From Mesorhizobium australicum (GTDB taxonomy: Bacteria > Pseudomonadota > Alphaproteobacteria > Rhizobiales > Rhizobiaceae): 64,000 bases of DNA. The DNA is taken from positions 1,984,001-2,048,000 of the forward strand of contig NZ_FXBL01000004.1 in NCBI RefSeq assembly GCF_900177325.1. Direction: 5' to 3'. The translations under genes were made by a program, and so were the position numbers. Each line of letters starts with the position of its first letter. Position 1 is the first letter of the stretch. Positions 1 through 64,000 of this stretch are shown here, one piece after another. Below the pieces are notes generated by a model. The model ran no database searches. It had not been told where the DNA came from and worked only from the letters and a program-made list of their open reading frames with translations.

Positions 1-1025
1 TTGTAGAACAGGAGCCCGCTTTTCGAGATCGGCGAGGAGTGCGGTACCAGCGCCACTTCGCCGAGCCGCGACGCGCCTTCGTCCGTCTCCAGCACTTTCC
101 TGAGCACGTCCTCGCCGCGCGAGGCCTTGGCCTCGACGATGCGCCCATCTTCGAAGCGCACCTCGATGTTCTCGATCAGCGTGCCCTGGTGCGACAGGGG
201 CTTGGTCGAGCGCGCGGTGCCCGACACGCGACGCGCATGCGGGGTGGTGAACACCTCCTCGGTCGGGATGTTCGGGTTGCAGGTGATGCCGTTCTTCGCC
301 GTCGAGGCGCCGCCCTGCCATTCGTGCCCGTCAGCCAGCCCGACGACGAGATCCGTTCCCGGTCCCTTGAAATGCAGCGCGGAGAAGTTCCGGCCGTTAA
401 GCCAGGCCGTGCGTTCGGCGAGCTGGGCGTTGTGCGCCTTCCATTCGGCCACCGGATCGTCGCGGTCGACCCGGCTCGCCGCGAAGATCGCATGGGCGAG
501 CTTGGCCACCGCCATTTCCTCGTTGTCCTGCGGGAAGACGAGCTTGGCCCAGCTCGGACCCGGATAGGCGACGATGTTCCAGTTGATGTCGAAGCCGGCG
601 ATCTTCTCCAAAGCCGGCTGGTAGGCGATCGAGTTCGCCTTGTTGGCGCGGGCGACCCTGGCCGGGTCCTCGCCCGACAGCAGCATAGGGTTGTCGCCGA
701 CGATGGCGAGCCGCGCCGCATTGCCGGCAAAAGCCTTCGCCATGCCCTCGTAGAGCCAGCTCGACGCCCGGTCGAAGCTTTCGTCCGGGCCATTGCGGTA
801 GCGCGACAGCGTGATCTCCTCGTCGGAGAGGAACGGCGTCACCAGTCCTGCGCCCGCCTTGTAGGCGTGGTCGACGATGCGCCGCACCAGCGGCAGCGCG
901 GACACCGGCGCGGTCATCACCAGATCCTGGCCCGGCTCCAGCCTCAGGCCCACCTTCACGGCGACTTCGGCGAGGCGGTCGAGGTGGGCGGGATCGATGA
1001 TGGCGTGATTGTAGGGATAGTCCAT
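1..1025 (-). CDS. M29-family aminopeptidase (3' end outside window)
   Basis: Zinc/cobalt-type cytosolic aminopeptidase of peptidase family M29 (AmpS/PepS/aminopeptidase T type), which removes N-terminal residues from peptides. About 341 residues are visible and the C-terminal part lies beyond position 1. Family motifs are present: PTEEVFTTP near residue 255 and GEVALVP near residue 322 each carry a metal-ligand glutamate, followed by SPISKSGLLFYN. The metal-binding His/Asp residues further on are cut off. I chose the ATG at 1025 because AGGA lies 8 nt upstream; an in-frame ATG at 1034 is possible. The family call is firm, the natural substrate is unknown. Confidence 0.9.
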   Translation of the reverse strand, partial: MDYPYNHAIIDPAHLDRLAEVAVKVGLRLEPGQDLVMTAPVSALPLVRRIVDHAYKAGAGLVTPFLSDEEITLSRYRNGPDESFDRASSWLYEGMAKAFAGNAARLAIVGDNPMLLSGEDPARVARANKANSIAYQPALEKIAGFDINWNIVAYPGPSWAKLVFPQDNEEMAVAKLAHAIFAASRVDRDDPVAEWKAHNAQLAERTAWLNGRNFSALHFKGPGTDLVVGLADGHEWQGGASTAKNGITCNPNIPTEEVFTTPHARRVSGTARSTKPLSHQGTLIENIEVRFEDGRIVEAKASRGEDVLRKVLETDEGASRLGEVALVPHSSPISKSGLLFY

Positions 1026-1107
1026 GTCGCACATCCTGGCTGGGGATCGGTCACCCGGATGTGCGACGTCTCGGTCCCGTTCGCAAGGGTGAAATGTGCC
1101 TCGTCGG

Positions 1108-1182
1108 TCAGCCCAGTCCGAAGAAGGACAGCACCGCGAGCACGACCACGACCAGGCCGATAAGGTAGATGATGCCGTTCAT
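1108..1182 (-). CDS. 24-residue single-pass membrane peptide
   Basis: A very short frame of 24 codons plus TGA. The product starts MNGIIYLIGL and ends AVLSFFGLG, and is almost wholly hydrophobic, so it should sit in the inner membrane as a single helix. A strong Shine-Dalgarno sequence (GGAGAGA, 5 nt before ATG) supports translation. I recall similar tiny hydrophobic peptides in related rhizobia, but the function is unknown. It lies upstream of and in the same direction as the aminopeptidase gene, 80 bp away, and divergent from the MFS gene. Confidence 0.6.
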   Translation of the reverse strand: MNGIIYLIGLVVVVLAVLSFFGLG

Positions 1183-1320
1183 GTAAGTCTCTCCATGTGG
1201 TGGTATTCCGGTTTTCCAACTGCCTTCGCCTGAAATCGTTCCCCACCGCACGGCCGCCATGCGCTCTGGACCAGCGCTTTTGCGTTGCAACACGCGCGTC
1301 TCCAGCTAGGTTGCGCGTCG

Positions 1321-2487
1321 ATGCCGACCTCCTCCGTCTCGCCCTATCGCTACGCCCTCGGCGGCATGATCGGCATGGCCGCCGGCATGGGCATCGGCCG
1401 TTTCATCTACACGCCGCTACTCCCCGGCATGATGGAGGAGCTCGGCCAGTCGGCGTCGGATGCGGGCCTGATCGCGTCGGCCAACTTCCTCGGCTATCTC
1501 GTCGCCGCAGTGCTCGCCGCCGGCGGCTGGGCACAGGGTCGCGAACGCCCGCTGATGCTGGTCGGCGTCGGCGGCACCGCCGTGCTCGCAGCGCTGATGG
1601 CGCTCACCGACAATCTCTTCGCCTTCATGGCGATCCGCTTCCTGGCCGGCATGGCGAGTGCGTTCATGCTCGTCTTCCTCGCGACGATCGTCTTCGGCCA
1701 TCTCGCCCGGGCCGGTCGGACCGAGCTTCAGGCGCTGCATTTCGGCGGCGTCGGGGTCGGCATTGCCGTTTCCGCGATCGTCAGCGGCGCGATGGTGCTG
1801 TGGCATGCGCCCTGGCAGGCGGGCTGGATCTCCGCCGCGGTCCTGTCTGCGCTCAGCTTCGTGGCTGTCCTCCTTCTCGTGCCAGACGGCCCCGTCGCCG
1901 CGGCCGAGGCGGGGCGGGAGCCGCCGCTGCCGAAAAGCCCGGCGCTGCGGCGGATGATCCTGTCCTACGGCCTGTTCGGTTTCGGCTATGTCGTCACCGC
2001 CACCTTCCTCGTCGCCATCGTGCGGGCGGGCGAGGGCGGGCGCCTGTTCGAATCCGTGGTCTGGCTGGTCACCGGCCTGTCGATCATCGCCTCAACCTGG
2101 ATATGGAACGCTGCGGCCGCCCGCTTTGGCGCGACCACCGCCTATGCCGTCGGCATGCTCGTCGAGGCGATAGGCGTGATCGCCAGCGTGGCGATCGGCG
2201 GCTATGCCGGGCCACTGATTGCAGCGGTGCTGCTCGGTGGCACTTTCGTCGCTGTGACGGCCATCGGCCTGCAGATCGCCCGCCGGCTCGCAGACGCCTC
2301 GCCGCGCAAGGCGCTGGCGATGATGACGGCGGCCTTCGGCGTCGGCCAGATCCTCGGCCCCATCGTCGCCGGCTACCTTGCGGACATGACCGGCTCCTAT
2401 GCCTGGCCGTCGGCCGTGGCGGCACTGGTGCTCGTCGCCTGCGCCTTCCTCGCCTGGGATGCCGGGCGCCGCACCGGCGTCAGGTGA
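1321..2487 (+). CDS. YbfB/YjiJ-family MFS transporter
   Basis: A 388-residue integral membrane protein with about twelve hydrophobic segments. The N-terminal stretch GMAAGMGIGRFIYTPLLPGM and the later GVGQILGPIVAGYLAD match the YbfB/YjiJ group of the major facilitator superfamily (MFS_4). These are presumed secondary transporters or exporters and no substrate can be read from the sequence. The ATG at 1321 starts just before the first helix; an upstream alternative at 1285 adds 12 residues with no membrane logic. It stands alone, followed by a gap of about 110 bp before bacA. Confidence 0.88.
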   Translation: MPTSSVSPYRYALGGMIGMAAGMGIGRFIYTPLLPGMMEELGQSASDAGLIASANFLGYLVAAVLAAGGWAQGRERPLMLVGVGGTAVLAALMALTDNLFAFMAIRFLAGMASAFMLVFLATIVFGHLARAGRTELQALHFGGVGVGIAVSAIVSGAMVLWHAPWQAGWISAAVLSALSFVAVLLLVPDGPVAAAEAGREPPLPKSPALRRMILSYGLFGFGYVVTATFLVAIVRAGEGGRLFESVVWLVTGLSIIASTWIWNAAAARFGATTAYAVGMLVEAIGVIASVAIGGYAGPLIAAVLLGGTFVAVTAIGLQIARRLADASPRKALAMMTAAFGVGQILGPIVAGYLADMTGSYAWPSAVAALVLVACAFLAWDAGRRTGVR

Positions 2488-2600
2488 CGGGGAGAACGCT
2501 TCACGCGTGACCAAAACGTAATGATTGCGGCCATTCCAATCGCCGCATTCTTGTGACTTGATGCGGCCACCGAATCCGCAGTCACAAGGATTTCCCGCCC

Positions 2601-3878
2601 GTGTTCGTCTCATTCTTTCCCAAGCCGAAGCTGTTTTTCATTTCGGCGGCGGTGTGGAGTCTCCTGCTCGTACTGTTCTGGTTCAACGGCGGCGCGGATC
2701 TCGGATCCTATGTAGGCCTGCCGCCGGCCGCTCCCGACGCGGCGCCGATCATCGGCATCAGCGTGTTCTGGTCGAAGCCTTTTCTCTGGTTCTACGTTTA
2801 CTACGCAGCCGGGGTGATGCTCTTCTATGCCTTCTGGCGCATCTTTTCGCCTCATCCCTGGCAGAACTGGTCGATCCTCGTCTCCGGGCTCATCCTGTTC
2901 CTGATCTATTTCTCGGTGCAGGTCTCGGTCGCGGTCAACAACTGGTATGGGCCGTTCTTCGACTACGTCCAGGGCCTGATGTCCAAGTCGGTCCAGTCGA
3001 CCAATCAGGAATTCTACGCCGGCACGGCGACCTTCGCGTGGCTCGCCCTCATCGGCATGAACGTCAGCGTGGTCAACGCCTTCATCGTCAGCCATTGGGT
3101 GTTTCGCTGGCGCACGGCGATGAACGACTACTTCATGGACTATTGGCCTCGGCTGCGCCACATCGAGGGCGCGTCGCAGCGTGTCCAGGAGGATACCATG
3201 CGGTTTGCCCAGATCATGGAGGATCTGGGCACCAGCATGGTGCAGTCGATCATGACCCTGATCGCCTTTCTCCCCGTGCTGATCGCGCTCCAGCAGCATG
3301 TGAAGGCAGTGCCCGTTTTCGGCGAGATCTCGAATCCGCTCGTGGTCGCCGCAATCGCGTGGTGCCTTTTCGGCACGGTCGCGGTGATGTTGGCCGGTAT
3401 CAAGCTGCCGGGCCTGCAGTTCCGCAATCAGCGGGTGGAGGCCGCCTACCGGAAGGAACTCGTCTACGGCGAAGACCACGCCGACCGCGCCCAGCCGCCC
3501 GTGGCGAAAGAGCTGTTCGACAATGTCAGGCGCAACTACTTCCGCCTTTATGCCCACTACGTCTATTTCAACGTGGTCCGCTACACTTATCTCCAGGCCG
3601 ACAACATCGTCTCGTTCCTGATCATGGGGCCGGCTCTCGTGGCGGGGACGATCACGCTCGGCCTGATGAACCAGGTGAACAACGCATTCGGCCGGGTGAC
3701 GAACTCGATCCAGTTCCTGGTCAGCTCGTGGTCGACGATCGTCGAGCTCCTCTCGGTCCACAAGCGCCTGCGCGCCTTCGAGGCCACCTTGTCCGGCGAG
3801 GAACTTCCGGAGATCGACCGCCGCTATCTTGAACGCCAGGCGGCAGGCGTGAAGCCCGAGGACCAGCCCGCCTCCTGA
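2601..3878 (+). CDS. bacA: SbmA/BacA-family peptide antibiotic transporter
   Basis: Inner-membrane protein of 425 residues in the SbmA/BacA family. These proteins have an ABC-type transmembrane fold without an ATPase domain and import peptides using the proton gradient. In rhizobia and Brucella BacA protects against host antimicrobial peptides and affects very-long-chain lipid modification. Family landmarks are [13 protein letters not shown] in the first third, [31 protein letters not shown] in the middle (positions about 168-198) and [17 protein letters not shown] near the end. The start is GTG at 2601 with AAGGA 11 nt upstream. Its stop abuts the stop of the convergent deacetylase gene without any spacer. 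Confidence 0.92.
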
Positions 3879-4859
3879 TCAGCCGCCGGCCGTGGCCGTG
3901 TCGGCCGGGCGTTGCGGATTGGCGCGCAGCCAGTCCGCGTAGGACGCGCAGGCCACGTCCGGCCTGACGCAGACCTCGCGTGCGAAGCGTTCCAGCGCGG
4001 TCCAGTAGGCGCCGCCGTTCATAGGCTGGAAGTGGAAGCCGATCTGCAGCGGCGTGCGCGCACCGGCAAGCTCCGCCTCGAAGGCGCCCTTGAAGGCCTG
4101 GTAGGTGCGCTCGGCGAACTCCTCGGCCTGACCAGCGCGTTCGAAACCGCCGGAATGGCGCACGAAGAGATTGTAGTCCATCGCGATGATGCGCCGGGCC
4201 TTCGGCCCCTCGGGGATCATCGGCAAGGAGAACTCGGCGAGTGGGCCGCGCCGCAGCGGCGCCTGCGGCCCGCGCGACACGCCGCTCGCATCGTAGGCGA
4301 AACCGGCCTCGGCGAGAGCGGTCGCGAGGCCGGGCGAGGTCGAGAGATAGGGCACGCGGAAACCCTTGAAGCCATGCCGGACGAAGTCGTCCCAGCCGGC
4401 CGGGGCGACCGCGCCGCTCGCGGTCCAGGCCTTTTCCATCACCGTCCGGAACGTCCTGAACTCCGCCGCCCAGTCGGCCTGCGACCAGTCCTTGCCGTCG
4501 AAATGGCCGCAGGCATGGCTGGCGATGTCGTGGCCCGACTGGTAGGCCGCCCACACATGGCCGAGCCGCGCCTGGACGTCGGCGGCCGTGTCGCCGAAGC
4601 CGACATTGGAGCGGCCGGCGCGCTTGCCGGGCGCTTGGTAGCCCGCCTTCGCCTCGGTCGGGATGAAGTAGACGCAGGACAGGAAGTAGGTGAAGCGCGC
4701 GCCCGTCTCGTCCGCGAGCTTCAGGCTGCGCTCCCATAGCGCGTTGTCCTTCGCGCCGTCGAAAGAGATGATGACATATTGCGGGGAGGGGCCTGCCGCG
4801 GCCGCGGTCGCGAGGGAGAGCGCGAAGGCCGAGACACAGGAACGCACTGCTGATTTCAT
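3879..4859 (-). CDS. secreted polysaccharide deacetylase family protein
   Basis: A 326-residue protein with an N-terminal signal peptide (cleavage probably after ATAAAAG, about residue 23). It has a NodB-like fold: SFDGAKD at residues 32-38 matches the first catalytic aspartate motif and SHACGH at 114-119 matches the metal-binding S-H-x3-H motif. FRVPY near residue 170 corresponds to the third NodB motif. It is expected to remove acetyl groups from a periplasmic or cell-envelope glycan, substrate unknown. It is convergent with bacA; stop codons are adjacent. Confidence 0.85.
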   Translation of the reverse strand: MKSAVRSCVSAFALSLATAAAAGPSPQYVIISFDGAKDNALWERSLKLADETGARFTYFLSCVYFIPTEAKAGYQAPGKRAGRSNVGFGDTAADVQARLGHVWAAYQSGHDIASHACGHFDGKDWSQADWAAEFRTFRTVMEKAWTASGAVAPAGWDDFVRHGFKGFRVPYLSTSPGLATALAEAGFAYDASGVSRGPQAPLRRGPLAEFSLPMIPEGPKARRIIAMDYNLFVRHSGGFERAGQAEEFAERTYQAFKGAFEAELAGARTPLQIGFHFQPMNGGAYWTALERFAREVCVRPDVACASYADWLRANPQRPADTATAGG

Positions 4860-5341
4860 ACCCGACCCGCACTTTTCGTCGTGCGGTCGGTAGCCGCAGA
4901 ATGTGGCGGCGGCGCGGAAGGCGCATGGCGATCCGCCGGCATGGTTAATGGCGGAGAGCGGGAGGAGACCCTGTTCAGACTCGCGTCAGTCCTCTTCATC
5001 GTGCTTCGCCCGGCTTCTCTCTCCGTATAGGGAACTAAGGGTGCCCGAAGGGCGGATGAGGGGCGGCGCGAGCTTTCGAAGGCTGGGCACTGCCCCTCAC
5101 CGCCGTCATTCCGGGTCCGCGTAGCGGAGCCCGGAATCCAGCGCGCCAACGCTGGTGCATTATCCCGATCTGCGCTCCGACGTGGTCGCGACGGTCGATG
5201 AACTGCCTGCTAGCCCGGCGCTCTGGGTTCCGGGTTCCGCTGCGCGGCCCCGGAATGACGGCGCGCGCGATTGTCCTCCCCGTACACGGGAAGGCCGATC
5301 TCATCTGCGATGACACTGCGAGAAGGGGAGAAGGACGCGTC
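4860..5341. other. gene-free spacer with an inverted repeat pair
   Basis: About 480 bp with no coding frame I can support. It contains the promoter side of the deacetylase gene (left) and the repeat pair described at 5105-5259. I see no clear promoter hexamers or terminator. Confidence 0.5.
5105..5259. repeat. inverted pair of palindromic intergenic repeats (family 1)
   Basis: Two roughly 40-bp copies, 5105-5143 and 5219-5259, in opposite orientation with a 75-bp spacer. Each begins GTCATTCCGGG (reading inward from either end) and each is itself an imperfect hairpin around a CCGCG-x-AGCGG centre. Short palindromes of this kind are common between rhizobial genes. The two copies differ at several positions but keep their pairing. 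Confidence 0.8.
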
Positions 5342-5761
5342 TCAGGACGTGTCGAACAGCTCGACCGGGACCGAGGCAGCTGTTGCAAGTCTTTCGATGA
5401 ACGCGCCGAGCCTATCGATCGCGCCGCCCTCATTCCCCGCCTCGTCGGAGGCTTGCCCCCGATGCAGGAACGACAGACGGCACAGATGCGCCGCTATGGC
5501 CCGCATGTAGAGCCCGAATGCCCTGAGCGAATCGGCAAGGTCCTCCGCATCGAAGGGAGTGCTGCCGAAGCCGGCCGGCATCGGGACGGGCGTCCAGGGT
5601 CTGCGGGCGAAGCTCCGGAGCGTGCCTTCGACATAGGCGCTCAGCAGCGCATTCGCCTGCCAGGCGGCCCAGAGCACACACCAGCGGACCCAGAACGAGC
5701 GGCCAGCAGCCTGTTCGGCCATGTCGGCGATCGAGAACAGGCGCATGACGATCCTCGTCAT
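5342..5761 (-). CDS. hypothetical protein, tryptophan-rich N-terminal half
   Basis: A 139-residue frame. The ATG at 5761 follows a purine-rich stretch (GGGAGGGAAC) about 12 nt upstream. The N-terminal half is rich in Trp and Arg (AGRSFWVRWCVLWAAWQANALL...), the C-terminal half is helical and acidic. I do not recognise the family. It lies alone between two repeat pairs. It could be a real lineage-restricted gene; coding composition looks plausible but the opposite strand is also open in places, so confidence is moderate. Confidence 0.5.
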   Translation of the reverse strand: MTRIVMRLFSIADMAEQAAGRSFWVRWCVLWAAWQANALLSAYVEGTLRSFARRPWTPVPMPAGFGSTPFDAEDLADSLRAFGLYMRAIAAHLCRLSFLHRGQASDEAGNEGGAIDRLGAFIERLATAASVPVELFDTS

Positions 5762-5967
5762 CTCAGCCTGTTCCCTCCCTGCCTTCGCCCTCCAGCCCAT
5801 CACCGGCTCCCGTTTGACCGGACATAGTGTCGGGCATGTCGGCAGGGGTGGGGATGAAAAAAGTTTCGGCTGTGAGAATCTCCAAGCGGGACAAGGGGTT
5901 AGCGGAGAGGGAGCGAAAATCGATCCACCGGAAGGCTGATCCGTGCTTCGTCAGACGTAGGCTCGCC

Positions 5968-6161
5968 GCGCCCCCTCCACCACGCTTCGCGTGGTCCCCC
6001 TCCCCCGTAAACGGGGGAGGATCCGCGCGCTCGACCGTCGCTTCTTGTTCCTTTGATGACGGATGCGTGTGATGACGGATGCGTGCGCAAGGCGCCGAGG
6101 CACCTGATCCTCCCCCGTTCACGGGGGAGGGGGACCACACGCAGTGTGGTGGAGGGGGCGC
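5968..6161. repeat. inverted pair of C-rich palindromic repeats (family 2)
   Basis: Two 56-bp copies, 5968-6023 and 6106-6161, inverted and separated by 82 bp. Each reads GCGCCCCCTCCACCAC from its outer end and contains two hairpins, one around CCACGC-TTC-GCGTGG (or CCACAC-TGC-GTGTGG) and one around CCCCCGT-ACGGGGG. The copies differ at only 4 positions; two of the changes are compensatory within one stem (G:C to A:T), which argues that the stem is maintained. Confidence 0.85.
6055..6086. repeat. two tandem 16-bp units
   Basis: GATGACGGATGCGTGT at 6055-6070 is followed directly by GATGACGGATGCGTGC at 6071-6086 (15 of 16 identical). It lies in the spacer between the two inverted family-2 repeats. 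Confidence 0.8.
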
Positions 6162-6387
6162 TGGTGTGACACGGGACCGCCGAAGGTGGTGGATGGGACG
6201 TCGGCGCTGGGCAGAGGCTTGTCCGCGGCGGGCATCGCCTTCCCGCGGTCTTGCCGGCCGGCGGGTTTGCCGCGCGAGGCGGTGTGTCGGCGCCATAATT
6301 TCCCCGTTGCCCTTCCATAGCAGCGATTTTCGGCTAATAAGGCCGCTCTGAACGCGCGGCAGCGCGCCTTGAAGCCACGGTAGGCAG

Positions 6388-7053
6388 ATGTCCGACGACA
6401 GTTTCATCCGCGAAGTCAACGAAGAGATCCGCCAGGAACAGGCGAAGGCGATCTGGGACCGTTTCGGACCGATGCTGATCGGCGCCGCCGTCCTCGTGGT
6501 CCTCGGCACGGCGGCCTGGGTCGGCTACGACTACTGGCGCACGCAGACGGCCAATGCGTCGGGAGACCGGTTCTCGCAGGCGCTGTCGCTCGCCAACGCA
6601 GGCAAGAACGACGAAGCGATCGCAGCGCTCGAGGCGCTGGAGGCCGATGGCTACGGCGCCTATCCGCTGCTTGCGCGCATGCGCGCCGCCACGGTGCTCG
6701 CCGACAAGGGCGATTTCGACGGCGCGGTGAAGCAGTTCGACGAGGTGGCCGCCGACGGCTCGATCCCCGGCTCGATCCGCGACATGGCGCGGCTGCGCGC
6801 GGCGCTGATCCTGGTCGACCACGGCACGCAGGCGGACGTCGCCTCGCGCGTCGAGGCGCTGACCGCCGAGACCAATCCGCTGCGCCACTCGGCCCGCGAG
6901 GCGCTGGCGCTCGTCGCCTGGAAGGACGGCAAGTTCGCCGACGCGCTGACCCTGTTCGACCAGATCGCCGCCGATTCCGCCGCCCCGCGCAACAACCGCG
7001 AGCGCGCCACACTGATGTCCGAGCTGATCCGCAGTTCGGGTTCCGCGTCCTGA
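6388..7053 (+). CDS. YfgM-like tetratricopeptide membrane protein
   Basis: A 221-residue protein with a short cytoplasmic N-terminus ([18 protein letters not shown]), one transmembrane helix at about residues 29-47 ([19 protein letters not shown]) and a helical-repeat domain after it. This is the architecture of E. coli YfgM, a periplasmic chaperone-like partner of the Sec translocon. It sits 7 bp upstream of der, as yfgM-bamB-der genes cluster in other proteobacteria, so the two are probably co-transcribed. Confidence 0.82.
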
Positions 7054-7060
7054 CGCGCCC

Positions 7061-8494
7061 ATGAGCTACACCGTCGCCATTGTCGGCCGTCCCAATGTCG
7101 GCAAGTCGACGCTGTTCAACCGCCTCGTCGGCAAGCGGCTGGCACTGGTCGACGACACGCCGGGCGTGACGCGCGACCGCCGCCGCCACGAAGCCAAGCT
7201 CTACGACCTCTATTTCGACGTGATCGACACGGCCGGCCTGGAGGTCGCCGACCGGTCCTCGCTCGCGGGGCGGATGACGGCCGGCACCGAGAAGGCGCTC
7301 GAAGAGGCCGACCTGATCTTCTTCGTCATCGATTCGAAGGCGGGCGTGACGCCCGACGACCGCACCTTCGCCGACGTCGCCCGCCGCTCGGGCAAGCCGG
7401 TGATCCTCGTCGCCAACAAGGCCGAGGCGCGCGGCGCCGAAGGGGGCATGCTGGAAGGCTGGGAACTCGGCCTCGGCGAGCCGGTGCCGATCTCGGCCGA
7501 GCATGGGCTGGGCCTGCCCGACCTGCGCGACGCGGTGATCGCGGCGCTCGGCGAGGAGCGCGCGCTGGGCGAGGACGAGGAGGAACTCGATCCGCTCGAC
7601 GATGCGCCGCTGATCGGCGAGGACATCGCCGACCCGGACGCGGAGGAAATCCCTGCCTACGACCCGACCAAGCCGATGCGCATCGCCGTCATCGGCCGCC
7701 CGAACGCCGGCAAGTCGACGCTGATCAACGCGCTGATCGGCGAGGAGCGGCTGTTGACCGGCCCGGAAGCCGGCATCACCCGCGATTCGATCTCGGTCGA
7801 ATGGGAATATGCCGGGCGCAAGCTCAAGATGTTCGACACGGCCGGCATGCGCCGCAAGGCGAAGGTGCAGGAGAAGCTCGAAGTGCTGTCGGTGCAGGAC
7901 GGCCTGCGCGCCATCCGCTTCGCCGAGGTCGTGATCATCGTGCTCGACGCGACGATCCCGTTCGAGAAGCAGGACCTGCAACTGGCCGACCTGATCGTGC
8001 GCGAGGGCAGGGCGCCCGTGATCGCCTTCAACAAGTGGGACCTGATCGAAACCCCGCAGCAGACGCTGGCCGAACTGCGCGAGAAGACCGAGCGGCTTTT
8101 GCCGCAGGTGCGCGGCATCCAGGCGGTGCCGGTGTCGGCCGAGACCGGCCGCGGGCTCGACAAGCTGATGCAGGCCGTGATGGCCACGCACGAGACCTGG
8201 AACATCCGCATCTCGACCGGCCGTCTTAACCGTTGGCTGGAGGGCGTTCTGGCGCACCACCCGCCGCCGGCCATCGCCGGACGGCGGCTGAAGATAAAAT
8301 ACATCACCCAGGCGAAGACGCGCCCGCCGGGCTTCGTGTTGTCCGTCACCCGGTCGGATGCCTTCCCGCAATCCTATTTGCGCTATCTGATCAATGGTTT
8401 GCGCGAGACGTTCAGCATTCGCGGCGTGCCGGTGCGCATGGTGCTGCGCGAGACGGACAACCCGTTTGCGGGCCGGGCGAAGAAGAAGAACTGA
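7061..8494 (+). CDS. der: ribosome biogenesis GTPase Der (EngA)
   Basis: A 477-residue GTPase with two tandem G domains and a C-terminal KH-like domain, needed for 50S subunit assembly. Domain 1 shows GRPNVGKST (residues 8-16), DTPGVTRD and NKAE; domain 2 shows GRPNAGKST (about 211-219), DTAGMRRK and NKWD. The acidic linker between them ([11 protein letters not shown]) is typical. It directly follows the YfgM-like gene, so it probably shares that promoter. Confidence 0.97.
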
Positions 8495-8835
8495 GTCGAA
8501 AAGGCTGGCGGCTGCATTACTCGGTCGTCATCCTCGGGCTTGCCCCGAGGATCTGCCGAGGTCGGCGAGTGGATGTTGCCGTGCAAGTTCTCGCATGCAG
8601 GTAGATCCTTGGGACAAGCCCAAGGATGACGCGGCGTAGAGCGAAGCGCCAACTGCATCCCATCCTCGTCGATACGGCACGGCCGCGACGCTCAAACCAA
8701 AACGTCGCAGAGCCAGCCACATTTGCGCTTGCCGCCCGCCACATTGCCGTCCCGACGCGGCTGTTAACCGCCCATCAAGGTTAATGCATCACCTTGGCCC
8801 TCAAGTTGTGTGATGTCGCGTCCTGGAGAGTGCTT
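8495..8835. other. gene-free spacer with an inverted repeat pair
   Basis: About 340 bp after der. It carries the repeat pair at 8526-8630. The remaining 200 bp, including the leader of the wall hydrolase gene, show nothing else I can support. Confidence 0.5.
8526..8630. repeat. inverted pair of palindromic repeats (family 3)
   Basis: Two 30-bp copies, 8526-8555 and 8601-8630, inverted with a 45-bp spacer. Each starts GTCATCC from its outer end and forms a hairpin, CCTCGGG/CCCGAGG in one copy and CCTTGGG/CCCAAGG in the other. The C:G to T:A change is compensatory. It lies just downstream of der and could act as a processing or termination site. Confidence 0.85.
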
Positions 8836-10011
8836 GTGCTTCGTCGGAAGGTTTCTGTGCGTCGTTCGCCGCTCGTGGGCCAACGCAATCTGACGTCCCC
8901 CATCCTTGTCGGTCTTGCGCTGTGGCTCGGCTTTCCGACCATCGCGGCCAAGCAGGACATGACCAGCCTGATCTCGGGCGGCGATTCGGGGGCTGCCCGC
9001 TGGGGCGCCTTCGTCGAGCGCGCGGTCGCGGGCTCCGTCCACCAGGGCGAGATGAAGTTCGTCGATGCGATGCCGACCGGCACGATCTCGGGGGCGGGCG
9101 TGCGCACCGCAGAGCTCGGCGCCGTCGCCTTCAGCGGCAAGACGGAAGCAAGCGACACACCAGACGAGGCGCGCATCCACCGCGCCGACAAGCAGGGCCG
9201 CATCCTCAAGGTCGCCCCGGTCGCTCCGCCCAAGGCTTTCAATGCCGGCTCGGTGTTCGAGCGCCAGAGCTGGCTGCGTCCCGTCGTCGGCGGCACGCAG
9301 GCGATGGCCTTCGTCAAGCCTGAGATCAAGGGCAAGGAAATCCAGATCGCCAGCGCCTTCTACGTGCGCCAGGAGAAGAGGAAGGATCCCGGCGTGCCGG
9401 CGATGCTCGCCTCGCTCATCACCAACGACAAGGCCGACATCCTCGCCACCGCCTATGCGCCCGCCAAGCCGGACTATGCGAAGGCCTCGCCCTTCGCGAG
9501 CCTCCTGAAGGAGGAGGACCCCAATGCCGGGCGCTTCGTGCCGCCGCTGGCGCCGGGCGACCATGCCTGGATGAAGGAGCCGCTGCCGGCGCACGTCTTC
9601 ACCTCGGCCGAGCAGAAATGCCTTGCGACCGCGATCTATTTCGAGGCGCGCGGCGAGAGCCTGCGCGGCCAGGCCGCAGTCGCCCAGGTGGTGCTCAACC
9701 GCGTCCGCAACCCCACCTATCCGGGCACGGTGTGCGGCGTGGTCTACCAGAACTCCAACTGGCGCAACCGCTGCCAGTTCTCCTTCGCCTGCGACGGCAT
9801 CCCGGATCGCGTGCTCAGCCCCGCCGCCTACAAGACCGCCGAGGAGATCGCCATGGCGGTCACCGCAGGCAAGATCTTCATCGAGGAAGTGGGCTCCTCG
9901 ACGCATTACTATGCGCAGTACGTCAGCCCGCGGTGGGCGCGCTCGATGGAGAAGATGAAGAAGATCGGCCTGCACATCTTCTACCGCACCTATGGCGGCG
10001 GCTGGAGCTGA
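8836..10011 (+). CDS. SleB-type cell wall hydrolase
   Basis: A 391-residue exported protein whose C-terminal 130 residues form a cell-wall hydrolase domain of the SleB/CwlJ (Hydrolase_2) family, a lytic transglycosylase or amidase-like fold. AIYFEARGESLRGQAAVAQV near residue 268 contains the catalytic glutamate, and CQFSFACDG and HYYAQYVSPRWA follow. An uncleaved signal anchor (SPILVGLALWLGFPTIAA) lies near the N-terminus; the middle 200 residues are of unknown structure. I chose GTG at 8836 because GGAGAG lies 5 nt upstream; a TTG start at 8794 is possible but lacks a ribosome site. Confidence 0.85.
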   Translation: MLRRKVSVRRSPLVGQRNLTSPILVGLALWLGFPTIAAKQDMTSLISGGDSGAARWGAFVERAVAGSVHQGEMKFVDAMPTGTISGAGVRTAELGAVAFSGKTEASDTPDEARIHRADKQGRILKVAPVAPPKAFNAGSVFERQSWLRPVVGGTQAMAFVKPEIKGKEIQIASAFYVRQEKRKDPGVPAMLASLITNDKADILATAYAPAKPDYAKASPFASLLKEEDPNAGRFVPPLAPGDHAWMKEPLPAHVFTSAEQKCLATAIYFEARGESLRGQAAVAQVVLNRVRNPTYPGTVCGVVYQNSNWRNRCQFSFACDGIPDRVLSPAAYKTAEEIAMAVTAGKIFIEEVGSSTHYYAQYVSPRWARSMEKMKKIGLHIFYRTYGGGWS

Positions 10012-10161
10012 CCGGCGCCTCGAATGAGGCGTCCGTGTGCCGCCGCCGTGGCGCGGATTCGGCACATGCGTTTCCGCAAATGCTCCGGGCGGTTTGTCGC
10101 ACCGGATCAAGTGGCTGATTTTCCTCAATAAAATACATACACAACCAATCGCTTCCCCGGC

Positions 10162-10190
10162 TTGACTGGGGGGAGGCCCCTAACTATGTT
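10162..10190 (+). promoter_or_regulatory. putative sigma-70 promoter of the F0 ATP synthase operon
   Basis: TTGACT at 10162-10167 and TATGTT at 10185-10190 are separated by 17 bp. Transcription would start just upstream of the GTG of atpI at 10246. The position in front of a housekeeping operon fits. Confidence 0.5.
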
Positions 10191-10245
10191 GCGGCCGACT
10201 TTAAAGCGGGCTGCGGGGTGTGGCAGGCCGGACGGGGAGGTTGCG

Positions 10246-10647
10246 GTGGCCGGACCGAAAAGGCCAGTCGAAACCGGTGGCTCCGGGCCAGGACTTCCAC
10301 CCACGGGGCACCGTGAAGGCGATCTCGACAAGCGTATGCGCGACCTCGAGGCGGCGATCGCAGCGCGGCGACCCGAAAGGAAGCCCGACGATCCCGCGAC
10401 GCGGACCGGTGGGTTGTCCGGAATGGGCTACGCACTGCGTCTGTCGAGCGAGTTCATCGCCGGCGTGGTCGTCGGAGCGGCGATCGGCTGGATCGTCGAC
10501 AGATTGGCGGGGACGTCCCCCTGGGGGCTGATCGTCTTTCTGTTCCTCGGCTTCGGCGCCGGGGTGTTGAACATTCTTCGTTCGGCGGGTCTTATCGCCG
10601 AGCACAAGATCCGGAAGCCGGACGGCGACGGGTCGAAAGACAAGTAA
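10246..10647 (+). CDS. atpI: ATP synthase protein I (AtpI)
   Basis: A 133-residue accessory membrane protein thought to help assemble the c-ring. The hydrophilic N-terminus ([18 protein letters not shown]) precedes two transmembrane helices ([17 protein letters not shown] and [18 protein letters not shown]), the AtpI pattern. The start is GTG at 10246 with GGGGAGG 5 nt upstream. It is the first gene of the F0 operon, 35 bp before atpB. Confidence 0.85.
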
Positions 10648-10682
10648 AAGCGCCATCCGGCGCACGAAGGACGAGGGCAAAG

Positions 10683-11432
10683 GTGGCAAACGATCCCATC
10701 CACCAATTCGTGATCAACGAGATCGTGCCGATCGACATCGCCGGCATGAACTTCTCGTTCACAAATTCCTCGCTGTTCATGGTCGCGACCGCCGTCGGCG
10801 CCGCCGGCTTCCTTTACCTCACGACGTCGAGCCGCGGCCTGATCCCGAGCCGCATGCAGTCGATCTCGGAAATGTCCTACGAGTTCATCGCCAACATGCT
10901 GCGCGACGCCGCCGGCACGGCTGGCATGAGGTTTTTCCCGCTCGTCTTCTCGCTGTTCATGTTCATCCTCGTGGCGAACCTGTTCGGCATGTTCCCCTAC
11001 TTCTTCACCTTCACGAGCCACATCATCGTGACCTTCGCGCTGGCGATGCTGGTGATCCTGACGGTGGTGGGTTACGGCTTCTACAAGCACGGCTTCGGCT
11101 TCCTGAAGCTGTTCGTGCCGCACGGGGTGCCCGGCATCCTGGTGCCGCTGGTCGTGGCGATCGAGGTGATCTCGTTCCTGTCGCGTCCGATCAGCCTCTC
11201 GGTTCGTCTCTTCGCCAACATGCTGGCCGGTCACATCACGCTGAAGGTGTTCGCGGGCTTCGTGACCTCGCTGTCGGCGATGGGTGCCGCGGGCGTTGCC
11301 GGCGCCGTGTTGCCGCTCGCCATGACAGTGGCGCTGACCGGCCTCGAATTCCTCGTCGCCTTCCTGCAGGCCTACGTCTTCGCGGTGCTGACCTGCATGT
11401 ATCTCAACGACGCCATCCATCCGGGACACTAA
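10683..11432 (+). CDS. atpB: ATP synthase F0 subunit a
   Basis: A 249-residue inner-membrane subunit forming the proton half-channels against the c-ring. The essential arginine lies in [14 protein letters not shown] (about residue 178-191), and the last helix [22 protein letters not shown] is typical. GTG start at 10683, preceded by GAGGGCAAAG. F0 genes are separated from the F1 operon in alphaproteobacteria; the F1 genes are not in this window. Confidence 0.96.
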
Positions 11433-11505
11433 GGACCGGGACCCTGTCACCGGCGGGCAGCCGCCAGAACACGACATCCTCGATACCTACCCAAGGAGTT
11501 TTGAA

Positions 11506-11730
11506 ATGGACGCAGAAGCAGCTCGTTACATCGGCGCCGGCATCGCATGCCTCGGCATGGGCGGCGCAGGCATCGGCCTGGGCTCGATCTTCGGCAACTA
11601 CCTGGCGGGCGCGCTGCGCAATCCGTCGGCTGCCGACGGCCAGTTCGGCCGCCTGATCTTCGGCTTCGCCGTGACGGAAGCTCTGGGCATCTTCTCGCTG
11701 CTCATCGCGCTGCTCGCGCTGTTCGGCTGA
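11506..11730 (+). CDS. atpE: ATP synthase F0 subunit c
   Basis: A 74-residue hairpin of two transmembrane helices that forms the rotating ring. The polar loop is ALRNPSA and the proton-binding glutamate lies in [11 protein letters not shown] (near residue 58). The first helix has the glycine-rich packing pattern [19 protein letters not shown] lies 8 nt before ATG, fitting its high expression. It follows atpB by 73 bp, a longer gap than between the other genes of the operon, as expected for a gene translated in excess. Confidence 0.97.
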
Positions 11731-11789
11731 TCGAAGACGAAACCGGGCCGGGCCGCCGTCGCGCGGCCTGTCCGGCATAGGGGAATTCC

Positions 11790-12398
11790 ATGTTCGTGAC
11801 ACCTGGCTACGCGCAGGAACACGCTCCCGCCTCGGGCACGACCCAGGGCGGCGATGCGCACGGTGCTGCGGAAGGCGCCGCCCACACCGAGGCGGCCGGC
11901 GACGCGCACGGCAAGGCCGGCTTCCCGCCGTTCGAGCCGACCTATTTCCCCTCGCAGTTACTCTGGCTGGCGATCACGTTCGGCCTGTTCTACCTCTTCC
12001 TCAAGAAGGTGGTGCTGCCGCGCATCGGCGGCATCCTCGAGGTGCGCCGCGACCGGATCGCGCATGATCTGGACACGGCCGCCCGCCTGAAGGAGGACGC
12101 CGACGCCGCCATTGCCGCCTACGAGCAGGAACTGGCCGACGCGAGGGCGAAGTCCAACAAGATCGCCAACGATGCCCGCGACGCGGCGAAGGCGGAAGCC
12201 GACGCCGAGCGCAAGGAGGTCGAGGCCCAGCTCAACACGAGGCTGGCCGACGCCGAGACCCGCATCTCCCAGGTTCGCGCCTCGGCGATGAAGGATGTCG
12301 GCGCGATCGCCGAGGAGACCGCCACCGCGATCGTCCAGTCGCTCGTCGGCTCCGCCGACAAGGCCGCGGTCGCCGCCGCGGTCAAGTCGGCCGAATAG
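11790..12398 (+). CDS. atpF2: ATP synthase F0 subunit b'
   Basis: A 202-residue peripheral-stalk subunit: a His/Ala/Gly-rich N-terminal extension (residues 1-50), one transmembrane helix ([19 protein letters not shown]), then a long charged coiled coil. Alphaproteobacteria carry two b-type subunits that heterodimerise, and this divergent first one is b'. The next gene (atpF) starts 11 bp downstream. Confidence 0.92.
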
Positions 12399-12408
12399 GA
12401 GACGCGCC

Positions 12409-12888
12409 ATGGACGCCACATTCTGGGCAACAGTCGGCCTCGTCATCTTCCTCGCGATCGTCGTCTACCTGAAGGTTCCGGGCATGATCGCCGGCCAGCT
12501 CGACAGCCGGGCCGACAAGATCCGCGACGAGCTGGAGGAAGCGCGCAAGCTGCGCGAGGAGGCGCAGCAGTTGCTCGCCGAATACCAGCGCAAGCGCAAG
12601 GAATCGGAAGCCGAGGCCGCGAGCATCGTCGACGCAGCCAAGCGCGAGGCGAAGATCCTGGCAGCCGATGCCAAGACGAAGACCGAGGAATATGTCGCCC
12701 GCCGCACCGCCTTTGCCGAGCAGAAGATCGCCCAGGCCGAGCGCGACGCGATCGCCGAGGTTCGCGGCCGCGCCGTCGACATCGCAATCGAGGCGGCGCG
12801 CAAGGTGCTCGGCGACAAGGTTGACGCCAAGGCCGCAGGCCAGCTCTTCCAGGCCTCTGTCGACGCGGTGAAGACCAAGCTCAACTGA
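12409..12888 (+). CDS. atpF: ATP synthase F0 subunit b
   Basis: A 159-residue stalk subunit with a transmembrane helix at residues 5-22 (FWATVGLVIFLAIVVYLK) and a long coiled coil with DSRADKIRDELEEARKLREEAQ at its start, the signature of subunit b. ATG at 12409 follows AGGAGACGCGCC. It is the last gene of the F0 operon and is followed by a terminator hairpin. Confidence 0.95.
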   Translation: MDATFWATVGLVIFLAIVVYLKVPGMIAGQLDSRADKIRDELEEARKLREEAQQLLAEYQRKRKESEAEAASIVDAAKREAKILAADAKTKTEEYVARRTAFAEQKIAQAERDAIAEVRGRAVDIAIEAARKVLGDKVDAKAAGQLFQASVDAVKTKLN

Positions 12889-12911
12889 CGGCTTCAGCCT
12901 GAACGAATCGC

Positions 12912-12940
12912 GGCCCTGGGCAATGCCCGGGGTCGTTTTC
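12912..12940 (+). terminator. Rho-independent terminator of the F0 operon
   Basis: GGCCCTGGGC (12912-12921), loop AAT, GCCCGGGGTC (12925-12934), then GTTTTCG. The 10-bp stem includes two G:T pairs and is followed by a T-rich tail. It lies 24 bp after the atpF stop and before the convergent rnhB gene. Confidence 0.75.
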
Positions 12941-12980
12941 GTTTGTGGCGAGCAATGCTGGCGCTCTTTGCGCAGAGCCC

Positions 12981-13634
12981 CTACGCCGCCTTGAAGGGCG
13001 AGAAGGACATACGGTGCAGGCCGGGCAGGGGGCCGTGGGCGCCGATGCCGGCGAGATGCGCCTCGGTGCCGTAGCCGGCGTGGCGCTCGAAGCCGTAGGC
13101 GGGGTGGATCGTGCCGCAATGGGCGAGCATCCGGTCGCGGGTGACCTTGGCGACGATCGAGGCAGCGGCGATCGACTGAGAGCGCTGGTCGCCCTTGACC
13201 AGCGCCTGGCCCTCGCAGGCGAGGCCCGGCGGAATGTCGCGCCCGTCGGCGAGCACCAGAAGCGGCGGCAGCGAAAGAGCAGCCACCGCGCGGCGCATCG
13301 CCTCCAGGCTCGCCTTGCGGATGTCGCTGCGGTCGATCGAAACGGCACAGACCGAAGCGACGCCGACCGAGATCGCCGAGCCGATGATCGTGAGATAGAC
13401 CCGCTCGCGGGCCTCCAGCGTCATGCGCTTGGAATCGTCGAGGCCGTCGGGGATGGCGTCGGGGTCGAGGATGACCGCCGCCGCCACCACGGGCCCGGCG
13501 AGCGGCCCGCGGCCGGCCTCGTCGGTGCCCGCCACCGGCCAGACGCCGCGCTTGCGCGAACGACGCTCGACGCTGAAGTCGGGCTTCAGCGGGATGTCGA
13601 AAAGAAGCGGAGAATCGGAACGCGGGCGAGCCAT
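12981..13634 (-). CDS. rnhB: ribonuclease HII
   Basis: A 217-residue enzyme that cleaves RNA in RNA-DNA hybrids and starts ribonucleotide excision. [19 protein letters not shown] (about residues 34-52) carries the first Asp-Glu pair, LDDSKRM follows, and the third and fourth acidic positions lie in VLADG and KVTRDRM. The C-terminal [15 protein letters not shown] is typical of RNase HII. I take the ATG at 13634 (MARPRSDSP); further upstream the frame runs into repeat DNA. Confidence 0.94.
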
Positions 13635-13952
13635 GTTGCGGCGAGACTCGCACCGCGTCCGATTCTCCGCAAGGCCTTCCGGTGGGGGGGAACCGGCAAG
13701 GCGCCGTCCGAGGCGGGGACAACGTCGGACGGGAACTGGTTTCCTTCTCCCCTTGTGGGAGAAGGTGGATCGGCCGAAGGCCGAGACGGATGAGGGGTGC
13801 TGGGCGGAGTGAATGGTTCTAGGTTTTTGAGATCGTTCCTGTTTCGAATGTCTGCGTTCCACGCAGCACCCCCCATCCGACCTCACCTTCGCTGCGCTTC
13901 GGTTCGGCCACCTTCTCCCACAAGGGGAGAAGGACGGGAGCAGCGAGAGGTG
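13635..13952. other. gene-free spacer with an inverted repeat pair
   Basis: About 320 bp between the rnhB start and the radical SAM stop. It is mostly filled by the repeat pair at 13743-13933; nothing else can be supported. Confidence 0.5.
13743..13933. repeat. inverted pair of palindromic repeats (family 4)
   Basis: Copies at 13743-13802 and 13864-13933 are inverted with a 61-bp spacer. Each begins with the hairpin CCTTCTCCCCTTGTGGGAG(AAGG), followed by a second stem of variable length and then GGATG-GGGGTGCTG. The second copy is about 10 bp longer in the apical part of the second stem. Confidence 0.85.
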
Positions 13953-15053
13953 TCAGAGCAGCATCAGTTGCTCCCCCTTGGCGCTGGGGGCCTTGAACAG
14001 GTCGGTGCGCAAGGGGCGCTTCTCGATGTTGAGGCCGAGCCGCTTGGCCGTCATCTCGAAACGGCGGCCGATCTGCCAGGCATAGGGGCCGGTGCCCTTC
14101 ATCCGCTTGCCCCATTCCGCATCGTAGTCCTTGCCGTCGCGCATCGAGCGGATCAGCGAGGTCACGTGGCGATAGCGGTCCGGATAGTGGCGCAGCAGCC
14201 ATTCCTTGAAAACCGGGCTCACCTCCAGCGGCAGGCGCAGGATGATGTAGCCGGCCTCCTTCGCGCCCGCATGCGCAACCGATTCCAGGATCCGCTCGAT
14301 CTCGTGGTCGGTCAGGCCCGGCACGACCGGCGCGACCATGGCCGAGACCGGGATGCCGGCCTCAGACAGCGTGCGCAGCGCCTCCAGCCGGCGCGCCGGC
14401 GTCGCCGCGCGCGGCTCCATCGTGCGGGCGAGCTTCGGGTCGAGCGTGGTGACCGAGAGCGCGACCTTGGCGAGACCCTTTTCGGCCATGCGGCCGAGAA
14501 TGTCCGCGTCGCGCATCACCAGCGCCGACTTGGTGACGATGCCGACCGGATGGTTGAACGCCTCCAGCACCTCCAGCACCTCGCGCATGATGCGCCATTT
14601 CTTCTCGATCGGCTGGTAGGGGTCGGTGTTGGTGCCGATCGCGATCGTGCGCGGCTTGTAGCCCTCTTTCGACAGCTCCTTTTCAAGCAGGCGCGCGGCA
14701 TCCGGCTTGGCGAACAGCTTGGATTCGAAATCGAGACCCGGCGACAGGCCCATATAGGCGTGCGTGGGGCGGGCGAAGCAGTAGACGCAGCCGTGCTCGC
14801 AGCCGCGATAGGGGTTGATCGAGCGGTCGAACGAGATGTCGGGCGACTCGTTGCGCGTGATGATCGCGCGCGGCTTCTCCACCTGCACCTCGGTTTTGAA
14901 CGCCGGCAGTTCGTCCAGCGAGGACCAGCCGTCGTCGAACACGTGCCGCGACAGGGGCTCGTAGCGGCCCGACGGGTTGATGCCGGCCGCGCGGCCGCGT
15001 CGTCGGTCGTCGCCGACGCGCAGTCCACTCTGGTCAATGATGGCATTGGCCAT
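13953..15053 (-). CDS. PA0069-family radical SAM protein
   Basis: A 366-residue radical S-adenosylmethionine protein of the PA0069 group, distantly related to spore photoproduct lyase. The [4Fe-4S] motif is CEHGCVYC near residues 85-92, in the context NPYRGCEHGCVYCFARPTH. Other conserved parts are GTNTDPYQPIEKKWR and VPGLTDHEIERILE. Substrate unknown. The ATG at 15053 has AAGGAAGGG 5 nt upstream and is preferred to the ATG at 15107, which has a weaker site. Confidence 0.85.
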   Translation of the reverse strand: MANAIIDQSGLRVGDDRRRGRAAGINPSGRYEPLSRHVFDDGWSSLDELPAFKTEVQVEKPRAIITRNESPDISFDRSINPYRGCEHGCVYCFARPTHAYMGLSPGLDFESKLFAKPDAARLLEKELSKEGYKPRTIAIGTNTDPYQPIEKKWRIMREVLEVLEAFNHPVGIVTKSALVMRDADILGRMAEKGLAKVALSVTTLDPKLARTMEPRAATPARRLEALRTLSEAGIPVSAMVAPVVPGLTDHEIERILESVAHAGAKEAGYIILRLPLEVSPVFKEWLLRHYPDRYRHVTSLIRSMRDGKDYDAEWGKRMKGTGPYAWQIGRRFEMTAKRLGLNIEKRPLRTDLFKAPSAKGEQLMLL

Positions 15054-15251
15054 CGCAGCCCTTCCTTCCGTGAAGGCTGCAAGATCGGCGCTGCGAATCT
15101 GTTCCATGGCGGCGTTTCCGTAAGAGAATCGGCTGGCGAATCGTCTCTGCGATGAAATTATTCCTACGTCGACAGAGTGAACAAATCAAGAACAAACATC
15201 TGCTGCATCGCACAACTGGCCTTTGAGCCGGCTTTACGCTAAGCGAACCTG

Positions 15252-15758
15252 ATGCTCACGGTGCTGATCGAGACGCATAACGACGAGGAGGGGCTCGCGC
15301 GCACGCTAAGCTCGCTGGTGGCGGGCTCGGTGGAGGGCGTCGTGCGCGAGGTTCTGGTCCACGATCGCGGCTCGACCGATCACACCACACTGGTAGCGGA
15401 CCATACAGGGTGCGTCCTGGTTGGGGAGGGGGATCTGCCTGCCCGGCTACGCCACGCCCGTGGCGACTGGTTTCTTGTTCTGGAGCCGGGCGCACGGCTG
15501 ACTGACGGTTGGACGGAGGCGGTGATGCTGCACATGACGGCGACGTCGAAACCGGCTCGCTTCACTCGCTCGCGGATCGGCCGCCCCCGCTTCCTGGCGC
15601 GCCTGTTCTCGACGAGGCGACCGTTCGCCGACGGGCTCCTGATTTCGAAGCGCCAGGCGCTGGCGCTTCTGAAGGACGGGGCAGAACTGAAGACGATCGC
15701 TCGCCGACTCTCCACGACGCGCACACCCGCAGAGATCGTGTCGTCGCCGAAACGGTAG
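15252..15758 (+). CDS. short GT-A (family 2-like) glycosyltransferase domain protein
   Basis: A 168-residue protein beginning MLTVLIETHNDEEGLARTL, the N-terminal beta-strand of a family 2 glycosyltransferase, followed by VLVHDRGSTDHT (DxGSxD nucleotide-binding motif) and ARGDWFLVLEPGARLTDGW. The usual acceptor-binding half and membrane segments are missing, so it is shorter than normal GT2 enzymes (over 230 residues). It stands alone, convergent with brnA across a strong hairpin. Activity is uncertain. Confidence 0.7.
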   Translation: MLTVLIETHNDEEGLARTLSSLVAGSVEGVVREVLVHDRGSTDHTTLVADHTGCVLVGEGDLPARLRHARGDWFLVLEPGARLTDGWTEAVMLHMTATSKPARFTRSRIGRPRFLARLFSTRRPFADGLLISKRQALALLKDGAELKTIARRLSTTRTPAEIVSSPKR

Positions 15759-15778
15759 ACAGCCAGACGATGATGGAC

Positions 15779-15800
15779 GGGGCGGCGTCCGCGCCGCCCC
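15779..15800. terminator. strong hairpin between convergent genes
   Basis: GGGGCGGCG (15779-15787), loop TCCG, CGCCGCCCC (15792-15800), a perfect 9-bp GC stem. It sits between the convergent glycosyltransferase and brnA genes and could stop transcription from either side, though there is no long T run. Confidence 0.55.
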
Positions 15801-15810
15801 CAAACATCGG

Positions 15811-16092
15811 CTATGGGTTTTTGTGCGCGGTGACGTAGGCTTTCAGGACCGCCTGCATCTTGGTCAGGTGACCCTTGCCGCCCGCCTGCTGGTGAAAGAA
15901 CTCGAATACGTCGGGGTCTAGCTTCAGGTGGACGGAACGAGGCCGCTTTGGTCCCTCGATCTTCGCCTTTGCCCAAAATTCAGCATCGAGGCTTTCGCCT
16001 TCCGGCGCATTCGGATCGTGGAACAATTCATTCCGATCCTTCATCCGCCTTATGTCGGCGAGCGATGCCCGCCTGATATCCGACTCGCTCAT
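15811..16092 (-). CDS. brnA: BrnA-family antitoxin
   Basis: A 93-residue antitoxin. The acidic N-terminal half (LFHDPNAPEGESLDAEFWAKAKI) should wrap the toxin; the C-terminal half (PRSVHLKLDPDVFEFFHQQAGGKGHLTKMQAVLKAYV) is the ribbon-helix-helix DNA-binding part that represses the operon. Its first 65 bp overlap the 3' end of the brnT frame. The antitoxin looks intact. Confidence 0.82.
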   Translation of the reverse strand: MSESDIRRASLADIRRMKDRNELFHDPNAPEGESLDAEFWAKAKIEGPKRPRSVHLKLDPDVFEFFHQQAGGKGHLTKMQAVLKAYVTAHKNP

Positions 16093-16270
16093 CGCGGCCT
16101 CCTTTCCATGCGGTAATCAAGCGAGTGAAACCGTTCGGCTCGGTGTGCACGACGACGAAGCACTCGCCATCGACCTCGCCCAATGAGATCAGTCTTTCCT
16201 CACCATAGTCCTTGCGGTCGTCGGGACGCGTGAGAACCTCGCCTTCGAATATCAGCGCGGCATAGACCAT
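16028..16270 (-). CDS. brnT: BrnT-family toxin, 5' end damaged
   Basis: The frame matches BrnT, a small RNase-fold toxin: DRKDYGEERLISLGEVDGECFVVVHTE and RLITAWKGG are the family core. The conserved N-terminal segment LEWDEKKRQQVIRERGVD is encoded in frame upstream (up to about 16324), but no ATG, GTG or TTG precedes it before an in-frame TGA at 16352-16354. The only canonical in-frame start is ATG 16270, giving 80 residues without the first helix. An out-of-frame ATG at 16355 (MSSKLDGLFTT) suggests a past frameshift near 16325. The toxin may be inactive or truncated. Confidence 0.65.
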   Translation of the reverse strand: MVYAALIFEGEVLTRPDDRKDYGEERLISLGEVDGECFVVVHTEPNGFTRLITAWKGGRDERVGYQAGIARRHKADEGSE

Positions 16271-16402
16271 ATCGACGCCACGCTCTCTGATGACCTGCTG
16301 CCGCTTCTTCTCGTCCCACTCGAGTTGTAAACAAGCCGTCCAGCTTAGAGCTCATAGTCAAAATGATACACGAAAAGTGTACATCGCACAAGGCCGGGTC
16401 AC

Positions 16403-16951
16403 CTAGCCGCCGCCCCGCCTCAGATGCTCGTCCAGCCGCGGCATGATTTCCACGAAGTTGCAGGGCATGTGGCGGTAGTCGAGCTGGGCCTTGATGATGC
16501 CGTCCCAGGCGTCCTTGCAGGCGCCGGGGGAGCCGGGGAGGACGAAGACGAAGGTGGCGTTGACCACGCCGCCGGTGGCCCGCGACTGGATCGTGGAGGT
16601 GCCGATCTTGTCGTAGGAGATGCGATGGAAGACTTCCGAGAAGCCGTCCATGCGCTTCTCGAAGATCGGTTCCAGCGCCTCCGGCGTGACGTCGCGGCCG
16701 GTGAAGCCGGTGCCGCCGGTGGTGATGACCACGTCGATGCGCTCGTCCTTCGACCAGCCGAGCACTTTGGCGGAAATCAGCGCCTTGTCGTCGGTGACGA
16801 TCGCGCGGTCGACCAGCACGTGGCCGGCTTCCGCGATGCGGTCGGCGAGCGTCTGGCCGGACTTGTCGTCGGCCAGCGTGCGGGTGTCGGAGACGGTCAG
16901 CACCGCGATGCCGACCGGGATGAAGGGGCGGGTCGCGTCGATGCGGCTCAT
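16403..16951 (-). CDS. moaB: molybdenum cofactor biosynthesis protein B
   Basis: A 182-residue MoaB/MogA-fold protein of molybdenum cofactor synthesis, involved in adenylylation of molybdopterin (MogA role) or its accessory step. VLTVSDTR, TTGGTGFTGRDVTPEAL and GSPGACKDAWDGIIKAQLDYRH are diagnostic. ATG at 16951 overlaps the ispE stop in an ATGA arrangement, so the two are translationally coupled. Confidence 0.93.
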   Translation of the reverse strand: MSRIDATRPFIPVGIAVLTVSDTRTLADDKSGQTLADRIAEAGHVLVDRAIVTDDKALISAKVLGWSKDERIDVVITTGGTGFTGRDVTPEALEPIFEKRMDGFSEVFHRISYDKIGTSTIQSRATGGVVNATFVFVLPGSPGACKDAWDGIIKAQLDYRHMPCNFVEIMPRLDEHLRRGGG

Positions 16952-17817
16952 GCGGGCATGTCCCCCGAGATGGTGTTGCGCGTCGCCGCGACGAACCAGC
17001 CCGGCCTGCGCTTGCGGATCTCGCTCGCGGCGCGCTTGGCGAGGTTGCCGCTCTCGAACAGGCCGAAGCAGGTGGCGCCCGAGCCGGACATGCGCACGAA
17101 GTGCGCGCCCGCCTTGCGAAGCGCGGCGAGCGTCTCGCCGATGGCCGGCTCCAGCGCGCGCGCCGGCGCCTCGAGGTCGTTGCGGGTGGTCTCCAGCCAG
17201 TTGCAGAGGGTGTGGAAGTCGAGCCGGCCGGGCAGCGTGGGCAGCGGTTCGCTGTCGCGGCTGGCAAGTGCCGCGAAGACCGCCGCAGTCGACAGGGCGA
17301 CGCCGGGGTTGACGAGCACGATGCCGAGGCTCGGGAAACCGTCGACCGGCGTGATCTCCTCGCCGATGCCGCGCGCCAGAAGCGGCCGGGCGGCGAGGCA
17401 CATCGGCACGTCGGCGCCGAGGCCGAGACCGATGCGGGCGAGGCGATTGTCGTCGGGGGACAGGTCCCAGAGCCGCGCGAGACCGTGCAGCACGGCGGCC
17501 GCGTCGCTCGAACCGCCGCCGACACCGGAGGCGACGGGGAGGTTCTTCTCCAGCGCGATGTGAACGGGGTCGGCGCGGCCGAACTCGGCGCGCATGGTGT
17601 TCAGCGCGCGCAGGACGAGATTGCTGTCGTCGAGCGGCAGTCCTTCGGCATAGGGGCCGGTGATCTCGAACCGGTTCTCGTCCGAGGGGGCGATCGTCAC
17701 GCGGTCGCCGAAGCGGGTGAAGGCGACGAGGCTGTCGAGCAGATGGTAGCCGTCGGGCCGCCGGCCCGTGACGTGCAAAGCGAGGTTGAGCTTGGCCGGC
17801 GCGAGGACGGCCGTCAT
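16948..17817 (-). CDS. ispE: 4-diphosphocytidyl-2-C-methyl-D-erythritol kinase
   Basis: A GHMP-family kinase of 289 residues that phosphorylates CDP-methylerythritol in the MEP isoprenoid pathway; dxs of the same pathway is at 55.9 kb. The N-terminal APAKLNLALHVTGRRPDGYH, the glycine loop LPVASGVGGGSSDAAAVL and the C-terminal VRMSGSGATCFGLF are all present. ATG at 17817 is taken; an in-frame TTG at 17829 adds 4 residues. Its 3' end overlaps moaB by 4 bp. Confidence 0.95.
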   Translation of the reverse strand: MTAVLAPAKLNLALHVTGRRPDGYHLLDSLVAFTRFGDRVTIAPSDENRFEITGPYAEGLPLDDSNLVLRALNTMRAEFGRADPVHIALEKNLPVASGVGGGSSDAAAVLHGLARLWDLSPDDNRLARIGLGLGADVPMCLAARPLLARGIGEEITPVDGFPSLGIVLVNPGVALSTAAVFAALASRDSEPLPTLPGRLDFHTLCNWLETTRNDLEAPARALEPAIGETLAALRKAGAHFVRMSGSGATCFGLFESGNLAKRAASEIRKRRPGWFVAATRNTISGDMPA

Positions 17818-17839
17818 GTCCTGGATCAAGGGTGCGCCG

Positions 17840-18025
17840 TCAGTCCTTGGCGACGCGGTATTCGCCGGTCACGGGATCCTTGACCAGCGTTCCGGTCGCC
17901 TGGTTCCTGGCTTCCTGCTCTGCCCGGCGCAGCCGCGCCGAAACGCGTTCCGCCTCGCGGATGAAGGAGCGATAGCCGACATAGGCGACGACGCCGACGA
18001 CGATGAGCAGGATCAGTTGCGGCAT
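17840..18025 (-). CDS. small membrane protein, conserved hypothetical
   Basis: A 61-residue protein with one N-terminal transmembrane helix (QLILLIVVGVVAYVGYRSF) and a charged tail ending GTLVKDPVTGEYRVAKD. It lies 22 bp upstream of ispE in the same direction and is probably co-transcribed with it. Function unknown. Confidence 0.7.
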   Translation of the reverse strand: MPQLILLIVVGVVAYVGYRSFIREAERVSARLRRAEQEARNQATGTLVKDPVTGEYRVAKD

Positions 18026-18116
18026 GTCCTTGGCGCCTCCTCAGCGCAGACACAGACCAGTTTCATGCCGGCAACGGCCAGCGTTCCGGAGCATACTATG
18101 CCCGTTTCGCGGCGGA

Positions 18117-18989
18117 TCAAAGGCCGAACCGCGCCCAGAGCGCACGTTCGCTTGCCGCGTCCGCGATTCCGTGCGCCGCCGAGGCGGCGATGTCCTGCGT
18201 TCCGCGGCCCGAGAGGCTTCCGCCCAGGAGCCCGATCCGGCGGCCGAACAGCCCGCGCTGCGGCGAGATGAGCTTGAGGCGCACCTTGGCGCCGTAGCGC
18301 TCGCGCAGGAAGCCGCGCATGTCGCCCAGCGCGTCGACCAGGCCGAGCACCAGTCCGCGCTTGCCCGACCAGAACAGGCCGGTGAACAGGTCTGGATCGT
18401 CGGCGAGCTTCACCCCGCGCCGGTCCTTGACGAGGTCGATGAAGGTCTCGTGCACTTCGAGCTGGAGTTCCTTCAGCTTCTGGACGTCCTCGGGACGCTC
18501 CTCGCGGAAGGGATCGAGGACCGCCTTGTTGCGACCGGCGGTGTGGACTCGGCGCTCGACGCCGATCTTCTTCAACAGTTCCGGGAAGCCGAACGAGGCC
18601 GAGACGACGCCGATCGAGCCGACGATGGAGGAAGGATCGGCGATGATCTCGTCGCCCGCCACCGCGATCATGTAGCCGCCGGACGCCGCGACGTCCTCGA
18701 CGAAGACGAGCACGCGCTTGTTCTTCTCCTCGGCGAGGTCGCGGATGCGCTTATAGATCAGCCGTGACTGCACTGGCGAGCCGCCGGGCGAGTTGATCGA
18801 GATCGCCACCGCCGGCGCGTTCTTGTAGGCGAAGGCCTTCTCGATCAGCCCCGCGGTCGAGGCCAGCGACAGCGAGGGCCTGAACTGCCCGCCGCCCGCC
18901 ATGATCGTGCCCTGCAGGCGGATGACGGGGATCGTCACCACGTCGGATCGCATGGACGACGGCAAAAGGCGCTTGAGAAAGCTGAACAC
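18117..18989 (-). CDS. sppA: S49-family signal peptide peptidase-like protease (SppA type)
   Basis: A 290-residue S49 serine protease that degrades leftover signal peptides in the membrane. Landmarks are SINSPGGSPVQS (67-75), the nucleophile Ser103 in DVAASGGYM, GSIGVVSASFGFPELLKKIGV and the catalytic Lys155 in AGRNKAVLDPF. It is a single-domain form, half the size of E. coli SppA. There is no obvious N-terminal transmembrane segment of full length, so membrane attachment is uncertain. Symbol given by family. Confidence 0.88.
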   Translation of the reverse strand: MFSFLKRLLPSSMRSDVVTIPVIRLQGTIMAGGGQFRPSLSLASTAGLIEKAFAYKNAPAVAISINSPGGSPVQSRLIYKRIRDLAEEKNKRVLVFVEDVAASGGYMIAVAGDEIIADPSSIVGSIGVVSASFGFPELLKKIGVERRVHTAGRNKAVLDPFREERPEDVQKLKELQLEVHETFIDLVKDRRGVKLADDPDLFTGLFWSGKRGLVLGLVDALGDMRGFLRERYGAKVRLKLISPQRGLFGRRIGLLGGSLSGRGTQDIAASAAHGIADAASERALWARFGL

Positions 18990-19053
18990 AGGCGGGAGAC
19001 TCCGGTTTTCTCCGATGTAGGGAGCGGACGCGAAAGCGCAATGGCGGCCGGGC

Positions 19054-19836
19054 TCAGTCGCCGAACAGGCTTGCCTGACCGTTGATGATCACATCGGCGC
19101 GGGCGGAGAGGGCGTTTCCCTGCGCCGCGTGCAGCACCAGGGGCGGCAGGAGCCTGAGTGCTGCGCGCGACCCGCGCTTGCCGCGCACGACGATGCGGAT
19201 CGCCGGCTCCTCCGGGCGGGGATGGACCGGCACGATCTCGGCTCCGCCGAGCCGGCCGGCGAAGGCCGACAGGATCTGCGGCAGCGACACCGGCCGCGCG
19301 ATGATCGCGACCATGCCGCGCGGCTTTACGATCGCGGCGGCGGTGCGGACCCAGGCTTCGATCAGGTCCGGGTGCATGACGTGGGCCGTCTTGCGCAGCC
19401 CGTCGGGCGTGGCTCGGTCGTCCGGCGCGTTGAACGGCGGGTTCATGATCGCGGCGTCGAAGGAATTGTCCGCGAGACCGGCGGCCGCGCGCGCCTTGCC
19501 GGCAAGCTCGATGTCGGCGGCGAGGATCGCGGCCCGCCCGGCGAGCGAGGCGTTTTCCGCTACGCCGAGCGTCAACTGCGCCGCCTCCACCATCGCCGGT
19601 TCGCGTTCCACCAGCGTCGCGCGGGCGCCGGGGCAGCGGGAGAGCACGGCAAGGCCCGCGGCACCCGCTCCGGCGCCGAGATCGGCGAGACCGCCGGCGA
19701 AGCTGCCCGGCACGGCGGCCGCCAGCACCAGCGTGTCCATGCCGGCGCGGTGGCCGTCTCGCGGCTGGACGAGGTGGAAGGCGCCGCGATGGAAGGCGTC
19801 GAGCGTGTGGCCGGCGGGCAACGAGGGCGGCGCCAC
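19054..19836 (-). CDS. TrmN6-like tRNA/N6-adenine methyltransferase
   Basis: A 260-residue class I SAM-dependent methyltransferase. The SAM-binding loop is LADLGAGAGAAGLAV and the catalytic motif IV is NPPFNAP (about residue 130), the signature of N6-adenine methylases such as TrmN6 (YfiC), which modifies A37 of tRNA1(Val). The GTG at 19836 starts 2 bp after the stop of the DUF2007 gene, so the two are coupled. The exact target is inferred from family. Confidence 0.83.
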   Translation of the reverse strand: MAPPSLPAGHTLDAFHRGAFHLVQPRDGHRAGMDTLVLAAAVPGSFAGGLADLGAGAGAAGLAVLSRCPGARATLVEREPAMVEAAQLTLGVAENASLAGRAAILAADIELAGKARAAAGLADNSFDAAIMNPPFNAPDDRATPDGLRKTAHVMHPDLIEAWVRTAAAIVKPRGMVAIIARPVSLPQILSAFAGRLGGAEIVPVHPRPEEPAIRIVVRGKRGSRAALRLLPPLVLHAAQGNALSARADVIINGQASLFGD

Positions 19837-19838
19837 GC

Positions 19839-20063
19839 TCAGGCGTCGCGGATTTCGTCGGCGACGCCGGCTTCGGCGAGAAGCGTGCGGGCCTCGTCCA
19901 GGCGGTCTTCCTCGACCATGACCCGGCGCTGCAGGATGCCGAGCGAGCCCTCCGTCATCGACATGTTCTGGTCGGCGACGAAGAAGATGATGCCGGCATC
20001 GCGCAGCAGCGCCTCGATGAAGGAGATGACGACTGGGTCGTTGGTGCGGACGAGTTCGATCAT
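19839..20063 (-). CDS. DUF2007-type putative signalling protein
   Basis: A 74-residue protein starting MIELVRTNDPVVISFIEALL and containing GIIFFVADQNMSMTEGSLG and RRVMVEEDRLDEARTLL, the DUF2007 fold (related to the PII signalling fold). Commonly found next to this methylase in Rhizobiales. Function unknown. Confidence 0.85.
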   Translation of the reverse strand: MIELVRTNDPVVISFIEALLRDAGIIFFVADQNMSMTEGSLGILQRRVMVEEDRLDEARTLLAEAGVADEIRDA

Positions 20064-20160
20064 GGCCAAGGGTGGCAGGCTGGCATCGTGACGTAAAGAG
20101 CTTCGATGCCGTTCGGGTTCCATGGCTTGAAATGCGCGCCGGCGCGTGGTCATCCGGGCA

Positions 20161-20598
20161 ATGTCCGATCTCGCCGCCTATGCCGGCCTCTTCGCCGTCG
20201 CCTTCGTCGCCGCGACCATCCTGCCGGCCCAGTCCGAGGCGGCTCTTGTCGCGTTGCTTGTGGCCGGCGCGCAGGAGCCGGTGGCGCTCGTCGCGGTCGC
20301 GAGCCTCGGCAACACGCTCGGCGCCGTGGTGAACTGGGCGCTGGGGCGCGGCGTGAGCCGTTTTTCCGGCCGGCGCTGGTTTCCCGTCACGCCAGCCCAG
20401 CTCGACCGCGCGACGCGCTGGTACCGCCGCTGGGGGCGCTGGAGCCTGCTGTTGAGCTGGGCGCCGGTGGGCGGCGACGCGCTGACCGTCGCGGCCGGCG
20501 TGCTGCGCGAACCCCTGTGGAGTTTCGTCCTGCTGGTTGGATTGGCGAAGACGGCGCGCTATGTGGTGCTGGCGGCCGCGACGATGAACTTTGTGTGA
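20161..20598 (+). CDS. YqaA/DedA-like membrane protein
   Basis: A 145-residue integral membrane protein of the YqaA family, a short relative of DedA proteins. It has about four hydrophobic stretches; LPAQSEAALVALLV and SLGNTLGAVVNWALGR correspond to the re-entrant loops, and WAPVGGDALTVAAGVLR is conserved. The role (possibly lipid scrambling) is inferred from DedA relatives. Divergent from the DUF2007 gene across a spacer of about 100 bp. Confidence 0.8.
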   Translation: MSDLAAYAGLFAVAFVAATILPAQSEAALVALLVAGAQEPVALVAVASLGNTLGAVVNWALGRGVSRFSGRRWFPVTPAQLDRATRWYRRWGRWSLLLSWAPVGGDALTVAAGVLREPLWSFVLLVGLAKTARYVVLAAATMNFV

Positions 20599-20630
20599 CC
20601 GCATGCGCTGGTTCCGCGCCAATTCGCCAC

Positions 20631-20659
20631 TTGCCCAACGGGCGACGGCGGACATAGGG
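20631..20659 (+). promoter_or_regulatory. putative promoter of the polyprenyl synthase gene
   Basis: TTGCCC at 20631-20636 and ATAGGG at 20654-20659, spacing 17 bp, upstream of the start at 20707. A moderate match to the alphaproteobacterial housekeeping consensus. Confidence 0.4.
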
Positions 20660-20706
20660 TCGCGGCGAAAATGCCGGGTCTACCGGCACGAGACGGGAGT
20701 ATGTCC

Positions 20707-21720
20707 GTGGGTGTTGTTGTATCGCTCGACGAAGGCAAGAAGAGCGCCTCGGTCAAGCCGCTGGTCGAGCTCACGTCGGCCGACATGGCGCGGGTCAACG
20801 AACTGATCCTCTCCAAGGCCGGCTCGAACGTCGAGATGATCCCCGAGATCGCCAATCACCTGATCTCCTCGGGCGGCAAGCGGCTGCGGCCGATGCTCAC
20901 CCTCGCGGCGGCGCAGATGTTCGGCTATTCCGGCGACAGCCACGTCAAGCTCGCCACCAGCGTCGAGTTCATGCACACGGCGACGCTGCTGCACGACGAC
21001 GTGGTGGACGAGAGCGACCTGCGCCGCGGCAAGAAGACGGCGCGGATGATCTGGGGCAACCAGGCGAGCGTTCTGGTGGGCGACTTCCTGCTCGGCCAGG
21101 CCTTCCGCATGATGGTCGACGTTGGCTCGATCGACGCGCTCGACATCCTGTCCACGGCGGCTTCCGTCATCGCCGAGGGCGAGGTCTGGCAGCTCGCCGC
21201 CGCCAAGAACATGGAGACGACCGAGGACGAATACCTGCAGGTGATCAAGGCCAAGACAGCGGCGCTGTTCTCGGCCGCGGCCGAGGTCGGCCCGGTGATC
21301 GCCGGCGCGACGAGGGCCGAACGCAACGCGCTGCGCTCCTACGGCACCAATCTCGGCCTCGCCTTCCAGCTCGTCGACGACGCGCTCGACTATGGCGGCA
21401 ATTCCAAGGACCTCGGCAAGAACACCGGCGACGATTTCCGCGAGGGCAAACTGACCTTGCCGGTGATCCTGGCCTATCGCCGCGGCACGGCGGCGGAACG
21501 CGAGTTCTGGAAGGGCGCCATCGAGGACGGCGTCTCGGGTGACGCCGAGCTGGAAAAGGCGACCGGGCTGATGATTCGCCACGGCGCCATCGCCGACACG
21601 GTCGGCCGCGCCCGCCATTTCGGCGACATCGCCCGCGACGCGATCGCGCCGCTGAAGTCGACGCCGCAGAAGCAGGCGCTGCTGGAAGTCATCGACTTCT
21701 GCATCAGCCGGGTGGTCTGA
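20707..21720 (+). CDS. ispB: all-trans polyprenyl diphosphate synthase (ubiquinone side chain)
   Basis: A 337-residue trans-isoprenyl diphosphate synthase, likely octa- or decaprenyl, which makes the tail attached by UbiA (33.6 kb). The first Asp-rich motif is LLHDDVVDESDLRRG (near residue 95) and the second is LVDDALDYGG (near 224). GGKRLRPML is the substrate-binding start. GGGAG at 20695-20699 gives a 7-nt spacing to the GTG at 20707 but only 1 nt to the ATG at 20701, so GTG is preferred. Confidence 0.92.
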   Translation: MGVVVSLDEGKKSASVKPLVELTSADMARVNELILSKAGSNVEMIPEIANHLISSGGKRLRPMLTLAAAQMFGYSGDSHVKLATSVEFMHTATLLHDDVVDESDLRRGKKTARMIWGNQASVLVGDFLLGQAFRMMVDVGSIDALDILSTAASVIAEGEVWQLAAAKNMETTEDEYLQVIKAKTAALFSAAAEVGPVIAGATRAERNALRSYGTNLGLAFQLVDDALDYGGNSKDLGKNTGDDFREGKLTLPVILAYRRGTAAEREFWKGAIEDGVSGDAELEKATGLMIRHGAIADTVGRARHFGDIARDAIAPLKSTPQKQALLEVIDFCISRVV

Positions 21721-21827
21721 ACCGGACACCGGCAACGGTCGATGCGCAGGTTGAAGCCTGTCCGCAAAAAGGCCATGCTTGGGTGTGATTTGTGCGAAGC
21801 TTCACCAGGCGCGCTGAAAGGGTGGCG

Positions 21828-23843
21828 ATGCGGATGAGAAAGTTGGGCTGGCTTGCCTCCGTGGCGCTCGCCGTCGTCGTCGGTGCGACCGCTGCCCCGG
21901 CATCCGGACAGACCGCCCCCGAACCGCTGGGCGTGACCTCGTTCTCCGGCGCCTATCTGGCCGGCCGCGCGGCCGAGGCCGACAACGATCTCGACGCCGC
22001 GATCGAATATTACAAGCGCGCGCTCGTGTCCGACCCGGACAACGAGCCCGTGCAGCAGAGCATCATGCTGGCGCTGATCGCCGACGGCCAGTTCGAGAAG
22101 GCGCTGCCCTTTGCGGAAAGGCTGAAGGCCGTGCCCGACGTCGAGCGCTTCTCGCGCGTGGCGCTCGCCGTCGATGCCTTCCGCAAGAAGGATTTCGCGG
22201 AAGCCGAATACATGCTGAAGCTCAGCCTGTCGTCCGATCTCGACAAGCTGATCGCCGGCGTCATGACCGCCTGGGCCAAGGCCGGTGCCGGCGACGCCAA
22301 GGGCGGGATCGAGCATCTCGGCACGCTGGAAGGGCCGCAGTGGTACGGCCTGTTCCTCAACATCCACCGCGCGCTGATCGCCGACTATGCCGGCCTGAAG
22401 GACGAGGCGGAGAAGGCCTATGACGAGACGGTGTTGGCCCGTTCCGCCGCCGACGTTGCGCCGGAAGCCTATGTCCGCCTGATCGAGGCCTATTCCGGCT
22501 TCCTGGCGCGCAAGGGCGACAAGGCCAAGGCGCTGGACGTGCTGCGCCGGATCGACGAGTTCTCGCCGTCGCGCCCGTCGACGGCGGCGCTGCGCAAGGA
22601 CATCGTCGGCGGCCGGCCGATCCCGCTTCTCGCGCCCACCCCGCAGGAGGGTGCCGCCGAACTGCTGCTCGACGTCGGCAGCGCGCTGAACCGCGGCGGC
22701 GGCGAGGCCTTCGTGCGCCTCTATCTCCAGTTCGCAAGGGCGCTCTCGCCGAAGAACGACGCGGTGCTGATCCAGCTCGGCGCGGTGGCGGAACAGCAGC
22801 AGAAGCTGGAGGAGGCGATCAAGTTCTACGGCGAGGTCTCGCCGAAATCGCCGCTGAAGCGCATCTCCGAGCTGCAGCTCGGCCTCAACCTCGCCGAACT
22901 GAAGCGCACCGACGAGGCCGTGTCGCATCTCACCAAGCTGATCGAGATGGACCCGACCGACATGCGCGCCTATCTGGCGCTGGGCGGCACCTATGCGGGC
23001 GAGGAGAAGTTCCGCGAGGCGGCCGGCGTCTACGACCGCGCCGTGGCGCAGCTCAAGAACCCGGTGCGTTCCGACTGGAGCGTGTTCTACCAGCGCGGCA
23101 TCGCCTATGAGCGGCTGAAGGAGTGGCCGAAGGCCGAGCCGAACTTCAAGAAGGCGCTGGAACTGTTCCCGAACCAGCCGCAGGTGCTGAACTATCTCGG
23201 CTATTCCTGGATCGACATGAACACCAATCTCGAGGAAGGCCTCGAGATGATCAAGAAGGCGGTCGACCTCAGGCCGTCCGACGGCTTCATCATCGATTCG
23301 CTCGGCTGGGGCTATTACCGGCTCGGCCGCTACGAGGAAGCGGTGACCGAGCTTGAGCGCGCGGTTGCGCTGCAGCCGGCCGATCCGGTGCTCAACGACC
23401 ATCTGGGCGACGCCTACTGGCGCGTCGGCCGCAAGCTGGAGGCGACCTTCCAGTGGTCGCACGCCCGCGACCTGAAGCCCGAGCCGGACCTGCTGGCCAA
23501 GGTGACCGAGAAGCTGGCCAAGGGCCTGCCCGACGAGCCGCCGCGCGCAATGGCAGCGCTCGACACGAAGCCGGCGGCGAATACGGCCACCGACGCCTCG
23601 CCCGCCGACGGACCGAAGGTCGATGTCGCGCCCGAGCCGCAGGCCACGCAGCAGGCGGCGGCACCTGCGGCCCCGGCGCAGCAGGGCCAGTCCTATACGG
23701 TGGGGCCGGGCCAGTCGCTGTGGTCGATCGCGGTGGACAAGCTCGGCGATGGCCAGCGGTTCGGCGAGATTCTCGACCTCAACCCGTCGCTGGGACGCAA
23801 TCCGAACCTGATCTATCCGGGACAGGAGCTGAAGCTGCCCTGA
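21828..23843 (+). CDS. secreted tetratricopeptide-repeat protein with C-terminal LysM domain
   Basis: A 671-residue protein with a signal peptide (KLGWLASVALAVVVGATAAPASGQ), many TPR units from residue 40 to about 560 (for example PQVLNYLGYSWIDMNTNLEEGLEMIKKAV), an Ala/Pro linker (about 575-620) and a C-terminal LysM module (SYTVGPGQSLWSIAVDKLGD ... NLIYPGQELKLP). LysM binds peptidoglycan, so the protein probably organises partners in the periplasm at the wall. The ATG at 21828 follows AAAGGGTGGCG. Many alphaproteobacterial TPR homologues end before the LysM part. Confidence 0.85.
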   Translation: MRMRKLGWLASVALAVVVGATAAPASGQTAPEPLGVTSFSGAYLAGRAAEADNDLDAAIEYYKRALVSDPDNEPVQQSIMLALIADGQFEKALPFAERLKAVPDVERFSRVALAVDAFRKKDFAEAEYMLKLSLSSDLDKLIAGVMTAWAKAGAGDAKGGIEHLGTLEGPQWYGLFLNIHRALIADYAGLKDEAEKAYDETVLARSAADVAPEAYVRLIEAYSGFLARKGDKAKALDVLRRIDEFSPSRPSTAALRKDIVGGRPIPLLAPTPQEGAAELLLDVGSALNRGGGEAFVRLYLQFARALSPKNDAVLIQLGAVAEQQQKLEEAIKFYGEVSPKSPLKRISELQLGLNLAELKRTDEAVSHLTKLIEMDPTDMRAYLALGGTYAGEEKFREAAGVYDRAVAQLKNPVRSDWSVFYQRGIAYERLKEWPKAEPNFKKALELFPNQPQVLNYLGYSWIDMNTNLEEGLEMIKKAVDLRPSDGFIIDSLGWGYYRLGRYEEAVTELERAVALQPADPVLNDHLGDAYWRVGRKLEATFQWSHARDLKPEPDLLAKVTEKLAKGLPDEPPRAMAALDTKPAANTATDASPADGPKVDVAPEPQATQQAAAPAAPAQQGQSYTVGPGQSLWSIAVDKLGDGQRFGEILDLNPSLGRNPNLIYPGQELKLP

Positions 23844-23929
23844 CGGGCTTGCAACTCGGACCGCCGCGCCCCCCCCATCCGGCCGCGTCTCACGTCTCCT
23901 CTCCCCTCGGGGTGAGGGGATGTGGCGCC

Positions 23930-24247
23930 TTAGTTGCCGATGCCGTAGCGCGGCTTGACCGGGCAGGCGACCCAGGCGCCGTTTTCGCGCTTGGAGCAGG
24001 TGAGCCTGAGCCTCGACAGCTTGCGCTCCGCCGGGTTCTCCTTGACGCAAAGGCAGTTCGCCTCCGACATCCTCAACACGTCGCAGCCCGGTGTGACGCA
24101 GAGATAGCCTGTCACCTCGTCGCGCTCGTTGAAGCCGCCGTCGCGGCCGGATGGGAAGTTCTGCGCCGACGCGGTGGAGACTGCGAACAGGCCAAGGGCG
24201 AGCAGGCCGGCAAAGCCGAACGCGCGGCGGGGGATGGGTCTCAGCAT
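23930..24247 (-). CDS. small secreted Cys-rich protein (copy A)
   Basis: A 105-residue protein with a signal peptide (FAGLLALGLFAVSTASAQ). The mature part has six cysteines in the pattern GYLCVTPGCD-x8-CLCVKENPAE-x8-LTC-x11-C. The same pattern occurs in the neighbour at 24413-24694, so the two are tandem paralogues. Likely a small disulfide-bonded periplasmic or secreted protein, function unknown. Copies A and B are separated by a 143-bp mobile element. Confidence 0.72.
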   Translation of the reverse strand: MLRPIPRRAFGFAGLLALGLFAVSTASAQNFPSGRDGGFNERDEVTGYLCVTPGCDVLRMSEANCLCVKENPAERKLSRLRLTCSKRENGAWVACPVKPRYGIGN

Positions 24248-24269
24248 TGGGGTCTCCTGTCTGCGCTCA

Positions 24270-24412
24270 GAGACTGTTTGGAAATTCTACTCTGGCGGCC
24301 ATCTGATGGCGTTTTCTGCGCTTCCGGTGCTCACGGACCCAAGTGTCCGCTCCGCTCCGCTCCTCGAAACCACCACCAGCTGACTCGCCAGAGCGAATTT
24401 CGAAACAGTCTC
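24270..24412. mobile_element. 143-bp MITE, copy 1 (IS5/IS1031-like ends)
   Basis: A 143-bp non-coding element bounded by 18-bp inverted ends: GAGACTGTTTGGAAATTC at the left and GAATTTCGAAACAGTCTC at the right (1 mismatch after inversion). It is flanked by TCA on both sides (24267-24269 and 24413-24415), a 3-bp target duplication of TNA type. A second copy at 50404-50546 is 96% identical (6 differences) and a remnant lies at 60283-60306. TNA duplications and GAGACTGTTT ends fit the IS1031 group of the IS5 family; no transposase is encoded. Confidence 0.85.
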
Positions 24413-24694
24413 TCAGCGCGGCGCATCGCACTGCTGCCGGCTCTTCATGTCGGTGCAGGCATAGCGCACCTTCTCGCGCCGCGTCTCGTTCGGATTGAGC
24501 TTCTGGCACAGGCAGCTGGTGCCGGGAAGCGCGACCGTGTCGCAGAACGGCGTCACGCAGCGATAGCCGCTGACCGGATCGTACGCGTCTCCGGCATAGG
24601 TTGCGCCGCCGGCGTCCTGCGCGCGCGCTGCCCCTGCGGCGCAGAGGGCAAACAGTCCCGCGGTCGCGACAAGTCGAATGATGGTGGCCGGCAT
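24413..24694 (-). CDS. small secreted Cys-rich protein (copy B)
   Basis: A 93-residue paralogue of the 23930-24247 product. It has a signal peptide (LVATAGLFALCAAGAARAQD) and six cysteines after it, in GYRCVTPFCD-x8-CLCQKLNPNE-x8-YAC-x8-C. ATG at 24694 has GGGAGAA 5 nt upstream. Its TGA stop (24415-24413) coincides with the target duplication of the adjacent MITE. Confidence 0.72.
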   Translation of the reverse strand: MPATIIRLVATAGLFALCAAGAARAQDAGGATYAGDAYDPVSGYRCVTPFCDTVALPGTSCLCQKLNPNETRREKVRYACTDMKSRQQCDAPR

Positions 24695-24854
24695 GACAGT
24701 TCTCCCTGCGGTCGTTGATCTCATGGCAGAAACGCTTCGCGCACGCGATCTCGTTCAGCACGGCGATCACAATCGCGCGACCGGGCGAGCCTTGACCCCC
24801 TGTCGCGCGGGGAATAGGACGGCGCCGACCCTTTTCGCCTGAGAGAGGCACCCC

Positions 24855-25820
24855 GTGACCGAACTTCAGCAGGCCGGCCAGCGCCCGGCCTACATGGACC
24901 CGACGCGCTCCTTCCAGGGCCTGATCCTGACGCTGCACGACTATTGGGCGCGCTATGGCTGCGTCGTGCTCCAGCCCTACGACATGGAGGTCGGCGCCGG
25001 CACGTTCCATCCGGCCACGACGCTGCGCGCGCTCGGCCCCCGCCCGTGGCGTGCGGCCTATGTGCAGCCCTCGCGCCGGCCGAAGGACGGCCGCTATGGC
25101 GAGAACCCGAACCGGCTGCAACACTACTACCAGTATCAGGTGATCCTGAAGCCGAACCCGCCCAACCTGCAGGAGCTCTATCTCGGCTCGCTGGCGGCGA
25201 TCGGCGTCGACCCGCTGCTGCACGACCTGCGCTTCGTCGAGGACGACTGGGAGAGCCCGACGCTGGGTGCCTGGGGGCTGGGCTGGGAGTGCTGGTGCGA
25301 CGGCATGGAAGTGTCCCAGTTCACCTATTTCCAGCAGGTCTGCGGCATCGAATGCGCGCCCGTCTCCGGCGAGCTGACCTACGGCCTTGAGCGGCTGGCG
25401 ATGTATGTCCAGAACGTCGACAACGTCTACGACCTGAACTTCAACGGGCTGGAAGGCGACGAGAAGGTGACCTACGGCCAGGTGTTCCTGCAGGCCGAGC
25501 AGGAATATTCGCGCCACAATTTCGAACATGCCAACACCGAGGCGCTGTTCCGCCACTTCGAGGACGCCGAGCGCGAATGCCAGGCGCTGCTGGCGGCCGG
25601 CGCTCCGGCGGCGGGCTCGAACAACGCCATGCACAAGATGGTCTTCCCGGCCTACGACCAGTGCATCAAGGCAAGCCATGCCTTCAACCTGCTCGACGCG
25701 CGCGGCGTGATCTCGGTCACCGAGCGGCAGAGCTACATTCTGCGCGTGCGCAACCTCGCCAAGGCCTGCGGCGAGGCCTTCCTGCTGACGGATGCCGGCG
25801 GCATGGAGAAGGCCGCCTGA
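24855..25820 (+). CDS. glyQ: glycyl-tRNA synthetase alpha subunit
   Basis: The catalytic alpha subunit (321 residues) of the bacterial heterotetrameric glycyl-tRNA synthetase. [25 protein letters not shown] at the N-terminus, then [42 protein letters not shown], and [21 protein letters not shown] are family hallmarks. GTG start at 24855. The beta subunit gene glyS lies 1.26 kb downstream with aroA inserted between them. Confidence 0.97.
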
Positions 25821-25821
25821 C

Positions 25822-27072
25822 ATGGCGCGCGAAGCCCTCACCATCCTGCCCCCGGGACGGCCGCTCGTCGGCCGCGCCGCGCCGCCGGGCTCGAAGTCGA
25901 TCACCAACCGCGCGCTGCTGCTCGCCGGCCTGGCGAAGGGCACGAGCCGGCTGACGGGTGCGCTGAAGAGCGACGACACGCGCTATATGGCGCAGGCCTT
26001 GCGCGCGATGGGGGTGAGCGTCGGGGAGCCGGACGCGACGAGTTTCGTGGTCGAGAGCTCGGGTGTCTTGAAGGCGCCGGAGAAGCCGCTGTTCCTCGGC
26101 AATGCCGGCACGGCGACGCGCTTTCTCACGGCGGCCGCGGCCCTGGTGAACGGCACAGTGGTCGTCGACGGCGACGAGCATATGCGCAAGCGGCCGATCG
26201 CGCCGCTGGTGGAGGCGATGCGGGCGCTCGGCATCGACGTGTCCGCGCCGACCGGCTGCCCGCCGGTGACGGTGCATGGCACGGGCGGCTTCGAGACCGA
26301 CAGGGTCCTGATCGATGGCGGGCTTTCCAGCCAGTACGTTTCGGCGCTGCTGATGATGGCGGCGGGCGGCGGCAGGCCGGTGACCGTGGAGCTGACGGGC
26401 GAGCACATCGGCGCGCTCGGCTATATCGACCTGACGACGGCGGCCATGCAGGCTTTCGGCGCGAAGGTGGAGCGTCTGGACGCGATCCGCTGGCGGGTCG
26501 AGCCGACCGGCTACCGCGCCACCGACTATCTGATCGAGCCCGACGCCTCGGCCGCGACCTATCTCTGGGCGGCGGAAGTGCTGACCGGAGGGGCGATCGA
26601 CCTCGGCGTGCCGGCGCGCGAGTTTTCTCAGCCGGACGCGAAGTCGCACGAGCTGATCGCCGCGTTCCCGCACATGCCGGCCGTGATCGACGGCTCGCAG
26701 ATGCAGGACGCGGTGCCGACGCTGGCGGTGCTGGCCGCCTTCAACGACACGCCGGTGCGCTTCACCGGCATCGAGAACCTGCGCGTCAAGGAATGCGACC
26801 GCATCCGCGCGCTCTCGACCGGGCTGAACGGCATCCGGCAAGGGTTGGCGACCGAGGAGGGGGACGACCTCGTCGTTGCCTCCGATCCCGACCTCGCAGG
26901 TTCGACGCCTGCGCGCATCGACACCTTTGCCGACCATCGCATCGCCATGAGCTTCGCGCTTGCGGGGCTGAAACTTTCCGACATCACCATCCTCGACCCC
27001 GACTGCGTGGGCAAGACGTTCCCGGCCTATTGGGACACGCTCGCTTCGCTGGGGGTCTCCTACAAGGCCTGA
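25822..27072 (+). CDS. aroA: 3-phosphoshikimate 1-carboxyvinyltransferase (EPSP synthase), divergent class
   Basis: A 416-residue EPSP synthase joining shikimate-3-phosphate and PEP in aromatic amino acid synthesis. PPGSKSITNRALLLAGLAKG is the shikimate-phosphate site, FLGNAGTATRFLTAA the PEP/glyphosate loop, RVKECDRIRAL holds the catalytic Glu, and FADHRIAMSFALAGL is conserved. At the site of E. coli Pro101 the loop has Phe (TATRFL rather than TAMRPL). It differs from the CP4-like rhizobial AroA, which has SISHRS and NAATG/NAGTG-R-LTMG. ATG is 1 bp after the glyQ stop, so it is in the glyQ operon. Confidence 0.9.
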   Translation: MAREALTILPPGRPLVGRAAPPGSKSITNRALLLAGLAKGTSRLTGALKSDDTRYMAQALRAMGVSVGEPDATSFVVESSGVLKAPEKPLFLGNAGTATRFLTAAAALVNGTVVVDGDEHMRKRPIAPLVEAMRALGIDVSAPTGCPPVTVHGTGGFETDRVLIDGGLSSQYVSALLMMAAGGGRPVTVELTGEHIGALGYIDLTTAAMQAFGAKVERLDAIRWRVEPTGYRATDYLIEPDASAATYLWAAEVLTGGAIDLGVPAREFSQPDAKSHELIAAFPHMPAVIDGSQMQDAVPTLAVLAAFNDTPVRFTGIENLRVKECDRIRALSTGLNGIRQGLATEEGDDLVVASDPDLAGSTPARIDTFADHRIAMSFALAGLKLSDITILDPDCVGKTFPAYWDTLASLGVSYKA

Positions 27073-27075
27073 CCC

Positions 27076-29580
27076 ATGCCGGACCTTCTGCTCGAACTCC
27101 GCTCCGAGGAAATCCCCGCCCGCATGCAGCGCAAGGCGGCGGGCGACCTGAAGAAGATGATCACGGACGGTCTGGTCGAGGCCGGGCTGACCTACGAGGC
27201 CGCGCGCGAATACTGGACGCCGCGGCGGCTGGCGCTCGATATCCGCGGCGTCACGGCGCGTTCCAAGGACGTGCACGAGGAGATCAAGGGTCCGTCCACC
27301 TCTGCGCCCGAACAGGCGATCCAGGGCTTTTTGCGCAAGGCGGGGCTGTCGGACGTTGCGCAGGCGCATGTCCATTCCGATCCGAAGAAGGGTGATTTCT
27401 ACGTCGCGCATATCTCGAAGCCCGGCCGGGCGGCGGAAGAGGTGATCGCCGGGCTGGTGCCGGCGACGATCCGGAAATTCCCGTGGCCGAAGGAGATGCG
27501 CTGGGGCGCGGCGTCGGGGCCGAAGGGCCGCCGCTACGGCAGCGTCGAGGGCAGGGGAGGCGAGGTGCTGCGCTGGGTGCGCCCGCTACAGTCGATCGTA
27601 TGCACCTTCGGGCCGGAGACCGAGGAGCCGGTCGTCGTCGCCTTCGAGGTCGACGGCATTGCGTCGGGCAACGTCACCTACGGCCACCGCTTCCACGCGC
27701 CGGGTGCGATCACCGTGCGGCGGTTCGAGGACTATGTCTCGAAGCTGGAGGCGGCCAAGGTCGTGCTCGACGCCGAGCGGCGCAAGGAGATCATTCGCGC
27801 GGACGCGAAGAACCTCGCGTTTGCGGCGGGCCTGGAACTGGTCGAGGACGAGGGCCTGCTGGAGGAGGTCTCGGGTCTGGTCGAATGGCCGGTCGTGCTG
27901 ATGGGCGAGTTCGAGGAGGACTATCTCCAGATCCCGGCCGAGGTGATCCGGCTGACCATCCGGGCGAACCAGAAGTGTTTTGTCTGTGCGCCGCCGGCCG
28001 GCGCCCTTTCGGACGGCTTGACGCTGAGTGACGGAAGGCTCTCCAACCGCTTCCTGCTCACCGCCAACATCGAGGCCTCCGACGGCGGCGCCGAGATCGC
28101 GCGGGGCAACGGCAAGGTTGTGCGGGCGCGGCTGTCGGACGCGCTGTATTTCTGGCGGACCGACCAGGCGAACCTGCCGGACCGCGACGCGCTCAAGGAC
28201 AGCGCGACGAAATTCGGCCTCGACCTCGCCAAGCCGCTCGACCAACGCATGGCCCGCCTCGATCATCTCGGCGTGACGTTCCACGCCAAGCTCGGCACGC
28301 AGGGCGAGCGGGTGCAGCGCATCGCGCGGCTGGCTGAGGACATCGCTCCGTTGGTCGGCGCCGATCCGGCGCTCGCCCGCCGCGCGGCGGTTCTGGCCAA
28401 GGCGGACTTGCAGACGGAGGTCGTTGGCGAGTTTCCGGAACTGCAGGGCGCGATGGGGCGGAAGTATGCGCAGCTGCAGGGCGAGGATGCCTCGGTCGCG
28501 GCAGCGATCGAGGAGCACTACAAGCCGCAGGGCCCGAGCGATTCCATCCCGACCGAGCCGGTGTCGATCGCCGTGGCGCTGGCGGACAAGCTGGATGTGC
28601 TGGTGGGATTCTGGACGATCGACGAGAAGCCGACCGGGAGCAAGGACCCATACGCGCTGCGGCGGGCGGCGCTGGGGGTGGTACGGATCCTGGTGGAGAA
28701 TGGGATTCCAACAAATCTGGAGGCCGTCCTGCGTCGCAGTTGGTCATATTACCTTTTGCGAAGAGTTGTCCTTACCGAGGAGTCATTGGAGTGGCCTCAC
28801 CAAGAAGATGACCGATTTGATGGGTTCTTTCTGCCAGTCAGTGACGAAATACTCAGCTTGGTCGTTCCTAGCAGTACTGACGACTTAGTGCCTATCAAAG
28901 TGTTGCAATCCGCACCTCTCAAAATCGAGAAACCAGCATACATCCTCTCCGCGAGTGAGGAGCGGATTGACCACGATGAAGATCTTGTCGAATTGCGACT
29001 TGAGGGTCGCGGGTTTGAAGAGGAAAGGCCTGAGCCGATTTGGGATGTTATTTATGGTAACGATCGGCTCCTCTCCTTCTTCCACGACCGCCTGAAAGTC
29101 TATCTCCGCGACAAGGGTGCGCGGCATGATCTGATCGACGCGGTCATCACACCGGCGGCCGACGACCTCCTCGCCATCGTGCGCCGCGTCGAGGCGCTGG
29201 GTGAGCTTCTGGCGACGGACGCCGGCAAGAATCTCCTCGCTGGCACGAAGCGCGCGGCGAATATTCTGGCGGCGGAGGAGAAGAAGGGGACTGCCATCGC
29301 CGACGCGGTCAATCTCGCGCTGTTCCGTCATCCGTCGGAGACGGTGCTGTTCGACGCGGTGAATCATGCCGAGAAGAGCGCGGCGGAAGCGATTGAACGC
29401 CAAGACTTTTCCGCTGCCATGCGTTCGCTTGCAGCATTGCGTGAACCGGTTGATTCATTCTTCGAGGATGTTCTCGTGAATGATGAGGATCAGGCCGTGC
29501 GGGCGAACCGGCTGGCGCTGCTGGCGCGCATCCGCTCCGTCACCGGCCAGGTCGCCGACTTCTCGAAGATCGCCGGCTGA
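27076..29580 (+). CDS. glyS: glycyl-tRNA synthetase beta subunit with large internal insertion
   Basis: The tRNA-binding beta subunit, 834 residues against 689 in E. coli. [36 protein letters not shown] and [38 protein letters not shown] are typical. Between residues 549 and 662 (nt 28,720-29,060) the normal short link before [15 protein letters not shown] is replaced by about 110 residues of unmatched sequence, and there the DNA is visibly AT-richer than on either side. The frame is intact. It follows aroA by 3 bp. Confidence 0.95.
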
Positions 29581-29596
29581 GGCCTGCCGGACGTCC

Positions 29597-30277
29597 TTAC
29601 TGGACGCCCTTGAGCGGGGCGGCTCCCCTGGGAGGCGAAGGCGGTTCAGCGGCCTTGTCCGCAGGCGGGTCGACCGTTTCGCGCACGGCCGGTTCGGGCG
29701 CCTTCGCCGGCGCGGACTTTGGTGTTCCGGCCGGTGCGGACGCCTGTGTCACCGGAACCGTCTCGGGCGTCGAGGCAGCTTCGCCGCCGGGGAAGGCGTC
29801 TCCCCGGATGCCGCCGCGCATCAGCAGCGGCATGCCGGCGAAAAGCGATCGCGCAGGCGTTTCCGGCTTGACCGCGGCAGCCTTGAAATATTCGACCGCC
29901 GGCTCGCCCATTGCGATGACGGAGGCGCTGACCCTGGTCTGCGCAACAGATGCGTCGATGCCGCCCGGCAGGGGCGGCGGGTAATGCAGTGCCAGCAGCG
30001 TCTTCTCGTCGGGACCGGCCTGACTCTTCGTTGCTTCGGCGGGCGTGTCGGCATGCGCGGCGAACGAGAGCGATAGGGGAGCCGGGTAATGCAGCGCGAC
30101 CTCGATCGCGGGCGCTTCGGCGGGCTTCGAGGCTACGGCAGCTTCCGGCGGAGCGCCGAGGTGCACGACGGACGGCGACGTGGCCTCCCGATTCAAGGGC
30201 ACCGTCACGAAGGACGAGGCGGAGGCGCCGGTGGAAGCGGCTACTCCGGCAAACAGGGCTATGCAGTACAGACGCAT
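29597..30277 (-). CDS. secreted Pro/Ala-rich hypothetical protein
   Basis: A 226-residue protein with a signal peptide (RLYCIALFAGVAASTGASA). The mature part is low-complexity (Pro, Ala, Glu) and contains two repeats of the type ALHYPxPL (ALHYPAPLSLS and ALHYPPPLPGG). I do not recognise a domain. It is convergent with glyS, 16 bp apart. Possibly a periplasmic or surface protein. Confidence 0.6.
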   Translation of the reverse strand: MRLYCIALFAGVAASTGASASSFVTVPLNREATSPSVVHLGAPPEAAVASKPAEAPAIEVALHYPAPLSLSFAAHADTPAEATKSQAGPDEKTLLALHYPPPLPGGIDASVAQTRVSASVIAMGEPAVEYFKAAAVKPETPARSLFAGMPLLMRGGIRGDAFPGGEAASTPETVPVTQASAPAGTPKSAPAKAPEPAVRETVDPPADKAAEPPSPPRGAAPLKGVQ

Positions 30278-30422
30278 CGAGGATCCGGCTCCTGAGGCGG
30301 ATATCGAAAGCTAGCCTATCCGGGTTAATTTGACGTGAGGTTGAGGAATCGATCGAAACTTTAACGATTGACGCCGTGGCCAGCGGCTGTATGTCGCTCG
30401 CGACGAAGGAAGTTTTCCGCAC

Positions 30423-31397
30423 TTGGCGAAGATCATCCCAGCACACAGCGCCCTCGAGGAAGCCGCGGCCGCCCTTGCCGCCGGCCAGCTCGTCGCGATC
30501 CCGACCGAGACCGTCTATGGCCTTGCCGCCGACGCGACCAATGGCGAGGCGGTGGCGCGCATCTTCGAGGCCAAGGGCCGGCCGCGCTTCAACCCGCTCA
30601 TCGCCCATGTCGACCGGTTTCCGCTCGCAGAGCGCATCGCCATCTTCGATCCGTTGTCGCGCCGGCTGGCCGAGCATTTCTGGCCTGGTCCGCTGACGCT
30701 GGTCCTGCCGCTCGCCGAAGGCAGCCCCGTCCATCCGCTTGTCACCGCCGGCCTCGATACGGTCGCGGTACGTATGCCGCGCGGTATCGCCCAGAGCCTC
30801 ATCGCACGGCTCGGCCGGCCGCTGGCCGCACCCAGCGCCAACTCGTCAGGCAAGGTGAGCGGCACGACGGCCCAGGCCGTGGAAGCCGACCTCGGCGCCC
30901 GCATTGGCCTGATCGTCGACGCCGGCCGCACGCCGGTGGGGCTGGAATCGACTATCCTCAAGGTGGAGGACGGCCGTCCGGTTCTCCTGCGACCCGGCGG
31001 GGTGACGGTTGAGGAGATCGAGGCCTTTCTCGGCATGCCCGTCGAGCGGTTTTCGGGAACCGGCATCCAGGCGCCCGGTATGCTGTCGTCGCACTATGCA
31101 CCCGCCGCCGCCGTCAGGCTCGATGCGCGGGAGGTCCGCGAGGGCGAGGCGTTGCTGGCCTTCGGGCCGACGCGCGTTGCCGGCGCGGCGCGGGCCGTGG
31201 CAATGCTCAACCTGTCCGAGGCGGGTGATCTGAGGGAGGCAGCGGCCAACCTGTTCTCTCACATCCAAGCGCTCGACCGGGAGGGCGCCCGCGCCATAGC
31301 AGTGGAGCCCGTGCCGCGCCATGGACTGGGCGAGGCGATCAACGACCGGCTGGCGCGCGCCGCCGCTCCGCGCAACGATCCGCCGGGATCAGACTAG
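30423..31397 (+). CDS. tsaC: L-threonylcarbamoyladenylate synthase (Sua5 type)
   Basis: A 324-residue Sua5/YwlC-type enzyme making threonylcarbamoyl-AMP for t6A37 tRNA modification. The YrdC domain shows PTETVYGLAADA, KGRPRFNPLIAHV and APSANSSGKVSGTTA; a C-terminal Sua5 domain starts at GTGIQAPGMLSSHYAP (about residue 215). It has a TTG start at 30423 with AAGGAAG upstream. The stop is 3 bp before the next gene, so they are likely co-transcribed. Confidence 0.93.
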   Translation: MAKIIPAHSALEEAAAALAAGQLVAIPTETVYGLAADATNGEAVARIFEAKGRPRFNPLIAHVDRFPLAERIAIFDPLSRRLAEHFWPGPLTLVLPLAEGSPVHPLVTAGLDTVAVRMPRGIAQSLIARLGRPLAAPSANSSGKVSGTTAQAVEADLGARIGLIVDAGRTPVGLESTILKVEDGRPVLLRPGGVTVEEIEAFLGMPVERFSGTGIQAPGMLSSHYAPAAAVRLDAREVREGEALLAFGPTRVAGAARAVAMLNLSEAGDLREAAANLFSHIQALDREGARAIAVEPVPRHGLGEAINDRLARAAAPRNDPPGSD

Positions 31398-31400
31398 GAC

Positions 31401-32843
31401 ATGCCGATGACTGCGATGCCGGAAGACGCCCTGCTCGATCGTTTCGCCGCCATCGTCGGCCCGGCTCATGCGCTGCGCTCCGAGATCGACATCGCGCCCT
31501 ACGTCACCGAGCCGCGCGGCAGATATGGCGGCTCGACGCGCCTCGTCCTGCGGCCCGGCAGCGTCGCGGAGGTGAGCGCGATCATGAAGCTCGCCAGCGA
31601 GACGCGCACGCCGATCGTGCCGCAGGGCGGCAATACCGGTCTCGTCGGCGGTCAGATGCCGGACGGGTCGGGGCGCGAGGTCGTGCTGTCGCTATCGCGG
31701 CTCAACCGCATCCGCGAGATCGACCTGCAGTCCAACACCGTGACGGCCGAGGCGGGCGTGATCCTGCATGCGCTGCGGGAGGCGGCCGACGGGGTGGAAC
31801 GCCTCTTCCCGCTCTCGCTCGCCTCGCAGGGCTCCTGCGAGATCGGCGGCAACCTGTCGTCCAATGCGGGCGGTGTGGGGGCACTTGCCTACGGCGTCGC
31901 GCGCGACCTCTGCCTCGGCCTCGAAGTCGTGCTGCCCACCGGCGAGGTGCTGGACGACCTGCGCAAGCTGAAGAAGGACAATACCGGTTACGACTTGAAG
32001 GACCTGTTCGTCGGCGCGGAAGGCACGCTCGGCGTCATCACCGCCGCCGTGCTGAAGCTGTTTCCCAAGCCGAAGGGGCGGACGGTAGCATGGCTGGGCA
32101 TCATGTCTCCCGAGGAAGCGCTCTCACTGTTTACGCTCGCCACAGAAAAGGCTGGGCCCGCTTTGACCGCCTTCGAGCTGATGTCGGAACGCACGCTATC
32201 GTTCGTCTTGAAGCACGTGCCGGGATCGGTCGCGCCGCTAAAGGAGAGCTGTCCGTGGAACGTTCTGATGGAGATATCGTCCGGGCGCTCCGAAGAAGAT
32301 GCGTTGGCGCTGCTGGATGACATTGTCCAAGAATACATGGTTGGAACGGACAACGACGATGTCCCGTATTTCGAGGGCGTAATGGCATCAAGCCTCGCGC
32401 AGTCCGATGCCTTCTGGCACCTGCGCGAGTCCATGTCCGAGGCGCAGAAGGGGGAAGGTGGCTCGATCAAGCACGACATCTCGGTGCCGGTCGCCTCGAT
32501 CCCACGCTTCATCCGTGAGGCGGGCGAGGCCGTGGCGTCCGTCGCGCCGGATGCCCGCGTGGTCTGCTTCGGCCACATGGGCGACGGCAACCTGCACTAC
32601 AATGTCTCGCAGCCGGCGGGCGGCGATACGGCGGCGTTCCTGGCGCTCTATCCGGCCATGAACCACGCCGTGCACGAGGTCGTCCGCTCCCTCGGCGGCT
32701 CGATTTCCGCCGAACACGGCATCGGCCGCATGAAGCGGGACGAGCTGATCGCCACCGCGCCGCCGGTCGCGATCGACCTCATGCGCCGCGTCAAGCGCGC
32801 CTTCGATCCCGCCAACATCATGAACCCGGGCAAGGTTATCTAA
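31401..32843 (+). CDS. FAD-linked 2-hydroxyacid dehydrogenase (GlcD/D2HGDH-like)
   Basis: A 480-residue flavoenzyme of the GlcD/D-2-hydroxyglutarate dehydrogenase group. The FAD-binding domain has PQGGNTGLVGGQMPDGSG and SSNAGGVGALAYG; the C-terminal cap has CFGHMGDGNLHYNVSQP (metal and substrate histidines) and ISAEHGIGRMKRDEL. It probably oxidises D-2-hydroxyglutarate or D-lactate to the keto acid. A section of about 300 bp (32,090-32,400) has lower GC than its surroundings. ATG 31401 is taken; ATG 31407 or 31416 is possible. Confidence 0.88.
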   Translation: MPMTAMPEDALLDRFAAIVGPAHALRSEIDIAPYVTEPRGRYGGSTRLVLRPGSVAEVSAIMKLASETRTPIVPQGGNTGLVGGQMPDGSGREVVLSLSRLNRIREIDLQSNTVTAEAGVILHALREAADGVERLFPLSLASQGSCEIGGNLSSNAGGVGALAYGVARDLCLGLEVVLPTGEVLDDLRKLKKDNTGYDLKDLFVGAEGTLGVITAAVLKLFPKPKGRTVAWLGIMSPEEALSLFTLATEKAGPALTAFELMSERTLSFVLKHVPGSVAPLKESCPWNVLMEISSGRSEEDALALLDDIVQEYMVGTDNDDVPYFEGVMASSLAQSDAFWHLRESMSEAQKGEGGSIKHDISVPVASIPRFIREAGEAVASVAPDARVVCFGHMGDGNLHYNVSQPAGGDTAAFLALYPAMNHAVHEVVRSLGGSISAEHGIGRMKRDELIATAPPVAIDLMRRVKRAFDPANIMNPGKVI

Positions 32844-33033
32844 GTATTCGCAATTGTTGACAGAATCTTGCACATGGTCGCAAAGCGATAACCATTCGCG
32901 GGATTCAGAACAAATTTAACCGAACTTCTAAGGCACCCGGTAAGGGACCGCGCCTAGTCTCTGCACATAACGAGCGGGAAAACCCGCCGTCGGGATCCGG
33001 AAACGGCTCTCGGGAGCAAACAGGGAATAGGCG

Positions 33034-33600
33034 ATGCAGAACACCCATCTGAAGCCGGTCTGGGCCGGCCAGGAGTTGCGACTGGACCCGTTCCGGCTGC
33101 CGCAGGTCGTGAGCTACGCGACCCGTGACGACCAAGGTGATGTGACCTTCTCCATCGACCATCGCGGCGTCGTCGTGCGCCGCGTTCTGGAAATGAGCGG
33201 CCTGCCGGTGACGCTCGTCATGCCGGCGAAGGCGTTCCGCGGCATCGCCGCTCGCGCCATCGAGGACGGCGAGGGTAACGTCACCGTGACGCTCGAACTG
33301 ATGCACAACGACCCGGCGTTGTCGGTGCCGCTGCTGGTGGCGCACGATCTCGAGGACGTCGCGGCCGACTGGCGCGCCTGGGCCGAGGCCTATCGCCTGC
33401 CGATGCTGCTCGTCGAAGCCGACGGTGTGGCCCGCAACCTCGAAGAATCGCTGGGCGCCGTCCGCAAGGGCGAGCCGAAGCTGCGCCGCAAGCGCTCGAC
33501 CTCGCAGCCGCGTCGCCCGCGCTTCCTGGCGCGGCGCAGGCAGGGCAACCTCGGCCTGCGGCTGGTGGTCTCGGGCGAAGAGATCATCGCGCCGGAGTGA
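33034..33600 (+). CDS. DUF6101 family protein
   Basis: A 188-residue conserved rhizobial protein. MQNTHLKPVWAGQELRLDPFRLPQ and VTFSIDHRGVVVRRVLEMSGLP match DUF6101; the C-terminal third is very basic (KLRRKRSTSQPRRPRFLARRRQ), suggesting nucleic-acid or membrane contact. Function unknown. It has its own spacer of about 190 bp upstream. Confidence 0.82.
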   Translation: MQNTHLKPVWAGQELRLDPFRLPQVVSYATRDDQGDVTFSIDHRGVVVRRVLEMSGLPVTLVMPAKAFRGIAARAIEDGEGNVTVTLELMHNDPALSVPLLVAHDLEDVAADWRAWAEAYRLPMLLVEADGVARNLEESLGAVRKGEPKLRRKRSTSQPRRPRFLARRRQGNLGLRLVVSGEEIIAPE

Positions 33601-33606
33601 GGCGTC

Positions 33607-34590
33607 TCAGATCAGCGGCCTGACGGCGGGCCACATCGCGCCGCCGATCAGGCCGAGGAAGATCAGCCATCCCACGACATTGTTCGACTTGAACAGGCGC
33701 AGGCACTGGTCGGGATCGTCGATGTCGAGCGTCCTGACCTGCCGCGCCATATGCGCGCCGGCCGCGAGCAGGCCGGCCAGCGCCGGCATCGGCACTTCGG
33801 CCAGCGCGAAGGCCCAGGCGAACAGGATCAGCGTTCCGCTGTAAAGGCCGACGAGCCAGTAGACCGTGTGCCGGCCGAACAGCCGCGCCGTCGAGCGCAC
33901 GCCGACGATCGCATCGTCTTCCTTGTCCTGGTGCGCATAGATCGTGTCGTAGCCGATCACCCACAGGATCGAGCCGGCATAGAGCAGCAGCGCCGGCGGA
34001 TCGATCTCGGCGAACTCGACCGCCCAGCCCATCAACGCGCCCCAGGAAAACGCAAGCCCCAGAACGAATTGCGGCCAGTTGGTTATTCTCTTGGCAAAGG
34101 GATAGGCCGCCACGACGGCGAGCGAGGCGACGCCGAGCAGGATCGCGAAGGAATTGAACTGGACGAGCACGACCAGGCCGAGAAGCGCCTGCGCGATGAC
34201 GAAGATCCAGGCCTGGCGGCGGGTGACCTGGCCGGACGGCAGCGGGCGCGATCGCGTCCGCTCCACCTGGGAATCGATGCCCTCGTCGACGATGTCGTTG
34301 TAGGCGCAGCCGGCGCCGCGCATCGCGACCGCGCCGATGAAGAAGAGCAAGAGGTGCCACGGCGAGGGCAGCAGGGTCGACAGCGGTTCCGTGGCGGTTG
34401 CATAGGCGCTCGCCGCGAGCGCGGCCGACCACCAGCAGGGCCACAAGAGCAACTGCCAGCCGATCGGCCGGTCCCACCGCGCCAGCTGCGCATAGGGCCA
34501 GACGGGGCGTGGCAGAAGCTTGTAGACCCAATGTCCTGACGGCGCGTCGGCGACGCGGCCCTGGACGCCTCTTGTCTGCACGGTTTCCAT
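33607..34590 (-). CDS. ubiA: 4-hydroxybenzoate polyprenyltransferase
   Basis: A 327-residue membrane prenyltransferase that attaches the polyprenyl tail to 4-hydroxybenzoate in ubiquinone synthesis; the tail would come from the synthase at 20.7 kb. The two Asp-rich motifs are NDIVDEGIDSQVERTRSRPL (near 98-117) and YDTIYAHQDKEDD (near 214-226). About eight to nine transmembrane helices are visible. Convergent with the DUF6101 gene. Confidence 0.95.
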   Translation of the reverse strand: METVQTRGVQGRVADAPSGHWVYKLLPRPVWPYAQLARWDRPIGWQLLLWPCWWSAALAASAYATATEPLSTLLPSPWHLLLFFIGAVAMRGAGCAYNDIVDEGIDSQVERTRSRPLPSGQVTRRQAWIFVIAQALLGLVVLVQFNSFAILLGVASLAVVAAYPFAKRITNWPQFVLGLAFSWGALMGWAVEFAEIDPPALLLYAGSILWVIGYDTIYAHQDKEDDAIVGVRSTARLFGRHTVYWLVGLYSGTLILFAWAFALAEVPMPALAGLLAAGAHMARQVRTLDIDDPDQCLRLFKSNNVVGWLIFLGLIGGAMWPAVRPLI

Positions 34591-34717
34591 GCAGCGTGAG
34601 TGGCAGGACGGGGCAGGGGCGTCAAGCTCGCGGAGCGACGCAGGCCCGCGAACTCAAAGCGTTTGCGAATCCGTGACCGCGCCGCTAGGGAGGGGCGTCA
34701 CCAAAGGGGATGGATGA

Positions 34718-36136
34718 ATGCCGGGACGGAGACTTCTCGCCGCCTTCCTGTTGTCGCTCATGACACTGCCTGCTTCGGCGGCGGAAGCGCATGGCCTGCC
34801 GGGCGCGGCGATGTCGCTGCTCTGGGCGCTGCCCTTCGCCGGAATCCTGTTGTCCATCGCCACCGGCCCGCTGCTCTACGCTCATTTCTGGGAACACCAC
34901 TACGGCAAGATCAGCGCGCTGTGGGCGGCCCTCGTCATCGTGCCGATGGCGCTCGCCTTCGGGCCGATGGTCGCGGCCGAGGCCGTCGCGCACACGATGC
35001 TGCTCGAATACATCTCCTTCATAATCCTGCTGTTCGCGCTCTTCACCATCGCCGGCGGCATCTGGATCAGCGGCAACATCCACGGCACGCCGCCGGTCAA
35101 TGCGGGGCTTCTGGCGATCGGCATGGTGCTCGCCTCCATCGTCGGCACCACCGGCGCCTCGATGATCATGATCCGCCCGCTGATCCGCGCCAACGACAAC
35201 CGGCCGTTTAACGTCCATGTCGTCGTCTTCTTCATCTTCCTGGTGTCGAACATCGGCGGCTCGCTTACGCCGCTCGGCGACCCGCCGCTCTTCGTCGGCT
35301 TCCTGCGCGGCGTCGACTTCTTCTGGACGACGCAGCACCTGATCTGGGAAACGCTCTTCGTCGGCGGACTGGTTCTGGCGGTCTTCTTCGTCCTCGACCT
35401 CTGGTTTCATCACGGGGAAGACGGGCAGCCCAAGATCAAGGACCCGACGCCGGATTCGAAGGTGCGCATCTTCGGCGCGATCAATTTCCTGCTGCTGGCC
35501 GGCGTGATCGGTGCGATCCTGCTCTCGGCCTCCTGGAAGCCGGGCGTGGCGTTTACAGTGCTCAACGTGCCGGTGGAGCTGCAGAACCTCGTTCGCGACG
35601 TGCTCATCCTGGCGCTGGCAATCCTGTCGCTGTTCCTCACCAAGCGGCAGTATCGCGCGGCGAACGGCTTCTCCTGGGGGCCGATCAAGGAGGTCGCGAA
35701 ACTGTTCGCCGGCATCTTCGTCTGCATCATCCCGGTGATCGCGATCCTGAAGGCGGGCATGGACGGGGCGCTGTCGCCGCTCGTCTCGCTCGTCACCGCT
35801 GCCGACGGCACGCCCAACGAGTTTGCCTATTTCTGGATGACGGGCTTTCTCTCGTCCTTCCTCGACAATGCGCCGACCTATCTCGTCTTCTTCGAACTCG
35901 CCGGCGGCGACCCGCAGACCCTGATGACCACGCTCGGCCTGACGCTGACGGCGATCTCGGCCGGCGCGGTCTTCATGGGCGCCAACACCTATATCGGCAA
36001 CGCGCCCAACTTCATGGTCTACGCCATCGCGCGTGAGCAGGGCGTCAACATGCCGAGCTTCTTCGGCTACATGCTGTGGTCGGGTGCGGTGCTGGTCCCC
36101 GTCTTCCTGATCGCGGGCTTCCTCTTCTTCGGATGA
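34718..36136 (+). CDS. sodium:proton antiporter (CitMHS_2/NhaD-like)
   Basis: A 472-residue ion transporter with a cleavable-looking N-terminal segment and about eleven transmembrane helices. [39 protein letters not shown] and [18 protein letters not shown] are the signatures of the citrate-transporter-like Na+/H+ antiporter group. It probably exports Na+ in exchange for protons. purD starts 7 bp after its stop, so the two may be co-transcribed. Confidence 0.85.
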
Positions 36137-36143
36137 TCTTTCA

Positions 36144-37424
36144 ATGAACGTTCTCCTCATCGGCTCGGGCGGGCGCGAGCATGCGCTGGCCTGGAAGCTG
36201 TCGCAGTCGCCGATGCTGACGGCGTTCTATGCCGCGCCCGGCAATCCGGGCATCGCGGAGGTAGCGACCTGCGTGCCGGTCGACGTGACGGACCATACGG
36301 CGGTCGTCGCATTGTGCCGCGACAAGGCGATCGATCTCGTCGTCGTCGGCCCCGAAGCGCCGCTGGTGGCAGGTCTCGGCGACGACCTACGCGCGGTGGG
36401 CATCAAGGTCTTCGGGCCCTCCGCCGCGGCGGCCGAGCTGGAAGGTTCGAAGGGCTTCACCAAGGATCTCTGCGCCGAATACGGCATCCCGACCGCGGCC
36501 TTCGGCCGGTTCGACAATGCGGCGGATGCGGCCGCCTATGTGCGCGGAGTCGGCGCGCCCATCGTCGTCAAGGCCGACGGGCTCGCGGCCGGCAAGGGCG
36601 TGACGGTGGCGATGACCCTCGAGGAAGCGCTGGCGGCGGTCGACGAATGCTTTTCCGGCAGCTTCGGCGTCGCCGGCGAGGAGGTGGTGGTGGAGGAGTT
36701 CCTGACCGGGGAGGAGGTCAGCGCCTTCTATCTCTGTGACGCCCGCACGGCGCTGCCCTTCGGCTCGGCGCAGGACCACAAGCGCGTCGGCGAGGGCGAC
36801 ACAGGGCCGAACACCGGCGGCATGGGTGCCTATTCGCCGGCGCCCGCGATGACGCCGGAGATTGAGGCGCGGGTGCTGAACGAGATCATCGAGCCGACGC
36901 TGCGCGGCATGGCGGCCATGGGACGCCCGTTTTCAGGCGTCCTCTTTGCCGGCCTGATGCTGACGGACGAGGGGCCGAAGCTGATCGAATACAATGTCCG
37001 CTTCGGCGATCCGGAGACGCAGGTTCTGATGATGCGGCTGAAGGACGACCTGCTGGTGCTGCTGTCGGCCGCGGCCGACGGCCAACTGGCTCACATGTCC
37101 GCCCGCTGGCGCGACGAGGCGGCGCTGACGGTGGTGTTCGCCGCGGAGGGCTATCCGGCTGCACCGCGCAAGGGAACCGAGATCAGGGGGCTGGAGAAGG
37201 CGGCGGGCGACGGCGTCCGCGTCTTCCATGCCGGCACCGCCCTGAAGGACGGCCGGCTGGTCGCCAATGGCGGCCGGGTGCTCAACGTCACGGCCGCCGG
37301 CAGGACGGTCGGCGAGGCGGCGGCGAAGGCCTATGCGGCGGTAGATGCCATCGACTGGCCGGGCGGCTTCTGCCGCCGCGACATTGGCTGGCGGGCGATC
37401 GCGCGCGAAAGGGGACAGGCCTAG
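36144..37424 (+). CDS. purD: phosphoribosylamine-glycine ligase
   Basis: A 426-residue ATP-grasp enzyme (GARS) of purine synthesis. [19 protein letters not shown] at the start, the PGNPGIAE loop, [15 protein letters not shown] in the ATP-grasp fold and [14 protein letters not shown] for metal binding are diagnostic. Its stop overlaps the stop of the convergent small gene by 4 bp. Confidence 0.97.
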
Positions 37425-37714
37425 TTCGGCCCGCCCTTGCGGACCGAGCCGGTGGTGATCCTGGCGTCGGAGAGTGCGATCAGGTGCAGGGCGAAGGCCT
37501 GGTCGCGGGCGAAGCGCTCGATGATCTCCCGCCGCGCGTTCGGCCGTTTTTCCCATTCGTCGAGATGAAGCTCGCAGGCTGCCGGCCCGAGCTTGTCCGA
37601 GCACTCGACGAAGCGCCTGGCGAAGTCCGCGCCCGGATCCCTTCGCTCCGCCAACGGCGCGAGCGCCGCGGCAGCGAGAACGCCACCGGCGAGAAGGAAC
37701 GGCAGGGTCTTCAC
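37421..37714 (-). CDS. small exported hypothetical protein
   Basis: A 97-residue protein. The GTG at 37714 has GGAG 8 nt upstream. It has a hydrophobic N-terminus ([19 protein letters not shown]) and two cysteines in [31 protein letters not shown], which may form a disulfide in the periplasm. I do not recognise the family. It overlaps purD by 4 bp at the stops. Confidence 0.55.
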
Positions 37715-37813
37715 GGCTGGAACTCCGGACGGATGCGAAAGTCCGGAGATGGCGCGCGCCTGGTTAATAAAATGCAAACAGGACATTGAAAATCCTGTGC
37801 TTCTGACGATGCG

Positions 37814-38041
37814 TCAGCCGAAATAGCCGGTCATCGGATTGGGCGGCGGCATGGTCGGCAGCGTCCCGTCCGCCCGCCGCTTACGGTGATGCGCGAGCGA
37901 GCATTTCGCCGAGCACAGCACGCCGCGGTCAGTGTAGTAGGCCGGGCCGTGGTCGATGTTCCCGCCATGATAGGCGAAGTCATCCGCCCCGAACGGCAGT
38001 CCGCATTCGATGCAGGCGAATTTCTCGGGGCGTGCAAGCAT
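37814..38041 (-). CDS. small zinc-ribbon-like protein
   Basis: A 75-residue protein with CIECGLPFG near the N-terminus and CSAKCSLAHH about 30 residues on, i.e. two Cys pairs that could hold a zinc ion. Conserved short motifs are YHGGNIDHGPAYYTDRG. Function unknown; it sits 3 bp downstream of the toxin gene in the same direction. Confidence 0.65.
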   Translation of the reverse strand: MLARPEKFACIECGLPFGADDFAYHGGNIDHGPAYYTDRGVLCSAKCSLAHHRKRRADGTLPTMPPPNPMTGYFG

Positions 38042-38044
38042 GGG

Positions 38045-38461
38045 TCAACTCGTTCGGTCTACGGAGCGAAAAGGCCGCTCGCGGATCATCCGGCGGACGA
38101 CCGGCACGAAGAAGCCGTCGCTGAAGGATCCCAATGCAGGATCAGGCAGAAGATAGAAGGAACGGCCGATCACGTCCACATTCGCTTCGTCGATGACGAT
38201 CCAGAGACGCATTCCAGCCGAGAGGCCGGCCCTCTTCTTCTCGGCCTCCGGAATCTCGACCGCTCTCTGGTCCGGCAGAGGCGCCTTCGATGTGATTGCG
38301 AGGAGGACGAGAACGTCGCCATCGGGTCGTGGAAGCCGGACGGCGACCGCGGCCGGGCGATCCTTTCGCCCTTCGGTCTCGCCCTTGGACGATTGCCGTG
38401 CCCAGAGATAGGGATAGCGTATGACGCTTCCGGTGCGCAGGTCGGCGCGCCGGTTCTTCAC
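38045..38461 (-). CDS. putative PemK/MazF-like toxin
   Basis: A 138-residue basic protein directly downstream of a Phd/YefM antitoxin. The frame LRTGSVIRYPYLWARQSSKGETEGRKDRPAAVAV resembles the start of PemK/MazF-like RNase toxins (a G-x-I-x-Y/F strand followed by a K-x-RPxxV strand), and LVLLAITSKAP matches the next strand. It begins within the last 4 bp of the antitoxin gene (ATGA), so they are translationally coupled. The toxin assignment rests on fold pattern and context. Confidence 0.65.
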   Translation of the reverse strand: MKNRRADLRTGSVIRYPYLWARQSSKGETEGRKDRPAAVAVRLPRPDGDVLVLLAITSKAPLPDQRAVEIPEAEKKRAGLSAGMRLWIVIDEANVDVIGRSFYLLPDPALGSFSDGFFVPVVRRMIRERPFRSVDRTS

Positions 38462-38727
38462 GCGGCATCCGTCTTGGTGTCGCGTTCATAGGCATCGAGC
38501 GCTGCCTCGATCTCCTTGACGAGCTCGTCCGGCATGTCCTCGATCCGGTAGGCTTTGCGCGTGTCGCCGTGGGCGCGGAGGCGTTCGAAGTCTTCGATGT
38601 TCATGAGGACGAGCCGAGGCTTGTTACGTTGGGTGATCGTCACCGGTGCCCGCATCGCCTCGGCGATGATGTCGCCTGATTTGCGCGACAGGTCGCTGGT
38701 GGTGAAGGTCGATCTCGACTTGGGCAT
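38458..38727 (-). CDS. Phd/YefM-family antitoxin
   Basis: An 89-residue antitoxin of the prevent-host-death family. The N-terminal dimer/DNA-binding part is FTTSDLSRKSGDIIAEAMRAPVTITQRNKPRLVLMNIEDFERL; the acidic C-terminus (DELVKEIEAALDAYERDTKTDAA) would bind the toxin. It overlaps the toxin by 4 bp. A palindromic operator lies just upstream at 38745-38773. Confidence 0.82.
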   Translation of the reverse strand: MPKSRSTFTTSDLSRKSGDIIAEAMRAPVTITQRNKPRLVLMNIEDFERLRAHGDTRKAYRIEDMPDELVKEIEAALDAYERDTKTDAA

Positions 38728-38744
38728 CGCCCGCTCCCGGTTTG

Positions 38745-38773
38745 CAACATTGCTGGAATATACAGCATTGTTG
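38745..38773 (-). promoter_or_regulatory. palindromic operator of the Phd/PemK-like pair
   Basis: CAACATTGCTG (38745-38755) and CAGCATTGTTG (38763-38773) form an 11-bp inverted repeat with one mismatch around a 7-bp AT-rich spacer. On the minus strand the centre reads TATATTC, a likely -10 element, so antitoxin binding would block transcription. It lies 18 bp upstream of the antitoxin start. Confidence 0.65.
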
Positions 38774-38887
38774 TATTTGATGGAAGCGCCCTGACCCCGG
38801 CATAAAATCGGTTTGGCGACATGTCGCCGTCTGGCGGCGGGAAGCGGTGTCCGCTATGGCGTGGGCCTCGAAATCACGGAGGTCCTG

Positions 38888-40660
38888 ATGTATCGTGCGC
38901 CCGTCGAGGAGATCGCGTTCACCCTCAAGCAGGTGGTGGGGCTGGAGAAGGGGATCGGGGAAGGCCGCTTCGGCGATCTTTCTTCCGACCTCGTCGACGC
39001 GGTGCTGCAGGAGGCCGGACGCTTCGCGACCGACGAAGTGGCCCCGCTCGGGCTCGCGGGCGACCGGCAGGGCGCGCGCTTCAAGGACGGCAGCGTGACC
39101 ATGCCCGACGGCTGGCGCGACCTCTACCATCGCTGGATCGAGGGCGGCTGGAACGGCCTGTCCGGCCCGGTCGACTTCGGCGGCCAGGGCCTGCCGGTCA
39201 TGCTCGGCATCGCGACGATGGAGATGTGGAATTCCGGCTCCGTCGCCTTCGGTCTCGGCCCGACGCTGACGCAGGGCGCGGTCGAGGCGCTCGACAAGCA
39301 CGGATCGGACGAGCTGAAGGCCGTCTATCTCGAAAAGCTCGTCTCTGGCGAATGGATGGGGACGATGAACTTGACCGAGCCGCAGGCGGGTTCCGACCTC
39401 GCCGCGCTGCGGGCGCGTGCGGTGCCGGTCGGCGACGGCACCTACCGCATCTTCGGCCAGAAGATCTTCATCACCTATGGCGAGCACGACTTCACCGACA
39501 ACATCGTTCACCTCGTGCTCGCACGCCTGCCCGATGCGCCGGCCGGCACGCGCGGCATCTCGCTGTTCCTGGTGCCGAAGTTCATTCCCGATGCCGACGG
39601 CAAGCGCGGACGCCGCAACGATGCCTTCTGCCATTCGATCGAGCACAAGCTCGGCATCCATGCCTCGCCCACCTGCACCATGATCTATGGCGACGGCCGC
39701 GCCGACGGCGAGCCGGGCGCGATCGGCTGGCTGGTCGGCGAGGAGAACCGCGGGCTCGCCTGCATGTTCACCATGATGAACAATGCCCGCCTCGCGGTCG
39801 GGATAGAAGGCGTGGCGATCGCCGAGGCCGCCTATCAGAAGGCGCTGGCCTATGCCAACGAGCGCCGGCAGGGCAAGGCGCCGGGTTATACCGGCGAGGG
39901 CATGAGCCCGATCGCTGCGCACCCGGACGTCAAGCGCAACCTGCTGACGATGAAAGCGCTGACCCAGGCCGCGCGTGCGATTGCCTATTCCTGCGCCCAT
40001 GCCCTCGACATGGCGCATTCGTCGGAAGGCACGGAGGCCACCTTCTGGCAGGAGCGCGCCAACCTGCTGACCCCGATCGCCAAGGCGTTTTCGACCGACA
40101 TCGGCGTCGAGGCAGCCTCCATCGGCGTGCAGATCCACGGCGGCATGGGCTTCATCGAGGAGACGGGCGCGGCCGTGCTCTACCGAGACGCGCGCATCGC
40201 GCCGATCTACGAGGGCACCAACGGCATCCAGGCGATCGACCTCGTCACGCGAAAACTGCCGCAGTCGGGCGGCGAGCATGTCCATGCCTACATCGCCGAG
40301 CTGAAGGCGGACGCCGAGGCGCTGCGCAACTCGAACCTGCCGGGCCTCGGCCGCACGGCGGATCGGCTGGACGCGGCTCTCGCCGACCTCGAAGGCGCGA
40401 CGCGCTTCCTGCAGAAGGCTCTGGCCGACGGCAAGATGGCGGAAGCGCTGTCCGGCGCGACGCCTTATCTCAGGCTCTTCGGCCTCGCCTCCGGCGGCGC
40501 CTATCTGGCGCGCGGCGCGGTGGCCGGCCGGGATGTCGCCCGCGTGTCGCTGGCGCGCTTCTTCGCCGAGAACCTGATCGCCGAATGCGCGGCCCTTCGC
40601 GACCGCGTCGAGAACGGGGCGGAAAGCCTGGAAGCGGCGACTGCCGCGCTGGCGAGCTGA
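38888..40660 (+). CDS. acyl-CoA dehydrogenase (FadE-type, four-domain)
   Basis: A 590-residue flavin dehydrogenase that introduces the trans-2 double bond into acyl-CoA during beta-oxidation. NLTEPQAGSDLAALRARAVPVGDGTYRIFGQKIFITYGEHD is the flavin-binding region, QIHGGMGFIEETGAAVLYRDARIAPIYEGTNGIQAIDLVTRKL contains the catalytic glutamate in YEGTNGIQ; a C-terminal extension of about 130 residues follows. GGAGG lies 5 nt before ATG. The enoyl-CoA hydratase gene is 8 bp downstream, the next enzyme of the pathway. Confidence 0.93.
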   Translation: MYRAPVEEIAFTLKQVVGLEKGIGEGRFGDLSSDLVDAVLQEAGRFATDEVAPLGLAGDRQGARFKDGSVTMPDGWRDLYHRWIEGGWNGLSGPVDFGGQGLPVMLGIATMEMWNSGSVAFGLGPTLTQGAVEALDKHGSDELKAVYLEKLVSGEWMGTMNLTEPQAGSDLAALRARAVPVGDGTYRIFGQKIFITYGEHDFTDNIVHLVLARLPDAPAGTRGISLFLVPKFIPDADGKRGRRNDAFCHSIEHKLGIHASPTCTMIYGDGRADGEPGAIGWLVGEENRGLACMFTMMNNARLAVGIEGVAIAEAAYQKALAYANERRQGKAPGYTGEGMSPIAAHPDVKRNLLTMKALTQAARAIAYSCAHALDMAHSSEGTEATFWQERANLLTPIAKAFSTDIGVEAASIGVQIHGGMGFIEETGAAVLYRDARIAPIYEGTNGIQAIDLVTRKLPQSGGEHVHAYIAELKADAEALRNSNLPGLGRTADRLDAALADLEGATRFLQKALADGKMAEALSGATPYLRLFGLASGGAYLARGAVAGRDVARVSLARFFAENLIAECAALRDRVENGAESLEAATAALAS

Positions 40661-40668
40661 GGGGCACC

Positions 40669-41421
40669 ATGAGCGAACATATCGTCGTCGAGCGCCACGG
40701 CGCCGTCCAGACCATCCGGATGAACCGCCCGGACAAGAAGAACGCCATCACGCGCGCCATGTACGGCGCGATGGCGAAGGCGTTGACAGACGGCGACGCC
40801 GATCCGGCGGTCAGGTGCCACCTCATCCTCGGCGTGCCCGGCGCCTTCTCGGCCGGCAACGACATGGCCGACTTCATGGTCGTCGCCATGGGCGGCGACG
40901 GCGGCACGGAGGTGTTCGACTTCCTGGTCGCGCTCGCCCGCGCGGCCAAGCCGATCGTCTCGGCCGCCGACGGCATCGCGGTCGGCATCGGCACGACGAT
41001 CCATTTCCACTGCGACATGACCTTCGCCACGCCGCGCACCATGTTCCACACCCCCTTCGTCGACCTCGGCATCGTGCCCGAAGCCGGCTCGACCCTGATC
41101 GCGCCGGCGCTGCTCGGCACGCAGGCATCCTTCGCGCTCCTGGCGCTCGGCGAGCCGTTTTCGGCCGAACGGGCGAAGGCGGCGGGACTGATCTACGAGG
41201 TCGTGGCGGAGGAAGAGCTGGAGAGCCGCGCGATGGCGGCGGCCACGTCGATTGCCGCCAAGCCGCCGGAGGCCCTGAAACTGTCGCGCGACCTGATGCG
41301 CGGCAACCGCGACGCTCTGGTCGAGCGGATCAAGGAGGAAGGGCGGCTGTTCACCGCGCGTCTTAAGTCCGACGAGACGAAGCAGGCGCTGATGGCGTTC
41401 ATGAGCAGGAAGAAGGGGTAG
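40669..41421 (+). CDS. enoyl-CoA hydratase/isomerase family protein
   Basis: A 250-residue crotonase-fold enzyme. MNRPDKKNAITRAMYGAM is the N-terminal motif; GVPGAFSAGNDMADF is the oxyanion loop; HTPFVDLGIVPEAGSTL is the second catalytic region. Of the hydratase glutamates only one may be present, so a hydratase or an isomerase role is open. It starts 8 bp after the acyl-CoA dehydrogenase gene. Confidence 0.88.
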   Translation: MSEHIVVERHGAVQTIRMNRPDKKNAITRAMYGAMAKALTDGDADPAVRCHLILGVPGAFSAGNDMADFMVVAMGGDGGTEVFDFLVALARAAKPIVSAADGIAVGIGTTIHFHCDMTFATPRTMFHTPFVDLGIVPEAGSTLIAPALLGTQASFALLALGEPFSAERAKAAGLIYEVVAEEELESRAMAAATSIAAKPPEALKLSRDLMRGNRDALVERIKEEGRLFTARLKSDETKQALMAFMSRKKG

Positions 41422-41626
41422 AGCTGCGGGCGGGGGGATTGAGGCAGAATATAGGGGTGGAGCTTTATATCTGAAAATCTGCGGTGGGGTGGGAGCGGAA
41501 GACAGCTTTTAGCCAGCGGCAGGCCAAATCTGACATCGTCCAGCCGCTACCAGGAATCCCTTGAACGCTGAGCAGGTTAGTCGACTTTGTTGCTCAAAAT
41601 GGGCTTGGCAATGACGGTGACACAGA

Positions 41627-42499
41627 ATGACGAAGCGCAAGAAGCCTTTGGGTCGCTGTCTGTTGACTGGCGTGGAGGGGCCTCTGGTGAAGTCGCATAT
41701 CATTCCGCGATTCGTGGCTGACAAGGCGCTCGGCCAAGCTCATCGGATACAGTTCGGCGAGGAGGGAAGGCCCCAACTCCTTTTCAATAGCTGGGCTGAC
41801 AACACCATTGTAGTTGCGCAAGGTGAGAAGCGGTTGGCGGATATCGACACCGCAGCGGCAAGGATATTTCGTAGCCTGGGCTTGTCGTGGCGACATTTTC
41901 CGCTGACTGCTGATGCCAAGCGTGCGCAAATTGGCGCATTCGACAGTGAGTTGATTACGATCCCCGTAGCGATGGAGGATGCTGTCGCGCTTCGGTTGTT
42001 CTTCCTGAGCATTTTGTGGCGCTGCGCGGTCAGCTCAAGGGTAGAGTTTGCGGAGATATTTCTTGACCGGGCCGCCACAGAGAAGCTCCGCAGGATTATT
42101 CTCGGACTCGAACAACCCGGCGACTCCGATTTTCCCATCGTGTTGGTGCTTCTCACATCACAGGGCGAGCCCCAGGTTCATTCGCCGTTGGCGCAGACCA
42201 TCGACATGAAGGAGTTGGGATTTGACCTTCCTAACGTGCCGATATTTCGTTTCTTCTTCGACGGTTTGATTGTTCACATGGGGCGACAGCTCAATGACAA
42301 AGGCCTGCTGGAAGCGTGGGGCTCTAGAGTGGTCGGGACCAAGTCCGAACTGATACTTATCGGGCGGCCGTATGACGGTTCGTCCCAAGAGATGAATTTG
42401 GGCCATCTCAAACGGACGCTGTTCGAAGAGCATCCCGAACAAGCGATACGTATCTATCGGACATTGTGGGAAATAGACGCGCGAAACGGCAAGGAATAG
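41627..42499 (+). CDS. accessory protein with C-x2-TG...SHIIP (HNH-like) motif
   Basis: A 290-residue protein in a low-GC island. Residues 11-29 read CLLTGVEGPLVKSHIIPRF; a Cys-x2-TG pair followed by S-H-I-I-P is reminiscent of zinc-finger HNH-type nucleases (compare E/D-H-I-I-P), although a second Cys pair and the later His/Asn are not obvious. The rest is alpha/beta with no domain I recognise. The next gene starts 5 bp downstream, so both are one transcript. Codon use is visibly less GC-rich than the surrounding core genes. A function in nuclease-based defence is a guess. Confidence 0.6.
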   Translation: MTKRKKPLGRCLLTGVEGPLVKSHIIPRFVADKALGQAHRIQFGEEGRPQLLFNSWADNTIVVAQGEKRLADIDTAAARIFRSLGLSWRHFPLTADAKRAQIGAFDSELITIPVAMEDAVALRLFFLSILWRCAVSSRVEFAEIFLDRAATEKLRRIILGLEQPGDSDFPIVLVLLTSQGEPQVHSPLAQTIDMKELGFDLPNVPIFRFFFDGLIVHMGRQLNDKGLLEAWGSRVVGTKSELILIGRPYDGSSQEMNLGHLKRTLFEEHPEQAIRIYRTLWEIDARNGKE

Positions 42500-42504
42500 C
42501 AGCA

Positions 42505-43449
42505 GTGGCCCGGAGCGACGTTGATCAAATTCTTGCGCGCAAGGAGCGATGGGGAACCAATCGGGCGGCGATGGAGCTGTCTTCGGCAGTTGAGCGCCTT
42601 GAGCGCGAGTGGCTGGCAATTCGAAGACAGGCGGCCGCGTTCACAGACTTCATCCCGATGCGGTTGGTGACACTCATCGAGGTGTTCGTACGTGAGGTCA
42701 TCCGTGAGATTGTTGACTATGGACCGCCCTATCTCGATAGGGCGGAGAAGCTGGCGAAAGGGGCAAGGATAGACTTCATCTTTGCTTCGAACCTCCAGGG
42801 TCGGAAGCTATCCATCGGCGACTTGGTGGCTCACTCAATTCCGGTCAATAGCCCAACCAACATAATAGCTGCGTTTGAGGGGCTAATCCCCGATTTCACT
42901 GCCTCGCTTAAGCTGGCTCACCCTAGATGGTCAGAGGAAGTCGATACGTGGCCGCAACCTCCTGTCATTCAAGATTTTGACCTGACACTCGCCACGTTAA
43001 CAAAGCTATTTGAGGTCAGGCACATTCTCACCCACGAATTTCCCCAAGAGCGCCCGTACGAATCGAATGAAATTGTAGGCTTCTTGGCGGCCGCCCGTGA
43101 ACTGCTCAGCGCGATAGATTGGGTCATCGTAGACAAGCTGAAAGGGTCGGTCCCGCAAACACAGATCATGATGAATATTCAGGCGGGCAACTCCCTCATC
43201 GACCTTGAGGCGCAAATGAAAGGCCTGTTGCAGGCCGTCAGTGACAAACAGGACGTCAGTTCAGAGTTGCTGGAAACTAGCCAAATCGCGTGGCTCGAGT
43301 ATGCCGATAGGGAGGCAGATCTGCACGCATCGCTGGTTGAGGGCGGTTCTATGCATTCAATGGTATGGGCATCGGCAAAGTCAGACCTCGTGCGACATCG
43401 GATCGATGAACTGCAATGGTGGATCAATCGCGAGGAAGGAGACTTGTGA
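42505..43449 (+). CDS. HEPN-like protein with C-terminal LprI-like domain
   Basis: A 314-residue, mainly helical protein from GTG 42505 (AAGGA 9 nt upstream). R172-H-I-L-T-H177 in LFEVRHILTHEFP gives the R-x4-H motif of HEPN RNase domains, and the flanking helices (LAAARELLSAIDW) fit. Residues about 257-310 (AWLEYADREADLHASLVEGGSMHSMVWASAKSDLVRHRIDEL) resemble the LprI N-terminal (DUF1311) domain but lack its cysteines. Partner is the C-x2-TG/SHIIP gene. HEPN proteins often act as toxins or in antiviral systems; here that is inference. Confidence 0.6.
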   Translation: MARSDVDQILARKERWGTNRAAMELSSAVERLEREWLAIRRQAAAFTDFIPMRLVTLIEVFVREVIREIVDYGPPYLDRAEKLAKGARIDFIFASNLQGRKLSIGDLVAHSIPVNSPTNIIAAFEGLIPDFTASLKLAHPRWSEEVDTWPQPPVIQDFDLTLATLTKLFEVRHILTHEFPQERPYESNEIVGFLAAARELLSAIDWVIVDKLKGSVPQTQIMMNIQAGNSLIDLEAQMKGLLQAVSDKQDVSSELLETSQIAWLEYADREADLHASLVEGGSMHSMVWASAKSDLVRHRIDELQWWINREEGDL

Positions 43450-43579
43450 TGGTGCCGCCACTGGAGCTACGTTCCCTAGCCAATGACAGCTTTCGAGCAA
43501 TGCTCCAATGGACCTGCGTGACCGCAATGGGGTCGTAGCGGGCTCTTAAAATCGGCCGCTCTGTCCGCCCGCGCCCCCG

Positions 43580-43720
43580 TCATGGACAAAGCCTTATCTG
43601 CTCCCAACCGCCGACCTTCAGCGTGGCCGCCACCCGGCCGTGTAGGCGGAACGGCCGGTCGTGCCATACCTCGATCCGTGCCGCCAGCATGCGGACCCCC
43701 ACCAGCGAGGCGGTGTGACG
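43580..43720 (-). pseudogene. decayed 3' fragment of a pdxH gene
   Basis: On the minus strand this stretch reads [20 protein letters not shown]... ending GGWEQIRLCP and TGA (43580-43582). It matches the C-terminus of the intact PdxH at 46371-46985 (WHDRPFRLH identical, [10 protein letters not shown]). Only about 45 codons are left, without start or N-terminal part. It is a remnant of a second pdxH, on the edge of the low-GC island. Confidence 0.75.
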
Positions 43721-43734
43721 TCTCCGACCGGTCA

Positions 43735-43757
43735 GCGGGCGGCGCGAGGCCGCCCGC
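43735..43757 (-). terminator. GC-rich hairpin near the phytase-like gene end
   Basis: GCGGGCGGC (43735-43743) and GGCCGCCCGC (43748-43757) form a strong stem 15 bp beyond the stop of the minus-strand phytase-like gene. There is no T run, so termination is only possible. Confidence 0.4.
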
Positions 43758-43771
43758 GTTCGTCTTGTGTG

Positions 43772-45130
43772 CTACTCGCCCTTCGCCGCGAGGAAATCCG
43801 CGACGTCGAGCAGGATGAACTCGTTGTTGGCGGCCTTGCCGATCTCGCGGCCGCCGGAGAAGGGCAGGTTGTTGTCGTTGGCCACCATGATGTGCGTGTC
43901 GTCGACGCGCATCACGTCCTCGATGGTGAAGAAGGGGAAGGTAAGCTTGCCGGCGGTTGCGTTCGGGCCGACGATCGAGGCGATGGCCTTGTTGTCCGGA
44001 TCCTGGATGTCCATCAGGTTGATCGTGCCGATGCGGGCGATGAAGCCGTCGTCGCTGACCTTGGCGGTGTCGACCAGCACGATGTTCTTCACCTTGGCCG
44101 GCAGCGGATAGCAGGCCGACTTGTCTTCGCCGGTGCAGGTGACAGAGGCGTCGCCCTCGCCGTTGTCGCGTTCGATCACCAGTGCGCGGGTGTCGTCGAT
44201 GAAGTTGAAATCGCCGATCGCGGTGGCTCCCTCGGCGAGCTGGAACTTGTAGCTGGTGCCGGTCCAGTCGCGCTTGGCGGTGTCGAAGGTGATGACGCGC
44301 AGGAACGAGCCTTCCGGCTTGCCGTCCTCGCCGAGCAGCGGCTTCTCCAGCATGCCCCAGAGCAGGTTGGTGCCGGGCTGCAGCGCCATGCCTTCATAGC
44401 CGCCGGAGCGCTGGACGCGGAAATCCTTGCCTGCGACGGCCGGAACGACGACGCCGGGCGTGTCCGGACCCTTCAGCGCCTGGCCGTCGAGCATGGTCTG
44501 GTGGACGGACAGCACGCGGCCGTCGAGCGAAGCGCGGATGACGAAGGGGCCGAACTCCTCGCCGATCCAGATCTCGTCGTTGAGGAACTGGATGCTCTCG
44601 GGATCGAAATCAGCGCCGGTGAGGTAGCGGCTCTCGGTGCCCTCATAGGCGATGCGGAACGGCACCTTGCGGTCGGGATCGCGCAGGAAGACGGTCTCGG
44701 CGCGCTCGACCGTGCCGGTGGCGAAATCGGGCTTCATGCGATGGAAGAACAGCATGGCGTCGGGGCTGTTGACCTTGGAGCCGAAGCCGTTGTCGGTCAG
44801 CGTGTAGACGCTGCCGTCGGCGGCGCGGTTCATGGCGAAGCCCGACATGCCCTGCACCGGCTGGCCGAGGAAGGGCAGCGAGATGCCGGTCGTGTGCTTG
44901 CCGTAATTGGCGCCGACGTCGCCCATGACGCTCATCGGCTTGTCGTTGCGGGCGCCGGCCGTGAACTTGCCCGACGTCCAGGCATCGCGCGGGGCATCGG
45001 CCGGCGGCGCGACCATGGTGAATGCCGGCAGATAGGCATGGCCGGCAAGCTTGGCGGGGAACACCTGTTCGGCCTGCGCGGCGGCAGCGAGGGCGAGCAA
45101 GGCGGCGGAGGCGAGTAGTGATCGGATCAT
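43772..45130 (-). CDS. secreted phytase-like esterase (esterase-like activity of phytase family)
   Basis: A 452-residue exported protein with signal peptide (SLLASAALLALAAAAQAEQ). The body matches the esterase-like phytase family (beta-propeller): GQPVQGMSGFAMNRAADGSVYTLTDNGFG, DFDPESIQFLNDEIWIGEEFGPFVIR and NLMDIQDPDNKA. It probably hydrolyses phosphate esters in the periplasm or outside the cell. GAAGGAG lies 7 nt before ATG. Divergent from the beta-helix gene. Confidence 0.86.
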   Translation of the reverse strand: MIRSLLASAALLALAAAAQAEQVFPAKLAGHAYLPAFTMVAPPADAPRDAWTSGKFTAGARNDKPMSVMGDVGANYGKHTTGISLPFLGQPVQGMSGFAMNRAADGSVYTLTDNGFGSKVNSPDAMLFFHRMKPDFATGTVERAETVFLRDPDRKVPFRIAYEGTESRYLTGADFDPESIQFLNDEIWIGEEFGPFVIRASLDGRVLSVHQTMLDGQALKGPDTPGVVVPAVAGKDFRVQRSGGYEGMALQPGTNLLWGMLEKPLLGEDGKPEGSFLRVITFDTAKRDWTGTSYKFQLAEGATAIGDFNFIDDTRALVIERDNGEGDASVTCTGEDKSACYPLPAKVKNIVLVDTAKVSDDGFIARIGTINLMDIQDPDNKAIASIVGPNATAGKLTFPFFTIEDVMRVDDTHIMVANDNNLPFSGGREIGKAANNEFILLDVADFLAAKGE

Positions 45131-45478
45131 GGCGGGCTCCTTCGGAGGACTGGAAACCCGGACCGACTAACCGTCCTGCGTGACAGGACCTCTACCCTTG
45201 CATGACGAAACGATGTCGCGGGTGTTGATAGCCGGGAGTGCCTGCTCTTTCGGGTCTCTTGGCCGGTGCGCTTCGGCCTCAGATTACGCCCATCGCGCAT
45301 CGCCGCGGCGTTCGGATCTCCTGCGCCGCGATCCGGCGCAGCCCTTCGGAACGCGGCAATCCTCACACTTTGGATTTCGAAAGCCGTGACCAGGCTAGAT
45401 ACTGAATCCAGTGGACACCAATGAATTCTGCCGGTTTACTTGACGTTAGGGAATGTCGAACACTTGGGATATCTCAAT
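45131..45478. other. divergent intergenic region
   Basis: About 350 bp between the divergent phytase-like and beta-helix genes. It must hold both promoters. TTGACG at 45440 lies 39 bp before the beta-helix ATG without a good -10 at the right distance. I see no repeat or small gene. Confidence 0.4.
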
Positions 45479-46312
45479 ATGAAAACCGTCATTGCATCCG
45501 TGGGCGTCGCCCTGGCGTCATATGTGTCTTGCGCGCACGCTGAAGTTCAGGATTGCATCGAGATCGTTTCCCTACCGGCAGTGATCACCCAGCAAGGGAT
45601 TCATTGCATGAAGAAGGATCTCGCCACCTCCGCCACGACCGGTAATGCAATTACCATCAACGCCAACAACGTGACCATCGAGATGAACGGCTACAAGCTC
45701 GGCGGCTTGGGCGGCGGCGTGAACACTCAAGCAACGGGCATCTCTGCCTACAATCGTCAGAACATAACCATCCGTAACGGCGCGATCCGCGGCTTTCTTC
45801 ACAATGTCAAAATCGAAGGCCCGCAGATCGGAGGGTCGAGCACGGGTCATCTCATCGAAAATGTCAGGAGTGAGAGCGCGCGCTATGTCGGTCTTTGGAT
45901 AATGGGTTCGCATTCGGTCGTGAAAAACAACACGGTGATCTTAACCGGCGGCGGAACTCTCGCTTCCGCGTACGGCATCGTCGTTCAGTTCGGCGAGGGA
46001 CATTCCGTCATGAACAACATCGTCAACGACGTTTCGGAGAGCAACCTGGCTTACGGTATTACAGCGTCGGACACGATTGGCGCGGTCGTCGAGGGTAATC
46101 AGGTCCGGGATGTCGCGGCCAGTACGTCGTACGGCATTTTCTCGTCCGGAGAGCGGAACGTCATCCAACGGAATACTATTATCAACTTTTCGGCCGGCAC
46201 CACCGGAATAGACGGCCAGGCGACCAACGACGCGTGTATAGGGAACGCGATCACGAATTTCACCGCGCCGCTCAACGGATGCTCGCTGTCCAGCGGAAAT
46301 CTGACGTTCTGA
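45479..46312 (+). CDS. secreted right-handed beta-helix protein
   Basis: A 277-residue protein with a signal peptide (KTVIASVGVALASYVSCAHA). It then shows repeated short strands of the parallel beta-helix type: NITIRNGAIRGF, GHLIENVRSESA, HSVVKNNTVILTGG, HSVMNNIVNDVSES, GAVVEGNQVRDVA, RNVIQRNTIINFS. This fold is used by pectate lyase-like and NosD-like surface proteins. Substrate unknown. Base composition is lower in GC than neighbours, so it may have been acquired. Confidence 0.75.
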   Translation: MKTVIASVGVALASYVSCAHAEVQDCIEIVSLPAVITQQGIHCMKKDLATSATTGNAITINANNVTIEMNGYKLGGLGGGVNTQATGISAYNRQNITIRNGAIRGFLHNVKIEGPQIGGSSTGHLIENVRSESARYVGLWIMGSHSVVKNNTVILTGGGTLASAYGIVVQFGEGHSVMNNIVNDVSESNLAYGITASDTIGAVVEGNQVRDVAASTSYGIFSSGERNVIQRNTIINFSAGTTGIDGQATNDACIGNAITNFTAPLNGCSLSSGNLTF

Positions 46313-46370
46313 GACTTTCAGCCACGGCAACATCAGGCTGCACAGAGCGAGGATCGGCCTGCGACGGACT

Positions 46371-46985
46371 TTACGGATAGAGCCGCGTCTTCTCCCAGCC
46401 GCCCGCGCCATGCGTGAAGACCACCCTGTCGTGCAGGCGGAACGGCCGGTCGTGCCAGAACTCGATCTGCGTCGGCATGATGCGGAAGCCGGACCAGTGG
46501 GGCGGGCGGGGAATATCGCCGACGGGATAGCGGGCGGTGTATTCGGCGACTGCCTTCTCCAGCGCGAAGCGGCTTTCGAGCGGACGCGACTGCTTCGACG
46601 CCCAGGCACCGATGCGGCTGCCGCGCGGCCGGCTGGTGTAATATTCGTCCGCCTCGGCATCGCTGACGATCTCGACCGGCCCGCGCACCCGCACCTGCCG
46701 GCGCAGGCTCTTCCAGTGGAAGCACATAGCGGCCTTCATCGAGCCGAGGATCTCGCGGCCCTTGGCGCTCTCGAAATTGGTGTAGAAGACGAAGCCGCGC
46801 TCGTCATAGCCCTTGAGCAGGACCATGCGCACGTCGGGCAGGCCGTTTTCGTCGACGGTCGCGAGCGCGAGCGCATTCGGGTCGTTCATCTCGCTCTTCG
46901 TCGCGTCGGCGAGCCATTCGCCGAACAGGCGAAGCGGCTCCTCCGCGAGCGTGAAGTCACTTTCCGTTAACCCTGGTGCAGCCAT
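46371..46985 (-). CDS. pdxH: pyridoxamine 5'-phosphate oxidase
   Basis: A 204-residue FMN enzyme that makes pyridoxal 5'-phosphate (vitamin B6). [55 protein letters not shown] and [12 protein letters not shown] (C-terminal PLP/FMN site) are all present. The start at 46985 gives [12 protein letters not shown] decayed copy of its 3' end lies at 43580-43720. Confidence 0.95.
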
Positions 46986-47023
46986 ACTTCCACCCTGAAC
47001 TGATTTCGTGGGGAGATTGCGCA

Positions 47024-47476
47024 TTGTCGCGCGCAGCGCAAGCCGCAGGACGCGAAAGGAAGGGGGCCAGCGACAGGCTCCTTCCGGCATTCGTTCTCGC
47101 CTCCTGCGCCGGCCTTGCCGGTTGCGGCGGCGGGATGAGCCTGTCGAAGATCGAGGCCGACAGGTCCATCCTCACCAGTGCGGTCGAAACGACGCCCGCC
47201 GTGAGTTCCGAGGCGATCTCGGACCAGACGACGATCCGAAATGCCGTCTCCTCCGCGAATCTCGACGAGCTCAGCGGCAAGCCGCTCGCCTGGGCCAATG
47301 TCGACACCCAGTCGCGTGGATCGATCTTCGATGTCGTCGAGACCCGGAAGAAGGATGTGCTCTGCCGACGGTTCCGGACGTCGCGCGAGAGCTTCGACGG
47401 CGTGGCGATCTATGCGGGCGAGGCTTGCCTGGGCCGCGACGGCGCGTGGTATATGCGCGCATTCTCACAAAGCTGA
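47024..47476 (+). CDS. RT0821/Lpp0805-type surface lipoprotein
   Basis: A 150-residue protein with a lipobox-like [10 protein letters not shown] near the N-terminus, so probably a lipoprotein. The C-terminal domain ([61 protein letters not shown]) is the RT0821/Lpp0805 surface antigen type. TTG at 47024 has GGGGAGA 7 nt upstream. Divergent from pdxH, about 40 bp apart. Confidence 0.78.
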
Positions 47477-47551
47477 CGTGGTCGGTCTGGAATTTCTTCC
47501 TAGACTCGCTCATATACGGGACAACTCAGTCCACTCTGGAATTGGCTTCAC

Positions 47552-48487
47552 ATGCGCAATCCCTATGACGTTCTGGGCGTTGCCAAGACCGCTTCGCCCA
47601 AGGAGATCAAGGCCGCGTTCCGCAAGCTCGCCAAGCAGCATCATCCGGACCAGAATCCGGACGATCCGAAGGCGAAGGACCGTTTCGCGGCCGTCAACCA
47701 GGCCTATGAGATCCTCGGCGACGAGAAGCGCCGGGGCGAATTCGATCGCGGCGAGATCGACGCCGAGGGCAAGCCGCGCTTCGCGGGCTTCGAAAATGCC
47801 GGCGCCGGCGGCGATCCGTTCGGCGGCTTCCGCCGTTCGGGGCAGGGGCCGGGCGGCGCGCGCTTCGAGTTCCGCTCGACGGGGCCCGGCGGTCCGGGCG
47901 CCGGCGGTTTCGGCGGCGCGGGCGATATCTTCAGCGAACTGTTCGGCTCCGCCTTCGGGCGCGGCGAGCCGGAGATGGGCGCCCGCGGCCCGCAGGCGCC
48001 CGAAATGAAGGTCAATCTCGACGTCTCGATCGAAGAGGCGGCGACCGGCGTCCGCAAGACGGCGCTGTTCCCGGATGGCCGCAAGGTCGGGGTCCAGCTT
48101 CCCGCCTATCTGGAAGACGGACAGGAGATCCGGCTCCAGGGCGAGGGCGCGCTGCTGCCGACCGGCGGGCGCGGCGACGCGGTCGTCAGGATCCGCTTCC
48201 GCAAGCATCCGCGCTACACGCTCGACGGGCGTGACCTGCGCGTCGACCTGCCGGTGAGCCTGCGCGACGCCGTCCTGGGTGCGAAGGCGCCTGTCGAGAC
48301 GCTCGGCGGGCGCGTCGCGGTGACGGTGCCGCCGTGGTCGAGCTCCGACCGCGTTCTGCGCATCAGGGGCCGTGGCCTGCCGACCAAGACCGGTGAGAAG
48401 GCGGACCTGTACGTGCATGTGCGCGTCATGCTGCCGGAGGGCGGCGATGCCGAACTCGAAGCGCTGATGAGGAAGCGCGGCGCTTGA
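47552..48487 (+). CDS. DnaJ-type co-chaperone (CbpA-like)
   Basis: A 311-residue class II J-protein without zinc fingers. J domain at residues 1-65 with the HPD motif in KQHHPDQNPDD; a Gly/Phe-rich region (FGGFRRSGQGPGG, GGFGGAGDIFSELFG) and two C-terminal beta domains (LDVSIEEAATGVRKTALFPDGRKVGVQLPAYLEDGQEIRLQG). It stimulates DnaK and delivers unfolded proteins. A spacer of about 75 bp separates it from the lipoprotein gene. Confidence 0.93.
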   Translation: MRNPYDVLGVAKTASPKEIKAAFRKLAKQHHPDQNPDDPKAKDRFAAVNQAYEILGDEKRRGEFDRGEIDAEGKPRFAGFENAGAGGDPFGGFRRSGQGPGGARFEFRSTGPGGPGAGGFGGAGDIFSELFGSAFGRGEPEMGARGPQAPEMKVNLDVSIEEAATGVRKTALFPDGRKVGVQLPAYLEDGQEIRLQGEGALLPTGGRGDAVVRIRFRKHPRYTLDGRDLRVDLPVSLRDAVLGAKAPVETLGGRVAVTVPPWSSSDRVLRIRGRGLPTKTGEKADLYVHVRVMLPEGGDAELEALMRKRGA

Positions 48488-48548
48488 TGCCGCTGCCTCC
48501 CTATGCGATAGCCAGCACAAAATGACGGCGGCGCAGGGAGAAAGCGAC

Positions 48549-49361
48549 ATGGCGGCTGGACAGGGCCTGATGGCTGGCAAACGCGGCCTGATCATGGGCG
48601 TTGCGAACAATCGCTCCATCGCCTACGGCATCGCCAAGGCCTGCGTCGACCACGGCGCAGAGATCGCGCTCACCTATCAGGGCGAAGCCTTCAGGAAGCG
48701 CGTCGAGCCGCTGGCGGAGGAACTCGGCGCCTTTGTCGTCGGCCATTGCGACGTCACCGAGATGGCGACGCTGGACGCGGTGTTCGATGCGCTGAAGGAG
48801 AAGTGGGGCAAGATCGACTTCGTCGTCCATGCCATCGCCTTCTCCGACAAGGACGAGCTGACCGGCCGCTATGTCGAGACGACGCGGGACAACTTCCTGC
48901 GCACCATGGACATTTCCGTCTATTCCTTCACGGCGGTCGCCAAGCGCGCCGAGCCGCTGATGACCGACGGCGGCTCGCTGTTGACACTGACCTATTACGG
49001 CGCCGAGAAGGTGATGCCGCACTACAACGTCATGGGCGTCGCCAAGGCCGCGCTCGAGGCGAGCCTGCAATATCTGGCGGTCGACCTCGGGGCGAAGAAC
49101 ATCCGCGTCAACGCCATCTCCGCCGGACCGATCAAGACGCTGGCCGCTTCCGGCATCGGCGACTTCCGCTATATCCTGAAGTGGAACGAGTACAATTCGC
49201 CGCTGAAGCGCACGGTGACGATCGAGGAAGTGGGCGATTCCGGCCTCTATTTCCTCTCCGACCTGTCGCGCGGCGTCACTGGCGAGGTGCTGCACGTCGA
49301 TTCCGGCTATCACGTCGTCGGCATGAAGGCCGTCGACGCGCCCGACATCTCGGTCGTCTGA
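48549..49361 (+). CDS. fabI: enoyl-[acyl-carrier-protein] reductase (NADH)
   Basis: A 270-residue short-chain dehydrogenase catalysing the last step of fatty-acid elongation. GVANNRSIAYGIAKA is the FabI NAD site; the catalytic pair is Tyr-x6-Lys in HYNVMGVAKAALEA, with a second Tyr in TYYGAEKVMPHYN. GGGAGAAA lies 6 nt before ATG 48549. It is followed by a histidine phosphatase gene 32 bp downstream. Confidence 0.96.
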   Translation: MAAGQGLMAGKRGLIMGVANNRSIAYGIAKACVDHGAEIALTYQGEAFRKRVEPLAEELGAFVVGHCDVTEMATLDAVFDALKEKWGKIDFVVHAIAFSDKDELTGRYVETTRDNFLRTMDISVYSFTAVAKRAEPLMTDGGSLLTLTYYGAEKVMPHYNVMGVAKAALEASLQYLAVDLGAKNIRVNAISAGPIKTLAASGIGDFRYILKWNEYNSPLKRTVTIEEVGDSGLYFLSDLSRGVTGEVLHVDSGYHVVGMKAVDAPDISVV

Positions 49362-49393
49362 CCGTTTCCAGACCTTTTGAAAAGGGAGCGGCA

Positions 49394-49981
49394 ATGTCCC
49401 CGCCGATCTACATCGCGCGCCACGGTCAGACCGCCTGGAATGCGATCGCGCGCGTCCAGGGGCAGGCGGAGGCCGATCTGACGGAGAAAGGGCGCGAGCA
49501 GGCGGCGCAGAACGGCAGGACGCTGGCGCGCCTCATCCCCGACCCGTCAGCGTTTCGCTTCGTCGCGAGCCCGATGCGTCGCACGCGCGAGACGATGGAG
49601 ATCATCCGCGCGGAGATGGGATTGCCGCGGGAGGGTTATGCGCTCGAACCGCGCATCGTCGAGGTGCATTTCGGCGACTGGCAAGGCTTCACCTTCGCCG
49701 AGCTGGAGGCGGCCAATCCGGGCTCGACCTCCACGCGTGACCTCGACAAATGGAATTTCGTGCCGCCGGGACAAGGCGCCGAGAGCTACGCCATGCTGGC
49801 GGATCGCATCCGGCCCTGGTTGTCGGAGCTGGAAGGCCCCGTCGTAGTCGTCACCCATGGCGGGGTGATCCGCTCGATCTTCCGCATCCTCAACGGAATA
49901 TCTGACCGTGACGCGGCGATGATGGACGTGGCGCAGGACCGCATCCTGGAAATTCGCGACGGCCGTATCGGCTGGGTCTGA
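49394..49981 (+). CDS. histidine phosphatase family protein
   Basis: A 195-residue phosphoglycerate-mutase-like phosphatase. The catalytic RHG motif is at residues 9-11 (IARHGQTAWN), the second arginine in SPMRRTRETMEI, the acid in EVHFGDWQGFT and the second histidine in VTHGGVIRSIFR. Substrate not predictable. It follows fabI in the same direction. Confidence 0.9.
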   Translation: MSPPIYIARHGQTAWNAIARVQGQAEADLTEKGREQAAQNGRTLARLIPDPSAFRFVASPMRRTRETMEIIRAEMGLPREGYALEPRIVEVHFGDWQGFTFAELEAANPGSTSTRDLDKWNFVPPGQGAESYAMLADRIRPWLSELEGPVVVVTHGGVIRSIFRILNGISDRDAAMMDVAQDRILEIRDGRIGWV

Positions 49982-49986
49982 CCCGC

Positions 49987-50232
49987 TCAGTCGGGGATGA
50001 TCTGGAGGACGATCTTCTCGCCGTTGATCTCGTCGTACGAGATCGTCACGTCCATGCCCTCGCTGTAGTCCTCGAGCGCGAATTCCTCTGACAGCTTGAA
50101 GGATTGGCCGCCCTTGAGGGTGAGGGTCATGGTCGACTTGTCGATCTTGGCGATGGTGCCCTCGGTGTCGGCGGCATAGGCGGACGAGGCAAAAAGAAGA
50201 AGTGCGGCCAGCGCGCCGGAAATGGCTTTCAT
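49987..50232 (-). CDS. DUF1344 small exported protein
   Basis: An 81-residue protein with a signal peptide (KAISGALAALLLFASSAYA) and a small beta domain (TEGTIAKIDKSTMTLTLKGGQSFKL) of the DUF1344 type, common in Rhizobiales. Function unknown. Convergent with the phosphatase gene, 5 bp apart. Confidence 0.85.
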   Translation of the reverse strand: MKAISGALAALLLFASSAYAADTEGTIAKIDKSTMTLTLKGGQSFKLSEEFALEDYSEGMDVTISYDEINGEKIVLQIIPD

Positions 50233-50403
50233 GCGTTCCTCGGTTCTGATTGGGCGCCGCCGCAGGCTGGCGCAGATCGTGGATGCGTGAAAAAACAGCT
50301 AAGCCGCGAATGTGTCAAAAGTTAAATTCAGATGCCTGCATCCGGCGGCCGCATGTTTGACCGGTGGATGAAACGCCAATAGAAGGCAGCCCAGACCGGC
50401 TGA

Positions 50404-50546
50404 GACACTGTTTGGAAATTCTACTCTGGCGGCCATCTGATGGCGTTTTCTGCGCTTCCGGTGCTCACGGACCCAAATGTCCGCTGCGCTCCGGTTCTCG
50501 AAACCACCACCAGCTGACTCGCCGGAGCGAATTTCGAAACAGTCTC
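50404..50546. mobile_element. 143-bp MITE, copy 2 (IS5/IS1031-like ends)
   Basis: Same length and orientation as the copy at 24270-24412, 137 of 143 identical. Flanked by TGA on both sides (50401-50403 and 50547-50549), the 3-bp TNA duplication. It ends 22 bp upstream of the aroC ATG, so it lies in the leader of aroC and could alter its promoter. About 170 bp between the DUF1344 gene and this element show nothing else. Confidence 0.88.
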
Positions 50547-50568
50547 TGAGACCGACGGGGTTTTCGGC

Positions 50569-51681
50569 ATGTCGCACAACACTTTCGGCCATCTTTTCCG
50601 CGTCACGACCTGGGGCGAAAGCCATGGGCCGGCGCTGGGTTGCGTGGTCGACGGCTGCCCTCCCGGCATCCGCTTCAAACTGTCGGACATCCAGCGCGAC
50701 CTCGATCGCCGGCGGCCCGGACAATCGCGCTTCGTCACCCAGCGCCGCGAACCGGACGAGGTGAAGATTCTCTCCGGCGTGGTGATGGACGCCGACGGCG
50801 AGACGCTGATCACGACGGGTACGCCCGTCTCGATGATGATCGAGAATGTCGACCAGCGTTCGAAGGACTATGGCGACATCGCCAGGCAATACCGCCCGGG
50901 CCATGCCGACTACGCCTACGACCAGAAATACGGCATCAGGGACTATCGCGGCGGCGGCCGGTCCTCGGCGCGCGAGACGGCGGCCCGCGTCGCGGCCGGC
51001 GCGCTGGCGCGTCTCGTCGTGCCCGGCGTCTCGGTGCGCGGCGCGCTGGTGGCGATGGGCGAGAAGGAAATCGACCGCGCCAACTGGAACTGGAACTTCG
51101 TCGAGGACGCTGAAAACCCGTTCTTCACGCCGGACCCGGCCTCTGTCCCGCTGTTCTCCGACTATCTCGACCGCATCCGCAAGGCCGGCTCCTCGGTCGG
51201 CGCGGTGATCGAGATCGTGGCGGAAGGCGTGCCGGTCGGCCTCGGCGCGCCGCTCTATGCCAAGCTCGACCAGGACATCGCCAGCAACCTGATGTCGATC
51301 AACGCGGTCAAGGGCGTGGAGATCGGCGAGGGCTTCGCGGCGGCGCGGCTGACCGGCGAGCAGAACGCCGACGAGATGCGCATGGGCAATGACGGCAAGC
51401 CCGTCTTCCTGTCGAACCATGCCGGCGGCATCCTCGGCGGCATCTCGACGGGCCAGCCGATCGTCGCCCGCTTCGCGGTCAAGCCGACCTCCTCGATCCT
51501 CACCCCGCGCAAGTCCATCGATACATCCGGCCACGATGTCGACGTGATGACGAAGGGCCGCCACGATCCCTGCGTCGGCATCCGCGCCGTGCCGATCGGC
51601 GAAGCGATGGTCGCCTGCGCCATCGCGGATCACTATCTGAGGCACCGAGGGCAAGTAGGCAGTAGGGCAGTAGAGCAGTAG
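50569..51681 (+). CDS. aroC: chorismate synthase
   Basis: A 370-residue FMN-dependent enzyme that makes chorismate from EPSP, the product of Aro[58 protein letters not shown] and [30 protein letters not shown] are signatures. The last residues ([11 protein letters not shown]) are encoded by an octameric repeat at 51649-51690 and are not conserved. A MITE lies directly upstream. Confidence 0.96.
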
Positions 51682-51781
51682 GGCGGAGTATCGCGCTGCT
51701 TGAACGCTCAGTACCCGACTGGGCGTCTTTCCCTTACTCCCCTATTCCCTTATTGCCCTACTGCCCTATTCCCACCTGCCC
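51649..51781. repeat. inverted pair of octameric tandem repeats at the aroC 3' end
   Basis: 51649-51690 consists of about five degenerate copies of GGCAGTAG; 51731-51781 has about six copies of the same unit on the opposite strand. The two arrays can fold back on each other across about 40 bp. The left array encodes the end of aroC including its stop; the right one ends 18 bp before ribB. Confidence 0.8.
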
Positions 51782-51799
51782 TGCGAGCGAAGCGAGCCA

Positions 51800-52900
51800 A
51801 TGCCCTACGATCAAAAACGCATCGTCGAAGCCCTCCGCGCCTTCGAGCGCGGTGAGATCGTGGTCGTCATGGACGATGACGGCCGCGAGAACGAGGGCGA
51901 CCTGATCGTCGCGGCCGTGCACTGCACGCCGGAGAAGATGGCCTTCATCGTGCGGCACACGTCCGGCATCGTCTGCGCGCCGATGCCGCGCGAGGAGGCG
52001 CGGCGCCTCAATCTCGCGCCGATGGTGGCCGAGAACGATTCGGCCCACACCACCGCCTTTACCGTTTCCGTCGATTTCCGCCACGGCACGACGACCGGCA
52101 TTTCCGCCGAGGACCGCACGGCGACCGTGCGCAACCTCGCCAATTCCAACGTCGGCCCGCATGATTTCGCCCGGCCGGGCCACATCTTCCCGCTGGTCGC
52201 CCGCGAGGGCGGGGTGCTGATGCGCTCGGGCCATACCGAGGCCGCCGTCGACCTGTGCCGCCTCGCGGGCCTGCCACCGGTCGGCGTCATCTGCGAGCTC
52301 GTCAACGACGACGGCACGGTGATGCGCGGGCCACAGGTCACCGCCTTTGCCGCGACCAATGGCCTGAAGCAGGTCTCGGTGGCCGATCTGATCGCCTATC
52401 GCCAGCGGCAGGAAACGCTGATCGAATGTGTGGGCAGCTTCGACATCGAGACGGTCGGCGGGCTTGCGAAGGCGCATGCCTACACACTGCCGTGGGACCC
52501 GATGCAGCATCTCGCCGTGGTCTACGGCGACATCCGCGATGGCACCGACGTGCCGGTCCGCCTCCATCCCGAGAATGTGGTCGCCGACGTGTTCGGCGGG
52601 GCGAGCCGGCTCGACGGCATCATGAAGATGATGGGCGAGGAGAAGCGTGGCGTCATCGTCTACCTGCGCGAAGGCTCGGTCGGCGTCGCACACCAGGCGC
52701 GCAATCGCCCCGTCAACAGCGACCAGGAAACCCATGCCGAAGCGCTGCGCCGCGAGAGCGAGTGGCGCGAGATCGGCCTCGGCGCCCAAATCCTGAAGCA
52801 TCTCGGCATTTCCTCGATCATCCTGCTGTCGTCACGCGAACGCCACTATGTCGGCCTCGAAGGATTCGGCATCAAGATCGCCAGAACCGAGATCGTCTAG
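51800..52900 (+). CDS. ribB: 3,4-dihydroxy-2-butanone 4-phosphate synthase (RibB with degenerate GCHII part)
   Basis: A 366-residue protein of riboflavin synthesis. The N-terminal 200 residues are DHBP synthase: MDDDGRENEGDLI, TTTGISAEDRTATV and RPGHIFPLVAREGGVLMRSGHTEAAVDL. The C-terminal half resembles GTP cyclohydrolase II in overall shape but lacks the E-C-L-T-G-D...R-C-D-C-G zinc and catalytic cysteines, so only the DHBP activity is expected. GTP cyclohydrolase II must be elsewhere. Confidence 0.93.
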   Translation: MPYDQKRIVEALRAFERGEIVVVMDDDGRENEGDLIVAAVHCTPEKMAFIVRHTSGIVCAPMPREEARRLNLAPMVAENDSAHTTAFTVSVDFRHGTTTGISAEDRTATVRNLANSNVGPHDFARPGHIFPLVAREGGVLMRSGHTEAAVDLCRLAGLPPVGVICELVNDDGTVMRGPQVTAFAATNGLKQVSVADLIAYRQRQETLIECVGSFDIETVGGLAKAHAYTLPWDPMQHLAVVYGDIRDGTDVPVRLHPENVVADVFGGASRLDGIMKMMGEEKRGVIVYLREGSVGVAHQARNRPVNSDQETHAEALRRESEWREIGLGAQILKHLGISSIILLSSRERHYVGLEGFGIKIARTEIV

Positions 52901-52941
52901 CCGATGGCCAATCCGGGCCGGTCGTCCTATATGATGACGGC

Positions 52942-53868
52942 ATGACCACCCGCCTCTACAGCAACCCGATCCATCTCGACCACCTGACGCCGCCCGGGCA
53001 TCCCGAGCGGCCCGACAGGCTGCGAGCGATCGAAAAGGTGCTGGAGCATGAGGCGTTCTCGGTGCTCGACCGCGTGCAGTCGCCGATGGGCGATCCCGCC
53101 TCGATCGTGCTGGCGCATCCGAAGCACTATGTCGACCGGATCGAAGCCGCCATCCCCGAGACAGGCATGGCACGGATCGATAGCGACACCTCGGTGAGCC
53201 CGAAGAGCTGGGAGGCGGCGCTGACCGGGGTTGGCGCGGCGAATGCGGCCGTCGACGACGTCTTCGAGGGCCGGGCCGCCAACGTCTTCGTCGCGACCCG
53301 CCCGCCCGGCCACCACGCCGAGAAGGTCAAGGCGATGGGCTTCTGCCTGTTCAACAATGCCGCGATCGCCGCCCGCCACGCGCAGAAGACGCATGGGGCC
53401 GAGCGCGTCGCCATCGTCGACTGGGACGTGCATCACGGCAACGGCACGCAGGACATCTTCTGGACCGACCCGACGGTACTCTATTGCTCCACCCACCAGA
53501 TGCCGCTCTATCCGGGCACCGGGGCGAAGACCGAGACGGGCGTCGGCAACATCGTCAACGCGCCGCTGGCGCCGGACACCGACGGCGAGGTGTTCCGCGA
53601 CGCCTTCGAGAGCCGCATCCTGCCGGCGCTCGACGCCTTCCGCCCCGACCTCATTATCATCTCCGCCGGCTTCGACGCGCATCACCGCGATCCGCTGGCC
53701 GAGATCAACCTCGTCGAGGACGACTTCTCCTGGGCGACGGGCAAGCTGATGGACCGCGCCGCGCGTTTCTCGTCCAACCGGCTTGTCAGCCTGCTGGAGG
53801 GTGGCTACGACCTGCAGGGACTCGCGCTGTCCGTGGCCGCCCATGTCGGCCGCCTGATGAGAGGTTGA
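52942..53868 (+). CDS. class II histone-deacetylase family protein
   Basis: A 308-residue zinc-dependent deacetylase or amidohydrolase of the acetoin utilisation/HDAC family (acetylpolyamine amidohydrolase-like). PPGHHAEKVKAMGFCLFNN holds the catalytic His pair (about 123-125), VDWDVHHGNGTQ and ISAGFDAHHRDPLAEINL the zinc ligands. It lies 3 bp upstream of xseB, a common rhizobial order, so the two are co-transcribed. Substrate unknown. Confidence 0.92.
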   Translation: MTTRLYSNPIHLDHLTPPGHPERPDRLRAIEKVLEHEAFSVLDRVQSPMGDPASIVLAHPKHYVDRIEAAIPETGMARIDSDTSVSPKSWEAALTGVGAANAAVDDVFEGRAANVFVATRPPGHHAEKVKAMGFCLFNNAAIAARHAQKTHGAERVAIVDWDVHHGNGTQDIFWTDPTVLYCSTHQMPLYPGTGAKTETGVGNIVNAPLAPDTDGEVFRDAFESRILPALDAFRPDLIIISAGFDAHHRDPLAEINLVEDDFSWATGKLMDRAARFSSNRLVSLLEGGYDLQGLALSVAAHVGRLMRG

Positions 53869-53871
53869 CCC

Positions 53872-54123
53872 ATGGCCGAAGACGCCAACGACGACATCAA
53901 GGCGATGAGCTTCGAGCAGGCGCTGGAAGCGCTGGAGCGTATCGTCGAGAATCTGGAGCGCGGCGACGTGCCGCTTGACCAGTCGATCCGCATCTACGAG
54001 CGCGGCGAATCGCTGAAAGCGCATTGCGACCGGCTGCTGAAAGCCGCCGAGGACAAGGTCGAGAAGATCCGCCTGTCGCGCGACGGCAAGCCGGCCGGCG
54101 TCGAGCCGCTGGATGGGGCATAG
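53872..54123 (+). CDS. xseB: exodeoxyribonuclease VII small subunit
   Basis: An 83-residue helical subunit. [35 protein letters not shown] is the XseB signature, followed by [19 protein letters not shown]. With XseA (not in the window) it degrades single-stranded DNA from both ends. It follows the HDAC-like gene by 3 bp. Confidence 0.95.
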
Positions 54124-54150
54124 TTGTCCCGGAAGGGCTCCCGCCTCATA

Positions 54151-54168
54151 TTAGCCAAGCTTGGCTAA
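54151..54168 (+). promoter_or_regulatory. perfect 18-bp palindrome (operator) of the antitoxin gene
   Basis: TTAGCCAAGCTTGGCTAA is a perfect palindrome. It lies 11 bp before the ATG at 54179 and its right end overlaps the ribosome-binding site AAGGAGG. This is a likely autoregulatory site of the antitoxin. Confidence 0.65.
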
Positions 54169-54178
54169 GGAGGCCGGG

Positions 54179-54445
54179 ATGCGCAAGGTCGACATGCTCG
54201 AGGCGAAGAACTCGCTCTCCCGCCTCGTCAAGGCGGTCGAGAGCGGTGCCGAGCCCGAGATCATCATTGCCCGCAATGGCAAGCCCGCGGTCAGGATCGT
54301 GCCGATGAGCCACGCACGCAAGCGGGGCATCGTGCTGGGCTTACTGGAAGGCAAGCATCCGCCGATGACGCTGGAGCAGTTAAACTCGACCGACGCTGAG
54401 ATCGCTGCATTGTTCGAGGCGTCCGAGATTGAACCTCCTCGTTGA
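54179..54445 (+). CDS. Phd/YefM-type antitoxin without intact toxin
   Basis: An 88-residue antitoxin: MRKVDMLEAKNSLSRLVKAVESG with EIIIARNGKPAVRIVPM is the prevent-host-death N-terminal fold. The C-terminus (EQLNSTDAEIAALFEASEIE) would bind a PIN-type toxin. AAGGAGG lies 5 nt before ATG 54179. The downstream PIN toxin frame is broken, so this is probably an orphan antitoxin. Confidence 0.78.
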   Translation: MRKVDMLEAKNSLSRLVKAVESGAEPEIIIARNGKPAVRIVPMSHARKRGIVLGLLEGKHPPMTLEQLNSTDAEIAALFEASEIEPPR

Positions 54446-54565
54446 CACTCACGTGGCGATCCGTTCGACCGGCTTCTCATCGCGCAGGCCCTGTCGGAGC
54501 CGATGCGTTTCGTCACCGGCGACAAACAATTGGCTGCTTACAGCGATACGATCATTTCCTGGTAG
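54429..54565 (+). pseudogene. VapC-like PIN-domain toxin remnant
   Basis: The first codons (TTG start at 54429) read MNLLVDTHVA, the start of a PIN toxin. From 54457 on the frame changes: a +2 frame gives DPFDRLLIAQALSEPMRF VTGDKQLAAYSDTIISW and TAG at 54563-54565, the normal PIN C-terminus. Most of the middle (about 80 residues) is missing. The deletion and frameshift leave the toxin dead. It overlaps the antitoxin end by 17 bp. Confidence 0.8.
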
Positions 54566-54601
54566 CCGCCGCCCAACCCAACCGCACAAAGGAGCGATCC
54601 C

Positions 54602-54892
54602 GTGTGCCGCAACATCAAGCAACTGTTCAACTTCGATCCTCCCGCGACGGACGACGAGGTGTATGAGGCCGCGCTTCAGTTCGTGCGCAAGGTTTCCGGT
54701 GCGAACGCGCCATCGAAGAAGAACCGGAAGGCATTCGACCGGGCCGTCAGCAAGATCACCGCGGCCACCCGCGAATTGATCGACACGCTCGATACCAGCC
54801 AGCCGCCGAAGGATCGCGACGAAGAGGCCGCCAAGGCGCGGGCGCGATCTGCATTGCGTTTTTCCCCGCCACCTGTGATCGTATTCGAATGA
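54602..54892 (+). CDS. DUF2277 protein
   Basis: A 96-residue protein starting with GTG at 54602: MCRNIKQLFNFDPPATDDEVYEAALQFVRK is the DUF2277 start (Cys2 and conserved basic residues). Function unknown. Its end overlaps the start of the pirin gene by 4 bp. Confidence 0.88.
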   Translation: MCRNIKQLFNFDPPATDDEVYEAALQFVRKVSGANAPSKKNRKAFDRAVSKITAATRELIDTLDTSQPPKDRDEEAAKARARSALRFSPPPVIVFE

Positions 54893-55809
54893 GCTACTTT
54901 CCCGTCCGCGATCCCGAGCCCGGCGACGCCTTCTCCTGCGACGCCGTCGAACTGATGGTGATTCCGAATGCCAAGGACATCGGCGGCTTCGAGGTGCGCC
55001 GGGCGCTGCCGACTGCGAAGCGCCGGCTGGTCGGGCCGTTCATCTTCTTCGACCGGATGGGGCCGGCGATCCTGCGGGCGGGACAGGCGATGGACGTGCG
55101 GCCGCATCCGCATATCGGCCTGTCGACCGTGACCTACCTTTTCGACGGCCGCATCCGCCACCGCGATTCGCTCGGCACCGAGATGGTGATCGCGCCGGGC
55201 GACGTGAACCTGATGACGGCTGGCCGCGGCATCGTGCATTCGGAGCGCACGCCTCAGGAGCTTCGCGGCGCGCCGATGTCGATCTCGGGCCTGCAGACCT
55301 GGATCGCGCTTCCCGACGGCAAGGAGGAGATCGCGCCGGAATTCGCCAACACGGCCAAGGCGCACCTGCCGGACTTCGATGACGGGGGCGTCAGCGGCTC
55401 GGTGGTGATCGGCGCCTTCCAGGGGCTGGCCTCGCCGGTGAAGGCCTATTCCGACACGCTCTATGCATCGCTGCGCCTCGACGCCGGCGCGCGCGTGCAG
55501 ATCCCGGCGGATGCCGAGGAACGGGCGATCTATGTGCTGGAAGGATCGGTGATCATCGCCGGCGACCGCTTTCCGTCCGACCGCCTGCTGGTCTTCCGCC
55601 CGGGTGACGAGATCGTCGTCTCGTCCGAGACCGGCGCGCACTTCATGCTGTTCGGCGGAGCCTCGCTCGGCTCGCCCCGCCACATCTGGTGGAACTTCGT
55701 CTCGTCGTCGAAGGAACGCATCGAGCAGGCCAAAGAAGAATGGCGGACGGCGAAGTTCGACATCGTTCCCGGCGACGAGGAAGAGTTCATTCCCCTGCCG
55801 GCCGGCTAG
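54889..55809 (+). CDS. pirin family protein
   Basis: A 306-residue bicupin. The N-terminal cupin has the metal site in RPHPHIGLSTVTYLF and GRGIVHSE; the C-terminal cupin contains GSPRHIWWNFVSSSKERIEQAKEEW. Bacterial pirins can act as quercetinase-like dioxygenases or as partners of metabolic enzymes. It is coupled to the DUF2277 gene by a 4-bp overlap. Confidence 0.92.
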   Translation: MSYFPVRDPEPGDAFSCDAVELMVIPNAKDIGGFEVRRALPTAKRRLVGPFIFFDRMGPAILRAGQAMDVRPHPHIGLSTVTYLFDGRIRHRDSLGTEMVIAPGDVNLMTAGRGIVHSERTPQELRGAPMSISGLQTWIALPDGKEEIAPEFANTAKAHLPDFDDGGVSGSVVIGAFQGLASPVKAYSDTLYASLRLDAGARVQIPADAEERAIYVLEGSVIIAGDRFPSDRLLVFRPGDEIVVSSETGAHFMLFGGASLGSPRHIWWNFVSSSKERIEQAKEEWRTAKFDIVPGDEEEFIPLPAG

Positions 55810-55888
55810 GCTGCGACCGCGCCCCACGTTTACTTTTCGGGCCGCACTGCCTATGTCGGCAGCATTATAGGAAAAAGAAGCCGGACAA

Positions 55889-57799
55889 TTGCCCTCACCG
55901 TCCACGCCACTCCTCGATAAGGTCCGCATCCCTGAGGACCTGCGCAAGCTGTCGGAAGCCGAACTGCCGCAGCTCGCCGCCGAACTGCGCGAGGAACTGA
56001 TCGATGCGGTTTCGCAGACCGGCGGCCATCTCGGCGCCGGCCTGGGCGTGGTCGAGCTGACCGTTGCGCTGCACTACGTCTTCGACACGCCGGCCGATCG
56101 GCTGATCTGGGACGTCGGCCACCAGGCCTATCCGCACAAGATCCTGACCGGCCGCCGCGACCGCATCCGCACGCTCAGGAGCGAGAACGGCCTGTCCGGT
56201 TTCACCAAGCGTACCGAGAGCGAATACGATCCGTTTGGCGCGGCGCACTCCTCGACCTCGATCTCGGCCGGACTCGGCATGGCGGTCGCCCGCGACCTCG
56301 ACGGGCGAAAGAACAACGTCATCGCCGTGATCGGCGATGGCGCGATGTCGGCCGGCATGGCCTATGAGGCGATGAACAATGCCGGCGCGCTCGATGCCCG
56401 GCTGATCGTCATCCTCAACGACAACGACATGTCGATCGCCCCGCCAACGGGTGCGATGAGCGCCTATCTGGCGCGCCTCGCCGTCGGCAAGACCTATCTC
56501 GGCTTCCGCGACTTCGGCAAGAAGCTGACCTCCTACCTCGGCAAGCGCGCCGACCGCGCCATCACCCGCGCCGTCGAGCATGCGCGCGGCTATGTGACCG
56601 GCGGCACGATGTTCGAGGAGCTTGGCTTCTACCACATCGGGCCGATCGACGGGCACAATCTGGAGCACCTGATCCCGGTGCTGAAGAACGTCCGCGACAA
56701 TGGCGACGGGCCGGTGCTGATCCATGTCATCACCAAGAAGGGCAAGGGCTACGCCCCGGCCGAGGCCGCGTCCGACAAATATCACGGCGTCAACAAGTTC
56801 GACGTCATCACCGGCGCCCAGGCGAAGGCGCCGGCCAACGCGCCGGCCTATACCAAGGTCTTCGCGGAGGCTCTTGTCGACGAGGCGTTGCGCGATGAGA
56901 AGATCGTCGCGGTCACGGCGGCGATGCCTTCCGGTACCGGCCTCGACCTGTTCGGCGAGGCATTCCCGACCCGCACTTTCGATGTCGGCATCGCCGAACA
57001 GCACGCCGTCACCTTCGCCGCGGGCCTGGCGACGGAAGGCTTCAAGCCGTTCGCTGCGATCTATTCGACCTTCCTGCAGCGCGCCTACGACCAGGTCGTG
57101 CACGACGTGGCGATCCAGAAGCTGCCGGTGCGTTTCCCCATCGATCGCGCCGGCTTCGTCGGCGCCGACGGACCGACGCACTGCGGCGCCTTCGACGTCG
57201 GCTTCCTGGCATCGCTGCCGGGCTTCGTGGTGATGGCGGCCGCCGACGAGGCGGAACTGCGCCACATGGTGCGCACCGCGGCGGAGTATGACGAAGGGCC
57301 GATCTCGTTCCGCTATCCGCGCGGCAACGGCGTCGGCGTCGACATGCCGGCGCGGGGCTCGTTCCTCGACATCGGCAAGGGACGCATCCTGCGCGAGGGT
57401 TCGAAGGTGGCACTTCTGTCGCTTGGCACGCGCCTGGCGGATTGCCTGCTGGCGGCTGAGGAGCTCGATGCGGCCGGCCTGTCGACCACCGTCGCCGACG
57501 CCCGCTTCGCCAAGCCGCTCGACACCGATCTCATCAGCCGGCTGGCGCGCGAGCATGAGGTGTTGATCACGGTGGAGGAGGGAGCCGTGGGCGGCTTCGG
57601 CAGCCAGGTGCTGCAGTTCCTCGCCATGAACGGCCTGCTCGACAATGGCCTGAAGGTGCGCCCGCTCTGCCTGCCGGACGAGTTCACCGATCACGCCAAG
57701 CCCGAGAAGATGTATGCCGACGCCGGCCTCGACGCCGCCGGCATCGTGCGCACCGTCTTCGCCACGCTCCATCGCGAGATCCGCGCCGCGAGCGCGTGA
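55889..57799 (+). CDS. dxs: 1-deoxy-D-xylulose-5-phosphate synthase
   Basis: A 636-residue thiamine-diphosphate enzyme for the first step of the MEP pathway. [38 protein letters not shown] (ThDP-binding GDG...N), [19 protein letters not shown] (catalytic Glu) and [17 protein letters not shown] are present. The start is TTG at 55889 ([12 protein letters not shown]), judged by the usual N-terminus. ispE of the same pathway is at 16.9 kb. Confidence 0.96.
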
Positions 57800-57958
57800 G
57801 CGGCTTGAATCAATTTCTCAGGCACGTGAATCTGCCCGACAGCGTCTTTGCCTAAGACTCTGTTTACGCTGCGATTTGGCGTTTTCCTAACCTTGTCCCT
57901 TGGCCGTTTTTCAATCGGCCGCTGGTAGAAAGCTTCCCGGGACAGGGAGCACAACAAC

Positions 57959-58228
57959 ATGAAAACGACGATTGTCGCGGCGCTGGCCCTCGCCGCTTCG
58001 CTGACCGCGGCGATGGCCGAGCAGCGCTATGACCGCAAGCTCGAAGCGGCCGCGATCAGCATTGCCGCCTCGAAGATGGGCGAGCTGCGCGGCGGCTTCG
58101 GAGTGGACGCCCGACCGGTGTTCGTGTCGCCGATCGACAGGTCGCAGCCGACGCATCTTTCTGCCGCGCGCATGGACGCGACGCCGACCGGCTCGGTCAG
58201 GATTGCCTCGCGCTGTACCCCTTTCTGA
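57959..58228 (+). CDS. small secreted hypothetical protein
   Basis: An 89-residue protein with a signal peptide (KTTIVAALALAASLTAAMAEQ). The mature part has one Cys near the end (ASRCTPF) and a middle rich in Arg and Asp (KMGELRGGFGVDARPVFVSP). Often a small gene of this sort lies between dxs and tlyA in rhizobia. GGGAG precedes ATG. Function unknown. Confidence 0.65.
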   Translation: MKTTIVAALALAASLTAAMAEQRYDRKLEAAAISIAASKMGELRGGFGVDARPVFVSPIDRSQPTHLSAARMDATPTGSVRIASRCTPF

Positions 58229-58278
58229 CCGTCGCTCGCAGGCTTGCTTTCGCCGGCCCGACCGGCCAAGGAAGCGCG

Positions 58279-59040
58279 ATGTCCGCCGCAAGCCCCGCCA
58301 ACCGCCAGCGCCTCGACGAGCTCCTCGTCGTCCGCGGCCTCTTCGCCAGCCGCTCGCGCGCCCGCGATGCGATCGAACGGGGCACCATCACCGTCTCGGG
58401 CAAGGTCGAGACCAAACCGGGCAAGGTGGTGGAGCAGGGCGCGGACATCGCCGTCGACGATCCGGCGCGCGGCTATGTCTCGCGGTCGGCGCTGAAGCTC
58501 GTCGCGGCACTCGATCATTTCTCTATCGATCCGTCGGGCTGCCACGCCCTCGATGTCGGCGCCTCGACGGGCGGCTTCACGCAGGTCCTGCTGGAACGGG
58601 GTGCTGCATCCGTCACCGCCATCGATGTCGGCCGCGATCAGTTGCACGAGAGCCTGCGCGCCGATCCGCGCGTCCGGTCGATCGAGGGTCTGAACGTGCG
58701 CGATTTGACGATCGAACATCTTGACGGGAGAGCGCCTCAGGTCGTCGTCGCAGACGTGAGCTTCATCTCGCTGAAGCTGGCTTTGCCTCCCGCGCTTGCG
58801 CTTGCGGCGCCTGGTGCTGCCACAGCGCTTCTGGTGAAGCCGCAGTTCGAAGCCGGCCGCGAGGCGATCGGCAAGGGCGGGCTGCTGCGCGATCCGGCGC
58901 TGGGCGAGAAGATCGCACGGGACATGTCGTCCTGGCTGGAGAGTCAGCCCGGCTGGCGCTCGCTCGGCATCGCGCCATCGCCGATCGCGGGCGGCGACGG
59001 CAACCGGGAATTCCTGCTCGGCGGAAGGAAAGACCGGTGA
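58279..59040 (+). CDS. tlyA: TlyA-family rRNA 2'-O-methyltransferase
   Basis: A 253-residue protein with an N-terminal S4 RNA-binding domain (QRLDELLVVRGLFASRSRARDAIERG) and a C-terminal FtsJ-type methylase (ALDVGASTGGFTQVLLERGAASVTAIDVGRDQL). It methylates ribosomal RNA (16S/23S 2'-O) and in some genera it acts as haemolysin. Its last 4 bp overlap the next gene (GTGA). Confidence 0.9.
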   Translation: MSAASPANRQRLDELLVVRGLFASRSRARDAIERGTITVSGKVETKPGKVVEQGADIAVDDPARGYVSRSALKLVAALDHFSIDPSGCHALDVGASTGGFTQVLLERGAASVTAIDVGRDQLHESLRADPRVRSIEGLNVRDLTIEHLDGRAPQVVVADVSFISLKLALPPALALAAPGAATALLVKPQFEAGREAIGKGGLLRDPALGEKIARDMSSWLESQPGWRSLGIAPSPIAGGDGNREFLLGGRKDR

Positions 59041-60278
59041 ACGTGCGGCTCAAAATCGATTCGCTCGGCGGGCAGGGCGACGGCGTGGCCCGAACCGAGC
59101 GCGGGCAGGTCTTCGTTCCGTTCACCCTGCCGGGCGAGATCGTCAACGTGGCCGTCGAGCGCGACCGAGGCACGCTGATGGCGGTGGTGGAACCGTCGCC
59201 GCTCCGGGTCGAGCCGCCGTGCCGGCATTTCGGCACCTGCGGTGGCTGCTCTCTGCAGCATATGGACGATGCGGCCTATCGCGCCTTCAAGTCGGAGCGC
59301 GTGGCCTCGGCCCTGAAGCGGGAGCGGATCGACGTGGCGCTCGAACCGTTGATCGCCTGCGCGCCGGACAGCCGCCGCCGCGTGGTGCTGAGCGGCCGCA
59401 GGACGGTGGGCGGCATGCTGCTGGGCTATCACCGCATGCAGTCTGCCGAGATCGTCGACATCGAGGAATGCCGCATCGCCGTGCCGTCGATCGTTTCGGC
59501 CTTGCCGCTGCTGCGCGATCTCGCCGGCATAGTCTGCCAGAACACGAAGCCTTTCCATGTCACGGTGACCTCGACGGAGACCGGCCATGACGTCGCCTTC
59601 GCCGATGTCGACGACGTGCCCGACGCGGCACGGCGCGCGGCGGGCGATATGGCGATCCGCCAGAAGCTTGCGCGGCTCTCCATCGATGGCGACATCGTGG
59701 TCGAGCATCACAGGCCCGCTATCCGCTATGGCAGCGTGGACGTCTCGCCGCCGCCCGGAAGCTTTCTCCAGGCGGTCGCCTCCGCCGAAGAGGCGATGGC
59801 CGGCCTCATCATGGCGCACCTTGCCAAGGCCAAGCGCGTGGCTGATCTCTTCTGCGGCTCCGGCGCCTTTGCGCTGCGCCTTGCCCACGGCTCGGAGGTT
59901 CACGCCGTGGAGGCGGAAGCCGCCCCTTTGGCCGCCCTCGACCGCGGCTTCCGCTTCTCGACAGGATTGAAGCGCGTCACGACGGAAAAGCGCGACCTCT
60001 TCCGCCGCCCGCTCACCTTCAAGGAACTCGACGCCTTCGATGGCATCGTCTTCGATCCGCCGCGCGCGGGCGCCGAGGACCAGTCGCGGCAGATCGCGCG
60101 CTCGAACGTGCCGAAGGTCGCAGCGGTGTCCTGCAATCCCGCGACGCTCGCCCGCGATCTGCGCATCCTCATCGACGGCGGCTACAAGCTCGTGAGCGTG
60201 ACGCCCGTCGACCAGTTCCTCTGGTCGCCGCACGTCGAGGCGGTCGCGCTGCTGGAGAAGCCTCGCAAGCGGCGGTGA
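59037..60278 (+). CDS. class I SAM-dependent RNA methyltransferase (RlmD/TrmA type)
   Basis: A 413-residue uracil-C5 RNA methyltransferase. An N-terminal TRAM-like domain (MNVRLKIDSLGGQGDGVAR) precedes a possible Fe-S cluster site with Cys in PCRHFGTCGGCSLQH; the SAM site is VADLFCGSGAFAL, the catalytic Cys in AVSCNPATLARDL. It is translationally coupled to tlyA by a 4-bp overlap, GTG start at 59037. The exact base is not known. Confidence 0.88.
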   Translation: MNVRLKIDSLGGQGDGVARTERGQVFVPFTLPGEIVNVAVERDRGTLMAVVEPSPLRVEPPCRHFGTCGGCSLQHMDDAAYRAFKSERVASALKRERIDVALEPLIACAPDSRRRVVLSGRRTVGGMLLGYHRMQSAEIVDIEECRIAVPSIVSALPLLRDLAGIVCQNTKPFHVTVTSTETGHDVAFADVDDVPDAARRAAGDMAIRQKLARLSIDGDIVVEHHRPAIRYGSVDVSPPPGSFLQAVASAEEAMAGLIMAHLAKAKRVADLFCGSGAFALRLAHGSEVHAVEAEAAPLAALDRGFRFSTGLKRVTTEKRDLFRRPLTFKELDAFDGIVFDPPRAGAEDQSRQIARSNVPKVAAVSCNPATLARDLRILIDGGYKLVSVTPVDQFLWSPHVEAVALLEKPRKRR

Positions 60279-60282
60279 CGGT

Positions 60283-60306
60283 CAGAGCGAGTTTCGAAAC
60301 AGTCTC
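60283..60306. mobile_element. 24-bp MITE remnant (right end)
   Basis: CAGAGCGAGTTTCGAAACAG followed by TCTC matches the right end of the MITE copies at 24412 and 50546 (1 mismatch to copy 1 over 24 bp). It lies in the 28-bp gap between the RlmD-like stop and the sirtuin stop, and TCA directly follows, as in copy 1. Confidence 0.75.
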
Positions 60307-61017
60307 TCAGGCCTGCGCCAGCAGCCGGTCGACGAAGGCCGGCACGGTGGTCGACGCGGGACCGCGGATCACTTCGTCGAAGAGTTGCGTGTTGTCTGAC
60401 GTGTCGAGATTGATCTCGACCGTGCGGGCGCCGGCGGCACTCGCCTCCTCGACGAACTGGGCGGCGGGGTAGACGTTGCCCGAGGTGCCGATCGCGACAA
60501 ACAGGTCCGCCTTGCCGAGCGCGCGGTAGATCCGCTCCATCTGATAGGGCATCTCGCCGAACCAGACGATGTCCGGCCGCATCCGTCCGATGATCGAGCA
60601 GTGCGGGCACTGCGAATAGGTCGACATGTCCGTCTTCCAAGGGCCGCGCATGCCGCAAGCTTCGCACAGGGCGGAGTTCAGTTCGCCATGCATGTGGATG
60701 AGCCGGCGCGAGCCGGCCGATTCGTGCAGGTCGTCGACGTTCTGCGTGACGAGCAGGAAATTGTCGCGCCAGGCGCCTTCGAGGCGCGCCAGCGCATGAT
60801 GCGCCTCGTTGGGCCGGGTGTCGCGGAGCTGCCGGCGGCGCTTGTTGTAGAAGTCGTGCACCTTCACCGGATTGTGGGCGAAGCCTTCCGGCGTCGCGAG
60901 CTCGCGATGATCGACTTTCGCCCAGATCCCGTTCTTGTCACGGAACGTGTCGAGCCCGGATTCGACGGAAATGCCGGCGCCGGTGAGGATGACGATGGAG
61001 GGGGGATGGTCAGGCAC
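60307..61017 (-). CDS. cobB: NAD-dependent protein deacylase (sirtuin, CobB type)
   Basis: A 236-residue sirtuin. GAGISVESGLDTFR binds NAD, TQNVDDLHESAGS and His110 in LIHMHGEL are catalytic, and four Cys (118, 121, 137, 140) bind zinc. Tyr57-x2-Arg60 in DFYNKRRR is the class III motif for negatively charged acyl groups, so desuccinylase activity is likely as well as deacetylase. Its TGA stop is next to the MITE remnant. Confidence 0.94.
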   Translation of the reverse strand: MPDHPPSIVILTGAGISVESGLDTFRDKNGIWAKVDHRELATPEGFAHNPVKVHDFYNKRRRQLRDTRPNEAHHALARLEGAWRDNFLLVTQNVDDLHESAGSRRLIHMHGELNSALCEACGMRGPWKTDMSTYSQCPHCSIIGRMRPDIVWFGEMPYQMERIYRALGKADLFVAIGTSGNVYPAAQFVEEASAAGARTVEINLDTSDNTQLFDEVIRGPASTTVPAFVDRLLAQA

Positions 61018-61113
61018 TGCGTTCGGCGTCTCTTCGGGTCCGCGACGAATCTGATCTGAAGACGCTGCGCAGGCGTCGTGTCAACAGGATCGTGTTGCGT
61101 GAAGCCGTCCGCG

Positions 61114-62526
61114 TTACGCCTTCGTCCCGCCGACCGTCATCTGGTTCATGCGCAGGTGCGGCTGGCCGATGCCGACGGGCACGCCCTGGCCGGCCTTGCC
61201 GCAGGTGCCGATGCCGGTGTCGAGTTTCAGGTCGTTGCCGACCATCGTCACGCGGTGCATCGCGTCTGGTCCGTTGCCGATCAGCATCGCGCCCTTGATC
61301 GGCTGGGTCACCTTGCCGTCCTCGATCATATAGGCCTCGGTGCAGCCGAACACGAACTTTCCGCTCGTGATGTCCACCTGGCCGCCGCCGAACGACACGG
61401 CGTAGATGCCCTTCTTCACCGAGGCTATGATCTCTTCCGGCGTCTTGTCGCCCGCGGTCATGTAGGTGTTGGTCATGCGCGGCATGGGTTGATGGGCATA
61501 ACCTTCGCGGCGGCCGTTTCCGGTTGGGCGCATGCCCATCAGCCGCGCATTCTGGCGGTCCTGCATGTAGCCGACCAGCTTGCCGTCCTCGATCAGCACA
61601 TTGTAGGCCGACGGGGTGCCTTCGTCGTCGATCGTCAGCGAGCCGCGCCGTTCCATGATCGTGCCGTCGTCGACCACGGTCACGCCCTTCGCCGCCACCT
61701 GCTGGCCCATCAGGCCGGAGAAGGCGGAGGTCTTCTTGCGGTTGAAGTCGCCTTCGAGCCCATGGCCGACGGCTTCGTGCAGCATCACGCCAGGCCAGCC
61801 GGAGGCCAGAACGATGTCGAAGGTCCCGGCAGGGGCGGGGACCGCCTCCAGGTTCACCAACGCCTGGCGCAGCGCCTCGTCCGCGCCGTCTCTCCAGGCA
61901 CCGTCGGCGACGAACTCGTCGAAGCTCTTGCGCCCGCCAGCGCCGTAAGAGCCGGTCTCCTGTCGGTCGCCATCGCCGACGACGACCTGGATGCTCATGC
62001 GCACCAGCGGGCGGATGTCGCGCGCGATCTGGCCGTCGGCGCGGACGATCTCGACATGCTGCCAGGAGGCGGTGAGCGAGGCGGTCACCTGCCGCACGCG
62101 CGGGTCGCGGGCGCGCACATAGGCGTCGATCTCCTGAAGGATCTTCGCCTTGGCCTCGAAGCCAGGCGCCTCGATCGGGTTCGCATCGCCGTAGAGATGG
62201 CGGTTGGTCCGCGCCGGCGCCTCGGCAAGGGTGCCCGAATAGCCGGTCTTGACGGCCGACACGGCATCGGCCGCGCGCCGGAGAGCCGCGCCCGACAGTT
62301 CGCTCGAATGCGCGTAGCCGGAGGCCTCACCCGCGACGGCGCGCAGGCCGAATCCCTGGTCGGTGGAGAAATTGGCCGTCTTCAGCCGGCCATTGTCGAA
62401 CATCAGCGCTTCGGACTGGCTCTGCTCGAGGAACAACTCCCCGTCATCGGCGCCGGTGATCGTGTCGCGCACGATCTGCCGGACCTCCTCGTCGGAAATG
62501 TCGAACTGGGTGAGCAGGCTGTCCAT
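61114..62526 (-). CDS. tldD: metalloprotease TldD
   Basis: A 470-residue subunit of the TldD/TldE protease, which degrades peptides such as microcin leader or CcdA. The zinc motif is HEAVGHGLEGD (about 247-257), with GCTEAYMIEDGKVTQPIKGAMLIGNG near the end. MDSLLTQFDISDEEVRQ at 62526 is chosen; an upstream ATG at 62562 adds 12 residues. TldE is not in the window. Confidence 0.94.
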   Translation of the reverse strand: MDSLLTQFDISDEEVRQIVRDTITGADDGELFLEQSQSEALMFDNGRLKTANFSTDQGFGLRAVAGEASGYAHSSELSGAALRRAADAVSAVKTGYSGTLAEAPARTNRHLYGDANPIEAPGFEAKAKILQEIDAYVRARDPRVRQVTASLTASWQHVEIVRADGQIARDIRPLVRMSIQVVVGDGDRQETGSYGAGGRKSFDEFVADGAWRDGADEALRQALVNLEAVPAPAGTFDIVLASGWPGVMLHEAVGHGLEGDFNRKKTSAFSGLMGQQVAAKGVTVVDDGTIMERRGSLTIDDEGTPSAYNVLIEDGKLVGYMQDRQNARLMGMRPTGNGRREGYAHQPMPRMTNTYMTAGDKTPEEIIASVKKGIYAVSFGGGQVDITSGKFVFGCTEAYMIEDGKVTQPIKGAMLIGNGPDAMHRVTMVGNDLKLDTGIGTCGKAGQGVPVGIGQPHLRMNQMTVGGTKA

Positions 62527-62605
62527 CGCACGGGTCCCGGCTGGTTGGAATGTCACCCGCATATAGGCATGGGGTCGGCGCGCAGCAATCGCGCGGCCGG
62601 AGCCG

Positions 62606-63106
62606 TCACGGGAGGGCGGCGAAACCCTCGGCGAAACCGGTGAGGTCGACCGGGATGCCGATGCCTTCCTCGGGCGCCTGGAAGACGATGAACACCGCCG
62701 ACTTGCCGGTCTTGAACGTATCGAGAAGCTGCTTCTCCAGGATCACCTCGGCGTAGCAGCCGTCCTCGAAGCAGCGGGCGAAATAGGCGCGGCCGATGTC
62801 CTTGCCGTCGACATAGAGGCCGAGGCCGTTCGGCAGAAGCACGCCGAGCGGGGTCAGCACGCGCAGGATCTCGGCCTTGTTGTCGGCGGTGCGGAACACG
62901 ACGACGGAAAGCCCCATCTCGGGCCTCTCCTCGGCAACCACGTTCTGCATCATCGCGCACTGCTCGGCGGTCGCCCCCGCAGGCGTCGAGCAGACCATCG
63001 ACCATGCGCCGTGGGTGCCCTTCACCGTCTCCTGCTGCTGTGCCGAGGCAGGCGTCGAAGCAGCCGCGCAGCACAACAGCGCAGACAGTATAATGCGACG
63101 GATCAT
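62606..63106 (-). CDS. invasion-associated locus B (IalB) family protein
   Basis: A 166-residue periplasmic protein with a signal peptide (RIILSALLCCAAASTPASA). The IalB domain shows GAWSMVCSTPAGATAEQCAMMQNVV, PLGVLLPNGLGLYVDGKDIGRAYFARCFEDGCYAEVIL with paired cysteines. Named from Bartonella but widespread in Rhizobiales; function unknown. GGAG lies 6 nt before ATG. It follows the direction of tldD, 80 bp upstream. Confidence 0.87.
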   Translation of the reverse strand: MIRRIILSALLCCAAASTPASAQQQETVKGTHGAWSMVCSTPAGATAEQCAMMQNVVAEERPEMGLSVVVFRTADNKAEILRVLTPLGVLLPNGLGLYVDGKDIGRAYFARCFEDGCYAEVILEKQLLDTFKTGKSAVFIVFQAPEEGIGIPVDLTGFAEGFAALP

Positions 63107-63457
63107 CGTGAACTCCGTGACGAATCAGGCAAAGTTACCGCGCGAGGCCCCGCATTTCAAAGCCGGCGGGCCCGCGCCGCGCGATGCGTTGGGCAAAACC
63201 GCTGTCTCCGGAAAATCCGCCGGAATTGCGGCCCCGCTGGCGAGCCGCCCGAAACGCGCGCAAAGCTGAGGTAAACGGCTGTTTCAGACGGGCTTTCGGG
63301 TATTTCTACACAGACGGCGCGGCGCGCGCAAAAATGCCGCATGCGCCGGACGATGGCTTTCTTGCGGTCGGATTGAGAGTATGGTTTTAACGCGCCAACG
63401 GTGGGACCCTGTCCGCTGCACGCGGGTCCGGACAAGACGTTGCGGGAGACGATCGTC
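63107..63457. other. intergenic region upstream of coxB
   Basis: About 350 bp between divergent ialB-like and coxB genes; it must carry the promoter of the cytochrome oxidase genes. I see no good hexamer pair, repeat or small gene. A hairpin-like GGACCC...GGGTCC lies at about 63404-63430. Confidence 0.4.
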
Positions 63458-64000
63458 GTGATGAAGAGATTTTTGGCCAGCCTCGCGGCAACTCCGGCCT
63501 TTCTGGCTGCTGCTTCCGCTTATGCGGCCCAGCCCGAACCCTGGCAGGCCCGGTTCCAGCCGGCGGCCACGGCGATCATGGAACAGATCACCTGGTTCGA
63601 ACAGTATACGCTCTGGTTCATCATCCCGATCACGCTTCTCGTGCTGATCCTGCTCGCGGTCGTGATCATCCGTTTCCGCGCGAGCGCCAATCCGGTTCCG
63701 TCGCGCACCAGCCACAACACGCTGATCGAGGTCATCTGGACCGTCGGGCCGGTCGTGATCCTGCTGTTCCTCGCGGTTCCGTCCTTCCAGCTCCTGACGG
63801 CGCAGTACACGCCCCCGGAGGAGCCGTCGCTCACCATCAAGGCGACCGGAAACCAGTGGAACTGGGACTATGAGTACCAGATCGAGGAGCCGCTGACCTT
63901 CAACTCCGCCATGCTGCAGGAGAATGCGCGCCAGGCGGCGGGCAAGGAAGACGTGAAGGCCTATCCTCGGCTCCTGGCTGTCGACAACGAGGTCGTCGCG
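63458..64000 (+). CDS. coxB: cytochrome c oxidase subunit II (3' end outside window)
   Basis: 181 residues of subunit II of the aa3-type oxidase, with signal peptide (RFLASLAATPAFLAAASAYAAQ), two transmembrane helices (about residues 47-68 and 88-108) and the start of the CuA domain (IKATGNQWNWDYEYQ). The CuA ligands lie beyond the window. GTG at 63458 has GGGAGA 8 nt upstream; ATG 63461 is the alternative. Confidence 0.93.
   Translation, partial: MMKRFLASLAATPAFLAAASAYAAQPEPWQARFQPAATAIMEQITWFEQYTLWFIIPITLLVLILLAVVIIRFRASANPVPSRTSHNTLIEVIWTVGPVVILLFLAVPSFQLLTAQYTPPEEPSLTIKATGNQWNWDYEYQIEEPLTFNSAMLQENARQAAGKEDVKAYPRLLAVDNEVVA

Follow-up and report, generated by a model that had tools for sequence, protein, structure and literature searches.

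A low-GC insert of Mesorhizobium australicum encoding a SHIIP-motif protein and a HEPN-LprI protein as candidate anti-phage cargo of an exchange site

Introduction

HEPN RNases are common defence effectors. A 64,000-nucleotide stretch of the Mesorhizobium australicum genome (contig NZ_FXBL01000004.1, positions 1,984,001 to 2,048,000; hereafter the window) holds a horizontally acquired insert with two genes, one for a SHIIP-motif protein (A) and one for a HEPN-LprI protein (B), at a site that is variable within the genus. We favour, with moderate confidence, the view that the insert is imported anti-phage cargo in which B would serve as an infection-triggered abortive-infection RNase and A as a defence gene that acts separately or in loose cooperation with it. 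This view draws on the domain make-up, conserved catalytic motifs and predicted folds of the products, on the mobile and defence settings of both families and on the differing cargo in relatives; the anti-phage function of A and B is read from context only. Labels of the form L001 denote the loci (stretches) examined, L001 being that of the window.

The insert and its two genes

Alignment of the flanks to four genomes of the same genus places the insert at 41442..43518 (no strand assigned; limits as against L120). Gene A (41627..42499, + strand) encodes 290 aa from an ATG start, and gene B (42505..43449, + strand), encoding the probable RNase, 314 aa from a GTG start that has AAGGA approximately 9 nt on its 5' side. 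An alternative in-frame GTG for B lies at 42466 and would run into gene A. Both genes have homologues and are thus no chance open reading frames. Their common orientation and 5-nt spacing agree with the preliminary description of this DNA, as does their low GC content, which is 0.550 for A, 0.545 for B and 0.546 for the insert versus 0.661 for the whole window. No other stretch of 2,077 bp in the window, to within a few bases, has a lower GC content than the insert, and third-position GC is 0.65 in A and 0.63 in B versus 0.89 and 0.93 in the two genes upstream.

Several other genes of the window may be recorded here. A second low-GC gene (45440-46309, GC 0.554, 290 aa) encodes a product without Pfam match that resembles, by eye, a right-handed beta-helix. 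The region of this gene aligns in L119, whereas L120, L121 and L122 have the same flanks and lack it. Likely small toxin-antitoxin genes, BrnT/BrnA-like and Phd-like by resemblance, are located at 15814-16270, 38048-38727 and 54161-54442.

An exchange site after the enoyl-CoA hydratase gene

The left flank aligns in the four same-genus genomes up to 41421-41448, which is the end of the enoyl-CoA hydratase gene, and the alignment restarts on the right at 43519 (L120), 43585 (L122), 43656 (L119) or 43781 (L121). Between these flanks, each of the four genomes has other content. L120 carries a gene for a 144-aa protein with RNEAAH, and L122 a divergent gene together with one gene each for an RNELAH and an RNPTAH protein. 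The RNPTAH gene is Hypoth_Ymh (PF09509, E 7.5e-39), which a passage of PMC3710099 counts among the HEPN families, and the RNEAAH and RNELAH genes, for which Pfam gave no match, are candidate HEPN genes by motif only. The cargo of L121 (L121:8704-9678) encodes a protein of 325 aa that has no Pfam match and, apparently, a membrane segment at the N-terminus, and that of L119 consists of TetR, SnoaL-like and ABM genes. No HEPN-LprI gene was found among the open frames of these four stretches, and A is present in one of seven genomes of the genus, namely that of the window.

Five genomes of the genus, the window included, thus have five different cargoes between common flanks, and the site is therefore an exchange site; the earlier view of the pair as an island is borne out by these alignments. 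HEPN-type genes occur in three of the five cargoes, including that of the window, one of the three being assigned by motif only. HEPN-type cargo is accordingly recurrent at this position after the enoyl-CoA hydratase gene.

A degenerate duplicate of the 3' end of pdxH (43583..43742, - strand) is situated close to where the variable site ends on the right. As a direct repeat, 43584-43742 is 71% identical to 46375-46537 (59% over 39 aa by tblastn). The duplicate is also present in L120 and L122 and partially in L119, and none was seen in L121; the repeat is possibly an old integration scar. In L122, a phytase-like gene to the right of the hot spot has shrunk to a short remnant (L122:7118-7407) adjoining the pdxH remnant.

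Gene B: a HEPN domain joined to an LprI domain

The HEPN domain of B covers approximately residues 18-215 (42556..43149, + strand) and is recognised by E59-x3-R63, by R172-H-x3-H177 and by its predicted fold. In an alignment of 35 sequences (the B of the window and 34 of 45 homologues), R172 and H177, the ends of the RHILTH motif (R172-H173-x3-H177), are invariant in all 35, and so are E59 and R63 upstream. The structure model (pLDDT 80.0) shows the helical HEPN fold in fold comparison; YutE is a HEPN relative. In its passages on definition, PMC3710099 describes HEPN domains by R-x4-6-H with a polar residue after the R and, in many families, by an upstream E-x3-[KR], and B has both features. 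Against RiboL-PSP-HEPN (PF18735), the relative of B at L023 scores above the cut-off (31.4 vs 28.4 bits), a second divergent relative below it (26.6 bits) and a third 12.8 bits, and B itself has no match at E 1. We infer from its sequence that B is a probable RNase.

The C-terminal LprI/DUF1311 domain (approximately residues 220-310; 43162..43434, + strand) matches PF07007 with 42.8 bits, the cut-off being 22. With this match, the invariant motif and the predicted fold, the proposal that B joins a HEPN domain to an LprI segment is upheld. The domain is free of cysteines. The closest known proteins to this part of B are LprI/DUF1311 proteins (PDB 3gi7) and the 4nso-type immunity protein. LprI family members have conserved cysteines according to a passage of PMC7933661, whereas the domain of B has none and is fused to HEPN. 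The last 100 residues are cysteine-free in 30 of the 35 aligned sequences, the B of the window among them, and 26 of 28 stand-alone LprI domains have at least three cysteines (28 of 29 such domains were used, L070, the C-terminal half of a broken B, being set aside). Since the LprI domain has mostly lost its usual cysteines, B is probably cytoplasmic; no signal-like N-terminus was seen by eye.

In fold comparison, the LprI domain is close to the T6SS-type immunity protein 4nso, and LprI-domain proteins are proposed as immunity proteins in passages of PMC8867033 and PMC12135965. B might therefore be an immunity-type guard against peptidoglycan hydrolases or other envelope stress, with a HEPN domain of structural role. 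This is highly improbable in our judgement, as the N-terminus and the few or absent cysteines speak against it, the HEPN catalytic residues are invariant, and B is found in prophages and in one restriction locus. A different use of the same likeness is conceivable: the cysteine-poor LprI domain could be a cytoplasmic sensor of phage endolysin. It would bind the peptidoglycan hydrolase accumulated by a phage ahead of lysis, much as immunity-type proteins of this fold bind, or are proposed to bind, such enzymes outside the cytoplasm, and would thereby release the HEPN RNase, with A as a second, HNH-derived effector of new fold. This reading, which follows from the proposed immunity function against cell-wall hydrolases and the fold shared with 4nso, is improbable as well; it is marked down because passages of PMC7933661 report that lysozyme inhibition was absent for the LprI-domain protein studied. 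The same passages state that no experiment shows the LprI domain to be the lysozyme inhibitor and that a second domain of mycobacterial LprI suffices for lysozyme resistance.

Among described proteins, Tha offers the closest parallel to the favoured reading of B as an abortive-infection RNase. In the passages of PMC11087260 that describe it, Tha is a HEPN anti-phage RNase of a Staphylococcus aureus prophage that is switched on by phage tail proteins. Both proteins are prophage-borne and of approximately 300 aa, and Tha has an R-N-x3-H-type HEPN domain; B was found beside phage structural genes at L047 and L052 and, as a broken copy, at L051. The action of Tha resembles abortive infection (PMC11087260, same passages), and by analogy the same may be proposed for B. 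The two differ in layout: Tha has its HEPN domain at the C-terminus, an N-terminal part with no domain discernible in that account, and an inhibitor gene, whereas in B the HEPN domain comes first and the LprI domain last. The sequence profile of B does not match HepS of the Gifsy-1 prophage (PDB 9oij), whose chain of 191 residues could not accommodate a further LprI domain as large as that of B; a literature search found no paper on HepS.

No literature on HEPN and LprI together was found, although a bare mention in the supplementary tables of defence screens is possible, and the titles, abstract beginnings and passages that link DUF1311 with phage contain no HEPN-LprI fusion. The fusion is thus apparently not in print, while HEPN defence RNases as such are already known. 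A published test of A or B was not found either.

Gene A: a family related to four-cysteine HNH-like proteins

A carries the motif C11-L-L-T-G ... K-S-H24-I-I-P27 (41657..41707, + strand), and 46 homologues besides A itself were found. In an alignment of 32 sequences (the A of the window and 31 of the 46 homologues), C11, H24, D58, E67, D74, W131 and R132 are invariant. The C-x2-T-G and SHIIP (S23-H24) elements pointed out previously are therefore present, with C11 and H24 in 32 of 32 sequences.

The same elements had been taken as reminiscent of HNH-like zinc nucleases, a classification of A that has weak support or none. One of four cysteines is kept, E67 stands where HNH_5 has CxxC-N, and a fold search of the AlphaFold2 model (pLDDT 88.5, pTM 0.88) against the PDB gave no match. 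In pairwise comparison, the first knuckle and histidine of HNH_5 (PF14279) align with four-cysteine relatives of A at 88% probability over 23 columns; A itself aligns at 40% probability only, with H24 against the HNH_5 histidine. The HNH_5 profile alignment ends after 23 columns, E67 follows the second knuckle that was lost, and the downstream N/H residues of HNH proteins were not found in A. Unlike HNH_5, A has lost three of the four cysteines, has E in place of CxxC-N and contains approximately 200 extra residues. The model has a strand-strand-helix order by DSSP. A CxxC ahead of the H..P motif occurs in none of 47 A-type proteins, several of these being N-terminally truncated, and the second cysteine pair is also replaced in A. 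The full four-cysteine pattern is present in 99 of the 111 proteins used in the comparison of cysteine patterns (those long enough among 120 listed). To judge from these alignments, A is a zinc-less offshoot of a four-cysteine, HNH-like family, with one cysteine and the histidine of SHIIP retained.

Searches of Pfam, NCBIfam and PADLOC gave no match to A. In BFVD, one match at E <= 0.001 was obtained, an uncharacterised phage protein (E 9.4e-11). Three PHROG families lacking functional annotation, 19960, 7075 and 26326, are matched by 31, 27 and 17 of the 32 aligned members, with best E-values of 4.4e-9, 5.1e-8 and 2.5e-4, respectively. The family of A is unnamed. Its fold is predicted with confidence, and the searches found no relative of solved structure.

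Genomic settings of the two families

The profile search with A yielded 16 viral-contig loci and 45 genome loci (four of the latter being four-cysteine relatives), and searches with B yielded six viral-contig loci by profile and four plasmids by protein. A is located between the tail terminator and major tail protein genes at L063 and has a DUF4062 gene on one side and an endolysin gene on the other at L059. B lies between a head-closure-like gene and a tail terminator at L047, where one phage gene precedes it and four small genes come after it; at L052 it is one gene from the large terminase, and a broken B adjoins the large terminase gene at L051.

On plasmids, B is found between DUF4062 and Mrr-type genes at L102, a type I restriction locus that also has RmrA, and approximately 5 kb from RnlA/RnlB (L101). 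Plasmid copies of A stand approximately 1 kb from multi-ubiquitin/ThiF/DUF6527 genes (L100, where A is annotated shorter than the match) and on the pAt plasmid L099, where a Fic gene is 1.5 kb away and an AbiEii-type gene 7 kb away. In L002, a gene for a conjugative coupling protein lies two genes away from the A-B pair. The neighbour gene lists are approximate, as the gene caller used misses some genes. PADLOC matched three of ten chosen B-neighbour proteins scanned singly; for all 115 B neighbours it gave family counts only, with no protein names, and the UvrD-helicase matches at L104 may be housekeeping. Both families are thus mobile cargo: each occurs, also without the other, in prophages, on plasmids and in the vicinity of known defence genes. 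Approximately 30 bp after a HEPN-LprI relative, L125:8563-9591 encodes a protein with the look, by eye, of a proteasome-type hydrolase and with no Pfam match.

Do A and B act together?

A HEPN-LprI gene is near A in five of 59 distinct A loci (eight duplicate loci and four four-cysteine loci excluded), and it is the direct neighbour of A in all five. The arrangement varies: B follows A on the same strand after a few nucleotides at L001 and L002 and after approximately 100 bp at L018, precedes it by approximately 140 bp at L023, and is divergent from it at a distance of approximately 100 bp at L008. Such direct adjacency is far above the expectation for random placement. It does not prove joint action, because both families gather in the same mobile and defence regions.

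These neighbourhoods would be expected of an obligate system of two components, A sensing or cutting the nucleic acid of the phage and thereby switching on B; the gap of only 5 nt and the common strand in the window, the similar layout of L002 and the direct adjacency in three arrangements all favour it. Nevertheless, we regard an obligate system as unlikely, since 54 of the 59 A loci are without B in the stretch examined, 14 of 19 B loci are without A (two of the 14 stretches end just after B), and an A of 83% identity stands without B at L003. The five B loci with A among the 19 are not a fair sample, as the search with A supplied L002, L008, L018 and L023, and L001 belongs to the window itself; L052, the same element as L161, was left out of the 19. 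In the searches driven by B, A was found in none of six viral loci and none of four plasmid loci. The fixed pair that had been suggested does not hold as a rule, and co-occurrence as such does exist, the homologues adjoining each other in five loci. The refuting case named earlier, homologues that never co-occur, therefore does not apply either.

The genome samples give a similar picture. Among 397 genomes of the order, A is present in three and a B reaching the HEPN part in four (a count read from match rows, with one of the four broken and one a fragment), and one genome has both. In one other genus (265 genomes), A occurs in four and B in six, and the sole genome with both, probably the same contig as L023, has them adjacent, a further point for an obligate system. 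In the sample of the class, B is present in four of 385 genomes at E 1e-18, two of the four being shared with the order sample.

An obligate nuclease-HEPN system also receives some support from three B loci that lack A and have an HNH-motif gene at most two genes away. The HNH-motif genes adjoining HEPN-LprI genes (L101:9589-10443, L159:8453-8905 and L160:8189-9025) are apparently of different HNH types, and recurrent nuclease-HEPN pairing at these loci could be present. The enrichment is small (3 of 99 B neighbours vs 4 of 1,324 controls, p 0.009), the motif was picked after the cases had been seen, and in one case of the three the HNH-motif gene may belong to the site as a constant neighbour. 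If L170, with a truncated B, is moved into the neighbour set, p becomes 0.0007, with L159 and L170 sharing flanking genes and hence not independent. The linkage is suggestive at best.

Adjacent genes of which the first ends just before the second would also fit a toxin-antitoxin pair with B as HEPN toxin and A as antitoxin, and HEPN toxins with a partner exist, such as HEPN-MNT (PMC7641770). This is very improbable, as the linkage of a type II pair was not found (B mostly stands without A, as counted above), the catalytic motif is retained in the relatives shown, and A has none of the database matches sought. Usual antitoxins are smaller than A with its 290 aa, which also counts against this role.

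Proposed function and significance

Under the favoured reading, imported anti-phage cargo with B as abortive-infection RNase, B would be a cytoplasmic HEPN RNase kept inactive until infection, with the LprI-type C-terminal domain as its likely sensor or regulator. Once activated, B would cut RNA and the infected cell would stop, as with the prophage-borne Tha. A, whose family is phage-borne and HNH-derived, would be the second mobile defence gene, perhaps cooperating with B but not in an obligatory manner, and it is probably co-transcribed with B in the window.

The combination of a HEPN domain with a domain sharing the fold of cell-wall-hydrolase immunity proteins suggests a specific, testable trigger; if the endolysin reading were true, the phage's own lysis enzyme would shut cells down. 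Moreover, the family defined by A is mobile and phage-borne and has a confidently predicted fold, and the loss of a zinc site with retention of the SHIIP histidine is a clear change in its evolution that invites study of the active site. The exchange hot spot after the enoyl-CoA hydratase gene can be mined across the genus.
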